Notes under the pieces: generated by a model
What the model was told of the DNA's origin: nothing
Databases searched by the model: none
What the model saw: only the letters and a program-made list of their open reading frames with translations
Translations under genes and position numbers: made by a program
Assembly (NCBI GenBank): GCA_004123355.1
Contig: SCHM01000004.1
Coordinates: forward strand, 3,132,316 to 3,196,315
From: Amphirosellinia nigrospora
Taxonomy: Eukaryota > Ascomycota > Sordariomycetes > Xylariales > Xylariaceae
DNA: 64,000 bases
Direction: 5' to 3'
In this document: positions 1 through 64,000 of the stretch, one piece after another
How positions within the stretch are numbered: the stretch's first letter is position 1
Layout of the letters: each line of letters begins with the position of its first letter

Positions 1-3000
1 CGGTGTGTACTGCTCCGCATTCATCATGAATAAATGATCGTCTCGACTTTCCGTTCAACGTACGCCTATGCATGCACTCTGCACGGTTTCAATAGCTACC
101 TTACCTATATGTACACGTAATATGAGTTGATGCTACGGCTACACTACACAAAAGAACGCTAGCGTGGCACGGCTCCCTTCCAATGCGAAACTCATGAGAG
201 TGCCAACAGGAGAATTGTTTGACCCTGTTGGATCCGCTTGTCGGCATCAGCAATCTAGATGGGTGATGGATCATGACATGTTGAGGAGCAAACAACCTCT
301 TAAAGCTGCAGTTCGCAAAGCTATTGACGCAATTAATGTGATGAGGCCACAGGTTCGAGATCCATAGGATAGTGTACGTAAGCTATGATAATGCCTGATT
401 CTGGCCTGATTATGAAGAGCATCCTTCTACTAGAGTGTCATTTGGAGAACCGGTAGGATCGTAGACTATTCATTAGTTACCAAGATCTGCTCTCTTCCCT
501 TCTACCCAGGACACACGGCACCCTCTAATCTCAAGATTCATGGAACAATGGAACCTATATTAGGAGGCTGATAAGGTACCATCTCCCTTCCCAATAAGGT
601 ATCTAAATCGCTTGATTCGAACCTTACGTAGCAGAGGAAAATGTGTACCATTGGGCCTAATAATAAGAACACAACCATATATATACGACTCGCGTAAGGT
701 AAGGCGAATCATCTGCCAAGACGGGCCTGTCATCATTGTCGATTTAAGGTTCCATTAGCACATACACAACAAGCGGCGGGTAACGGGCCATTCCGAGCAG
801 CCGTACGCCACCGAAGACGACGGAAGACGATCATGTGGCGCTAATTAGGCATCATCACACAAACTGTTGGTGTTCTAATGTAAGTAGAGAAAATGGAAAT
901 ATGATCGGTCGGATCGGGAGACGTGGCAGTCTGGACATCCCCGCAAGTCAATCAACTACTTAATAAGGTCAAGAGGCACCTCTTGTAGACACCGCTTGTT
1001 CTTAGGTCCAGGGCGCCAATGCCGCATATGCACTTAACTACTGTTTATGTACATGCAAGGCAGACTTGGGCAATCTTGTGCATGAGGGCGCGGGGGTTGA
1101 GTAAGGTGAGGCGGGAGCTCGCCATCATGTGAGAGTAATAGAACAAGATTAAGAGAACTATCGGTGAGAGTCGAAGAGCCGGCCCAAGCGTGACCTTGGG
1201 CAAATTGGCCTTGAACAGGCCGCGGCTGGCCTGGTCTCGATGCTTTGGGTTCTTTGTTGCGAAATAGCGGTCATGCCTACATCCGTTAGGATTACAGGAT
1301 ACGGCGAATTCGTTATGTGACACATGGCTTCATCTCACCAAGGTGCCTGACATTGTGGAATAAGGCTTCATATTGAGAGCTCCCATACAACGGCAACGGT
1401 GAGTCTCATGCGGGTTGCCAAGTTCATTCCGAGAATTCCTCTGAAATCCCGGAGCCGGCTTCTGAAAGAAGTATGTGCGGCCTTTTTCAGCATCCGAGAT
1501 GGGACTAACAATGCAATACGACTCGACTAAAACTAACCCTTAGGTACGTCCAAGCTTGTGGAGTAGGCTGTTGGTCTCTCAAGGTAAATCTGTCGTGCAT
1601 CTGCCAATGCGACAATGCAAGGCCGTCGTAACCCCATTGACCACTCACGATAAGTAGACGGCAGCGCTTAGCCAACTTTACCACTGCAGGCTCTCTTGGT
1701 CATACTTAGTCGCTTAAAGGAGCACTCTGCAGTGGGATATGCGGGTGGCTCGCCATTCGAGCCGCCTTCTTTTTCCCACTCCAGTAAAAATCAGGAGTGG
1801 CGTTTTGTTCCGCGACTCACATGTCTTGTAGGTTTTATGGTTAGGGCCAAGATTGAAGGGCAGTTCGCAGCGGTAAGTGATATGATGCCGAGAACGTCCC
1901 GGGCAGTCTGGACAACGACTGATCAAGGCTATGATGACCTCTGACCTCGGCTAGTTTTGCTGAGCAATAGAAAGTAATGCGCGAATTGTTCAAGCAAGCA
2001 ACAACACGGTTTCGTGTTCGAGCATTTGCCCTTTTTTTTATTAATTTTTTTAAGATGTTATAGGTATATGAACCTTGTGTCGGCTAAAATAGGAAAAGGC
2101 AGCGAAGGAGTTGGGAATGTCTGCACGTACATACTTAGTCCAACGGCGGTGGCGCGATTCTAGACCTCCTACCTCGTTCGGAGACGTGAAACGGGCCTAC
2201 TAATCAGAATCAAGACAAAATTGTATGATGGCCAAGAGGGACGGATTGCCATTTAGGTGAGATGCCAATCCATCCAACCTACAGTACATGTACATATAAC
2301 TGCGCTTGAGTTGTGGATATCCAACGCTAAAATAACTACCGGCGTATGCTGTGCTTAAGGGACCGAGGAAGAGCGTTAGGCAATGCCGGCGGCACAGAAT
2401 ATCTCGCAGGTCGTGTAATTAGTGCAGAAAGAAGCTCTCTTAGCAGAAAACCCTGAAACTAATTCGTCCGAGGCATAGCGTAACATCACGAAGTAAATGG
2501 ATATACGGTAGTTTCATGCGCAATGAAAGCGGACGTCGAATCAATTCCCAAACCATCAAATACTCGCAAATGGAAGAGAAACTACTCTTACCTAGGTAGG
2601 TAATACTGTACATACGTGCGTTGTATATGCACGTCTAAGTGGGTATGCAGGCGCCTTTTGTAGATCGCGTCTGAGCCTACTGCTAGTATGTACTTCGTAA
2701 AGGTGAGAAAAATATCAAAATGGTGACCGATATATATAACAATGATGACGTTTGGCCATCGGCAGACACGGCGCGAGATGCAGACTTAGATGCAGACTCA
2801 GATGCAGACGACGGCTCATGTCTCAGTAGATCGAGCACTACCCGGTACGTACATACATAATGGAAAAGTTGAAGGGTTGTCATCGGCACGCTGCACATGT
2901 GCATGTGTAGCGTAGATAACGCTGTGTAACTTGATATCGGTATCCGGTGCAAGGATCCATCAAGTTGCAGTACTTTTGTACAGACAGTGCGGAGACACCC

Positions 3001-4354
3001 TATTACCGCTCGACGTTTCTGTCGACAAGATACCTGCAGTACAGTAGCGCTTCATTTCCTATAGTGTACTCGGTAGCTATCTGGGTAAACCAAGACGTCC
3101 AGTACACTAGAGATAGGCTATTAGCGTTGCTGTGCCCCGAAACAAACAGCAGCAACAACATCGTCGTTGTTGTTACCAAGCTAGTACACCTAAGCAAGTA
3201 GATTGAGCAACACCACTCAGGTTGTATGTATTATATGTATATATAAAGTTCCAAAAGGTATCGTAGATTAGTCGGCGATCAAACCAGCCAAACCCCAAGA
3301 CGGCCACAGGCCAATCAGGAGCCGCAGCGGTATTCCTAAGTAGCCAGCTAGGTCTAACGGGGCCCTGCCAGGGTGCTCCCTGCGCACGAAAGACTTGGAG
3401 TTAAATTATACATGGATGGTGCCCAACGGGTTGACGGGGAACGCTGACACAAAAGGTCACAGGTGGGCCCGGAATAGGTACACTACGTGCCTAGTATGGC
3501 ACGGTACACTAAAATACGCTACGCTATGACGAAGCCCAGCTATCGTTACGCTTTTCCCTTTTTGCGCGGCGGTACGTGGTATTTAGCTAAGGTAGCAGAC
3601 AGCAGACAGCTAGCGGTAGGTAGGTACAAGGACGTACAGCACTGTACCTAAGGCATGTACTATGCCATCCTCGTCCTGGCGCTATAGGTACTAAGTAGGC
3701 TGGGCCGTTGCTCGTCCCGTCCCCAGTCTTCCGCGCAGCCCCGTACAAGTAGAAAGTAGAAACTGCTGTGCCGACATCCTCCACTCAACCAACCATTACC
3801 ATTGATGCACTTGCAGCTCGTCCACTTCATCTCCATCTCAGGTGTTGCGGCGCGCGCACATCATCTATGGTTCTGTGTCAATTGTTCTTACTCTCGCCCC
3901 CAGTTAGCTCCTCTCCTTCTCCATCTTCCACCTCGCCTTCTCCTCTCTCTTGGCCCCCTCTCTCCATCTACTTGGACAGCTCGCGCATTTTTTTTATCGA
4001 CGACTAAACAGCTTCGTACCATTTCCCTCCAACCCTCTCGACCACGACTTTGGAGCTGAAGTCACGTAGCCTATGACGAGAGAGCTCCTATGCGGAAATA
4101 AACTCGTATAGGGAAGGTCGATGTATCTCCAAATCACCGCCCTTGACAGTTAGCTCTCCTCTGCTACCCCTCGGGTTGACCAGATGCCGAATACTCTGTA
4201 ACTCCGCGTCTACCGCTTCCTCCATTGCAATTGGATTGTTACTATCTCGAGCCCTCGCCAACTAGATGCTGGTATAATCATCTTAGCATCACGCCTGCTT
4301 CTCACTGTTCTAACCAGAGACACTTCCCCTGGCCCCATTGAAGTCTAGTTCAAA
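1..4354. other. gene-poor region
   Basis: I see no supportable gene here. Open frames are short, lack conserved motifs and usually begin at non-ATG codons. The stretch has several CCTAGGTA/GTAGGTAGG-like motifs, which recur throughout the window, and a CT-rich tract near 3890-3990 that probably belongs to the promoter or leader of the gene starting at 4355. No tRNA, rRNA or transposon protein was recognised. Confidence 0.6.
2776..2810. repeat. short tandem repeat, 12-bp unit
   Basis: Three near-identical copies of a 12-base unit built on AGATGCAGACTT follow each other. It lies in non-coding DNA and has no evident function. Confidence 0.8.
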
Positions 4355-5778
4355 ATGGCAGCGGATCCTTTGGAAAGCGTCATCTCTAACGTCCCAGATT
4401 GGCTGAAGCGCTTGGAGGAGCTGAATAGTCAAATAGAACAACGGCAGCGGGATCTGGCTAAATTTTCTGGGGCGAGGCCACCATCGTCATCAGCCCAATC
4501 CATCCGTAATCGCGGGTCGACCGAATCTCTCAGGCCCCAAGACGACGGCCCGGCCCTCCCAACACCAGACCCAACCACGGATCAACCCCCTAAACCTATA
4601 AATACGGCTGTCCCCCCAGACCCCGAACGGACAACGCCGCTCCAATGGACCGCAGCCACCTTCCACCCCTGCCAGCGACCCGTGGACTGGCTCGTCACTT
4701 ATCCGACACCAACGAAGTCGTAGCCACGGCCCAGAGACGCGCTCGTGCAACTGTTCGCAAACGACAAAAGTCTGATTCGATGATCAGCGCTGAAGGGACA
4801 ACTCCTAAATACAGGTCGCGAAGGATGGTCATGGTCTATTACGACAGCTATGTCCAGTCTTTCTTCGAGGAGCTAGTCAAATTTGTGTCTGCCCAGCGGA
4901 ATCTTATGCGCAAAGCAAAGATGGCCGCCAAGGTGGCTCATATTAGGCGACTTGCTGAGCTCGAGATGCCCGAAGACGAAGACGAGGATGAAGGTGGCGA
5001 ATTGAAACCTGGAAATGAGTTAATTGCCGCGGGCCCCATCACGCCTGCTTCCAACAACAGACAAGGTGGCCCAGAAGAGATGCGACTACAGTATCTCAAC
5101 ACTCGCTCATATGGGAGTGGCTTAAGGAGCCCAGCTTCAATTTAATACCTGGGAGAGGATGAGAACAAGTGCTTGAATGGAGGGCTAGGACTGTTCAACG
5201 AGAAGGGTGACATCTGGGATGACCTAGATAAGGGCCTCGAGTATGTTCAAGGGCTATGCGAGCGTGCCGCACACCAGTTTCTTCGAGATGGTGACTGCAA
5301 TGAAGAGATTGAGAAGATCAAGGTTCGCTTAATGAAAGTCAAAGAACTGGCTATCGACGAGAAAGCACGCGTCTCGGCTGAGCAAACCAAAAACGATATC
5401 CAGCCCGAGCCGAAGCGTGACACAGTCAATGAACCTAAGCAGGACACAATCCCTGAATCCGGGCACGATCTGGTACTTGAACCCGATCACCATTTAGTTC
5501 CTGCACCAACACATGAGTTACCTGAACCCCAGCATGATTTGGTACCTGAACCCCAGCATGCTTTGGTACCTGAGGCCACACGAGATGCGGTGCCCCAGAC
5601 AGAACCCATGAAGTCTCGGACATTCCGCCGTCGACTATGCGAAGGGACTTTGGTGCGTTAACTCCAGCAAATTCCCCCTCGAGAGGGCCGGCTAGAAATC
5701 GACGAAGGAATCGAAGTGGACATGGACGATTTCAAACCGGTCTACAGATCGACAAGGCTGATGAGACGCCCTGTTTAG
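4355..5778 (+). pseudogene. conserved fungal protein of unknown function, disrupted
   Basis: The reading frame starts at ATG 4355 (MAADPLESVISNVPDWLKRL) and would give about 474 residues. The N-terminal segment is a short coiled-coil-like stretch plus disordered linker. A conserved-looking middle follows (VYYDSYVQSFFEELVKFV, then RNLMRKAKMAAKVAHIRRLA) and a helical segment (YVQGLCERAAHQFLRDGD). The tail is a degenerate acidic repeat of the EPQHDLVP type. I recall the middle blocks from unnamed Sordariomycete proteins and know no function. The frame changes once, between about 4640 and 4700. In-frame TAA codons lie at 5143-5145 and 5659-5661. Coding sense resumes after each and reaches a TAG at 5776-5778. 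Both stops become CAA (Gln) with one T-to-C change, which is the CpA-to-TpA change produced by RIP. Recent decay or sequence error are both possible. Confidence 0.7.
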
Positions 5779-7069
5779 GAGATGAATAACGGCTTATCAC
5801 CCATGTTCCTGGGAATGCTTGCATTTGGCACATATGACATGAAACAACATTGCACATAAAATCATTTATCGCATCACAACGCATCGCATCACATCGCATT
5901 GCATCACAACGGAGTTCCTTATCGAGTCGGACGAGCAATTCTATTTTTATCGCTCAGTTGGAATGGCCCGGGGGGTCAGTCTGAAAGCGCAAAATCACCA
6001 CCGTCCTATTACACGCCAATCTTCCCAACTGCGAGAGATATCAGTTAAATATATGAATTCAGGAAAAGTACTTCTGGCATATTTTGCATCGGGTAGCTGG
6101 GTGTAGTAGTGCCCTGGTGGTGAGCAGGCGACAGCATCACTGAAGGCAATTACATATTACCAGGGCGTTAGGAGAGTTTTCTCATGGAGTAGCGGAACAA
6201 ATAACCGTTCACGGGCGGCACACCCTGTTTATTTACACGTACATACTACTGGTTCTACATATTGGCCAACCACGAATCGGCAGGGTCTACCCGATAATCA
6301 TGTCTAGTTCGACTTGACGACAGAATGTCATCGTATCATGCCATGATACAAGGAAGAAAAAAAGGAAAGGGCAGAGGGCCTAACGCATCTATGAGCATCG
6401 AGGCAGCATTTTAAGAATAATCACCTGGGATAGTCATTGGGCCAAGCAAATAAGACGTAAATAAAATAACTTAATTTTCCAGAATCTGGCCCTCGATGCT
6501 TTCTTTTCCTTGCTTTTTTCCGGCACGTATCCAAAACACCAGTCTAATGGTGGTTTTTGGATTATGACGCGAATACCTAGGTAATAACAGCCAGGCCGAG
6601 ATCCCTTCTGGTTCCGCCTAATCCGGGGAGATATTGTAGGTGAGAGTGGCCATTCCATCACATGCAAAAGATACTAGGTAGGTAGGTACGCGGCATTAAC
6701 GTCAGGGCATCTATCCATCTATCATGCGAGTCTGACACTTGAGCTCTGTTTAAGGTATGTATTATGTCCGTCAATAGACTTAGACTTATCCCTTCTTCTC
6801 ATTATCGTCTCTTTCGTCATGCTTGGCTGATCCCATCATCCTGCCCCCTTCACGCCCCTACCCTTGCCCAACTAAATTATGGTCACTGTAGAAACTTTTC
6901 GGCTGGACATTGCCTAGTACACGTGACGGGGTTTATCTATGTACACATAGTTTCGACTTCTTTTCACCGGGATTAAACTATCGAGACGTGAGGGGTAGAG
7001 TTGGATGAGCCGGTTGATGGGACGGGATCATGGGTAATTACTAGTTATTCAACTTCTCTCCGGCTCCTA
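5779..7069. other. intergenic region between two 3' ends
   Basis: This lies between the 3' ends of the disrupted gene and the Zn2Cys6 regulator. Apart from a short CATCGCAT-type microsatellite I see nothing coding or structured. Confidence 0.6.
5870..5912. repeat. GCATC(A/G)CA microsatellite
   Basis: An imperfect run of GCATCACAAC, GCATC and ACATC units over about 40 bases in non-coding DNA. Confidence 0.75.
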
Positions 7070-9659
7070 TCAGAGATACTCGCTTAACACCGACACTCTC
7101 GTGCGCGCGGCGTCGGAGCCGTGGTCGCCGTCGCTCATTATTTTCATGATTTGGATCATGCGTGCTGTGATGTTCACGTTAGTCGCTGTTCGTTCGTTCA
7201 CACTGTGAACGGGGAAGACAAATAAGCTACGCTGGGGTTCGTTGGCCTAGACTCACTGATATCCGCCTTGGCCTTCGAGAAGAGCGGGTCGCGCGTCATC
7301 TGGTCGGCCGTGGCGGGATCGCGCGCGGCCTCGCGCAGCACGCCGCCTATGCAGAGGGCCTCGAGGAAGGCGCGGTGGTTGAAGACCCACCAGACGCGGG
7401 CCTCGGTGTCGAAGAGGGTGAAGAGGACGAAGAAGGCGGTGATGGCCTCGTGGGCGGCCTCGAGGGTGCCGCGGATGTTGACGGGCACGTCGGGGCTCTC
7501 GGAGGCGTGCACGGCATGAGGTTGTGGTAGTAGTTGGAGCTCAGGAACAGCGTCTGCCGCACCACGCGCTTGTTGCTGTTGGCCAGCTGCGCGATGCCGT
7601 CCTGGTCCCACGACCGGAAGATGTCGGGGAACGACCGGTACACGGACCGGAAGTCGGCCACCAGCTTCGACTTCTGCCGCTGCGTCGAGCAGATGGGCAG
7701 GTCCAGCGACCGCGGGCTGCATATCGTCTCCTGCACCAGGTTCGCGAGCATCCACGACCCCTTGATGTAGGCCGTGTCGGTCGGGTCCGAGTGCGCCACG
7801 TTGTACGAGTGCTCCGCGAAGTCGTCTATCCTCACGTCGGTGTGTGTCGCGCTTGGGGGAGTGAGAGTAGCACGGTTAGGAAGGTATCTTGAACTAAGAC
7901 GGCCTGCCAGAGTTTCCGCCTTTGCTGCTTCTCAAACGGCGAAGCCTCTGGTGTTACTATCAAAGCGTCAGTTGCGTCACGGCTTCAACAGCTAGTTGCT
8001 TATGTAAACGGCCCTTGCACGTACCGATATTAGGGTCCCTATGTAAGCCCATGGCGTAAGCTTGGCGCATGAGTATGCCGGCGAAGGCCCAGCCGTCTGA
8101 TGCGTGATTATCGTTGATGAGGAAGTAGCAGAGCAACACCATGGCCTGGACCGAGTGTATCGAGGCAGTGCTGAGGTAGGAGCTCATACGTAGCGCTTGG
8201 TTGCCGGCCGAGGCGTAGAACTCGGCCGTCTGTTTCCGATCCTGGGGATTCGTCGTCGACACGAACTGCGTGCCCAGGGCCAACATGACGAAGAGCAGGG
8301 CGACGAAGGAGGCGTCGGCCTGCCCCGAGACCTTCATCATCCAAAACTGCTCGTACTCGGCGTAGAAGCTCTGGCTGTGGACCATGGGGTAGACGGGGTC
8401 GACGCACTCAAAGTACTGGCTCAGCAGGATGTCGGCCTGCAGTTTCTCGGGCAGGACCCCGATGACCTCGGGGAGCCCGCCCTCGCACGTCCAGTAGTTG
8501 GCGAAGGGGTGCTCCGAGCCTATGCCGAAGACGTTGGAAGCTGTGGAATGCGAAAAAGGAATGTTAGAGAGTAGACCAGTGGACGAGGCGACAGACCCAC
8601 GCGTGGTCGTGTCTCCGGTGTGAATACCTCTGTCCGCTATGTTCGGCAACGCGGGCTTGATCCCGCTCGCCGACAGCTTCTTCTTAGGCGGCTTCGTCAT
8701 CCTCCTGCCGTTGGTGGCAGATCGCGTCGTCTCCCTTTTTGTGAGGGAACGTCAGTCAGACCAGAGTTGATCACATAGGAAGCGGAACATGAGCATGGGT
8801 GGGGGCGAGGTGAAGTGAGATGAGATGGGAGTTCTGCTCACTCTAAGAGGTTCGCGACATGTGCATAGCGACATTCTGTCTGTCGTTTTATGCCTAACCA
8901 CATGATCTATCAGTACCTGCGTCCAATTAAAGCACTGATGCGCACCAGACTTAGAGAGGCTTACATGCTAAGCAATGCGGCCTGCCTCTGTCACACTAGA
9001 ACTCGTTGAACTGTTAATATCTCTATCCTCGAGGAATCAATTAGACAGACATGTCACAAAAATAGGCAATGTGGTTCCGTCGGTCTCATCGAATCACCAA
9101 AAAACATGTCGACCATCCAGATCCCAGAGGCTGGCATTTTAAAGCCCTTGGGAAATGTGTAAGGCCTTCGTAAGCTATGGGTGCCTGCATCAGTACCACG
9201 TCGTACTGACGCAATACGCTCCTCCACCAGTAAATGGAAGGATTCATGTGCAGCATACATGCTTGAAGCCGATGATAGAAGGCGTTGTATTACATGAACG
9301 GGCTGATCCCGAATTTCTTTAAAAAGGGAAACAAGAAAAATTAAAATTGGCTAAAAAGCACTTACCTTTGTCTTGCGCTCAACACATTCATGACAGGATA
9401 GCGTCGGTTTGTTGCGCTTTTGCTTCTTTTTCAGGGGTTCGAGGGAAGATGGGCCGGCGGCGACGCTACTCCCGGTGCTGGCCCCGTCGTCCGGCTCCGA
9501 CTTGGCCAAGTAGAACGGCTGGTGGCCAGAGTCGGGTGACGCGTAAATAGAATTGGTGGAATCGGGGCTTAATATGCCAGGAGGCGAGTGGATCGAGGTG
9601 TCGATGGCGCCTTGGCCGCTGCTGTACGACAACGGCGGCGGGAATTGGGAGCTCGACAT
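7070..9659 (-). CDS. Zn(II)2Cys6 transcription factor with fungal-specific regulatory domain
   Basis: A nuclear DNA-binding regulator, target unknown. Splicing gives exons 9366-9659, 8965-8995, 8842-8893, 8025-8734, 7257-7956 and 7070-7164, about 627 residues. The zinc cluster is spread over the first three exons: SCHECVERKTK, then CDRGRPHCLA, then CIKRQTECRY. This restores a full six-cysteine CX2CX6CX6CX2CX6C motif with the basic RKTK segment. The middle carries the fungal transcription-factor domain (PF04082-like), with ECVDPVYPMVH and WAFAGILMRQAYAMGLHRDP. An in-frame 87-nt intron is likely at 8541-8627, since it has a CTAAC branch site and a CACAG acceptor. Exon 5 needs one extra base at a C run near 7847 and another near 7515 to keep frame. 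Both sides are otherwise conserved, so I suspect sequence error. The last intron has a clear CTAAC branch site. Confidence 0.88.
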
Positions 9660-12637
9660 ACGAGCGTCTGTCTGGCTGGCGTGGGTCGGGGGGGGTTTTT
9701 TTTTTTACGACTAGCACAAAACCACCCGGAGACAGGAACGGCGGCAACGGCGGCGCGGCGGCGGCGGCGGCTGGCGGTAGCTGCGGGTATGATGGGAGTA
9801 GTAATCCTGGATGCTCACTAGTCGAGGATTGCCGGTGGGAGAGAGGCGCGAAAGGTCTTGGCTTGGCCGGGCCGGGAATAACGGGCGAGCGGTTGCGAAT
9901 GCTGGGACCCTTTTGCGAATCGGGGATGCGAAGGATGGAGATGGATGGATATAAGAATGTTCGGGGGACGGGAGAGGGGGGAGAGCCAAGGGCCGCCGTC
10001 GCGTTTGGAGAAAACTGGAGATGCTATCTGTAGATATAATGTATAACGCAGTCAAGTCGTCCTCGATACCACCCTCATTAAGTCAAGTCGTATTTGTAGT
10101 AGTTAGTCTAGCTCCCGCGCTCTCGCGCCCTTGAGCGAGAGTCTCTCTGTCTTCCTCTCCCAGGATCTTGGCCCTTCCCCCCTCGAGAGGGTCAGATCGC
10201 CGAAAACGCCCATGGCATGGCAAGGCACGGCATGGCATGGCGCACAGGTAATCACTAATCAGTCAAACCAACTAACCTAGCTGTTGCTTCCTCCCCCCCC
10301 GTCTACACACGCGTCTCTAACCGGTCACGTTCGCTTGTTGTTAGCTAACCTGCGACTGTCGTCGGTTTGGGTGGCTCGGCCAGCAATCATCGAATATTGT
10401 GGACTAATAGCACACTTCTGTCAATCAAATATATGCATGTCTCCATTTGGCCAGTGTACAGTACTTCGCGAGTACAAGTCCCGAGCGCGAGGCCGCTCTA
10501 AGACGATATAGGTCTACCTTAGTTGGGTAGCCCAAGCAGACCCAAGCATCTCAACCCTTGCTAGGCTCTCTTGTGGGCTGGGAGTCCCCGTCTGCTCATC
10601 GGGAGCTAACTTGACTGCTCAAGCCTAGGAATTCCGAGTTCTACTTCTTTACTTCTTGCGAAGCCTTCTCATTGCTGAAACTAGACCTCGGTAAGCAAGT
10701 ACTGGCGAGGACGAGATAAGGCTTGACAGCCAATTGACGTAATAGACTCGCGTGGTTACAACTCTGTATAGGTACGTGGGATATACTAACTCGTGCTCTA
10801 AAGCAGAGGGGGCAATTAGATCCTGGTGGCAACAAGGGTCCTCGCGCCCAGTTACTGGTTGTGTGACGAGTCATCAGCACTTCCCAACTTGGACTTGGAC
10901 TTGGGGTGCGTGAACGCCCATCCTCGATGTCGCTTCGCCTATCTCCGATCCAAGTAGGTATGGACCTGTATGGATATGGATGTAGGTAAGGCGGTGGATA
11001 CAGCCTGCTACATCTGGCGACAGACATTGATTACGTAGCTGTATAATAAGAAAGTATTGCAACCCAGCCAGGACACTTACAGGACACTTACAAGGGGTTC
11101 CCCTTCGACGTATCATCCAACCCACGCTCTAAAGCACCGATATTACAAACCACCTGGTGTGTTGGCGACCCAAACTGCAGAGTTCATGTTGCCCTTCGAA
11201 CCCGCAGGCGGAGTCGTCGAGCTTGGGTCTGCGGGCGATTACCGAGATGGCTTAGTAACGGCCTGCAATCCTTCGCGAATCACGACAAGGTAGGCATCAA
11301 CCCAACAGCGCTATTGCCCCTGTCAGCATATGCAGCTCCTCATCCCCCAGTTGAGAATCCCGTATTGATATGAAATGGCGTCAGCGCCGTGACCTCTCGC
11401 GGCTTTCGGTCCGGGCCCTGACTTGCTAGCTCATCCTCCATATTCCGGGTTCGGAGAGGGTCTTATTGAGCTAACTCGCGAAGAGGTAGTGTAAAAATGA
11501 ATGGCACTTAGTAGAATCGCGATAGGGCGGCAGGGCTGAGGTCGACCGCTTACCGGAATGGGAAAACGAAGCTCTGTTTCCTCCCCGTAACCCAATCAAA
11601 AATACTCCGGGACTCCGCAACACGACGGTGCGCGCAAAGTGTTACTCGCCCAGCTTGGACTCCGGTTTCCCCAATATATCTTGCCGGTATTGAGTTGACG
11701 GTTCAACGGTAATGATTCGCGAAAAATAAGCTTTCTTCCACTTACGAGGGTATAGTTGCCTGATTGACTAATCAATAACAAATCATATTAATATGACCAT
11801 CGTCTTCGAAACTGGAGTACTAATACAGCGGCATGCAAGCGTGATCGCGAAGCACTGCCCGTCATCGATCCTCAGAACAGCATCATAGCACATAAATATT
11901 AATCGACCGGCTAAAAAAGAGAATCAGGCGTTTCTGGACTCTTGATAGGGCCATCGCCGGATCCCACGGCCAATCCGACTTACGAATGAGCCGCTCGGGC
12001 GGTTAGTCATCTTACAACATCAGATTCGACGGTCCGCAACTTTGAGCATTATAAGCAGATGTGCGTCACGATGCATAGCCACTTGATGCCTGAACCATAA
12101 TAGGACAATTACCAAGCAGATTAGGTCTCACTTCCCATCTGACAAAACTTGAGAGGAGACAAACAAGCCCACGCATACATTATCAAAAGCCTGCTATTCT
12201 GCGCAGGGCGTACGTGGTTAGACCGGGGTCTTGGCAAGTTTCTGCCGAAGCCGTCGATATGCGGAAACACCGGTGAAGAACTCGATTCGGCGTCCCACAA
12301 GTCTGACCACCCAGCTTAACCAGACCTCGGCGGTTCGGATTTGCAAAATCATGGCAAAGGGGTGACCTAATCGACAAGAAATTCGGCTACGAAACTCGAC
12401 ACAGAGGCATTGCGTTTCAAGACAGAAATACATCCTTAACACCATGCTCGCATAGGTCACCAAGGCAAGGCAAAAATTTTCCATAACCTGTCACGCAATT
12501 AACTCGCAAAGTAACAACCTGCCAGGGGCATGGGAGTGCGTCTTTCAAATCCCGACAGATCGTAGTTCAGTGGCGAAAAGTACGATGCCAGCAATTCCAA
12601 TTTACGTAGTTCTAACAAAGTGTGTTTCAGAGCCTCA
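9660..12637. other. gene desert upstream of the Zn2Cys6 gene
   Basis: The part next to 9660 is purine/pyrimidine-skewed and GC-rich with a poly-T/poly-G run near 9690, plausibly promoter and leader of the regulator. The rest has only short, motif-free open frames on both strands. The last kilobase becomes AT-richer as the repeat island begins. Confidence 0.55.
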
Positions 12638-12642
12638 GAAAG

Positions 12643-12876
12643 TGTCACACGGATTTTCAGCCCTCGTTTATTTGTTCCCTTTTGGGTTATATTGGCTACA
12701 CAGGCCCAACGGAGGTCCGTTGGGGTAGCCCGAAATCTGTGTATATATAGGCTAGTCAGGTCCCGAGTCCTCTGGAAAGGAATCTAGAGAGCAAGAGGTC
12801 CTTTGACGCCATAGCCAATTATTAGATCTGAAGGAATGAAGCTATTCCCAAGCCCTCAAACAGAGCCCTTGTGACA
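12643..12876. repeat. left LTR of the TRIM-like element
   Basis: 234 bp with TG...CA ends. It contains a TATATATA-type core promoter candidate and a perfect 9-bp hairpin stem with a 2-nt loop at 12705-12724. Confidence 0.92.
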
Positions 12877-13134
12877 GATAATTGGCTACCACTCGAAGCC
12901 CCTCTTCCCTTTCGCAAAACGAAAGGTACCCCCTTTTTCGCGCTGGCTTGACCAGGCCTTGCGACGAGAGGTATTGCCTAGTGCCTACTCCGCGCTGGCG
13001 AACGAGTGCTTCGATTGACTAGGTCTGCAAGAGGAAGCACCTCTCCCGCGCTAGCTATCGATTGACTTCTCGATTCGACCAGGTCATGCAGGATAAGGTA
13101 TTAAGAGCAAGAACCTCGAATTGCGCTGGCAAGA

Positions 13135-13290
13135 CCAGGTCCTGCGGATAAGGCACAGACCTACACATCCAGGCATAGACCTACACACCCAGGCACAGAC
13201 CTACACATCCAGACACAGACCCAGGCACAGACCTACATACAGACCCAAACACAGGCATAGACCTATACACAGACCCATACACAGACCCTT
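13135..13290. repeat. minisatellite inside the TRIM interior
   Basis: Degenerate tandem units of the type AGACCTACACATCCAGGC repeat with variable spacing. Around them the interior also has several longer degenerate units beginning CGCGCTGGC and containing GACCAGGTC, so most of the interior is repeat-derived rather than coding. Confidence 0.8.
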
Positions 13291-13374
13291 TCCTTTATCG
13301 CGCTGGCATGGCCAGGTCCTGCAGGATATTTTGAACCACGAGTCTCGAGGCGAGCCTTGAGAAGGAGGGGATAG

Positions 13375-13608
13375 TGTCACACGGATTTTCAGCCCTCGTT
13401 TATTTGTTCCCTTTTGGGTTATATTGGCTACACAGGCCCAACGGAGGTCCGTTGGGGTAGCCCGAAATCTGTGTATATATAGGCTAGTCAGGTCCCGAGT
13501 CCTCTGGAAAGGAATCTAGAGAGCAAGAGGTCCTTTGACGCTATAGCTAATTATTAGATCTGAAGGAATAAAGCTATTCCTAAGCTTTCAATTAGAGCCC
13601 TTGTGACA
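13375..13608. repeat. right LTR of the TRIM-like element
   Basis: 234 bp, same length and ends as the left copy. The same hairpin lies at 13437-13456. The first two-thirds are identical to the left LTR and the differences cluster in the last third. Confidence 0.92.
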
Positions 13609-13613
13609 GAAAG

Positions 13614-14381
13614 AGGAAGCGTTGACGAGGTCGGTCCGTGTATGGTGTCCTTTGTGACGAAAATCTTTGAAAAAAACGCGCCAAGAACTAAGGTCGGATT
13701 TCATTCGAGATGCCTACGAAAATTTTGTGGCCGTATCAATTATTTCTAGTTGGAAAACTCCACAGATTGTACGAGATAATACACATTTACTCTCCAGCAA
13801 CCACACGATGATTAATACCATATCGCTTAAAACACTCCCCTGACACTTCACAACAGGTCAAAAATCAAAGTAATAACAATAAGGCTTACAGAAAGGCCTC
13901 TACAAAAGGATTGTTAGCCATAAAATATTTCTTTTTATCCTCTCCTTCGTCTTGAACAGTTACAGGACAGAGAACCGAGTAAACAAAAACAAAGACAGGT
14001 TCTGAGACAGCATGAAAGGCGCCAAATAGACCATAAACAGTCTCTCTGCCTACAATCCTTCCTTGGCTATAGCCTCAACCCAAGCTATTGTATCATCGAG
14101 TAACGATGTAGCCCACGTGTATTGCTAACACCACAGCGTCACGCAAACAGGCCCTTTATTTCAAACATGGCGACTGTTAAATAACCACAATAACGGCCGT
14201 CAGAACAGTGCCATTGTTAAAACATGAAAGAGAAGTATAAAAGCTTGCGATAAAGCACCTTCAATTCCTTTCTTCCCTCTCCCCATCAACCACTCCCACG
14301 AAAGTGAAAGTGAAAGCAAAAACACAATCAAATCAACCAACCACAAAAACACATACCAACAACAAACAAACATCCATAACA
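13614..14381 (+). promoter_or_regulatory. upstream region of the orphan gene
   Basis: AT-rich DNA between the TRIM element and the orphan ATG. Its last 150 bases look like a classic fungal promoter and leader: a TATA box, then a pyrimidine-rich stretch, then an A/C-rich leader ending CATAACAATG. Confidence 0.55.
14236..14242 (+). promoter_or_regulatory. TATA box of the orphan gene
   Basis: TATAAAA lies 140 bases before ATG 14382 and is followed within about 30 bases by a CT-rich tract typical of fungal start sites. Confidence 0.5.
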
Positions 14382-15041
14382 ATGTCTTCTTCAAGCAGTG
14401 ATTCATCAAACGGCAAAGGCCGCAAAGGTAGGCATTCTCCACCTGCAACGAACTTTGACAAGCTCCTGTCGAAGATAGACAGCGCGTCTTCCAAGCCCAA
14501 GAAGGCGCGCAGCTTTCTGAAACGGATAGGTACACTTACGCGCCAAATCACGATAGGTCCAACCGTCACTGAAAAAGACAAAGTCGAGCACGCGATAAGC
14601 ACTTTCGCGGACAATGCGATGACCAAACTCGTCAAGTTAACGAGCGGCAGCCAAAACACGAACAAGGAAACCCCCGAGGAGCGTGAGGCGAGGCTTCGAG
14701 GTTTGCGAGAGAAAGTTCTCGCGCAGGGGAGAAACCCCAGAAAAGATGATCTCTACGACTTGGCAGCCTACGAGGGTGTATACCTCAACCGAAGGCCGAG
14801 CTCAAGACAGCGTAGCAACAAGGGCTACAGCAAATTAGCGGCTTGGTTGGTCGCACGCGTCGCCGGCCCGATAGCAGAGGGTAAGTATATGGGTCAGTAC
14901 TTCTTCCTTGGTCGCAGCAAGACCATGTACGTAGGCTCTGATCCTATCGGCTTGGATTCCATCAAGCTTCCGCTCGACGATGAGTGGGAATTTCGTGACA
15001 TTCGCGAAATTGCCCGGGCCTATTATTGCCTCTGTGATTAA
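14382..15041 (+). CDS. orphan hypothetical protein, 219 aa
   Basis: I do not recognise this protein. The frame is intact and intronless from ATG 14382, chosen because of the upstream TATA box and the CATAACAATG context. The N-terminus is Ser-rich and basic (MSSSSSDSSNGKGRKGRH). A central helical region follows (DKVEHAISTFADNAMTKLVK), then a charged segment with EEREARLRGLREKVLAQGR. The C-terminal half mixes hydrophobic and acidic residues and ends DIREIARAYYCLCD. There is no signal peptide or membrane span. It sits between two related LTR elements in AT-rich DNA, so it may be lineage-specific or transposon-carried, but it resembles no gag or pol motif I know. Unlike most genes here it shows no frame change. 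Confidence 0.6.
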   Translation: MSSSSSDSSNGKGRKGRHSPPATNFDKLLSKIDSASSKPKKARSFLKRIGTLTRQITIGPTVTEKDKVEHAISTFADNAMTKLVKLTSGSQNTNKETPEEREARLRGLREKVLAQGRNPRKDDLYDLAAYEGVYLNRRPSSRQRSNKGYSKLAAWLVARVAGPIAEGKYMGQYFFLGRSKTMYVGSDPIGLDSIKLPLDDEWEFRDIREIARAYYCLCD

Positions 15042-15540
15042 GTTACGAGGAAGCAGACGCGAGTAACTGATAGTTCCATTGGGGCTACTGCCACCCCAAA
15101 CAAAATGAAATTAAAAACAAAGGCGTTGGGATAAAAAAGAGTCATAAAAAAAACCTCGCTAACTTTCTTAACTTAGATTTACCCATTTCACAACTACATT
15201 TTAATAATTTGAAAAACCACTTCACTAACATCTAAAAAAGAAACCAATTCCATTACATTTTAACATATTCACAGCGGTCTTTAGAAAAACAACAAGCAGC
15301 TAATGAACACTTAGACCGAATAATCGAAAACCTGGCTAACATCGAACAGGGATCTCGCATCTTTTTGCTATTCTTGCTTTTAATAAATCCGTGAATGAAC
15401 AAGCTAACTTAATACACAGCCGTAGACACAAAGGTAACAGAACAGCATCTAATCAAAAAGAGAAAGACAGAGAAGTAAAAAGAAGAGAGCAGCAGGGGTC
15501 GGATTACAGAAAATTAGCTAACACCTAACATAGGGATTCA
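15042..15540. other. AT-rich spacer
   Basis: A-rich non-coding DNA between the orphan gene and the solo LTR, with many TAA/AAC runs. It presumably includes the orphan 3' UTR. No other feature seen. Confidence 0.55.
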
Positions 15541-15545
15541 CTTAT

Positions 15546-15899
15546 TGTCACACGGACCCTGGCCAGTGCGCAATACAGTGCCACACAGGGTCCCATACGG
15601 AGCTCGCGAAATACTACCCTACGAGGCTGAGGCAGTCGTACGAAGTTATCGTGAGTCTCAGAAGCAGATACCAGCTGAACTCGAACCCGAAACACTCGCC
15701 TCACCGGCTACAGAGGTCTTACCTTTCGGTCCCGTGAAGAAGGGAAAGGAAAGGAAAGGAAGGGGAATTCTGAGCATAAAAGGCGGCGAATCCTCCCTCA
15801 AACGGAGGAAGGAATTAGATCTATATGGCCCTTTGGCACCATAGTCGTTTATTACTCAATTGAACCTATTCCAAGCCCTCAATCAGAGCCCTTGTGACA
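15546..15899. mobile_element. solo LTR related to the TRIM family (fossil)
   Basis: 354 bp beginning TGTCACACGG and ending CCCTTGTGACA, flanked by a perfect 5-bp duplication, CTTAT (15541-15545 and 15900-15904). The outer ends match the TRIM LTR, including the shared CAAGCCCTCAA block near the right end, but the interior is different and longer. It is therefore a sister LTR family left after LTR-LTR recombination. An open frame runs through it, but I read this as LTR sequence, not a gene. Confidence 0.85.
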
Positions 15900-15904
15900 C
15901 TTAT

Positions 15905-17061
15905 TCCACTAGTATATATATTTATATACATATACTCATTTACAGCACAGTTTTTCTGCCTGGCTAAATACTATGTTATTCGAGCCTCATACTTTGATTG
16001 TATACGACGAGTAAGGGCATCAAAAGCACCTTGGGAGGCTGTCTTTGTTAACAAGGAAAGAAAGGGCTTAAGCTAAAATATACTTGCCAGGGACCCTATC
16101 ATATATGGGGTAGGTCGTCCACCCTTGTTGTCGCGCGAAGGTCTTTAGAACTAGCCCTGTAGACGTAACTTGGCTATATATAGATAATCTCTTTGTTCGT
16201 GGTTTTGTGGCAATACTCATCAGAGATAATCTAGTAAAATTCGAACTAGGTTAGGCCTGACGTCAGGTTCAAGCTATCGGCAACCACACAATAGCGAGGC
16301 CATTGATTTACGATAATCTACGGTATCGACTCTACAGTTTAGATCTTTGTCCGTACCCTTGGCTTGAGCGGAACGGGATGTTTTTCTGGAAAAGAAAATT
16401 GGGGGAAAAGAAGAAGTAGCAAAACGAATGATGGAAAGCAAGGGTATGTTGAAGCTCTTCGTAAGTGTAGGCGAATGAGGAAAGGGGTTTTCAGATACAA
16501 AGAACAGCCCCGACATCGATTCTACCAAACAAATATTTCGAGGATTTGAGTATTCTGTTTATCCATGGTAAAATTTCACATGGCACATGAAAATGACTTG
16601 TTGAATACATCATTTCAATTAATGCTGCGCAAGACTAGGACCTTCCAAGAGAATCTCTGCATTCGTTGTTTCTCCGAAGCTTATGCTACGCCTCGTAAAG
16701 AGTGTCTCTCATTGCGATGCCGTTTGCTTTTTTTTGGTTTCGCAGCACATATTCTGAAGCTCCGGCTTGTACATCCTGCGTGTACCCGACCAGTGTGTCT
16801 ATTACAAAGAGATCCTAGAGGTGGTATTAGCACCTTCATCCCATCGGCGGTTGATGTGATGTCGCAACCTCTATCGCGAGTATCCACGAGTTGTTTTGAG
16901 AACGCCACTGCTCTTTCCTGCGTAATATGCGGGAATCTGCCCAAGGATAATAGCAACTTCGTATGCGTTGCACGGTCCCTGATTTGATACATGTTTAAAC
17001 CCATCTTATAGCTTGTGAACTCGACATCTGGATCAACTTCGGCCAAATTCTCAACGGGAAC
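15905..17061. other. intergenic region, no gene supported
   Basis: AT-rich to 16.6 kb, then balanced composition. Open frames on both strands at 16.56-17.05 kb overlap each other, lack motifs, and one begins at a non-ATG codon. The right part probably includes the 3' UTR of the RING gene. Confidence 0.5.
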
Positions 17062-18625
17062 TCATCTGCCACTGAACCGGTCTCTAATCCAATTAAGAGG
17101 CCCTGAGCTGGATGAACCCCGATTATCACGATTTCGGTCGCCCTGAGTAGGCCCCCGGTTTGACGGCGAAGGGCTTCTAACCCTCGGCGAGCGCTGGGTT
17201 GAGGAGTTGTGGGACGGTGGCGAATTTGAATCTCGTTGGCAATTACGCGGTCGTCGTAAGGAGTACCTAAGTTGCGTATGGAATCGAGCCTTTCCTCCCC
17301 TCTGCCGTAGGTTTGCTCTCCGTCTCTCAGAAAATGTAGGCCCCGAAGAGGACGATGGATCCGTACCCTGTTGTGGATTTTGTGAACTAGCGGGTTCGCT
17401 GCGTGGTTTACCAGCAGTCACGCCGTCAATGGCTGCGCGGCAGACTGGGCACGAATTATGTTGCTTTAGCCATAGGCTGGCACACTCCTCATGAAACCAA
17501 TGCTTGCAAGGAAGTACAATCACTTCGTCTCCCACTTTGACTTCGTCGATGCAGATTGTGCACTCGCCCTTCAATTCGGGACCCAACATCTTTTCGTCCA
17601 GCTTCTTCTTGGCAATGACGCAATAGCATTTCGGCTGCTGGGGTGGCGCATTTGATTGAGGGTTAGCTTCCATTAGGTTGGTGATGATGCGGTCCAGTGC
17701 CTCTTGAGAGTAGACTCCATCGCCATGGATCGCGGTAGGATTGACAATAGAAGCGAGGAGCTGGTTCAAAGCAGTCCGATATCCATGGGGGCCGGCGCCA
17801 CCATTATTGTCATGGCCCGAGCCAGGATCTCGAGACAATGGATCATCGCGCCGCATAGGAGGGCCTCCTAAGGCTAGTAATTCGCCAAATATTCTGTAGG
17901 TTCATTAGCATCGGGCGACACAAACCCTTTAGAAAAGAGTTTCATCTTAGATTTACCTTTGAAAGGGATCATCAGCACCTAATTGGGGCTCTGATCCTGG
18001 GGGCACACGCGGCCGTGCCGGAGTAGCGCCTGTAGTAATGGTGAAGCTGCTCATACCTCCAGAAAACCCTGGCCCGCGGAATGTTCGATAAGTAATGTGA
18101 GGCCCAACGTGATCTTCGTGGAATAGTGTCTCAGGCCCAGAGCGGCCGACGGGCCAGGACCACCGATATCTCCAATCATCTCGGTAAATCTACGAATTAT
18201 GTCGTCGCTACTTTCAGGCCGTACTCGTGATCTACGGCTATAGCCCGATGTTTCGGGCGAACGATGGATCGTGCGCTGGCCGAAGAGGCCACCTGGGCCG
18301 TGAAAGTGGTGCTCCTCAATATCGGCTTCCTCCGGATCTGAATCAGAGTCATGATGACGGCGACGATGGAAGGGCTGATCAGGCTCGGAGTCAGCTGAGC
18401 TGTCGTCTGCTCGAGGGTCGAATTCTGGCGTCACCTAGCGGGTTGTTAGTAGAAACATGATACAGTTCGGCCAGGGGGGCACGCACGATCTCTGTGAACT
18501 CTTGTCGGCAGACGGGGCAAACAAGACTGCCGGGGTGTTGATCGCGGTACCACTCATGTCTGCAACCATGACAAAACACGACTTCGCGTCCCGGCTGGTT
18601 CGAGGTGTTGGCCTCGAGATGCCAT
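17062..18625 (-). CDS. RING-H2 E3 ubiquitin ligase, RNF115/RNF126-like
   Basis: A predicted cytosolic or nuclear ubiquitin-protein ligase. Exons are 18487-18625, 17957-18434 and 17062-17893, about 483 residues. Near the N-terminus is a small zinc-binding module, VFCHGCRHEWYRD...CPVC, as in the RNF115/126 group. After a disordered acidic/His-rich linker and SSFTITTGA comes the RING-H2 domain: CTICIDEVKVGD, LPCKHWFHEECASLWL, then NSCPVC, with all eight ligands. The tail is Ser/Arg-rich. Introns have CTAAC/CTAAT branch sites. Two frame problems exist. No ATG is in frame with the zinc module, since ATG 18625 is out of frame after four codons. One base is also missing near 18155, between GGPGP and GRSGPETLF. 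Domain identity is firm; the start is not. Confidence 0.85.
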
Positions 18626-20418
18626 CTGGCCCTGCCTGTGTTGTTGATAAGCGGCGAGGGCGGTAATGCGAGGCCAAGTGCTAGGCCAGCTGATCGCAGC
18701 GCTCGAGAAGCCACAGTGACGGCGGGGATCTCAGGCTGTGTCCGACTCTTGTCCAGTACTCAGGTAACAGGGGCCGTGTCCGAATGAAGCGTGGAAAGCG
18801 ACTAGGGTAGAGGAATTTCCCGACACGATGGCGGCCTTAGTTCAGCTGAAATGGAGGAGGGGGTGTCGATGGTGGGCTGTGATAGGTAAGACTAATGTTG
18901 TAGGTTGTAGGTGTTTGATAAGCCGGGCGTGAGTAGAGGCTTGAGAGATGGCGAAGGTGGGGGGGATAGACGACGACGAGGCTGACTGCACTCGGGCGGG
19001 TCTAAACTCAAACGAGTATGAATTGCTATTAGTAGAGAAATACTACTAAAATAATGTCTGTTTGCACGAGGGGTCAGTTGGGGCTATGCCTTGGGTTGCA
19101 GATTGTAGATTGCACATTGCACTTTGCACTTTGCACTTTGGGCCGTGGGCGCAGCGCAGATAGCCGTAACACCATGCATGGCTCCCTACCTCTAGGCACC
19201 TAGGTAGGCTGGCAAGGGATCAAGAGTTTAGGCTGCACTATTCATGAGGCCGGATGGACGTGGGCAAGGTCGTGCATGCAAATAGGCCTGTGCAAGTGTA
19301 GGTAGTAGGAGGATTGCAACTCACGGCGAAGGAAGATGTCGATGCCGGGAATCGCATCTACTATGTAGAGCTGATCGGGAGCAGGCGGGTTACCCCAACC
19401 GATTGGGCTGAGCGTGCTGCGCCCTCTTGTTCTTGTTCTCTCTTCTCTCTCTCTCTCTCCTCTGTCTCAAGTCAGCTGAGCCCCGACAACTCGATCTTGG
19501 CAGCTTGGTAGAAAGAAGAAGGATCGGGCACGCATATGGAAGGATATTGTCTATCATACAGTACCGTTGCACGGCCACTAGGCGCGATAGCCGAGGTGTT
19601 GGAGCAGGCGATAGTAGATGGGTGAAGGTAGGTGCTGTTAATGTCAGGTCGAGCATTACTTTGGCGATGTTCCGAAACCGCCGTTCAGCATTCATTTGAT
19701 GATGCTGGTTGGCTGTATGTAGTTAGGTCAGAAGGGCACTTGTCTCGATATAGCAGATAAAGCCCACCTCATATATGGCGCTAGGTCAGCATTGATTCTT
19801 CCGTCATCTGCTAAGTTCCGCGGGGCAAACCCAGTTAATGAGGTACGTAACTGTGTACCGCGTATTACCTAAGTGTTCATTTTAGGTGCTAATCTAAGAA
19901 AAACGATTGCGCCATAACCACATGTGTGGCTAAAACTTATTGGAAAGCTTTCACGTAGGTTAAAGAAGTTCTAACGGTGACGCGTAAAAGTACAAATTTA
20001 TTTACAAATAAACTATTAATATGAAGCTGCTTTACATAAAATTTGTCAATAAATTCAAAAAATAAATAAATAAATGATAAATGTAGTTTATATATTTTAG
20101 TAGGTTAATCAGTATTAGGTAAGTTGGACCCTGAAGTGGCTTCTAGTAAATGATTCGTCGGTTTACACAGAGCTCCCGTATTCTTCATCTTAGATTTCGA
20201 GACGTAGCACTCTCGAAATTGGGGTCCTTTCTTTATATATTTGTCTAATGTGACAGCGTAGAAGGAGATAGAAAGCTGGAATTGCGACATCTGGCGACTT
20301 TTTGTCCCTCTCAGCGAGGATCTCGCTGGGAGCAATTGCTCACTTATCGAAGCCACCCTCACGCCTGATGCGACATCATCTTCGATCACATCGCCATTCT
20401 CTCTGAATCTGGGTAACA
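18626..20418. other. intergenic region between divergent RING gene and ALG5
   Basis: A probable bidirectional upstream region. It contains the heptamer repeat at 19109-19136, a CT run near 19440-19470 and an AT-rich block around 19980-20100. No coding sequence supported. Confidence 0.55.
19109..19136. repeat. tandem (A/T)TTGCAC heptamer
   Basis: Four consecutive 7-bp units (ATTGCAC twice, TTTGCAC twice) with a partial fifth, in non-coding DNA. Confidence 0.75.
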
Positions 20419-21684
20419 ATGGATGCGTTTCTAGCAACTGTCGCGGAGAGCCCGCTTCACCTTCTCTTAGGAGTAACCGTGGCGCTTGCCTCGGTCTTCT
20501 ACGACGTTGAAACACATAATATGGAAAGATCCCTGTGAGCTAACTTTTTTTTCTTTTGATGTTTGTTAGCTCTTCGCTCTCCACCTCGTTGCGCCCAAGC
20601 CCGCGACGTCAGACCTTCCGAGAGAACATACGTCACGAATAGCAACGAGATCGTCCAAAGACAATTGCCATGCTGGCACGACCGCTGGCTCGCCGAGCGT
20701 CGCCAAAGCGAGCACCTCGAGCGAAACGGAAACGACCCCGCCAGCCTTGATCCCCAACACCGGAGCCATTGAGCCAGCAGAGGTGCTGGTGAGCGTCGTC
20801 TTCCGGCCTCAACGAGGAAGACCGGATTCTGCCCACGCTCAAGCGCTCGAGTACTGGACGAGACGTACGGCCGGACCACCCACCTGCGGCCAGACAGCGG
20901 TGCTAAGACCCACGTCGCGCCCACCTACGCCGCGCCGCCATCTCCAGAACACGCCGCGCGAGGACTCTCCGGCTTAACGAGATCATCATTGTCAACGATG
21001 GAAGCACCGATAAGACGGTGGACGTAGCGCTTCAGTTCGCGGCGAGAACAACCTGCACGATATCCTGCGTGTCGTGTCGAGAGAACCGCGGCAAGGGCGC
21101 GGCGTCACGCACGGCCTGCGCCACGTACGCGGCGCATACGCGCTCTTTGCCGATGCGGACGGCGCCCTCCCGATTCAGCGACCTGGGCAGGCTAGTGGGG
21201 GTGCGAGAGGTGGGATGGGGCCTACCGCGGCGTGGCGATCGGGAGCCGGGCGCACCTGGTGGGCAGCGAGGCGGTGGTGAAGCGGTCGGCGCTGCGCAAC
21301 TTCCTGATGCGGTCGTTCCACCTCGTGCTCACGATCCTGACGCCGCCGGCGACGAGCCGCATCCGCGACACGCAGTGCGGCTTCAAGCTGTTCTCGCGCG
21401 CCGCCCTCCCGCACATCGTCCCCTACATGCACGCCGAGGGCTGGATCTTCGACATCGAGATGCTCATGCTGGCCGAGTCGGCGCCCGCCGTCCCGGTGCT
21501 CGGGTTCGACGGCGCTGTTATTGGCAGCTCCCCCGGCATCAAGGTCGCCGAGGTCCCTATCGCCTGGCACGAGGTCGGCGGCAGCAAGCTCAACGTCATA
21601 CAGGACAGCATCAAGATGGCCTTTGGCCTCGCCGTGCTCCGCGCGAGCTGGATGATGGGCGTCTATAGGAGACGGCTGACGTGA
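20419..21684 (+). CDS. ALG5: dolichyl-phosphate beta-glucosyltransferase
   Basis: Makes dolichyl-P-glucose from UDP-glucose at the ER membrane for N-glycan assembly. The N-terminus (MDAFLATVAESPLHLLLG) is hydrophobic, as expected for its membrane anchor. Recognisable family blocks appear in order: ERTYVT with LPCWHDRWLAERR, IEPAEVLVSVV, EIIIVNDGSTDKTVDVALQF, ENRGKG, THGLRHVRGAYALFADADGA with the Asp-Ala-Asp motif, GSRAHLVGSEAVVKRSALRN, RIRDTQCGFKLFSRAALPHI, YMHAEGWIFDIEMLMLA and VAEVPIAWHEVGGSKLNV. They lie in changing frames: I count at least six shifts between 20.6 and 21.25 kb, while the last 150 codons are clean. Either the copy is decayed or this GC-rich stretch is badly sequenced. The junction near 20.52-20.57 kb may be a short intron, but its signals are poor. 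Confidence 0.85.
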
Positions 21685-22533
21685 ACACGATCACGCCACG
21701 CTACGCCATTTACCTCATGAGGTTACGATGGGGGTGGATAGAGTATCTATCTATCTACTTGTGTACGTTTTGCTTGCCGTGTCTGCCACGGATGTAAAGT
21801 ACTGCGATGTGTTCTATATACCCCAAAATAAAAAGTGCATTGATTGATACATGAAAATTGACAAAATACCTATTGAGGCCATGTTAGGAGGCATTTTGAT
21901 ATGTCTCGTTATAGCCTTTATGTTCCTGCGAGGTTACGTGTGCTTAGCTAGAGGGTATTTTTGTAGCTTCAGATTTAGTCTGCGCTCCTGTGACTGATTA
22001 TCGCATCCCCTCCTAAAAATAGGCATTCTTACCTGTGCCGACCATGTAGGGATCGGGCGATGAGATGATCAATTAGACTACAACAAGTCTAATATCTTCC
22101 ACGCGCCTAATTAGTTTACGGTTGTAGGTAGTTAGGACGCATTATATCACACAACCTACAGGAACTCCTATCTGGTCGTCTCTATCACCATCCAGCGGAG
22201 AGAACTCGTTGCACATAAATCTTTACTATGAAATCATTCGAAATTCGTGTGAATTGTCTACGTAAGTCGTGATTTGCTTTCTTTCTATATTCCTTGCTCT
22301 TTCCCCTCATATCGCCGTACGTACCCAAAAGGGGGTCAGAAACAAAAGTCGGCCGGATCTCTTCTAGTATGTATCATGATATCCTCTCTCCATACTGACG
22401 AGAGTGATTATTACTTATTATCTAAATGTGTAAGATAAGCCTGTACTCTATAGCTTGAGCTGAGCTAGCATATTATAGTCTAGCGTAGTAGCCGTTAACC
22501 TTGCCCGGAAACATCGCGGATACTTTTTTCTCT
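21685..22533. other. intergenic region between convergent ALG5 and ERG1
   Basis: 3' flanks of two convergent genes. No coding sequence, repeat or RNA gene seen. Confidence 0.6.
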
Positions 22534-24072
22534 TCAATAGACCAACTCCTGCATCATGATGGGCAAGAAGACGACGCTGGCGGTCCAGAGGATGCTGATG
22601 GCATGCCACAGCAGCAGGGCAGCTTCCAGAGGCCCGTTTCCTTCCAGTCGAGCCAGATGGCAACGAAAGCGACAGTGAAAAAGTGGTAGGCGAGCAGGAG
22701 GGGCCGCTGGATGAGGCCGCCGAGGAAGCCCATAGGGTCCGCGGACCAGCCCATCTCGAAGTAGGCGAAGCAGCCGCGCTGCAGCTTGGCTAGATTCTTG
22801 TCCTCGGCTGCGAACAGGCTATACAGAGCCTGCGCGAGCACGTTGATGATGGACGTCAGCTGCTTGCGCCGCGAGTGCAGCGTTGCCATCGCCCGCCGCA
22901 CAGCAGCGTAGTTGCCCAGATCCGGCACTTTCTCCGGCGATAGCTCTTCCGCGAGTATGATAGCGTCGTTCAGTGCCACCGTCATGCCGCCGCCTGTCAG
23001 CGGGTGCCGCATGTTCATGGCATCGCCCAGAAGCACCAGGCCGGGGTGTGAGCCTTGTTTCGTGGGTGGCAGCCAGCTGTTCGGCATGCTCTGGGGAATT
23101 TTGTCGTCCTTTTCTAAGGCTGCGCGGAAGGATGGCTGGATGGATGGGGGGAGTTGTGGGAGCACGACGTTGGTCAGATAACGCGCACTCCGCCGACTGC
23201 AGGCGCTGCTTCCGGTAGTTTCTCGGGAACGTTGACCAATGCGCGAGTCTCATGCGTCCCGATCTGGTAAAGCAGGCATAGCGTCTTCCCACCGATTACG
23301 ACGTGGCCATAGCCTGAGTGTGGGAGCACGCAGTCAATCAGCTCTAGCGCGTAGAACTTGCTGCGGACAACGGGCGTGCGGCCAATGTATTCTTTCCGGA
23401 ATCTCGAGGCATAGCCGTCTGCGATGATGGTCAACTGGCCGAAGAAGCAGTCTGCCTCCTTCTGTCCTGTGGTGGGGTTCACGGTTCGGGTTTGCACACC
23501 CAAGATCTCGGGTGAGTCGTCACTCTTGACGGTGGCGATGGCCTCGGTCTCGAAGATGGTGATGTTAGGGTTCTCATGCATGTCCTCCGTAACTGCATGA
23601 TAAAGCGGCCGTGGTGGAAACTCCGGCCCTTGGGCGCGCTGGGGTCCTGCTCTTCGTGTTTCACCTTGTTATTCGTGGATCCATTAGCATGGCTGGCCGG
23701 AGAGCGCGATAACTGGACAGGCGGACGCCTCCCTTCATTAGGGTACGGGTACTTCATGGCCATGTCCTGGCCGTACCATATCACGTCCATGCCGACATTT
23801 GTAATGGCATCGATACCCTCGACGCAGTGTTCCAGACCCAGCCTCTTCAACGACTGGTAGCCACCCGGCTGTAACAACTCGCCCACTATACGGTTGGGCT
23901 CCTTCATCCACCGCTCTAAGAGTATGACGCTGCGTCCCTGGTTGGCCAGTGTGTTGGCGACGGCGCACCCGAAGACACCCGCGCCAACGACTACGACATC
24001 GGCCTCATGGTACGTCGTCCGGCGAGCGGCGAGGTCCTCTTGGAGGGTCGAGGTCGAGCTGGCTTGACTCAT
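22534..24072 (-). CDS. ERG1: squalene monooxygenase (squalene epoxidase)
   Basis: An FAD-dependent ER enzyme converting squalene to 2,3-oxidosqualene in ergosterol synthesis. ATG 24072 is used (MSQASSTSTLQEDL). With frame corrected it is about 513 residues, normal for fungi. The FAD dinucleotide motif is VVVVGAGVFGCAVANTLA. GELLQPGGYQSLKRLGLEHC follows, then ADGYASRFRKEYIG, and the second FAD motif GDAMNMRHPLTGGGMTVALN. A C-terminal membrane helix ends LPIMMQELVY. It appears to be one exon. Three one-base losses break the frame, near 23560, 23168 and 22620, each restoring family sequence if one base is added. The gene is essential in fungi, so either these are sequence errors or a second copy exists. 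A 4x7-bp repeat lies about 60 bp upstream. Confidence 0.92.
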
Positions 24073-25039
24073 AGAGAACAATTCTCTCCGTTCGACTCGA
24101 TAAGCTACTTAAAGGAAGGACTGGGCCACGATGGTCGATGGTCGATGGTCGATGGTGGCTAGCGTAAGCAGAGGGGGGATCTGGAACTGGTAGATATTAT
24201 ATACGAAGTGGTGTCGCAGCGTCTAGGTTGGTAATAGATGGCTATGCGAATCCTATTATTATTATTATGACGATGACGAAGAAATTGGGGGAAAGAGGCG
24301 GTAAAGGACACTGTAGTGGGCGGGACGAAGTTCCAGGCTGTCTAGTATTCGTCAGTTCATGATGGAACGATTTGTCGAACCACAGCCGTGGTAATAGAGT
24401 CCTAATCTTCGACAATGGCCCAATGGGTCACTGATGAAGCCATGGCCTCAAGGGTCCCTGAATCGATAGCTAACCGTTGGTCAGGTTGGCTTCCTTGCGC
24501 TAGAATTTTGTCCCAATCTTCGTTTCCCAGATTTTAGTTGCGTTGCACTGTTGGCCAATCAGAGCGCATGCTATACGAATAAGAGGCCAAGGAGCTGGGA
24601 CCAGCGGGTTGTCTACGGGGCTAACCGTTTCTAGAATAGTAACCCCCCTTTCGGCCCCCTGAAGCACTGACATGGACCCAATAGTAACCAATTTCAAACC
24701 ATTCAATTGTTCCACCGATGTCGATGTCGATGCCGATGTCATCGGTGCATTGTTACCTAAGCAATGAGCAGGAGAACATAGACTTTTTCTATGTAGATAC
24801 CGCCGAGTAAGAAATGGGAGAGAGCGTGCCGCTGTAGGTTATCGGCAGATGTAGGAGTAGGGAACGGGGTACCTAGGTAATAAAACGTAGATGCAATACC
24901 GAGTAATAGCCTCTATGGTCATGAAGATCCATCCCTTTTGAATTATAGCCAGTGTTGGGCTACGAACGCCGTCTCGGCCTTCCTGATTCCAAGTTTTTGG
25001 GTATATACGTCTAATGCTATAATTACAAAATTGTTGGAC
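24073..25039. other. ERG1 upstream region and PPR-gene 3' flank
   Basis: Contains the CGATGGT heptamer repeat, a (TAT)n stretch near 24257, and a CGATGT-rich segment near 24716-24742. An 80-codon ATG frame on the minus strand is low-complexity and not called. Confidence 0.55.
24129..24156. repeat. CGATGGT x4 just upstream of ERG1
   Basis: Four perfect 7-bp units about 57 bp upstream of the ERG1 ATG, in the likely core promoter or leader. Function unknown. Confidence 0.8.
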
Positions 25040-27949
25040 CTATTCTTTTAGTGCCGCGATTAGCTGCTTGGTGGAGGGATCCCACTGCCGCCACTCAGAG
25101 TCGTGTTTAGATGTGGGCGCCGGAACTACATCGCTCATGATCCGCATAGCCTCACGCGATAATTCTTTGCCTTCCGTACGAACCTCGGCCCTTGCGTTTA
25201 CCACTTCAAGAATAACGCGGTCTAACATATCCAATATTGCTGTCTTGCTATCGCTTGGCTCCTTCTTCCTAACCAGCCTGCGAATTGACTTGAAATGTGA
25301 TAAAGTACTTTGTCTGTCGCAAATGGGCTTGCGGACAGATGATCAACGAGGGACTTCATTCCCGCGATATCTAATAATTCCGAGTAAGCACTCGCGAGAG
25401 CCCTGTAGCTTTGCTTAGACAGGAAGGGATGCGATGCCGCACTCCTATCCTGCGCTAGATTGCACAAGATAATGGCTCTCTCGTGGTGGCCAACCCTAAC
25501 ACAGACATTCGCCATGTGAGTGAGCACGGTTGGGCTAATGGGTATTTGCGACGATTCCAAGTGGCCAAGAATATTTCGCATATGCATCAACACATCCTGA
25601 GGGTTGCCAACAAACGCGTCAATCACCTGTCTAGTAAATGTTGACACGGCAGCTTCGATATCGTGCCCCTCGGCGTGCGCGGCCTGTAGCTGGGAAAGGG
25701 CAAAGCCGGGGTTGTAGCCTTTTGCTCGGAGTATTGCTAAGATGTTCAACCGGAAACAATGACCGTGAAAAGGCATACCGAAACGTTTCGCACGCTTATA
25801 AATCATGACCGCCGACGAAGGGTTGTTGTGCGTCAACTCTTGGTTCATGGCATCGAAGACTGCCCGCGGATCCATACTTCTTCCCGTGTAGGCGAATTTG
25901 TTAATAGCGAATGCTTTGTGGACAGCCACTGCCTTCGTATTCTGGCCTGTGGGCAGGTACTTTTTACCCGAAAAGGATGCGGCTTGGTTTAGAATTCTCT
26001 GCGTTATCTCGTCTGAATAGTGCGGATTGAGCGCCATGAAGTGTGAATGCATGGCCTGCAATTCCGGGAGGGCAAGTTTCCACGTCGCCCAGCAATGATG
26101 CAAGACCGTGTTACATAAACCGGCGTCTAACGCAAAACCTTCTTGACGGCAAAATCCCAACCACGCAACAAGTCCTTTCATATCGCGTTGTTTACCATAC
26201 ATGGTGGCGATAAGACTGACCATGTGGGAGTGAGGTTGAATGCCCATATCTCTCATGAACAGCATAGCAAAATCCTGAGTTGCAGTCGCTGAGTGTACGT
26301 CTGCGAATACCTTTAATACGAGTATAAACGCATCAGTATAAAGAGCTGGATCGGGCAATTCGCTGGGTCGCACTTGTCTAAAAACCTGAAGTACATTATC
26401 CCAGTCTCCTGCCTTAGCTTTGAACACTGCTAATTTCAAAGCGATGTCATTCTCCATATCTGGGTAATCACGTATGAGCTGGTCGGCATACATGTATGCC
26501 ACTTCCTCATCGCCTGCTTTGACTGCCATCTCAACCAAACTGCGGTATACACCCTGCGGATGAGAGATTTTATTTAATATCCCAAGCGATACAGCCTTTT
26601 CAAATAGCTCTATCGTTTGAGCCAGGCTTTGGTGACGAGCCCAGTGAGCCTGTAATAGTCTCATAACCCATCGAGAGCGAAGCTTTCCGGTCCCTGGGCA
26701 ATCCATTCGGGCAAAGGCCTCTACGATGTCGCTTGCGTTTGACCCCTTCATAGCTAAAACAGAGTCCACGACATGGTCCATAGTCTGGTTAAACTGTTCC
26801 ATTGGGGTGCCATACGCGAGTAAAAAAGCAAGAAATCCTGACAACAGTCTTGTGATCGCTGTGTTGAGAGAATGTATCAATAGCCCAGCGCACGAACTCC
26901 ACGGGGTTCTCTGCCCAGCAAAGAGTTCTCCAAAAAACGCTCTGAGGGAGGTGAAAGAGTCGCGATGACAAGCTTTCAACCAGTAGAGACCTCCCCACTT
27001 GTTCCATGCGTATCCCGCGCGTCCGGGGAGTCGCCGTTAGCCTTGCCAGAAACAGGTCGGCAGCTGAATTTATGTGAGCGGCGGATGGAGGTATATCCGA
27101 GTCTCTTTGAAGGTGATACTCTGCGATTGAGAATGCGTCATAGGCAAGGTATTGTGATTCGTCTATTGGGCCCAAACTGAAGACGAGAGTCAGTATTCGG
27201 CTGGCATCTTCCCACCTGCCGCTTGCTCGGCATTCGTTAGAAATACGAACGGAGAGTTCTAGCCACCTGTGAAGCGCAGAACGGGAGGGGATTGGAGGGC
27301 ATCCTGACGTGAACAACTTAACAGCTCGATCCAGTTTCCTCTCATCTTTACTTCCAAGAAGGTCGTTGATGGAGTCGATGAGGGACTCTTGACTTTGATT
27401 TGAACCCGTGACAAGAGTGGGTTGGTAAGGTTCAATTGCCTTGTAGATACGAGTAATACTTGGGGAGTCAATGGCGAGTGCGGATTGTATTTGACGCTTC
27501 GTAATAGGGGGCCGTGTTGAGAGGCCGCAGGTGCGGATGGTAGTGATTGCGACGCCGATGGCTGTGCTCTTTGTATGGACTTCAGATCATTTCCCTCCCC
27601 AGCAGAATGTTCGACCTCGCTGTCAACGACGGTTGCACTTTCGGAAGCGGTACGATGAGTTGTCTCGGCACCGTGGTGCCTCCTGGCCCATATTCACGTT
27701 TTTCGTACCATTGTAGGCTGTGTTCGTGAACGGCAGCCTCGCTTAGTTGGCCGAGTAGCTCCTGTGAACTGCCATTGTGATATCTCCTCGACGATTGCAG
27801 CTTTTTCTTGTTGGCAACAGCGGTTTTTAGTGTACTGATTCGTCGTCGGCGGTCTTCGACTATCACGCCGATCACACACGAAGTGCCCAGGGCAATGCTG
27901 CGCAGAGCACGAATAGCCGCCTTCGAGGAATGGGCAATGGTGATGACAT
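25040..27949 (-). CDS. pentatricopeptide-repeat-like helical-repeat protein, probably mitochondrial
   Basis: A long helical-repeat protein of about 970 residues. The largest clean frame (26979-25222) gives repeated helix pairs such as GDEEVAYMYADQLIRDYP, GDWDNVLQVFRQVRPSELPD and GMPFHGHCFRLNILAILRAK, typical of fungal PPR proteins that handle mitochondrial RNA. The N-terminal part is basic (VEDRRRRISTLKTAV, NKKKLQSSRRY), compatible with a mitochondrial presequence, but I cannot confirm import. The C-terminus is LDMLDRVILEVVNAR to AALKE. At least five frame changes occur: near 27930, 27590, 27490, 26860 and 25285. The ATG at 27949 is a best guess because the next conserved block is in another frame. 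I cannot name an orthologue. Confidence 0.7.
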
Positions 27950-28519
27950 GTCAAATTGCCACGTGCGGCCATATCTGGCGAGGAGTTAATCGACTGCGTC
28001 CATAGATGACGGGACGCCGATCGATCGGAAGCCCATGTGTTGAGTATTGGTGGTTTGGAAATGGGTTGGGGTCAGCCCACACAAGTCAATAAAGATAGCC
28101 AATTATTGCTTGGCTCAAGAAATGCGTGCACGAGGCTGTCCCACTTTAACTTGGCCATGCCGTGCTTACCTAAGGTACTTATCTGTATATATACTTAAGT
28201 ACGTAGAGAGAGATTATGGTACACCAATAGATGTGGGATTTACTAAAACACTCAGGTTGCTTCGATATCTTAGAGTGTCTGTAGACTTACACAGACGTCC
28301 GTCTCACATCTGTGGCATTTATGGCATTGATGATCCCGAGTGTGCGTTTCATAGTTAGCTTTGGAGAATATGATACATTCGAATGAGCTTGAGATATCTT
28401 ATAAAGTACAGCACCAATAATTTCTAACCGCCCGTCTTCTTCTATATTACCCTAACGCCTTGTAAATGCTCGAACTTTTATACACACCAGGATGTACTAT
28501 AAACCTGATAGCATCTCCG
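27950..28519. other. intergenic region
   Basis: PPR-gene upstream region and 3' flank of the mitochondrial carrier. No feature recognised. Confidence 0.6.
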
Positions 28520-29732
28520 CTATCGAGACATCTCTTGGCGTTCTACCGGCATCCAAGTTTCCAATTGTCGCAGCATAGTCTGGTACAAAAACAGCATACA
28601 CCCACTCTGAACGCTGGTCCAGACAAAGCGTGGCCCGACTCCTCTGAACCAACCTCCAACTCCTTCAGTCTTGTAAATGAGTCTCAACCCTCTGAAAATG
28701 GAATCTTCGTCTAGAGGAATGGCTCCTGGGCGTGGCAGAGAAGTTGATGGCGACGATGTTGAGATGGGCCGGGTTTGAGAATTAGATGACGAGGCAGATA
28801 TCCCTTGTTTTGCTGGCAATTCCTTAATAACCGACTTGGTATCTATCACAGTACGATCCTTTGACTTGTGCAGAACTGGTGCAGGGTCGATTTGGGTTTG
28901 AAGGCGAGTTTTCACGACATCGAGAGGGCATGTCATAACACCGGCCAACCCGCCGCCTGCGGCTCCAGTCAGAAGCTCTAGGGGAACACCAATGTCCCTA
29001 CTATTTTTCCATTCTCGCGCCCAGCTTTGAAATTGCTCGTAAAACATGAACTGCAAAGCGGAAAAGGGAAGGTCTCGGTAGAGTGTTGCCTTGTAGCCAG
29101 AAAAGAGCTCGGAGACGCCTTCGGTCCGAATGATAGTCCTTGCTGCATCGAATGTACCTTTATAGTTATAGCCGGATTTGAAGTAAGGGTTATTAAAGCG
29201 TCCTTGAAGCTGAAGTCGTGTCTTCAGTACCTCTGAGGGCACGTAAACGATCGATGCCGCCAGATCACCGACAAACCCTTACAGAGCGTCAGCAGCGAAG
29301 CATCCGGCAGCTCGGATGACATTACAAACCAGCAATTAAATAGGAGATATGGGCTTGTACGCCATAGTCCAGCATATGTCGTTTACTCCATTCATAGGTT
29401 CCAAAGAATAGCACCGTACCCGGAAAGGAGCCCATCATCGCAGGTAACCAACCTCCATATAATCCTCGCCTTATACCCTCCTGGCGCCATATTGTGTAAT
29501 AGGATGAACCCAACGATGTGTACTTCGGAGGGAGATGGGGATCGCCTTGCTGTCGCGTTTTGACGGTATCCAGTGAGTGCATGAGCATGTCACCAGTAGT
29601 CCCTCCAAGCCCTCCAGCGAGCATGGACTAGACGCCTCGACTAATTAGCTATGCAGAGGCCAATTCGAATCTCGCATGACTGACATGAATGTAAGGGGGG
29701 CGGTGCTTCCCCTCGCCATCGCTAATGGTCAT
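28520..29732 (-). CDS. mitochondrial carrier family (SLC25) protein, Mme1/YMR166C-like
   Basis: An inner-membrane solute carrier. Exons 29685-29732, 29627-29330 (reading leftward) and 29277-28520 sum to 1104 bases, giving 367 residues with no frame change. Three carrier repeats are visible through their signature loops: [26 protein letters not shown] and [13 protein letters not shown]. Matching second-half motifs include [34 protein letters not shown] and [16 protein letters not shown] disordered Ser/Thr-rich insert of about 60 residues splits the third repeat. The length and the insert resemble yeast YMR166C (Mme1, proposed Mg exporter). The substrate is inferred only by resemblance. Intron 1 ends TCTAG; intron 2 is 52 nt with a GTTTGT donor. 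Confidence 0.88.
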
Positions 29733-30350
29733 TTTCTGTCTACAATGCGGCTGCGGTCGACTGAAATCCAATGTGGTAGCTGTTTGTGCTGCAGTCCATC
29801 ATGGATGTAGCCGGCAAGGTCGGGCGCTGCGGTTGTCGAGCGCCGCGTCGAAAAAAACACCGGGCAACGCTGATGCCAAAGATACCTAGGATGAGTAGCG
29901 ACAGTAGTGGGGGGCTCCCGGTGCACGCCGAATATTTGCTTCGTCGAACTGCGAGAGGCCCTTGGAGAGGGTCCTCAAAAGATATGGGAATTTTCCGCAA
30001 TAAAAAATCCTAGCGCAACTGACGTATCTAGCTCGGGCGAGAAGTTGTGGCTCGTGCGGTCTTATCGCCTAGATAAGTCTAGGTACTTATATTCCATTGC
30101 GGGGCAACCTCTATACTCAGGTACTGGTACCCCAGAGATCCTCCGAGAGGTAGCGCTAACTACGGAGATAAGAACTCGGTTGGTACTGTCTAGATTATTC
30201 AAGTACATATAGGTTTACTCCTCACTATATTTATAGGCGAAGTGTGAGGCGGGCAATTGATATAGATGTAGGTATCTTCGACGAAGAAAACATATTATTA
30301 AAGTCTAGTATAGCAGCGAAAACAAGTGATGATAGTGAACTAGACGTAAT
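29733..30350. other. intergenic region
   Basis: Upstream region of the carrier and 3' flank of IMP2. Nothing further recognised. Confidence 0.6.
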
Positions 30351-30985
30351 TTACCCTTGCCTTCGTATCTCGTCTGCATATTCCCACCATCGAACGCGTC
30401 CTGCTCTGTGAAGCGGCCACAGTAAACGCGCGACTTTCCCAATAATTAGACCTGTCGATATAGGTCCATAATTGTTGCTATCCAACTGTCTCGCTCACCA
30501 CCGTCCCCTTCGACCCAGATATGTCCAGGCGGAACAATGACCTTGTGAACGGGATATGGACTGCGAGTTTGGATAACATCACCCGGCAATCCAACGATCC
30601 TCTTGACGGTGATGGCCTCCGGCTTCATAGGATTCCTATCCAGGCGTAAGAATTCAATGAGTACACATGCCATACTAATACACAAATCGATATTGCGCCA
30701 AGAGAAGGAGGTGCCCTACCAGAAAGTCACGATCATGCCGCGCTGCAAGGCATATTGCGCATTATATTTAAAGTTTACCACGACGTCCTCTCGGGTGGTT
30801 TGGTCTTTTTCCGAGTTCAAGAACGGGTACATGGACGGGCCGTGGATCCATGTCAGTTCTAGAACGAAGGTGTTGAATGAGATGATCATTGGAACCGAAG
30901 CTGCGAACATAAACATATGGTAGCCGAAGCGGCCGAAAGCGGCGCGCTGCTGCTTAAATCTGGTCCATATGGGTCTGAGCGCCAT
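30351..30985 (-). CDS. IMP2: mitochondrial inner membrane protease subunit 2
   Basis: An S26-family signal peptidase that cleaves sorting signals of proteins entering the intermembrane space. Exons 30720-30985 and 30351-30635 encode about 183 residues, close to the yeast length. A membrane helix (GYHMFMFAASVPMIISFN) is followed by the catalytic Ser in HGPSMYPFLN. The catalytic Lys lies in ITVKRIVGLPGD, followed by VPPGHIWVEGDG. The intron restores FWNPMKPEAITVKR across the junction. One base is missing near 30493; restoring it gives the expected SNNYGPIS and RVRWWEYADE ending. It is encoded head-to-tail between two other minus-strand genes with separate spacing, so no operon-like link is implied. 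Confidence 0.9.
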
Positions 30986-31575
30986 CGATGTGGACGAGCT
31001 CGTAGTTCTCGTGAAAAAAGTAGTAGTAGGTACTGTTGCAATTCAGCGACGGGCTTCAAAATTGAAGATGGTACTAAGTCAAACGAGTTTCGACCCCACA
31101 GCTGGAACAAGAGGCCCATATACGTATCTCCGCTAGGTATAGCACATACGCAGTCTAACTTCTCTTATAGATACCAGCATCGGATCAAAGTCAATCTATT
31201 ACTTTTAAGTACCAAGTCATAACAAACTTGTCGGCGCTCACTGTTTATTATAGCCAATGAATCAGCCTATGGTAGTGAAATGCCACGAATCGATCAACAT
31301 CAGGTAGCAGTATCTGTTGAAGTGCTTCATTACTATCGAGATACTCAGAGCACCACTCTAGTGCAAGTGTGTCTAAAGCACTGCTTGTACCTAGGTGATG
31401 CGAGAACCAACCCAGATGATTCATGTCCCGTAGAATCAAGCCTCAACCAGGCCTGAGTCATCCATTTGCATGCTGAAAACTTTTAACCCCATATGATCGG
31501 CGTGAATGTCACGGCCAGGTACCGCCTAGACCTCATATGTTTTACTTCGAGAGAATGATGAGGATTTCGTATAGT
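30986..31575. other. intergenic region
   Basis: IMP2 upstream region and the eIF2alpha 3' flank. No feature recognised. Confidence 0.6.
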
Positions 31576-32662
31576 TTACACGGTCTCGGGGATGTTGTCG
31601 TCGCTCTCGCTAACGCTCTCGTCGCCGCTAACCTCGGCATTCTCGCGCTCACGCTTCTCCATAAGGGCCTGCAGTTCGGCATCATCGGAGTCTGTGACGG
31701 CTTTAGGCTCCATCTTCACGACAAGCTGACCTCCCGCGCTTGTGATGCTGTTCCGAATATCTACGATTGCCTCCTCCAGTCTGGCGATGCCAACGGTCTT
31801 GTCGAGGCACATGCTCGTCAACACATATAGGGGCGGTGATACGAGCCTCACTTTTACTTGATTCTCTTCCGTATTGCGCGCCTCGGCTGTCCGTAGGGCG
31901 GTCTTGACGGCGTCGATGCCCTCATATTCGAAGCAGGTGACCTCGATATCTGCTCGGACTTTTGTGGGTTGAGGCGTCAACCGTTTTCCGATATATGACT
32001 TGAGTTCCTCTGCGACCGCGTCGCTGGGGAAGGTGATCTCGTTCCATACATCAGGGTTCCTGTAGTAGGGGTTAGGGATAGTTTCGGTAATAGTTTATGA
32101 CTGGCGGCCTTACGTTATGGAGAACTTGAAAGCATCGATAGTGTGCCCGTACTTCTTCATTAAGGGCCATGCTATGCTCTCATAGAGGGTCTGAATGGGT
32201 GTTTGGGCCTTTTCGGCCACATGTCGCATAATAGAGTGCACCATTTTGCTCTTATTGTACCGCTCCTCGCATTTAACAATATCTTCAGGGCCTACACGGC
32301 GCTTCGAAAGATCGATATATCCTGAGCAAAGTTAGTATTGAGCGTGCACGCAACTGGTTGTTCCGTTTACCCTTCTCCTTATCAACTCTGAGTACGACGA
32401 CAACTTCATTCCGGCCAACACGGATAAGCTTTTGGATACTACGAATACGACGTCGCGAAAGCTCGGATAGTAAGATCATGCCATCGATGTTGTCGTATTC
32501 GAGGAGTTTGACGTAGGCACCCATATCGGCGATCTAGGCAATGTTAGTTAAGTCGTTATACTATATGAGCAGAACATCACTCACCTGCTTGACGTTAACC
32601 ATAACGAAGCTATCGATCTCCGGATAGGGTTCCTCATAGAACCGGCAGTTTGTCAGCGACAT
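31576..32662 (-). CDS. SUI2: translation initiation factor eIF2 alpha subunit
   Basis: A subunit of the eIF2 complex that brings initiator tRNA to the 40S ribosome; it is the target of eIF2 kinases. Exons 32585-32662, 32371-32533, 32114-32321 and 31576-32059 give exactly 310 residues with intact frame. The N-terminus is [15 protein letters not shown]. The S1-type domain contains [17 protein letters not shown], with the regulatory serine (Ser51 in yeast numbering) in [10 protein letters not shown]. The helical and C-terminal domains follow ([29 protein letters not shown]), and the end is acidic. Introns are 51-54 nt with normal signals. It is divergent from NTE1. This gene being undamaged argues against uniformly poor sequence. 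Confidence 0.95.
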
Positions 32663-33452
32663 GTTGGGCGATCTCGAGAGCGTACAACGCAGGGGAAGAA
32701 TTGGTGGTGGCCGATGGTGGCCTGGGTCACTTCAGGTCGTAAATGTAGTGCGGAATGATTACGGTAGGATATATCGCAGGCTAGCCTTTTTTTCTAAAAA
32801 GAGAATAAAATTCTCTTAAGAGGTATAGAAGATATGACGCTCAGAATCGAGGCGACGCCACTGGATTGCTGTATCAAAGGTGGAGGAGTCACACAGTGAA
32901 ATTTGAAGGCAACTCGCCCATTTCGAAATCTTTACGTGGGGTGATAACCCCGCCAAAATACTGTGACACTGGAACAAACCAGATTGCTGAGCCACAAGTG
33001 TTTCGCCTAGGCGCAGCTGGTACGGTAGGGAATCGCTACATGTGGCTAGCGTGTGGCTAGTGCGAGCATGGGTACACCGGCCGCGATCCGAGCTTCGGGA
33101 TGAATGTTCGGCCGACGGCTCCACCATAGGTCACAGGTTTTCAAAAGAAGCTTGTGATAGCCAAATGTCTCTAAGCAGCTCCTCTCTAACCTACCTCTGT
33201 CATCTAGATCTGTTTCTCTCCTCCGTAACTCACATCTATCCGCCCCAAATGTCCTTCTCACTTCAGAGCTGGTCAAACAACAGCTCCGGACTCATTCGGT
33301 TTGGATCGAGGTGCACCGGAGCATTCTTTTTTACCCATCTTTTCCGGGACCTTCAATTCGCGACCTCGAACCCTGCTACAAGATGAGATGCGCAGCAAGG
33401 TTGAGTCACTTGCGCAACTTCAAGTGGTCGTGACCTCTTCCGCATCAAAAAA
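32663..33452. promoter_or_regulatory. divergent upstream region of SUI2 and NTE1
   Basis: 790 bp between two divergent ATGs. It includes a poly-T/AAAGAG block near 32790 and pyrimidine-rich DNA before NTE1. No specific binding site is claimed. Confidence 0.5.
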
Positions 33453-36400
33453 ATGACTACCTCCGATTTCATCAACGAGCCTACGGGCTTGTCAAACGCT
33501 GTTTCAAGCGTCATGACCAGGTCCACAGCAACAGCGGCAGCCGTGTTGGCTCGGACACAGCACGCTGCGCAAACTGAGAGTCCGTCCTCTTGGCTTGGCT
33601 TGATAGCGAGACTCCTTCTTTTCATATTCCATATTCTCTCCACGATCTTGTACTGGAGCCTCAAACTTACGACTATTTCGGTGCCGAGTCTACTGTTCAC
33701 GTTCTTTTCGACAAGCTTGACGGTGACGATGAATGCTACAACATTGGCGCTAATACTATTCTTAATGTTTTCCGCTGTCACATGGCTCGTGCGATACCGA
33801 TATCTCAACATGTATTCGCGTCTACCGCCCGAGCCCCAGCGCAAAGAGCCAGAATTGGATCTTTTTGCAGGCGCCCATGAAGAAAGTGTGAAACCCGGAC
33901 TATCTAATTACTTAGATGAATTCCTCAGTGCCATGAAAATATTTGGTTACCTTGAACGCCCGGTCTTTCATGAGCTGACAAGGAGTATGCAAACTCGGAA
34001 GCTTATTGCCGGTGAAACCTTGAACCTTGAAGATGAACAGGGCTTTTGCTTTGTTGTGGATGGTCTCGTGGAGATTTTCGTTAAGTCTTCACAGCAGCGT
34101 CAAATGGCTACATCTACAACGGGATTCGGTTCGTCAGTAGAGTCATCGCTTACTGACGAAGAAGATGATCAACTCCCTGGTCAGCAGCGGTATCAACTTC
34201 TTACAGAGGTTCGAAATGGGAACCCTATGTCTTCTCTTTTCTCTATTATGTCACTGTTTACAGAAGATGTACACTTTCAAGCCCCATCAGAAACCCCATC
34301 GCGGCCTATCTTAGCCAACGAGGTTACTAGCCCTCGAATGCCATCCAATAGCAACCCTGCGCATCATGATGCAGCCGTATTTCTAAACGAGCCGGCAAAA
34401 TCCACGACTTTCAATGAAAAAGACACAATTAGGCCGGCATCGCGAGAAGAGGGGTCATATTTCCAGCAAATACCTCCGATATCTTTAGATGGCTCTTCCA
34501 CGCCACAACGACACAACCCACGTCCAAAAATAAAGAGAGTGGCCACTTCCGTCCATCCTGATATTATAGCAAGAGCCACAACTGATACCACAATTGCCAT
34601 TATACCTGCCAGCGCTTTTCGACGCTTAATCAAGGTGTATCCCAAAGCAACAGCACACATTGTACACGTTATCTTGTCTCGATTTCAACGTGTTACTCTT
34701 GCCACGGCCTACAATTATCTCGGATTAACTAATGAAGTGCTGCACACTGAGAAGAATATGATGAAATTCACAACCTGGCAACTGCCAAATCTCCTCCGGG
34801 GTGATGCTTTGGCACGGTTAAAGGAAAAGTTCAGCCAAGAGCGAGAAAGGGCCCGGGAAGAGGAAGCAGGCAAAGGAATTGCGCTACACAATGCGTCTAC
34901 TACTAGTCGTCGCCGTAGATCGTCGACTGGTCTGCGAAAGGAGGCCGCATTGCAAGCAATGTCAAAAGCTCGACCACAATCAATTGTTGCATCCACGATT
35001 GTACCTCCGCAGGAAAGACAGTCAATACATACTCCAAGTCCTGGGGATCTTATAGCTAATGTCCAGTTGGCCCGGAGCGGCGGCGCTTACCCATCTAGTA
35101 TGCTGGAGATTCCATTGACACAGCCATGGCAATCACCCGATGCCCTTGGTAAAGACGATGGAAGCCCCTTATCACAACATGCATTCAACCCTTCACCCAC
35201 GCAGAAGCGGGCTCGGCTGTCCATTTACCCCCGAGACTCATTGGATGAGGATAACTTATTCCGTCTTTCTATTTTGGAGTGTGTCTTCAAAACCCTGGGT
35301 ATTGAAGCCAGTGGCAGTACCTCAAGAGGAGGCCAGGACTCTATCGAAGGTTCTCCTCGATTTGTAACCTACGATGGTAGAAGGCAAAAGAATGCGCCCA
35401 ACAACAATGCCTTTGGGTTCATGTCATCATTTGATGGTTCCGCAGACTGGGATTCTGAATCCATGACGTCTGGCGGAATGTCAATGAGCGCAACTCCCAG
35501 TGCGCAAGTCCTAGCTTCAGAAATGAAACACGAGGTCGAGATAGTCTTCCACGAAGGATCGGTGCTCGTGGAACAGGGAGAACGAAGTCCTGGTTTATAC
35601 TACGTCATAGACGGCTTTCTTGATATATGCGTCCCTTCTGATGATCCCGGTAGCGACATTTTAAGCTCATCAAGCCGAACTTCCGTTAATGCAATGCATC
35701 AGGCGGATTCTCATGATGGAGCTCCCCGAGCGCCATCCGACTTCGGCGTCTCGAATGATCAAATCGCGCTGGAAAGAATCCTGACAGTAAACGTTCGGCG
35801 CCCCCAAGACGTCGTGTCGGCCTAGTGAAACCAGGCGGTATCGCGGGCTACATCAGCACAGTGTCATCATATCGATCCTTCATTGATGTCGTGGCTAAAA
35901 CTGATGTATACGTCGGTTTTATTCCACGGGCGACCGTTGAAAAAATGGTCGAGATATCCAATTGTCCTCTTGACAATGGCGAAGAGGTTGACGAGCTTAC
36001 TCCCACGCTTATTGCTGCATATCGATTTTGCCCTTGAGTGGGTTCAAGTTGATGCTGGGCAGGTCATGTTTAACAAGGATGAAGAAAGCGAAGCTATATA
36101 TCTAGTTCTCAATGGACGCTTACGTCTCGTAGAGGACAGACGGGATGGCGGGATGAATGTCCGGGCAGAATTTGGGCAAGGCGATAGCGTTGGTGAGTTG
36201 GAAGTTATGACCGAGTCGGCCCGCACTGGGACATTACATGCTATTCGTGATACGGAGCTTATCAAGTTTCCTCGTACACTCTTTAACAGTCTTGCGCAAG
36301 AGCACCCTAACATCACCATCAAAATCTCGAAAATCATCGCCTCGAGAATGCGACGCATGATTGATGCTCCTAGCACTTATGCGGGGAAGGACGTTGCAAC

Positions 36401-38209
36401 CGGCACCTCAATTAACAAGAGCTCATCAACGCTTAACATACGAACCGTAGCCATACTACCCATCAGAGCTGGGGTCCCAGTAGTCGAGTTTGGGAACCGC
36501 CTCATGAACGCACTCTCGCAGGTTGGAACTTTGAACGGCGCTACATCGCTGAACCAGTCTGCGATCCTCATCATCTTGGGAAACACACCTTTAACAGAAT
36601 GGGAAAGTTAAAGTTGTCCCAGTACCTTGCCGACCTAGAAGAGAAATATGGTCTGGTAGTCTATGTTGCTGGTAAGTACCCAGAACCTTTTATTACCTCC
36701 TCGCCTTATCATGATGAACACTTTACCCAGAGCGCCGACGATGAAGGCACAATAATACTCTAATTTTTTCCTGATTTCAAGTTCCTTTATACTTTGCTCT
36801 TCGCATTCTAGATGACTCAATCGGGCTAATGCAAGTCGGACAGATACAAGCGTCACCGCCCCTTGGACACAACTTGCATTACCCAGGCAGATTGTATTTT
36901 GCTTGTGGGGTTGGCAGAAAGCTCGCCTGAAATCGGCGAGTACGAGAGATTCATGCTCGGGACGAAGTCGACAGCCCGGAAGACCCTTGTTCTTCTTCAT
37001 GCTGATCGCGACTCAAATCCAGGCTTAACCAGGTCTTGGCTGAAAAATCGCGTTTGGATCAATGGCGGACACTACCACATGCAAATGTCCTTCGGCGCCA
37101 CCGCCATTCCTGTTCACCCCCTGGACCGGCTAAAAAGGGCGGACCAACCCTGAAAGAGCGTGTGCAGATTCTGCAAGCTGAAATACAAAGGTACACTACA
37201 CGAAAAATCCGTCAGCGACCATACTATTCACCCGACACGTCCTTCAAAGGCGATTTCCAGAGGCTAGCCAGAAGGCTTTGTGGCAAATCTATTGGTATTG
37301 TTCTTGGGGCGGCGGTGCCAGGGGTATTGCGCACATCGGAGTAATAAAGGCTATCGAAGAAGCGGGAATTCCAATCGATCTGGTTGGTGGTACATCAATA
37401 GGCGCTTTCATGGGCGGACTTTATGCTCGCCACGCCGATGTTGTGCCCATGTATGGTCTAGCCAAAAAGTTCGCCGGGAGGATGTCAAGCATGTGGCGAT
37501 TCGCCCTAGATTTGACTTACCCTTCCGCTTCCTACACCACAGGCCACGAGTTCAATCGAGGAATTTTTAAGACGTTTGGTAAACATCAAATCGAAGATTT
37601 CTGGCTAGAATTCTATTGCAACACTACAAACATAAGTAAGAGCAGGGCTGAGATACATACGAGTGGGTATGCCTGGCGATATGTTCGTGCGTCTATGTCC
37701 CTCGCAGGACTATTACCACCACTCTGCGATGAGGGTAGTATGCTGCTGGATGGGGGTTATGTTGATAACTTAACCGTTTCACACATGAAATCTCTTGGTG
37801 CCGACGTAATATTTGCTGTCGATGTTGGTTCCCTAGATGATGATGCCCCTCAAAGCTATGGGGATACCTTATCGGGCATGTGGGCATTCTTCAACAGGTG
37901 GAATCCCTTTTCTTCAATACCAAATCCTCCTACTTTAGCTGAGATACAAGGCCGACTAGCTTATGTGTCCAGTGTCGATGCCCTTGAGAGGGCCAAGACA
38001 ATGCCAGGATGCATCTATATGCGCCCCCTATTGATGACTATGGGACGCTGGACTTCGGGAAATTTGATGAAATCTACGAGAGGAGTTTCAAATACGGACA
38101 AGATTTTCTCACTCGTCTAAAAGAAAAAGGCGTGTTACCTCTGGTAGAGGAAATCGAAGCTAAGAAAGCACTCAGGCGGACAATGGCACCCCGGCGCGCA
38201 AGTATTTGA
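33453..38209 (+). CDS. NTE1: lysophospholipase NTE1 (neuropathy target esterase homologue)
   Basis: An ER phosphatidylcholine deacylase. Exons 33453-36671 and 36844-38209 give about 1530 residues, the usual fungal length. Two N-terminal membrane helices are followed by three cyclic-nucleotide-binding-like domains ([44 protein letters not shown]). A C-terminal patatin domain has the Gly-rich [11 protein letters not shown], the nucleophile in GGTSIGAF and the Asp of the dyad in LLDGGYVDN. The first 790 codons are clean. Seven frame changes follow, near 35805, 36025, 36575, 36860, 37120, 37310 and 38027. Six fit one lost base, mostly in G or C runs. Catalytic residues are all present. The intron acceptor GGACAG restores ADTSVTAPW. 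Confidence 0.93.
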
Positions 38210-39902
38210 GCATCCTACTTATACGTAGCTAGACAATATAGTAGTGTTCTCGATACGTAGATCAATAATACGGCCGTTCGATAAAGAAACCACTCGCACT
38301 TGCTTGACCACATGCAACTTAGGTACATATATTGTCAAACCCTCCGTTCCCCTGCGAAATCCATCCCCATAATAACAAATATTTTTACGACGTCAAGTTC
38401 TTACCCTAGCTTTCTAAAAAGACCTTAACAGGTCTCCTACAATTTCTTTCGATATGTTACTATCATACTTTGTTACCTTCTTATATCGCGTTGCAACGCC
38501 ATCAGGCCACAGTCCTTCCTCCAAACAGGGTCGGCATATGATAGCCAGAGGCCTAAGTCATAGGAGGTTGCATGGAACTTGGCATTATAGCCGCAACTCA
38601 TTAATATTGCGATACCAAATACGGCAATTAGAAACAAATTCCTAGGTAACATAGTGACCACGTTTCAGGCAAGCGGAACGGCTGTGTGGGCCTAAGTCAT
38701 AGGAGGTTGCATGGAACTTGGCATTATAGCCGCAACTCATTAATATTGCGATACCAAATACGGCAATTAGAAACAAATTCCTAGGTAACATAGTGACCAC
38801 GTTTCAGGCAAGCGGAACGGCTGTGTGGCCCGACTATACACGAGCGGTTCAAGTTGATTTCACAAGTCTCAAAATAGAACCGTACTTCCGTCGCGTCACG
38901 CCGACTATTTGATCATTCCATGCTATCGCAAACCGCAGTACACGTATAGTCAAGTGCCGGCAGTCAAGGGAGGCAAGATTGGCGGGACAAGTATGAGATT
39001 ATAAATCAAACAGATTTTAATGATTAGTTATCTAATGAGCAACAATAGCAAAGCGAAATCCCTAAAACTTGTGGGGAAAAGTATAACTAGATATTTTCAG
39101 AAGTGTGCCACTTCACTAGTTAATTTGTATGGACTTCCCTTGAAATTCCGCGCGGCCACCGTTGCGAATTCGCCTGCTTTTAACACTTGTATGCTAGGTA
39201 ACGGTTTCTTTTCAATGTTAACATCGGCACCAAACTCACAAACGATGCTCCAAAGCTTTTTGCTGTTTACGGCGATATTCTTTGCTTGCTCCGGTATAGG
39301 TAGATTGATGGATATTAATGTAAGAGATATCATCTTTACCTGTCTATACCTTGATATATTACTTCTAGATGATTAATTCCGACCGGGTTAGCAAGTATGA
39401 ATGGTATCTGGCCGAACCCATGGCCGACTTTTGGCCACGAATCCGCTAGCAATACAGAATAAGCTCGGTTAGCCAAAGCCATGGAAATACAAAACACAAC
39501 TGCCAAATAAGAACCGCATAGCATAATCAGATCATCATCCAAAATTTGGATTACTTATACTTTACATATAAGCAGTCCATCTTGGTCAATAAAGCACCTC
39601 ATACTAGGGTCGTTCAGGGCTGCTGGTGGCTTTTGGTAATTGGGTGTGACGCGGGTGTGGTGATGAAGCGGGGGTAACGGTTAGACTAAAACTTAATACG
39701 TATAGCTAACGGTTCTATTGTTTTGTCCAATACGTAATATACCAGCTCACCCCTCGGGATATATCCCAACCCTGCGGAATGGCAACCATCTTACCATTAC
39801 CGATGATACCCGCCTCATTATCTATAAGCCGTTACCGGCGCTGTCATGTAATTCAAATCGTTCATCTCACCACCGACAACTGCATCATAATACACCAGCA
39901 AG
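38210..39902. other. intergenic region with a tandem duplication
   Basis: NTE1 3' flank followed by AT-rich DNA and the enoyl-CoA hydratase upstream region. Only the 139-bp duplication stands out. A 118-codon open frame at 39.02-39.38 kb has no motif and no frame support. Confidence 0.55.
38551..38828. repeat. perfect 139-bp tandem duplication
   Basis: Positions 38551-38689 and 38690-38828 are identical by eye. The unit begins GCCTAAGTCATAGG and ends GGCTGTGTGG. It is non-coding. Perfect identity means a very recent duplication or an assembly artefact. Confidence 0.9.
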
Positions 39903-40739
39903 ATGACTGACAGCGAGCCCCAGGCCGTCTTAGTTACCGAGGCCAGCGACGGCATCACCACTATCACAATCAATCGAGCCTATCGAAGAAATGCCGTCGA
40001 TGCGCCCACTGCTAGAAAGCTGACGGAAGCATTCTTGACTTTCGAGAACAACCCGAGCCAGAAAGTCTGTGTGTTCGCGGGCGCCAACGAGACATTCTGC
40101 GCAGGGTTTGATCTACATGAAGTTGCAAAGTTCAACACTGATGACGAGGAATACAAGGGCCCAATCATCGACAAGGAGCATCGGGTACTTGGTCGTAATA
40201 TTGGCCCCATGGGGCCGTCCCGGATGCAGATCAAGAAGCCCGTGATCTGTGCAGTATCAGGCTACGCGGTAGCCGGAGGTCTCGAGCTCTCGCTGCTCGG
40301 GGATATTCGAGTCGTCGAAGAAGATGCCGTTTTCGGAGTTTTCTGTCGTAGGTTTGGGTACCCCTCATCGACGGCGGGACAGTCCGTCTCCAGGCCATCG
40401 TCGGTTTGGGCAGGGCTTTGGACATGATCCTCACCGGCCGTTCTGTTCCAGCTCAGGAGGCGCTCCAGATGGGCCTCGCGAACCGCGTCGTACCGAAGGA
40501 CAAGCATTGGCGGAAGCCACCAAGATCGCGAGGCAACTGCTCACGTTTCCACAAGCTTGCATGAACGTCGATCGGGCAAGCTGTTATTACTCGGTTTACA
40601 ACGCAACCTCGTTCGAAGACGCGCTTCGAAGTGAGTTTGATGAGGGCGTCCAGGTTATCACTACCGAGAGCGTAAAGGGAGCTGCTAAGTTTAGTGGTGG
40701 GCTGGAAGACACGGGGTGTTTGAAAAAGCACAAATTTGA
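39903..40739 (+). CDS. enoyl-CoA hydratase/isomerase family protein
   Basis: A crotonase-fold protein of about 279 residues from ATG 39903 (MTDSEPQAVLVTEA). Family features are ITTITINRAYRRNAVD near the start, the oxyanion-hole segments VFAGANETFCAGFDLHEVA and VSGYAVAGGLELSLLGDIRV, then DAVFGVFCRRFG, VPLIDGGTVRLQAIVGLGRA and ALQMGLANRVVP. Three frame changes, near 40357, 40497 and 40702, are each repaired by one extra G in a short G run. After that the end reads GRHGVFEKAQI and stops at 40737-40739. The exact acyl-CoA substrate cannot be told. No clear PTS1 peroxisomal signal ends the protein, so location is open. Confidence 0.88.
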
Positions 40740-43693
40740 ATATCTGATATATGATAAAACAACTTATTAGTATGATAACTTGTGAAGAAAACTACACCCC
40801 ATGGGCCTCCATTAAGCAGGGCCCATTTGTTTCTTCCATACACCTGATGTTGTTTACGTGCCTATTCCCGCTGATGTGCGGCCCAACCCTCATACACTAT
40901 CACAAAAGCCTGTCTCCGTGACTTGGAAATAGCTTCAATTGAGTAATATTCAACTATGGTACTAAAGGTTCCATAAAGATATATCTTCCCAATCTCCAAC
41001 AAGGAACGTTCCGTGCCTTTTAAACTCGAAATATCCTCACGTCTATCCTACGGCCTGGTGGACCTCCGTAGACCGGTGTAGCCGGAGTTACCTGTCCCGG
41101 TGCTCGATCTCGGTCTTCGGTAAAGGCGTGGAGCTCGCAAGACTTGTACGACCCCTTCATCCTCGTATTGTGTCAATGACCGAGATCCGTGTGATAGTTG
41201 CCTACTGAGAGTCTTCGGTTATGCTTTGAAGCAAAACACATGGGTGCAGATCCTGGTGAAGCACCTGAACACGCCCAATGAGGCTGATAGCACTTGCCAA
41301 AACAAGTCATAACTGGACCATGATGCCAAAGATCTATTTTTTTAAATCTATACAGGCGCATGGGAAGTCATGGAAGAGAAAAGATGTATTTTTCAAGTGC
41401 TTGATGATTTTGCAGCAGAGAGCTGCTGTATCATGTTCTACGTATTTACTCCTGCTTGAAAGCTTTCTTAAGAATATTCATGAAGATGAACATCAAACAG
41501 GGCAGCCTAGTGTGGGTAAAACTCTGTGTTGTCGGACATCGTTATTGAGGTGACAAAGTTGTGTTCGCTCTCGCTGGGCTCTGGAAAGCCGTCTTGTTGT
41601 TGTTGCAAATTCCTCGATCTTTAAAGATTCCCTTTGTAACTAAGGTATCGTTAGCGACGAAGCAAACATATTTCTCCAGACAAGATGTAAAGGAGACAAT
41701 GATCTTCAGAAAATGCGATGGTCTCAGGTAGGCCACAACGTACCATAATCAACCCTCTGAAATACTGATCAACTGAACAGTATTATATTATGTATCCTTG
41801 AATTACAACGGAATCCTAATATTAACCACTAATCGAATGAGGCCACTCGACATTACTTTCCAAAGCCGCATCCGTAAATGCTCACACCCATGATTTGTAG
41901 TATCCCATAAGGTTAATTACCATTAGACTTGGCTGTCAAGTTCACAAAAAGAGCAGAAAATCAATACACTCCTTTCCTCCCTACTACAACTTGACAGCAA
42001 AGGCCTTGTCGCGAGTTTGAAAGATGTTGGGCGGTGGGTCAAGAGGGATGGAATGAGATACAACTTCAATGGCTGTCAGATCTGTAGTGATCTGTCAACT
42101 GCGTGAGGAATTGTGGTTGCGGAGGATAGAAATTGAACAAGGATGATTTGGCTAGTGTCTCGAGTAAACTGACGAGTTCAAAGGGATCTATCGACTAGGA
42201 GGCCATTTGCAGGGACCGACAAATCAATCAATGAACTTGAGAAATATGGAACCTTTAGTTTCCCTTAAATTAAATATGTTTGTTGTTTTTGTGTTTTTCA
42301 GGGTCATCAAGAGCATAACTTGTTAGAGATCTATTAAAACCCGAGCATTGTAGTATAAAGGGGGACCGTGTGATCAGAACTCAATGCAATGTATTGGTAA
42401 AAATTCAAGATTCTTAGGGCTGTGTTGAGCTCAGCGCAAAAAGTAAGGTGGTTGGCTAGTGGTGTTTTTAACCCCTAACCCCTCCCCTTAATACACGGAA
42501 TTATCCTTTGATTTCCATTGGTCTGTTTACCCTAGGTGTTACTCGAATTGGCTGCATTTTCAGACACGGCATCTGTAAATTCTACCTTTCGGATAGTGAC
42601 GGATGTAGGCTACTTGGTAATCGAACAAGATTCCGCAACAATAGGATAGTTACCCATCCTCACGGTGAAGGTTATTCCTCAGATTCGGCCATGATGGGAT
42701 CTATGAGGACTCGTCATCTAAAGATTATATTAACCAGTTACATTTAATTTTGTAGGCTACTTTTTCAATAGGTGAAGATCCTAAGTGTTTATGCACTTAT
42801 TGACGCCCACAGGCGTTTCTGCTCTCAAGCTATTGAGAGTAAGTGAACTGATGATGACTCTTGGGAACACATCATCTTAGCAAATTACTTTTGTTTGTCT
42901 CAGCTTCGTCCTACCCAAATCGGAGAAAGTGTTGAGAGGGGACCTCAGAGTGAATTGCCGATACAGTGCTTTGACGCAACGAGACAGCTGGCCAGGTGAC
43001 CCATTGAACATGACGACAGTTGAGGGGACGAAGAGAATCGTGGGGGAAATATTGTAAGTGAGATGGGATCGACGACGTGGAAGGCGGCAGGGCCCACTTA
43101 GTGCGGTGAGAGGTATCGGAGACCCATTATACCCTTGTTTCGAGGTCAGCGGTCCAATGAGATTGGCGCATATCCGGGTACCTAAGTAGCTTCGAGCTGA
43201 GCCATGACGTCGTGGCGTCGGTTTTGTGTACTGTACCTGTAAGACGTTTGATGTTTTACACTACGCTATCCCTGATGATGTCGGGTTCTGGCATGCCGTC
43301 GAATCGCAACAGTTCCGGCTATTCGATGATGTGGCTTTCGTACGCATCCACCTGTCCATCCCTGGCGTCCCGTCCGATGCGCAACCCATGTGTCATTCCC
43401 AGCTTCTCAGTCTTGGACCCACGATCATGTTGTACCATCATAATATGATGCCATCCAACCCCTTAGCAGGCAAGTACTTAAGGGGGTGATGGCTCCTACG
43501 TCCACGATACTAGTGTAGTGCAGTTCAGCAAAAAGTTAAACAACCTTTTAAACCGTGATAGTTAAGATGAGCCAAAGCACTACTTCTATGTATTAGCAAT
43601 TCTCATTGACACACCAAACCTACAACAACCACGCTCTCGAGCCTCATACACCATACTTATCAAACAAGACTCCTCCCTTACTCCGTAATCACA
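40740..43693. other. long intergenic region
   Basis: Almost 3 kb with a GC-richer pocket near 41.04-41.13 kb, otherwise balanced to AT-rich. Open frames are short and motif-free. No repeat, tRNA or transposon protein recognised. Confidence 0.5.
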
Positions 43694-44233
43694 ATGCCGT
43701 CACCCTCTGACCTACGACATTTATTTTCATCCCGGGCCGAGCCCGAACAACGCCAGAAACGAAAAGAACTCGAAAAAGAAGCTGCCGTCGGCTTGACCGA
43801 GGTTGCTGTCCTGGGTCTAATTGGGCTGACGCTAGCATGGGACATTGATAAACAAGTCCGCAAAACGGAAGAGAAAAAGGAAGAGCAAAAGCACAAAGAG
43901 TTAGCTGAGCGGAGGATCCGAGAGCAGCAAGAGAACCGCAGGCGTGGAAAATCAATGCACGATAGGACACCTGATTCCCGTCGGAATCATATGTCTAACG
44001 GCGACAACCGAAGGACTGAAAGGGATGACCGGAATGCGTCGAGGGGCCATGCTCGCGATTCGCGACGTTGCCAGTCTGTGGACCCTCGCGCCGACACGAG
44101 GTACGATGACCGGCATCGTGATCGGACGCCACGTTATGATTCTCGAGATTATCGTCGGTACGACAGCCCACACGATAATATGAGAAATTTGGATCAAGCA
44201 GAGCGTGGTAGAAGCCGTCGTGACTTGTGGTAA
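43694..44233 (+). CDS. small single-span membrane protein with charged tail, unknown function
   Basis: 179 residues from ATG 43694, intact frame. A short basic/acidic N-terminus is followed by one hydrophobic segment at about residues 31-50 (AAVGLTEVAVLGLIGLTLAW). The rest is a very hydrophilic tail: a likely coiled coil (EEKKEEQKHKELAERRIREQQ), then an Arg/Asp/Tyr-rich low-complexity part with repeated DRTPRYDSRDYRR-like motifs. I know no function. The tail resembles RS/RD-type disordered regions. Topology is uncertain. The position and A-rich context of the ATG are reasonable for a real gene, but there is no homology support I can cite. Confidence 0.55.
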   Translation: MPSPSDLRHLFSSRAEPEQRQKRKELEKEAAVGLTEVAVLGLIGLTLAWDIDKQVRKTEEKKEEQKHKELAERRIREQQENRRRGKSMHDRTPDSRRNHMSNGDNRRTERDDRNASRGHARDSRRCQSVDPRADTRYDDRHRDRTPRYDSRDYRRYDSPHDNMRNLDQAERGRSRRDLW

Positions 44234-44646
44234 CCGCTCTCGGGCACCATTCACGACGATCAACAAACAATACAACAATACCAGCATTTCACGAAGTGAA
44301 ACAAAACAAAAAGCTATGGAGTACGGCGGCCGTTACGGAAAATTGGAAAATTTGAAAACTTGCCAACTTGATTGGTTTTCCCACTGATTTTGAAATTCGG
44401 CAATGATGACTGCAATGAGCAATAACATATAATGGAAGAGGAGGGCGAAGAAAGACAACCGGCACAAGCATTACGAATTATGAGTGGAAATAGTATACAT
44501 ATCTAGCACACAGGAGTTGGGGAAATCTAGCGTGCGTAACCTCATATCATAGAGTATAAGGTCAAGAAATAAAGATCTAAATGAACATCTAATCATAATC
44601 TTTCTCTATTTTATCAATCGTGAACCTCATTTCCCCATGCAGAGTT
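44234..44646. other. intergenic region between convergent genes
   Basis: 3' flanks of the small membrane protein and the decarboxylase. Nothing else seen. Confidence 0.6.
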
Positions 44647-46328
44647 TTAAACCTCAGCAAGCGTCTTTTCGGCAGCAGCAACTAAGATCTCGAAGTGCTT
44701 CTTGACATGATGCTCCTCCACGAACGGTGTCGCGGACAATGCCGGATGGCGAACACACCCCCAACAACGGTACTCGACATAAAAATCTGACCGTCAGCAA
44801 GCACGTCATCATATGACTTCTTAGTAAGTGCATTGACCTCTTGGACAGTCGCCGTCTGGCTCTTGCTCTTAAGCTTGAACACTGTCAGTGCAAACCGTGG
44901 GCCGGTGATGATCTCGAATAGATCGGGGCGGGTGCGTAACATCTCCGCGAAGTTCTCAGCCAGCTTGATGTGCTTGCGGATGTGCGCCTGCAGCCCACTG
45001 ATGCCGTACATGCGGATGACGAACCAGACCTTGAGGCTGCGGAAGCGCCGCCGAAGGGGATCTGCCAATCGCGGTAGTCGGTGACGAGCCCGCTATCGGT
45101 GTGGGCGTTCTTGAGGATGGCGAGGTTGACGCTCAGCGCGTCGGTCAGCCAGGTGCGGTCGCGCACGTACAGGACGCTGCAGTCGAAGTTGACGAGCAGC
45201 CACTTGTGCAGGTTCACGTTGTAGCTGTGGAGGCGCGGCGCAGCGGGGCGTCAGGTGCTGGTACTCGGACACACGAGGGCGGAGCCGGCGTAGGCCGCGT
45301 CCACGTGCACCCAGACCTCGCCCTGGCCGTCGCCGCTTCTGCGCGGGGGTCAGCGTCGCCGCCGGGGCCACGTCGTCGTCCAGCACGTCGGCGATGCCGT
45401 CGAGGTCGTCGATGGCCACGTGTCCGTCGTGCCGAACGTCGCCGTCACGTAGAAGACCTCGAGCCCCTTGGCGTGCAGCGCGGCGATGGTGTTGCGCAGC
45501 TCCGCGCCCGTCATCTTGTACCCGTCCTCGGCGTGCACGGGGACGGCGCGGAACCGCACGCCCGTGATCTGCGCCGCCTTCTTCGTCGCCGAGTGCGTCG
45601 CCGCCGAGCCGAGGGCCACGAGCTTCGTGCGCCGCAGCGCCATGGCGTCCTCGCGCTCCTCGTCGTCCGTGATGTGCGCCGTGGCCTCGCGCAGGTACTT
45701 GTCCCGCGCCGCCACCATCACCGTCGCGATGGCTTCCGACGCCGTGCCATGGATCACGCCGCCGCCGTGCGTGGGACCCGTCGAGAGGTAACAGGGCGGC
45801 AGGGCAAAGGCCCGCGCCAGCCAGTCCAGCACGATCGTCTCTAGCTCCGTTACCACGGGGGAGCAAACCCAGTTAAACGCCGCTCCGGTGAACGCCGTCG
45901 AGTACATCTCACCCAGCATTGCTGGGTAACTGCTAGAAGAGGGGAACCATGCCAAGAAATTGGGGGATTGCCTGTTGTCGCGGTTAGTTAAGAGTCCGTA
46001 AGCTTGAGGTTCAGGAACCGCAGCCCGTCGTCTTTGGTTACCGTACCAATGCGTGATACCCGGGAGAACTTTTGTCTCGATATCTTTCTGAATATCTGCC
46101 CATGTCTCTCCGTCCTGCGGTGCTTCTTCTGGTAGCAACTTTCTCAGATACCCCGGCTCCACGGTGGAGACCACCGGGCGGCTCTCAACGGTGTCATAGT
46201 ACTTGACGACTTTAGAAAATGAGACATTAATACGAGTCTTTCGTAACTTTAGGGGAATTAGTCGGAACTTGGCACTCACTCTCGTCGATGGATGAGATAG
46301 CTGCTTCTCGGAACTGTTGAGAGTCCAT
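44647..46328 (-). CDS. PLP-dependent group II decarboxylase (aromatic-L-amino-acid decarboxylase-like)
   Basis: A cytosolic PLP enzyme that would decarboxylate an aromatic amino acid. Exons are 46280-46328 and 44647-46209; corrected length is about 538 residues. The start is [16 protein letters not shown], and the junction gives [10 protein letters not shown]. Family blocks are [77 protein letters not shown] with the PLP-binding Asp, and [15 protein letters not shown] with the Schiff-base Lys at 45203-45205. Five frame changes occur near 45425, 45265, 45243, 45060 and 44752, each consistent with one lost base in GC-rich DNA. The substrate (Trp, Tyr or DOPA) cannot be read from sequence. Catalytic residues are intact. 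Confidence 0.88.
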
Positions 46329-48490
46329 AATCTGAAAATTTTCGAAGTGTAGTATTCTAATGTGTTGAGTTTCTTCTTTTTTCCTTTGTCGTCTCTCGTA
46401 CAACTCCAACGAGTGAAATGAGATCTTCACAACATGCATTATACTTTTTATATGAAGTCTTGAGGCGAGGTGAGCCGCGAGAGAGGGGCAGCGTGCGGGT
46501 CCGACCAATGTGGGTGTCGTGCGATTAGATACATGTCATGATGTCTTCGAAGGGCGCAAATATTGACGATATTGTCAAAATTGTCAGTTTCTTGTCAAAC
46601 TCATGCCAGTTCTTTTCGCTTCCCTGTCGACATCGTATGATTTCCCTTTGCTATTCCATCAGAGCGGTAGACAATGTTAATTTCATTCGTCAGCTTATAC
46701 CTACTTCTAAAATCACCGATTGCGGACAGGCCTTCATACATATAAGTAGATCTCCCTAAATCTAGAGTCAACCAGTTACAACTTTACGGCTTGTCTCTTT
46801 GACTTTTCGCTCTAATAGATTACGTCTGCCCAAACACTGTTTCATATGCGTATACCATTCGATTGGGTCGAGAGATATACCTAAAAAGATATAATTCAAA
46901 ATACCTAATATGTTGGAACGGATGTGGCGGCAAAACCCCAAGTTCCGTCCATCTACTAACCCGGGCCCTATTTGGCGCTTAAAAGCGACATGGTGAACAC
47001 GATTGGGCCAAGACTTTCCGGCATAGCCAGCAGCCCCTCTTCGCCGCCAACACCAGACCGAGACGCTAGCCATGCAAGGGTCGCATTTGAGTATGCCATA
47101 AGGGAGGCAAGTAGTCTCAACGTGGCAGCACCAAAATTTTAGATTCGACTTCCAACTGTTGGAAACTTGACTGACAAAGGAAAAAGTGAGACACGGGACT
47201 TGAGATGGATATTTCAACCTTTCCCCCAAGAAGTCACCAGAGGCTGAGGTGCACAATACTAGATCGAGTATTTTGCTCTTTTTGTCCGTATAACTATATA
47301 CATACTGTAGTATAAGTTATGACTGATCAAGCGATAGCTCGTCTACTACGAACTAGACTACGAGATGGTAGCCTAGCGTACTGGATGCCTATATGCCACG
47401 ATAAAGGAGAGGACGTAGTAAATATAAGTCAGTTTTGTCTAGGCTCAATTAGGCGAAATCAACCTAGACCAACCTATATGGTGAAAATAAGCTATTCGAC
47501 CCCGTTGACGACCGCACATCTACCATGTATATCCCAACTCAGCCGCAGATGAGTCCCTTGCCTTACCAGATCATCTAGGCCTGCCCCTGATTCATTCGAA
47601 TGCGGATCCCGGGTAAAACGTGAGTCAAGCTTTTCTCTAGGCAACTAGTGGTGGCATGGTTCTGCCTCGAGTCTGCCTGAATCCGTCGCGGAACACGCCA
47701 TCGCTGATAGCAGGCTAACTGAGGACACCGACCCTTGTCCAATCAATAACCAATTGACCGCCAATTGCAGCCTGGCGATCTGTTGATGCATGTATGTAAA
47801 GCTAGCTGAAATACGCATTATTCGCTGGTCGAGATTCAGCTGGCGATCCTTCGATAAGATGGAGACAGATACAAATAGCTTCACCTCGACTACAAAATGG
47901 GGTTACTTCCATTCCCTATTCCCATCTCCATTCAGTATCATCAGCTTATCTACGGCAATTCTTCCCGCCCTGAGCCTCACAACGTTGACTCGCCTTCCGT
48001 TAACCCCCTGTCACGTTGTCTCTGCCTATATTCATCATGTTGGGCAACCTAAGGCAACCTCGAACGCGCCGATTCTATCGACAGTTTCGAGGAGGTCAAC
48101 ACTAAGGTATCAAGGCCTCTGACCCAGAGTCCAATAGTGTCCTCAGGTCGACGGCAAAGTTCCGCCGGTTCTTCATGTCCTAAAGTACATCGGCTTCATG
48201 ACGCCGTTGTGGAATGTTCGTCAGAGCTCACACCGTTCAAGCACATTCCCCAGTTCAAGGACAAAGATGCAACCAATACTCAGATCGGCGAGTACGGCGA
48301 AGTGATGATGACAAACCCGTTCTTGATATCATCTACAGATGAGCAAGCCCGCCCACACCTATAGACGGCGATCGCGGTAATCCAATGAAAACCCATCACA
48401 GCCAGTTTCGACCTAAACGATATCGTATGATGACGACTCTGACGATGATGGCCAGGCTGCCGCTACGTCAGCCGCTAAGCCGTCATCACT
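46329..48490. other. intergenic region, possibly with undetected 5' exons
   Basis: Decarboxylase upstream region and the region before the AAA ATPase. The last kilobase may hold N-terminal exons of the ATPase gene, but I find no frame I can defend. Nothing else recognised. Confidence 0.45.
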
Positions 48491-50441
48491 ATGAACATAC
48501 ACTCCCAATACCCATTCATGCCCTCCAGGCCGTCATCACTACTACCCACGCGTAAACCTTCAGAGTCTCCTGTCGGCATCCCGGCTCCCTACCGCCTCCT
48601 TTACCTTCACCGCGCTGAGCTCGCTCACTATCGCGACAACCAACCCAGTTCCCATAGCCCGGAGTTGCCGAAACCACAGCTCGTCATATCATTGTTGCTC
48701 AAGTTTCTTGCTGATAATATGGGCGAAACTTTGCAAAGGAGGACGCCCTGCACAAGATGGCCCATCCTTCGCCACCTTCGATCTTTTCTGGCTACTGTTG
48801 AAGCCTGGCCAAATCATCTATGGCAAGCGCTTTGGCCTTTGGACCCCATTCGTTGTCAGTAGCGTCAAAGCTGGCTCAACCAACGATTTCAGTCAGTACA
48901 AGGTCCACTGCTGGTTCCTAGAAAGCAATGGCGTCGTCGTCAGGCGCTACATGGAAACCTTCCGTGTCCAGCCTTGGACCGGCGAGCAGCTTATCAGCAG
49001 CCTTCCCGTCATTCCAGAGGCGTTCTGGGTCGAGGACAAGGCCGCCCAGGGTGGGAAGACTATGAAACAAAAGTGTATCGATGAGGGCCGGTTATACTGG
49101 GACTTACTTAAGAAGCCAACCTACATGCAATACGACGGGATGCTTGTCAACCCCTCGTCTGGAAATGGTCAGTGTGCAGGTCCTACAGGCAAGTTGTCAG
49201 GGCGCGTCATCTGCGACCCCGTCGGCTTTGATCGCTTCTACACTGCATCTCCAGATCTGAATGGCAGTAATCGAGCCAGTCTTAATTCGTCACGGCAGGG
49301 CTCGCCCATGCCACCACCATTGGATCATCTCCCACGCGGTCTACCTCGCTGTGGTTGTGATGCCTGCGGTAAGAGTCGTGACCCTACTCAGGGCAACGAT
49401 GGCCCCTACGCTGGGTTCAAAGAGCTGGATGCAACCAGCGATGAGCCTCCGAAGAGCGAGGTATTCTATCATGTCCTAAGCAATGTCATCCCTGGCTTCA
49501 TCCCAAACAGTCGTCGTTGGGCGTGCCTAAATCTTGGCTCCCTGGGGCCAATTAAGGCCAACAAAGATGCCTTTAAGGACCTAGTGCTTGATGATGAGAT
49601 CAAAATGACTGTCAAGGCCCTGATTGGCAAATTCGCCACTGAAGCCGAGGGTCGCTTGCTCCCATGGAACACCGACTTTGTGCAGAATAAGGGCGATGGT
49701 CGCATCTTCCTGCTTCATGGTACTCCCGGTGTCGGCAAGACGTCCACGGCCGAGTGCATCGCCGAATCAACCAACCGACCTCTCATTGCCATCACCAGCG
49801 GCGACCTTGGCGTCGACACATACCGCGTCGGGGAGTCATTGAAATACTTCTTGGACCTCGGACAACGCTACGGCGCACTGCTGCTGCTCGACGAGGCCGA
49901 CGTGTACCTCGAGCGGCGTCGCTCCAAGGACATCACCCGTAACGGGCTCGTGAGCACCTTCCTGCGTGCGCTCGAGTACTACCGCGGCGTGCTCTTCCTC
50001 ACGACCAACCGAGTGCAAGCTTTCGACAGCGCCTTCTTGAGCCGCATCCACGTGTCGCTGCACTACAAGAACCTGCGAGACGAGGACCGCGAGCGCATCT
50101 GGGCGAACACGTTCGAGCGCCTAGAACGAGAGTCGAACGGCACCGTCCGCATATCGACGACAGCTCGAAGCCTGCTGCTGAGCAGCACAAATGGCAGCAA
50201 TGCCGACAGCCGGATCCGGTTGCTCAAGTGGAACGGTCGGGAGATACGCAACGCCATGCAAATGATGCTGGCGATGGCCGAGTCTGAAGCGCGCGAGGAG
50301 GGTAGCAAGGTAGTGACAGTCGGCCAGAAGCATGTCTCGGCTGTAGTCAACTTGAGCGGAGAGTTCCGCGACTACCTGAAGAAGACGACACCGGTTGAAG
50401 GAATTCTAGATGTAGAGGTCGAAGGCGATGATTCCGACTAA
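48491..50441 (+). CDS. fungal AAA ATPase with DUF7025-like N-terminal region
   Basis: A fungus-expanded AAA family of unknown substrate. The N-terminal region (LAHYRDNQPSSHSPE, FDLFWLLLKPGQIIYGKR, WFLESNGVVVRRYMETFRV) is the conserved domain found before the ATPase in these proteins. The AAA core has Walker A HGTPGVGKTSTAE, Walker B LLLLDEADVYLERR, sensor-1-like FLTTNRVQAFDSAFLSRI and a C-terminal lid (LLKWNGREIRNAMQMM). From 48790 to the stop the frame is clean (about 550 codons). Before that there are several one-base shifts (about 48670-48780), so the start at 48491 is provisional and upstream exons may exist. It is convergent with the trypsin-like gene, whose 3' end is only about 285 bp away. 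Confidence 0.85.
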
Positions 50442-50726
50442 GGAGGAGAATGAAGCCAATGATTTATGTTTCGACTATTAGATAAACTTATGGATATCAT
50501 ATATCCAGTAGGCGAACAATACTATATATAAAAAGTTCAAAGCCAATTACAGTTAAATAACTAGGAAACTACATCGCTTCCCATCATCTCCCGGCCATCT
50601 CGTTTAAGCCCAATTCCATTAAATTCACGAGTAGTCGCCACCGAGTAAATTATAGACCTTTAAGATATGCAAATCTATTAGATTTTACTTAAAACGACTA
50701 TAACATAATTACCTCCTCATAGCTTC
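50442..50726. other. short AT-rich spacer between convergent genes
   Basis: Shared 3' flank of the AAA ATPase and the trypsin-like membrane protein. It is AT-rich with TATATA runs, consistent with polyadenylation signals. Confidence 0.6.
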
Positions 50727-53700
50727 TTACAGCCACCACTCATCGACGTTGTCTGACGGATAGTTTTTACCCTGCCGTGAACCAACATAATAGTTGGGTT
50801 CGTCTGATAAATACTCCGCCGCTTCTGAGAAGAAAGGCACAGTGGGAGGTTGTAGCACCACGGGTTTGGGTTTGGCCGGTTCTGGCGGCTTGTGCTCGGG
50901 TAGCTCCGTAGGCAATTCTACCGGTGTCATAATGGGATATAGTGAAGGCCCCTGCTGCACACGGTGATCCAGCCGGCTTCGGCGATATTTTTCGGAGGGT
51001 TCAGTTGGATATCCCGATCCTTCAGGAACCGTACGGCCAGCTCCGATCATATATGCAGGATTATACCTCAAAGGCTGAGAATAACTCTGAGTTAGGCCTC
51101 CCCATGTGCTAGGAGCATAGGACTTTGGGCCCAGAGTACTTGACATTACAGAAGACGGCTTCCGAGATGGTTGAAGAGCGGTAGCATCAAGTTCTAAAGC
51201 CACGCGGTTTAAATTCTGCAACCATTGCTGGGTCGATCGGTGATGAGCTCCGGTCGGCGATGGAGGCTCGGTCATCTCAGGTTGACTTTTCCGAACACGA
51301 GTCCGGCGCCAAAGAAAAACGGGAACTATGCATGGCGCGAAGGGTATCCATGATAATATTGGCCAGAGAATAGTCAGCGCTCCAAATACCCCAAAGCTAG
51401 CAGCCCCAGACGACGGCTGAAAGAAATCTAGGCCTACACGAGCCGTGAGTATACGTCAATCGCTTGAGAGTTGGTCTCGTCTCATACCTTGGTTCTGAGT
51501 AACTCTTCCGAACGTGTATCCCGCGAGGGCATCAAATCCAGTGGACACCATCCACAGCCCAGATGTCAGAGAAACTGACGATTTATTATCACCGGGTTGC
51601 TTTATAATATACCACGTGAGGGTTGGAGAAGCTGTAGATAGAAGCATCGGTGCTGCTGCCGCTGCCGATGCTACAAATAAGGGGCGCTTGTCTACATATA
51701 TCATATAAGAACGTGGTCTATAAGTGATAGATGATTAGACGTACTTACCATGTATGCCTAATACTTTAGCTAGGTAAAGTGCAGCAAGTGAAGTTCTCGC
51801 GAAACTTGATAGTAATATCACCACCGTACTAAGTCCAAATCTCACAGCAGTTTTTAAAACTATGGGGAGTATACACGATGATTACTTTTGGAAGAAGTAA
51901 AGAGAACCTCATGGATGAAGAGGTGCCAATCGTATTTCGAGAAAAGATAAATGAGTACAATCTGAAGGACCACTGCGCAATCTAGAATTAGTAACCACTA
52001 TATATGTGCGGCTTGGGCCTTACGCTCTTGAAACCCGAAGGGGGTAAAACGTTCTTGGGTTTAGGTCCGTGGAGAGACGGGGCAGAAGTGGCTCATAGAC
52101 TACTTAGTACTTACTCGGGCTTGCAGAAATTGTGCCAGCTACTACCCCCAAAGACGCGGCTCTGCCGATGTCAATGTGGAATAATCCTCGGACATTCCCT
52201 CTCTCGGCAGCGAGGAGGACCATCATTGCCGCGATCCCAACAAGCCCAGCGAATGCAACCATTGGAATTGCTGTCAAGAGTAGAACAGCTGAAAAGCGAT
52301 TGGACTTCTTTGTCAGCATGAAGCCGAAGGAATTCTCACGATTAGCCAATATTGGATCACGGGTCGTGTGTCCTCCATCTCGATTGTCTCGCGCTGCTAA
52401 ACGAGAAAAATAAGCCCGACCGGTCGCATGTAATATAATCGTTATTAACAGAAAGGGTGGGAAATGGGGCACATACGGGGATCCAAAGTTACCGTAGCGT
52501 TGCCTTCTATTGTATAATTTCCTTGTCGATTTACATTTTTTGTGTTCGCGATGTAAGGTTTGGCAGCAGCCACGAGACGAGAAAAACTTCAAGTTCAAGT
52601 CCATTGAGCTCTGGCCAATGCTTCGCAAGCCATTGCCGTTCGTGAGGGATGTTGTCTAGGAGATCAACACCGTATTGTAATAGTAAATTCTTGAGGGCAT
52701 CCACACCAGCTCCCTGTAACCGCTGAGCATTCGATGCTCCCTCGCTCTCGATGCTTGGTACGCCAATAAGAGTCTTTATGGCTGGTAGACACCAAAACCC
52801 ACGCATTTGCCTCAATGTTCGTGGAGAGAGGGCTTCATTTATAAGCCACTCGGCAGAGAGATCGTTTCGATTGAACGCGATGTGGGCACATTGCACAAGA
52901 GTTCGGAATACTGGCGCTAATGATGCCTGAGGGCTCTTTGTTGTTGTTATAGGCATCTCGTAAAACTGGTCCTTTAAGTGAATAAAATGCGCCGCGCCAC
53001 GTGAGGTAGCAATGACTGAGCCAAGAACCTTGTATTGGAGGGGATCCGAAGTATCTATGGCCCACGACCCGGAGTCCCCCTTTCGGAGCCCTGCACACCG
53101 GGAGTTTAGCATTCTGGTCGCGATAGAAATCATATCAAAATACTAGAGACTCACTTTCGTCGTCGTCGAGAAGAATTGACCAAACTTCCAACACTCCATC
53201 TGTGCCACCCCCAGCTATAAAGGATGTGCCTGTTGACACAACCCCAGAAGAACCAGCCGTAGAACCAGTGGCAATGTAAGATGTAGAGCCCGGATGAGGG
53301 TCGGATATCTCGTCCAGATAATGTATATCTAGGTCACCCACGCCCTTCCCTTTTTTCGTGCTCGACTTCTCGATGAGATTTGGAAGAATGGAATAATCTT
53401 CGATTGGGATGAGGCTCCATTCCCGCCCTTTTCTGATCGTTCCATTTATACTTAAGTCTTTCCAATCCGGACTACTCTCAGAAACAGGAGATGTAGGGCT
53501 ACCTACGTCCCTCGGAGCATCAATCAAACCAGGACCATCAATCCCACTCGGAAGGTCACCAGAGCAGAACACAAGCGGACCTTCTGAACCTAAAGGAACA
53601 TCGGTCTCCACTAATGTATCTGAAAGAGAAGGGGCGGTAACCGACGAGGGCTCTGAAACGCCATGCTGGCAAGTCATGAGATATGTAATCCCATCAACTT

Positions 53701-55028
53701 CGACTAGCCCTCCGAAAGTAGAAATACAAATCTGTTCATTGACGATCGTTCTCGAAAGTGACCCACAATACGTCATGTCACCCTTAACGGGCTTGTATTG
53801 ATAAAACGTCTCCGTGGCGTCGTAAAGGACCTCTCCAGGTTCATTGGTGATTTTTTGAGAGGCTTGAAAGCCTTCGATGTCAGGGTATCCGACATGAGAA
53901 ATATCAGACGTCTCGTAACAGAGCCTCAACGGGTCATATAGCGGCTTATATCGCTTGTGAGACATTGCAGAGTGAATTCGTGTGATATCGGCGGCGTTAT
54001 TCAAACCCTGAACACATATGTAAGGGGTTGGGATCCCTCCATTTTCCCTGACTTGTACCAAGCAAACTCTGCAGAGCGGGAGTTCCTTGCCGAACAACTC
54101 AATCTGGTCCTTTTTGGAGGCAAGAATCCTGGAGAAGCTACGGAGCTTCTCTTTATTGGCCACCGAAAACTCGACATCTTCGATCTTCACAGTACTGGAG
54201 CTCGCAATTCTCAACTGCTTCAGCCTCTCAAGTTTGCTACGGGGTATGTGGACTTTAGTAGGTTTCCAGCCGGCATATCGAAGAGGCTCCTTTCCTTTAG
54301 ATGACACGGCCGAGCTTCCGCTAGGGAGCTTTGGAGGCTGGGATGATGGCTCTTGAATAGTGGGAATTGGGTGCACTTGATCCTCATCTATACTCTCTAG
54401 GGCACCAGAGCGTTCACCAACATCGACACCACTGTCAGCTTGCGTACTGTCTGTCTTGTCCGAAGTCGTCTGGCCTATTTCTAGGCCACTCGTACTAGAA
54501 GAAGTTGCTGGTGTTGCCGGTCCAGGCAAAATTGTTGAGCTTGGGTTATTAGTAGGAACGCTTGTGCTCCCATTCCTTTCGGTGGGTTTTGCTGAGCATA
54601 TGGTTCTCTCTAGAGAACGCATCCCTATTGCCTGAAGAGGCTCCGTAACATTCGGTAATCCAGACGAGGGGCCCTTGAGGGGGCCGGTTTATTAGTCTTC
54701 ACATTTTGACGTTGGTGTAAGTATTCGCCAGGGGTGACGCTCTGCCCCTGGATCCTATTAGCTTGGTCACGCGTTCGCGCCTCCGTGTCGTTTTGGATCT
54801 TATTCTCCCGTCGACGAAACAGTCGAATCTTCGATGCAAAGTCATCAAGGGAGGCAATGTCTGGCTTTGTGTGTAACTCATTGGCGTTGGATTCCTCTCT
54901 AACCTCGTTGGCCAGATGTCTCGAAAGCTAAGAGTCCGACACATTAGCCTGTATCTATTCGTCATGCCGAGGTTAGCGTGGGTACTGACTTTGAGCCCAG
55001 ACTTTGATATGGTTAACGTGATTGACAT
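50727..55028 (-). CDS. multi-span membrane protein with trypsin-like serine peptidase domain
   Basis: A large fungus-specific protein of unknown function. Exon 1 (54990-55028, MSITLTISKSGLK) joins exon 2 (53155-54927) and exon 3 (from 53090 leftward). Residues to about 330 are mostly disordered. A peptidase-like domain follows: FGGLVEVDGITYLMTCQHG with a candidate catalytic His near residue 435, REWSLIPIEDY where an Asp might be expected, and LRKGDSGSWAID with the candidate Ser straight after the intron. Downstream exons encode several membrane helices: VLLLTAIPMVAFAGLVGIAA (about 52.3 kb), LQIVLIYLFSKYDW (51.9 kb), FGLSTVVILLSSFART (51.8 kb), a hydrophobic segment near 51.6 kb and one near 51.35 kb. 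A Pro-rich tail ends YPSDNVDEWWL. One G is missing near 54680. Exon joins between 52.5 and 51.5 kb are approximate. Confidence 0.68.
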
Positions 55029-55373
55029 TTCTAATCCCTCATAGGAAAAAAGCAGTCAGACGCGCTCAGCCGTCTTGGCCTGCGAAAGTCACATAGATTG
55101 AATGGAAACACTAGGGTGCCAGAGCGGCTGCGCTGCTACATTTGACGCGCTGTTCTGAATCCGACACCGACACCGACACCCTCCAGACCAATAGTATTAA
55201 ATGGCAGCGGGGTCGAGAGATGAATTTCTACAGCGCTGCGCCACTTCAGCCGCATTCCCCAAACCTACCTAGGTACTTTTTCTAACCTCTTTCGCATAAT
55301 TCGCTTTTTGCATGGTCATATTGGTAAGACCACATCTCACTTATAACGAACAGAGTCATTTCTATTATACCTA
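55029..55373. promoter_or_regulatory. bidirectional upstream region
   Basis: 345 bp between the divergent ATGs of the trypsin-like membrane protein and the single-span membrane protein. It carries a CGACACCGACACCGACACC repeat and a CTACCTAGGTAC motif. Co-expression is an inference. Confidence 0.5.
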
Positions 55374-56704
55374 ATGAGTGTCAATGACGCTATTGAACTA
55401 CAGAGCCTGATTCGAAAATCAGCGATAGCTGACGAGATTTGGGGGCCGAGCGTGGATATCGATGGCGGGCAAACAAGATTGGAGACCCTTTCTTCATTCT
55501 TTGTCTATTATCAGAAAGAACATGACTTCGAGAGAGCGCAACACGATGATCTCATTGCCACGTTCCGAGTCTTAAAAGAGTCGCCCGAGAGGAGGAAGCT
55601 AGACTTAAGGGTCAACTCCGACGGCACATCTATCAGGAGCTCCGATACGTCGGGAAGTCAAGTACTCGACCTCGCAGTACGATGTATGTATCTCACGGCA
55701 TGTTCATCCCCTGGCTCTTTGAATCTAGGCGGAGAAGTATTTTTCGTCCGAAATGGAAAGAATCTGAGAGCCTAGAGCGATACATCGGTCGTGTTTTTCC
55801 TCTGTCACGAGCACCTCAGCAAGATCTTGCCACCTTCAGGTTAGGAAAGCTCAGTGCCAGTTACTTACGGGCTTTCGCCAATGTCCAGATCAAATGGACA
55901 GATAATCTCAGCGACCATCTCATCGTGTTAAGGGAGAAGGTTGGAAGAGCCTTTACATGTTCCGTCATCCGGGGTTTCTAAAGGTTTCACTTGATGTGTT
56001 AAGCGTTGATGATGAGGACTTGATGCACACACCAGTAAATGCGTTAAAACTGTACGAGGTCCTTCAATATGACTTTTTATTGAGCTAACATAATCAGAGG
56101 ATGCTTACCACCGAATCTCCTAAAAGAGACTTTGATGACACTGGACATCGTGTTTCCAGTGATTGGAGACAGCGCATCGCGTACAATACTGGAAAGGGAA
56201 GTTCAAAGGGAACAACTTGACAAGTATTTTCTAGATCGATTTTACCTGGATCTCAGGGACCACGAACGACCTGCAGACGCCTTAGACCCCAGCGATGTGA
56301 GGACTTTATACGATAAATATCCATATTGGGCAGATAGACTATATGAGCTCTGGAGAGAAGCGGATGATCCGACACCAACAACAAGGATAGAAAGATGGAC
56401 AGAAGCAAGGAGAAACCCCCGATTCACATACTGGTGCACAGTAGTTTCGATCCTGATTGCTATCTCAATTGGCATCATTGCTACAGGTCTTGCTGCTGTG
56501 CAGGTTTGGATATCTTGGTGCGCTTGGTTAGATGATCCAGTGAGCAATTCTCAGAACCATTTTCTTCTTTCCCCTAGCAGCTTTCCAAGCACTAAGTTCC
56601 CTTTTTTCGGGACAAGAAGGTGTCTAAAAGCTATAACTGACTTCGAGTGTTGTAGTCAGTGGCGCAGTGTGGATACAAAAGAGGGCACGGGCAAAGCTGA
56701 GTAA
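55374..56704 (+). CDS. fungus-specific membrane-anchored protein, unknown function
   Basis: Exons 55374-56051 and 56098-56704 give about 428 residues after two one-base corrections (near 55732 and 55950). A soluble N-terminal region has RLETLSSFFVYYQKEHDF and LDLAVRCMYLTACSSPGS. Conserved blocks follow: FRPKWKESESLERYIGRVF, KLSASYLRAFANVQIKWTDN, LSDHLIVL, MFRHPGFLKVSL, and after the 46-nt intron GCLPPNLLKETLMTLDIVFP. A segment reading RRNPRFTYWCTVVS leads into one membrane helix (ILIAISIGIIATGLAAVQVW). I recognise this layout as a large fungal family, often multicopy, with no known activity. It starts 345 bp from the divergent peptidase-like membrane gene. Confidence 0.75.
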
Positions 56705-57668
56705 CTTCAAGGAGGTCAGGACTTTGAGATTTTCTAATAGCTTTACGCCTACGAATTCATTCAAACGTTCGCAGTACCAACCTTAGATAGCAGGCCTTGG
56801 CCTCCCGGTTATAGTTGTAGGAAAGAAGCCGCCTTGCTTTATCCAGCCTTTGGTGACGAATAACTCCTTACTATATTAGTGGATTTCACATATAGGGCAA
56901 CTTTGCCAGATTCTAATATCGCCAAGCAATATTTCATTAGGTTTAATAGTATTGTAGCGTTGCTTATATCTAGCTGTTCGATACTTAATTTGGTGGCGTC
57001 TGTAAGTAAAAGCTGGCTTGGAGCCACCCCCCGCACTTCGCGTCGATGTGCATGCGCAGAATGTATGCATGAAGCTGACCTGGTCAGACCAATGATATTA
57101 CTGCTAAGGGTGCAATCCCGATGAGCGGCAGTGATCCAACGTTTGATCAAAAGGTACTTCATAGAAGTACCATGCTGGACGGTTGCCAAAAAGCGGTTTG
57201 ATCGTAAGATACATGGTATAAGTGCCTTTTAATCACAACCCGGATTGAGAAGAACTCGCTATAAGTCAAGTTCGATCACTTTACCGAAAAACACATCCTA
57301 TTAGATTAAAACTTACAAAACACGACTGCATTGAAACGGCCTCATTGGTAGATGGGCGAGTAACCTACGGTAGACAGGCAAAGACTGGCAGTATAGATCT
57401 TAGACAATCCAATTCCTCAACATTCTCTAGTGAAGCACAAGACAGCATCGTTGTGATTGTATTCTAAACACCCAGTACATGTACTCTTTGAAATCAACTA
57501 AGAGCCAACCAGAAACACCAATGAGTCAAATGAAACGAGTAAGCCCGTGCCATAACGACAACACACGCCCTGGGAAACGGCCAAAACATCTCCAAGTTTG
57601 GTATTGTGTAAGCAGGAGACCAATATTTTGAAACCCGAACGAACCACATTAATGAGGCGTTTTCATAG
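56705..57668. other. intergenic region, may contain a 5' exon
   Basis: 3' flank of the membrane gene and upstream of the C2H2-type gene. The missing first exon of the latter should lie at its right end, but I cannot place it. Confidence 0.45.
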
Positions 57669-59194
57669 TATGAATGTTGGTTTGGGCCCCAAAATCTTGC
57701 TCTGGACTCCAGCTGTGTCAGCTGTGGAAATCGACGTTGTAGCTTTTCCACTGGGGAATGGATACGAGTCGATGATATATGGAATCAAGAGCCTTATGGG
57801 CTTGCGGCTCTGTCTACGACTACAATTCATACGCCCCATAGTAGTAGCAGAGCCGCAACACCATTTGACGACAGCGGGAGTGAGATATCTAATATCGAGC
57901 TCACAAGCTTGTCCTCGGTACCTTGCCTGCAGCAAACTCATGTTCTCGGTACTAGTAACATTGCTGGTACTACCCAATCTGGAGCACCTTCACAGCAAAC
58001 CAACAAATTCTCATCAGAACAGTGGCATGTCGAAGACGAGCTTGTACAGGTACATGTACCTGAGGCTATCCATGATCTATTGTTATCAACCGGGGCGAAC
58101 ATTAGCAATGATGATGCGAGATGTCGTTTATCCAATGGTTCTCCACACCTTGTCCCTGATATGGACGCGGACTATTCCACACACCCTACAAGTGAAACAC
58201 CCGGCTCTGATGTCGGAGCATTGCATAGTATTGAAAGCCACCAAGTGGAGCATGTCGCCGTTACTGTTGATGCAAGTGCACCAAATGCGGAAGAACAGCC
58301 TATCCAGAGATGGGCGGTGCCTGATGGAGGAAGCCTAGATTCATTATTACCAGTATGGTCAACATTCCCAGAAGATGTGGCACTGCAATTTCCTGCTGAC
58401 TCGAAGAGTCTTTCAACTGAACCTGCGCTGCCATGGGTTCTCGATGATACATTTCCTGTATCATTACAAGCTCAGGTGCCCCTGAACGACTATCAACCCC
58501 CGAAACCTCTCCCATCAAGTGTCAGGACACCCGATATCCCCAAGCCACCAAATAATCAGCAAATCACGAAAGACACTTCCAGGAATTATCAGTGTTGTGA
58601 GCCTGGCGGCAACCAGCGCTTTGCTTGCCTCTTTTATAAGCACGATCCTCGGCTACACATTGGCTGCATGTCGAAGAGATTTACTAATATTGGTCATCTA
58701 AGGCAGCACCTAAATAAAATCCACAAGCTCGGCCCAAACCATTGCATATCCTGCTGGGAGGTCTTTGAGACCCCGACAAGCTAACCAACCATACCACCAC
58801 CGCTCGATGCATACCCAGGGGCGGTCTTCCCGTTGATGATCTACCCAGCTTCCCGAGAACTGGTACGCAGAGTATGCAGTCCGACAAGAAATGGTATTGG
58901 GGCTGGAAGAAACTATTCGGAGAGGTGGCCGCTCCTCCGAAGTGTCCTTTCTTCCACCCGTTGAAGGACCTCGAAACTCGATTTCAGGCAGAGAGCGCCA
59001 ACTCGTTCCAGTCTAATTGCCAAGGGAGAGACCTTGGAGAAGGGAGCGAGAACTCGAGCTATGTCGACCATGCAGAAGAAGTCTCATTCCCTATGTCACC
59101 TGACTGGCAGTTCCCCGCTGGCAATAATTTGCTAGGCATCACCGAGGGTATTACTGGATTGCTATCAGAAGACTTCAGTATGGGTAGCAGTTAG
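57669..59194 (+). CDS. fungal C2H2-type zinc-finger-like protein, 5' exon not found
   Basis: The open frame starts directly after TCATAG at 57663-57668, a good intron acceptor, and no ATG is in frame until about 58160, so an upstream exon is missing from this call. The first residues contain SCVSCGNRRCSFSTGEW, a short Cys-rich patch. A long Ser/Thr/Pro-rich disordered region follows. The finger module is FACLFYKHDPRLHIGC, KRFTNIGHLRQHLNKIH, LGPNHCISCWEVFETP and LTNHTTTARC, the arrangement I know from fungal FACPFYKHDP proteins; DNA binding is unproven. After it comes KKWYWGWKKLFGEVAAPPKC and an acidic tail ending LSEDFSMGSS. One C is missing near 58772. Role unknown, possibly transcriptional. 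Confidence 0.68.
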
Positions 59195-60523
59195 CCCAGT
59201 ACGAGCACGTTACCATCTACGTTGTCGAGGGATTTTGATATTGATTTCGACTTGACGAAGTTGAAAGGGCTTTAGTTCTTTGGGGTACAGGCATCGATGG
59301 TCCCATGATAAAGTTTAGTTGACTTTCAAAAAGGCTTTGTACTCGGCTGCATTGGCGAGACTGTTTGGCTGATTGGGATATAAACAGGCGGCGTTTGGTT
59401 TACATATATACCCCTGATTTATAAGGGGTAAATAGGCGGATGGTTGGTTTTTTAACAAGTTTCGCTAGATGATCTTGTCTTTGAACGCTTTACTGATTTT
59501 AGGTGCCTAGGCTTCAATAGGGGATACAGGAAAGGACTGAGATTAGGACTTTTTATGTACAATACAAACAAATAACTCCATGTACTCAAACTACTTACTG
59601 TGCCTAGGGGTTACTTTATATACCTTCTCTCTCACTTGGTAGAACACACACGAGCGGGATGATAGAACTATATGACATCTCAAAGTAGGCTCTTGTACGT
59701 AGCAGCAATAAGATAATCCTGCTGACTTAGCAGATTGAATTGAATGACTATGATTTCGGTACTAATAGAACAAGCATAAAAAAACAGGAGAAAATAACTA
59801 TACATGTATATTCCACCTACACGTGCAGATACAAGGAGCCTATCGTGGCTCAATTGTCAGTGAATACCGTAATGATATGTTTGTTTACGAAAAACGAGGA
59901 TAACTACTCGCTACCAGTTAACTTTACCTACCTTTGTCATTTCATACAATTACTACTTAGCTGTTAAAGTAACCTGCGAGCCAGCAGCTGCCACCTAGCC
60001 AAGTCTATAATTCCATGCCCATCGCGCGAACAAAGTTATCTCTTCCCAGGATCAGTTACTACTGACGACGATCTAATATTCCTGAAGACGCAGAAATCAA
60101 AATGACGACCTATTAAATGGTTTCGAAACATCCTAAGATCAAACGTCCGGTGTGAAGAATTTCCCGAGGTGGTACGGGAATAACTCCACCACTTAACCGA
60201 CCTGGTTAAGGTTGCGGTGCTGGGTCCTCCGCAGCCGGAACGGCACGCAACGACTGCTGAACCCATATTCGTCAAAGATCATCGGCGCAACTAATCCTCT
60301 GTACGTCAGTCTCGGTGTTAGCGCAGCCGTCGAAGACGCGCTGTAATATATAAATTGGTTGAACCTCGAGACAAATCCACCAATGATGATATGTTAGAGA
60401 GGTTAGAATGTGAGTTTAATAATGGATAACCATCCAAGACGTGAGGATATAACTATGTTGCTATCATACCATATACCATTAACTCGTAGATGCTAATCTA
60501 TCTTCATCGACGTGCGTCCCAAA
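59195..60523. other. intergenic region and LPMO upstream region
   Basis: AT-rich non-coding DNA. The LPMO TATA box lies near its right end. No other feature recognised. Confidence 0.55.
60347..60354 (+). promoter_or_regulatory. TATA box of the LPMO gene
   Basis: TATATAAA lies 177 bases before the LPMO ATG in otherwise mixed sequence. Function is inferred from position only. Confidence 0.4.
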
Positions 60524-61618
60524 ATGCTGAAACCACTCGTCTCAATCGCCCTAGTCGCCGGCGTCTCAGCGCACCAAAACTTCCACCAGTTCTGGGTCAA
60601 CGGTGTGACCCCTGGTTATCAAATTGGCATCAGAATGCCACCTAGCAATAACCCGGTGGTGTGTGCCCTTCATATACTCAACTACTCCCTACTCCCCTAC
60701 TCATAGTATGCTGACCAAAAACTTTACCAATCCAGACGGACGTGACAAGCAATGATATAGTGTGCAACGTAGGCGGAACAAACGGCACGGGCGTCGAGAC
60801 GGTAGCCGCGAAAGCAGGCGACACGATAAAAGTGCAATGGGACAGCTCTACGCACCCGGGCCCCATCACACACATGCTATACGGGCCCGTCAGTAGCGCA
60901 GCTGCAACTTCGGGGTCGGTGCCGGATGGGCCAAGATGTGTGTAACTCTCGGATTCATTTTCTTGATGGCTTAGCAACTTGCAGAGCACAACACTTCCCT
61001 TTGGGGGCCTGATCGTGCCTCTAAGGTTCCAAAATACTCCCAATTCACACCCTAAATGGCCATAACTGACTCCAGATGTCGTAGTGACGAGCAGGACTAT
61101 GTCGATGGCCAATGGGCCAACGAGATCATGGAGGCCGTCGAGATGACCCATGAATTCACGCTGCCTGCAAACCTGGAGACGGGAGAGTATCTCGTAAGTG
61201 ATAAGAGCTCCTAGAGAGAAACCAAGGATCAAGCCTGAGAGGAGATGAGGGGAGATTTTATGGCTAACCCAGTTATCGACAGCTTCGATCCGAAATGTTG
61301 GCACTCCACGGCGCCCAAGCTCTCGGTGGTGCACAGGTAAGACAACCACACACCCCTTAACCCCCCGCCTACGATCTCTTCGAGGTAGCTAAGTGATGAA
61401 TAATGTTTGCCATCATTATCTGACTGGGATCGAAGTTCTATATTGGGTGCGCCCAGCTCTCCATCACAGGAGGATCCGGAGGCGCCTGCAGCCCTACGAT
61501 CAGCCTCCCGGGCGCGTACAAGGAGGACGACGCCGACATCTATATCCCAAATTTCTACAACGGCTTCGACCCCACGACTTATAAAGCGCCCGGCGGTGAC
61601 GTGGCAACATGCTCTTGA
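60524..61618 (+). CDS. AA9 lytic polysaccharide monooxygenase (former GH61)
   Basis: A secreted copper enzyme that oxidatively cleaves cellulose or related glucans. Exons 60524-60658, 60736-60937, 61076-61193, 61283-61336 and 61436-61618 give about 230 residues. The signal peptide MLKPLVSIALVAGVSA precedes the copper-binding N-terminal His of HQNFHQFWVNG. The second brace His is in STHPGPITHMLYGPV. The axial Tyr region is QFYIGCAQLSITGG. Further family blocks are DIVCNVGG, MTHEFTLPANLETGEYLL and the end PGGDVATCS. No CBM1 is attached. One G is missing in the GGGG run near 60914 of exon 2; adding it gives SGVGAGWAKI. The neighbours are unrelated. Carbon-source regulation is expected for the family but not shown here. 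Confidence 0.9.
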
Positions 61619-62882
61619 GCGGCTACGACTTGAGAAGGAAGGAAGAAAGAGAGGCGATGAGTAACGGCACAAAGACAAGGCCATCGGGGCCATCGGTAGC
61701 CAGTCGCGATTTTGAGTACCTGACGAACTACATTCGCCGGCTTAATTTACCTGCTATCAACGTTCTCATGCCTTCCCCCTTTTAGTCAGGAGACTATACG
61801 TACCTCTAGTGTCAATCAATGATAGTATGCAAAGATAGGCTAAGGTTGAAATGCTCACCCGTTCAATATCTCGTAGCCTTTATAGGTCTGATGTCTCCTT
61901 TGGCAACTGTTAAAGTAACAAATCCATAGGGGGACACATCCAAGCCAATTGAGGAATTAGCATAAGTCACGAGTTAGATCATGTTTATCAGAGAATAATA
62001 TGTATTAAAGCAAGAGACATTATAAGTCATCAAGTCGTGGCGACCTTTCATCATTCTAACGGAGCATCGAATACTCCCCACCATTGAATGCCCGAGTAGA
62101 CTGAGATTAGGGGAAATGGTACCAAATGTGCTGACCTGTTGACTACTCAGGTGCCGAGATGAGGCTCACGGAAGGTAGGCTCAGCCATTCCGCTATTAGA
62201 TGCCCTTAGTACTACTGGTTTAACCGTAGTGTTCGAATGCCGAGGGAATTTTTATCATGCCATATGTGTATCTCTGATGACATTACCAAGAGCATGGGAA
62301 ACGCCGTCGACGGTAGTTGATATATCTGTGAACCGGTTAGCATTGAGATTTCGACACCGAGTCAATTGCTTTCAAGTGATCGGTTCAGTACGTCATGATG
62401 AAAAAGCTGGGCTGACAAGAGGCTGAGAGAATAGGATACTACGGGCACGAGATAGACTGTGAGGGCAAGAAACAACTCAAGTGTGTGTGATCACATCATC
62501 TAAGAAAAATTAAAGCGCTATGATAGCGCCCTCATAGTATCAACCTATCTTCCTACCAATAGCTGGCAACTTCTCCTGTCCCAACCGACCGGAACCTTTT
62601 TAATAAATGACCTTGTGAACATAGAAACAATGACCAAACCTTGACGCCACCAACCAACCATACCTCCTTCCAAGACGATACGCCGAAGAGCTATGGATCA
62701 CCGGTCGTGATCAAGACGAATGTGGGGCGCCGTGGGAATATGTCCTGCGAATCGGGTAGGGAACGAATATTGTACCGGAAAATTGGAAGGCAATCAAGGG
62801 GTTGGAGTAACCTAAATACGGTGTTTTTCGCTTTCTGGATTTAGTGGCGGAAATTAGCGCTGACCTGATGATGGAAACGGCT
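61619..62882. other. intergenic region between convergent genes
   Basis: 3' flanks of the LPMO and KH genes. Open frames here have no motif and most overlap antisense to one another. Confidence 0.55.
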
Positions 62883-64000
62883 TTAGCTGGCCGCTTTTTG
62901 GTTTCTAAGCTCACCGAGTCGAGAGTACAACATGTAAAGTGCCATCCTGTTACACTCTTCGGTTCCAGTGATAGTGACAAGTCGCTCATTGCTGTTATCT
63001 TGGGGTTCGTTGATTTTAATGACACTACCACTGATTTGCCGGATTTCGTTGATCTTCTGGCCGCCCTTGCCGATGATGGCGCCAACCATATCATTAGGAA
63101 TGAAAATCTGTTGAGTTAGCGGAGCACCTGCTATCGCCCCATGCATAGGCTGAGCCGGAGGGCCACCGTGATGTTGGGGACCGGCAACGTGACCAGCTTG
63201 GTGGGGAGGCATGTGCGGAGCAGCACCATATCCTCCAGCCTGAGGTTGGTAGTGCATGGCCACGTTAGGGTTGGGGTGGGGAGCGGGCGCATGCGGATTA
63301 TACGGCTGAGCATACGGCGCGGGAGGGTAGTGTTGGGATCGAGGGTCTGGGCGTCTTCCGTAGTTTTCGCGATGGCCGTAGTTACCACCTGCTGGCTGTG
63401 GACTGTATGGAATCACTTGCATACCACCGGGAATCGCACCAGCCGGCCCACCGCTTCGAGTGGCATAGGCGGAGGCCGCGGGACCTCCGAATCGCTCGTT
63501 GAGTTGCTCGAGGAGCGTGCTACCTACGTAGTAAGTAGCGATATGCACAGCGTCTGCCACACCCATAACTACGAGGGAGCGTTCACTAGACAATGGAAGA
63601 CAAGAATCCGACGCGTTAAGGCGAGCACCTGACGCATCCTGGATCTCACGAATACGTATTCCGCCTTTGCCGATGATTGATCCTATTAGTACATGAGGAA
63701 TCAAGAGACGTAGTGGATAGGTTTTTGACTGGGCACTCGAAGGCTCATCCAAAGGCTCGTTGTTCAACGTGCGGATGATCAAGCCGAACGCCTAGACAGT
63801 GCTTGTTAGCTTGATGAGAATGGAGTACCAGAACGTGCAGACCTACCTTGGCAACCGCATCAACAACGCCGCTAACAGTCAGAATTCGCTCTACAGCACC
63901 CTTCTGGTAGTCACTGACCGTGCACTTGGCACCTGATAATCTTCGGATATTGGAAACATTCTCACCACCCTTGCCAATAATAGTGGCAGCCTCTGGGCTC
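62883..64000 (-). CDS. triple KH-domain RNA-binding protein, 5' end beyond window
   Basis: An RNA-binding regulator, related in layout to yeast Pbp2 and fission-yeast Rnc1. Exons seen: 63847 to the right edge, and 62883-63791. KH1 is at the edge (IIGKGGENVSNIRRLSGAKC), KH2 follows the intron (HVLIGSIIGKGGIRIREIQD), and KH3 is C-terminal (NDMVGAIIGKGGQKINEIRQ). All three have the GKGG nucleic-acid-binding loop. KH2 and KH3 are separated by a 130-residue Pro/Gly/His/Tyr-rich disordered linker. The frame is intact and the end is LRNQKAAS. The start lies to the right of the window, so total length is unknown. mRNA stability control is expected from the family, not demonstrated. Confidence 0.9.

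Follow-up and report, generated by a model that had tools for sequence, protein, structure and literature searches.

A trypsin-like peptidase gene with a putative multi-span membrane module, and a membrane-anchored partner family that recurs head-to-head with trypsin-like protease genes in Amphirosellinia nigrospora

The 64,000-nucleotide stretch of Amphirosellinia nigrospora DNA analysed here (the window) carries a minus-strand gene, running from 55028 to 50727, that raises a question of both architecture and function: is a trypsin-like peptidase domain joined to a series of membrane helices in one protein, and what might such a protein do? The first-pass annotation had proposed that a single gene encodes a long disordered N-terminus, a peptidase-like domain with the motifs CQHG, EWSLI and GDSGSW, about five membrane helices and a Pro-rich tail. 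The exons given below are proposals made from open frames and GT/AG ends, and are known here from genomic sequence alone; the sequence was read as assembled and its frame breaks were left unmended. A second gene, absent from the earlier annotation, lies head-to-head with the first. The features, as positions in the window, are as follows.

55374..56545, plus strand: partner gene, four open pieces in changing frames; 3' end approximate
55029..55373, no strand: intergenic region of 345 bp between the two divergent proposed start codons, delimited by those codons
54990..55028, minus strand: exon 1 (a proposal), which would begin with the ATG at 55028; this codon and the GT donor were located in the frames
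53155..54927, minus strand: exon 2, low-complexity N-terminus and first part of the trypsin-like domain (517-codon frame, intron 53154-53091, paralogue profile match); CQHG at the His place and EWSLI at that of the Asp; the frame breaks at a run of C near 54.68 kb
52477..53090, minus strand: exon 3, GDSGSW, end of the trypsin-like domain and linker; the frame breaks at a run of T near 52.58 kb
52115..52396, minus strand: exon 4, the strongest of the membrane segments (mean hydropathy 2.47) together with a weaker segment, from frames, splice ends and hydropathy
51749..51981, minus strand: exon 5/6 stretch, two membrane segments (one weak, one clear) and a run of C near 51.87 kb at which the frame breaks
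51488..51691, minus strand: exon 7, weak hydrophobic segment, from splice ends and hydropathy
50727..51416, minus strand: last exon, a clear membrane segment followed by the Pro-rich tail, which runs up to the stop codon

The proposed architecture is confirmed in part. The low-complexity N-terminus, CQHG and EWSLI all fall within the 517-codon open frame (54688-53135, minus strand), GDSGSW lies in the next exon beyond the GT-AG intron at 53154-53091, and the C-terminal tail is Pro-rich. Direct searches with these parts yielded little. Five pieces of the window protease gene had no Pfam match at E up to 1, and searches of the whole genome (48.1 Mb, 11 contigs) with the window exons returned self-matches only, except for the last exon, which had four weak places besides itself (E 0.017 to 0.27). 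The protein families present, among them a fungal AAA lid, a fungal transcription factor domain and HET domains, mark this genome as fungal. No relative was found in the viral contigs searched.

Relatives of the peptidase domain surfaced only through the GDSGSW pattern and through the partner family described below. We dropped the pattern as evidence in its own right, having found it at 23 places against 15 in a reversed control; ten of these 23 places have an open frame with a GDSGSW-type motif, but only three of the ten belong to the family. Neither GDSGSW nor the motif GDCGSW occurs in any paper of the literature searched, which omits most subscription papers. In all, the same domain occurs at five other loci of this genome (L042, L043, L044, L047 and L062). 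For comparison the exon pieces of each domain were joined, with X at the joins. A profile built from the five paralogues matched the window domain at E 3.4e-7 and 26.5 bits; because this exceeds all of 2000 shuffles, the best of which reached 8.2 bits, the match is not a chance one, and the reversed window domain gave no listed match to the same profile. When each of the six domains was left out in turn, the real domain always scored above its 1000 shuffles (25.8 to 69.5 bits). Exon 3 in addition matched L042 by TBLASTN (E 3.9e-5, the searched set comprising 14 loci). We make no claim of a region shared ahead of the protease domain, where the window sequence went unreported even at E 100, whereas shuffles were reported.

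The sequence profiles support, weakly to moderately, the trypsin-like (chymotrypsin) fold that the first-pass annotation had suggested. A profile of all six domains, the window included, listed 17 distinct PDB sequences up to E 10, the best at an E of only 0.01; these were viral nsp4-type proteases, staphylococcal Spl, AlgW, DegQ, DegS and viral capsid proteases, and from their names we take all 17 to have the chymotrypsin fold. In the two PDB alignments that were printed, the His and Ser motifs both align. Phmmer searches of the PDB with one window exon and with L044 gave one match at E 2.5 and two at E of about 1, with no protease among them, and a single-sequence AlphaFold2 model of 238 residues, made without the GDSGSW exon, had a mean pLDDT of 31.6 and a pTM of 0.20, values too low for it to speak for or against the fold. 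The Pfam family Trypsin_2 (PF13365) resembles the domain in that it weakly matches two paralogues (L047, E 3.1e-4; L044, E 0.0035), both below its curated cut-off, and differs in that the window pieces go unmatched, as do the protease-core pieces given for L042, L043 and L062. Neither the window pieces nor L044 and L047 reach the curated cut-off of Trypsin (PF00089) or of Trypsin_2.

Across the six domains, Thr-x-x-His (T41, H44) and GDSG are invariant, and the window's TCQHG aligns with the TAGH, TMAH and TVHH of its paralogues. The Glu that had been noted in place of Asp is borne out by the alignment, in which EWSL of the window stands against DWA of L042, L043 and L062; by eye, L044 has DYA and L047 has DIA, both of which the alignment places elsewhere. 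The window domain thus carries Glu instead of the catalytic Asp of clan PA, and judged from this residue the enzyme could be inactive. Glu at the Asp place does occur in some chymotrypsin-fold proteases, such as enterovirus 3C.

Downstream of the domain, successive exons encode six hydrophobic 19-mers with mean Kyte-Doolittle values of 2.47, 1.25, 1.28, 1.74, 1.40 and 1.84. The earlier estimate of about five membrane helices is a fair count, although only three of the segments are clear (2.47, 1.74 and 1.84) and the other three are weaker (1.25, 1.28 and 1.40); none of the three opposite-strand frames over the same stretch reaches 1.6. Among the peptidase pieces examined, a multi-span module was seen solely in the window copy: those of L042, L044, L047 and L062 contain no stretch of 1.6 or more, and one downstream piece of L043, which also holds DUF7896, has a stretch of 2.14. 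The C-terminal parts of the peptidases are variable, with DUF7896 in L043, a Cys/His-rich part in L044 and a coiled-coil-like part in L047 (the latter two by eye), and membrane segments in the window.

Whether the peptidase and the membrane segments belong together depends on how the frame breaks are read. The protease gene changes frame three times, near 54.68, 52.58 and 51.87 kb and each time at a homopolymer run, changes that had escaped the first-pass annotation. In-phase GT-AG stretches of 45-150 bases are available at the three breaks (17, 2 and 7, respectively), but none has consensus ends, in contrast to the two accepted introns of the gene that served as a control, for which 4 and 2 candidates with consensus ends were found. 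Because the breaks lack consensus introns, the join between protease and membrane module is not directly readable. We nonetheless consider it likely that the two form one polypeptide, as first proposed, although the join crosses the break near 52.58 kb, which leaves some room for two genes: one for a soluble trypsin-like protein that stops near 52.53 kb and, further downstream on that strand, one for a membrane protein. Against two genes, a frame other than that of exon 3 is open across this break to a consensus GT-AG intron at 52476-52397. The two-gene arrangement would suit the stop that the exon 3 frame meets, as assembled, at 52531, and it would suit the paralogue pieces examined, which have no multi-span module; given that the break falls at a homopolymer and is bridged by no consensus intron, we regard it as unlikely. 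More unlikely still is that the window pair consists of two decaying pseudogenes whose frame breaks are real. Three frame changes in each gene, and the lack of any consensus intron at the peptidase breaks, are what decay would predict, but the peptidase breaks all fall at homopolymers, the motifs and the remaining splice sites are preserved, and introns may account for one or two of the three changes between the four open pieces of the partner gene, at which 1, 0 and 2 consensus intron candidates were found. Moreover, an NTE1-like phospholipase gene of the window shows two frame changes in a span of about 0.4 kb with no consensus intron, and a glutamate decarboxylase-like gene there apparently changes frame too (by eye), in both cases judged by how such proteins normally continue. 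Having made this comparison and counted the intron candidates, we set decay aside as an unlikely cause of the breaks. Because a conserved gene in the same window breaks in a similar way, base errors in the assembly are the likelier cause.

The partner gene encodes a protein that has a soluble N-terminal part with a WT-x-NL-x-DHL-type motif, a D-x-P-x-P...W...RR motif and, at its C-terminal end, a single hydrophobic segment (2.48) with a short tail behind it, an arrangement that is tail-anchor-like. A C-terminal hydrophobic segment is present in all six partner copies tested (1.84 to 2.78), and in the L043 partner the N-terminal piece contains another hydrophobic stretch (1.75). The partner pieces given to Pfam had only chance-level matches, none over a cut-off; there was no match to HeLo, and none to gasdermin at E up to 1, although the Pfam gasdermin models may not reach fungal gasdermins. 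A partner profile had three weak matches in the PDB, the best at E 0.35. With three members used as queries in turn, ten loci reached E 0.001 or better with one query or more: the window, C1:7725516, C1:12021544, C6:3683041, C6:1418392, C4:2657477, C4:781140, C8:1070605, C1:13025684 and C1:4367543. Left out of this count were C1:3829761 and C4:7216838, which match the variable tail only, C5:1152785, a 42-residue frame at E 0.009, and C7:176233 (E 0.14) and C1:5410040 (E 0.67).

This partner family is recurrently paired head-to-head in the genome. Flanks were read at seven of the ten partner loci, and at all seven the nearest recognisable upstream gene is divergent; at five of them (the window, L042, L043, L044 and L047) that gene encodes a trypsin-like protease. 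The distances between first in-frame ATGs at these five are approximately 345, 638, 298, 1003 and 1098 bp, respectively, subject to the true starts, which may differ. In 200000 random placements of six proteases and ten partners, no more than 2 partners ever fell within 4 kb of a protease. A binomial estimate for five or more pairings is 2.5e-13, which overstates the case, since it was their partners that led to the proteases of L044 and L047, and since whole pairs may have been copied together. Most copies share about 18 to 40% identity, and the partners of L044, L047 and L063 share 50 to 51%; given these low values most of the linkage looks old. For the sixth peptidase locus, L062, there was no partner among the three partner searches; its flank is unread. 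At the remaining two read loci the partner faces a different kind of gene. The divergent neighbour at L046 is an NB-ARC protein (E 8.6e-11), and at L063 a divergent HET-domain gene (E 3.6e-21) lies about 2 kb from the partner, across an unannotated gap. With 151 HET matches reported in the genome, the chance of one lying within 4 kb of any of seven places is about 0.16, and the HET neighbour on its own could be due to chance. In the window, the two genes adjacent to the protease gene are the partner and an AAA ATPase (PF23232, PF22942, PF00004).

Taking these observations together, we propose a two-gene module in which a chymotrypsin-fold peptidase and a membrane-anchored partner work in the manner of the fungal protease/gasdermin or NLR/HET-S pairs but belong to other protein families, a proposal to which we give about an even chance. 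The recurrent pairing is observed in this genome, as are the family relation, the hydrophobic C-terminus of the partner and the variable C-terminal parts of the peptidases; catalysis, substrate, trigger and outcome are inferred. By analogy with the protease/gasdermin and nwd2/het-S pairs, the peptidase half would most likely sense a trigger and act on its membrane-anchored partner. It might cleave the partner, or the partner might hold it until its release, and either event would start a local membrane or cell-death response. The window peptidase appears to have gained a multi-span module, which would place it in a membrane together with its partner. A more specific reading, which we hold tentatively and at somewhat less than even chance, is that the pair represents a fungal system of regulated cell death or self-recognition that has not been recognised so far, in which a chymotrypsin-fold protease sensor is encoded head-to-head with a tail-anchored executioner, members of the executioner family can be coupled to NB-ARC or HET-domain proteins too, and one copy of the protease has become membrane-embedded. 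If this were true, fungal immunity would gain a further module, in which another protease fold goes with a different membrane protein from a family that also lies opposite NB-ARC and HET genes, and the protease and its partner would offer a ready pair for testing.

Two other readings leave the pairing in place but change its meaning. The membrane-tethered peptidase domain could be catalytically dead, a scaffold or sensor that binds its partner; the replacement of DWA by EWSL fits this, as does the standing of the window domain as one of the two lowest scorers when each domain was left out in turn (26.5 bits, with L047 at 25.8). As the His and the whole of the GDSG motif are kept, T41, H44 and GDSG being common to all six domains, and as Glu can serve in proteases of this fold, we think a dead enzyme somewhat unlikely. 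Alternatively, the pair could be a housekeeping couple for membrane processing, for example in quality control, that is unrelated to conflict. The link to conflict systems suggested in the first-pass annotation has been strengthened by the head-to-head partner and by partner relatives beside NB-ARC and HET genes, but gene neighbours are the only pointers to a role in death or immunity, which leaves room for the housekeeping explanation. Those same neighbours weigh against it, and the low identity between copies and their differing C-terminal parts are a better fit to fungal recognition systems; we therefore judge a housekeeping role unlikely, a little more so than loss of catalysis.

The proposed module of peptidase and membrane-anchored partner resembles several known systems. 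It is established that fungi have two-gene clusters in which a membrane-acting executioner is under the control of a sensor, often a protease; some 80% of the gasdermin genes of fungi lie in clusters with protease genes, chiefly of the S8 or CHAT type (PMC10197012, PMC12881547). As in HET-Q1/HET-Q2 and related gasdermin/protease clusters, a protease gene adjoins a membrane-acting partner and the proteases are multidomain and variable. The present pair differs in its protease, which has chymotrypsin-type motifs and profile (the window and paralogue pieces given had no Pfam match to S8 or CHAT), and in its partner, which carries a membrane segment at the C-terminus and matches no Pfam family above a cut-off. 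The word trypsin is absent from the main text of PMC10197012, PMC12881547, PMC3321046, PMC9815663 and PMC9262711, and appears in PMC4986451 only in a reference; a search for trypsin-like proteins together with allorecognition, fungi and NLRs found no paper, within a scope that leaves out most subscription papers.

The likeness to the NLR/HET-S pairs lies in gene order, since nwd2 and het-S are adjacent, divergently transcribed neighbours in Podospora, an orientation seen in some species according to the available part of PMC3321046, and since the partner family faces an NB-ARC protein at L046. One difference is the HeLo domain, which HET-S has in addition to an amyloid motif and for which the partner pieces given have no match in Pfam; another is that the window partner has no adjacent STAND receptor, NB-ARC being found at one of the seven loci read. 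Among bacteria, trypsin-like domains recur as effectors of conflict systems (PMC8195603, as far as its accessible text goes). In the bacterial NucA-trypsin systems, as the available part of PMC7159879 describes them, a NucA nuclease is involved, whereas the two genes adjacent to the window protease are its partner and the AAA ATPase; those trypsin-like peptidases, like the window protein as we read it, are fused to membrane segments.

Outside the window, the Cys/His-rich C-terminal part of the protease encoded at L044, one of the loci where a paralogue of the protease gene lies beside a partner-family gene, is matched at two further places in the same genome, C5:7073897 and C8:763223 (E 7e-36 and 1e-29, respectively). 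We take these two additional matches as a sign that the C-terminal module may be mobile.

Two other loci of this genome were considered:

L045, C5:1148000-1157900: one HET-domain gene plus a frame that resembles serine proteases and contains GDSGGS, both inside 10 kb
L046, C4:776500-786400 (locus positions 4611-8869): a partner-family gene and an NB-ARC gene, head-to-head

At L045, a weak partner-like match of 42 residues lies between the HET-domain gene and the GDSGGS frame; the genome holds at least 151 HET-domain matches. At L046, the NB-ARC gene, which has a weak downstream match to DUF7779, and the partner-family gene possibly form a separate receptor/effector pair.

Within the window, we also annotated three genes:

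33405-38120, plus strand: NTE1-like phospholipase gene, reading frame shifting within the gene
44700-46426, minus strand: glutamate decarboxylase-like gene, reading frame shifting within the gene (by eye)
48495-50441, plus strand: AAA ATPase gene, its product matching DUF7025 as well as the fungal AAA lid domain

A search for a consensus intron across the frame changes of the NTE1-like gene found none, and the coding sequence of the assembly seems to contain base errors. The AAA ATPase gene and the protease gene are tail-to-tail neighbours.
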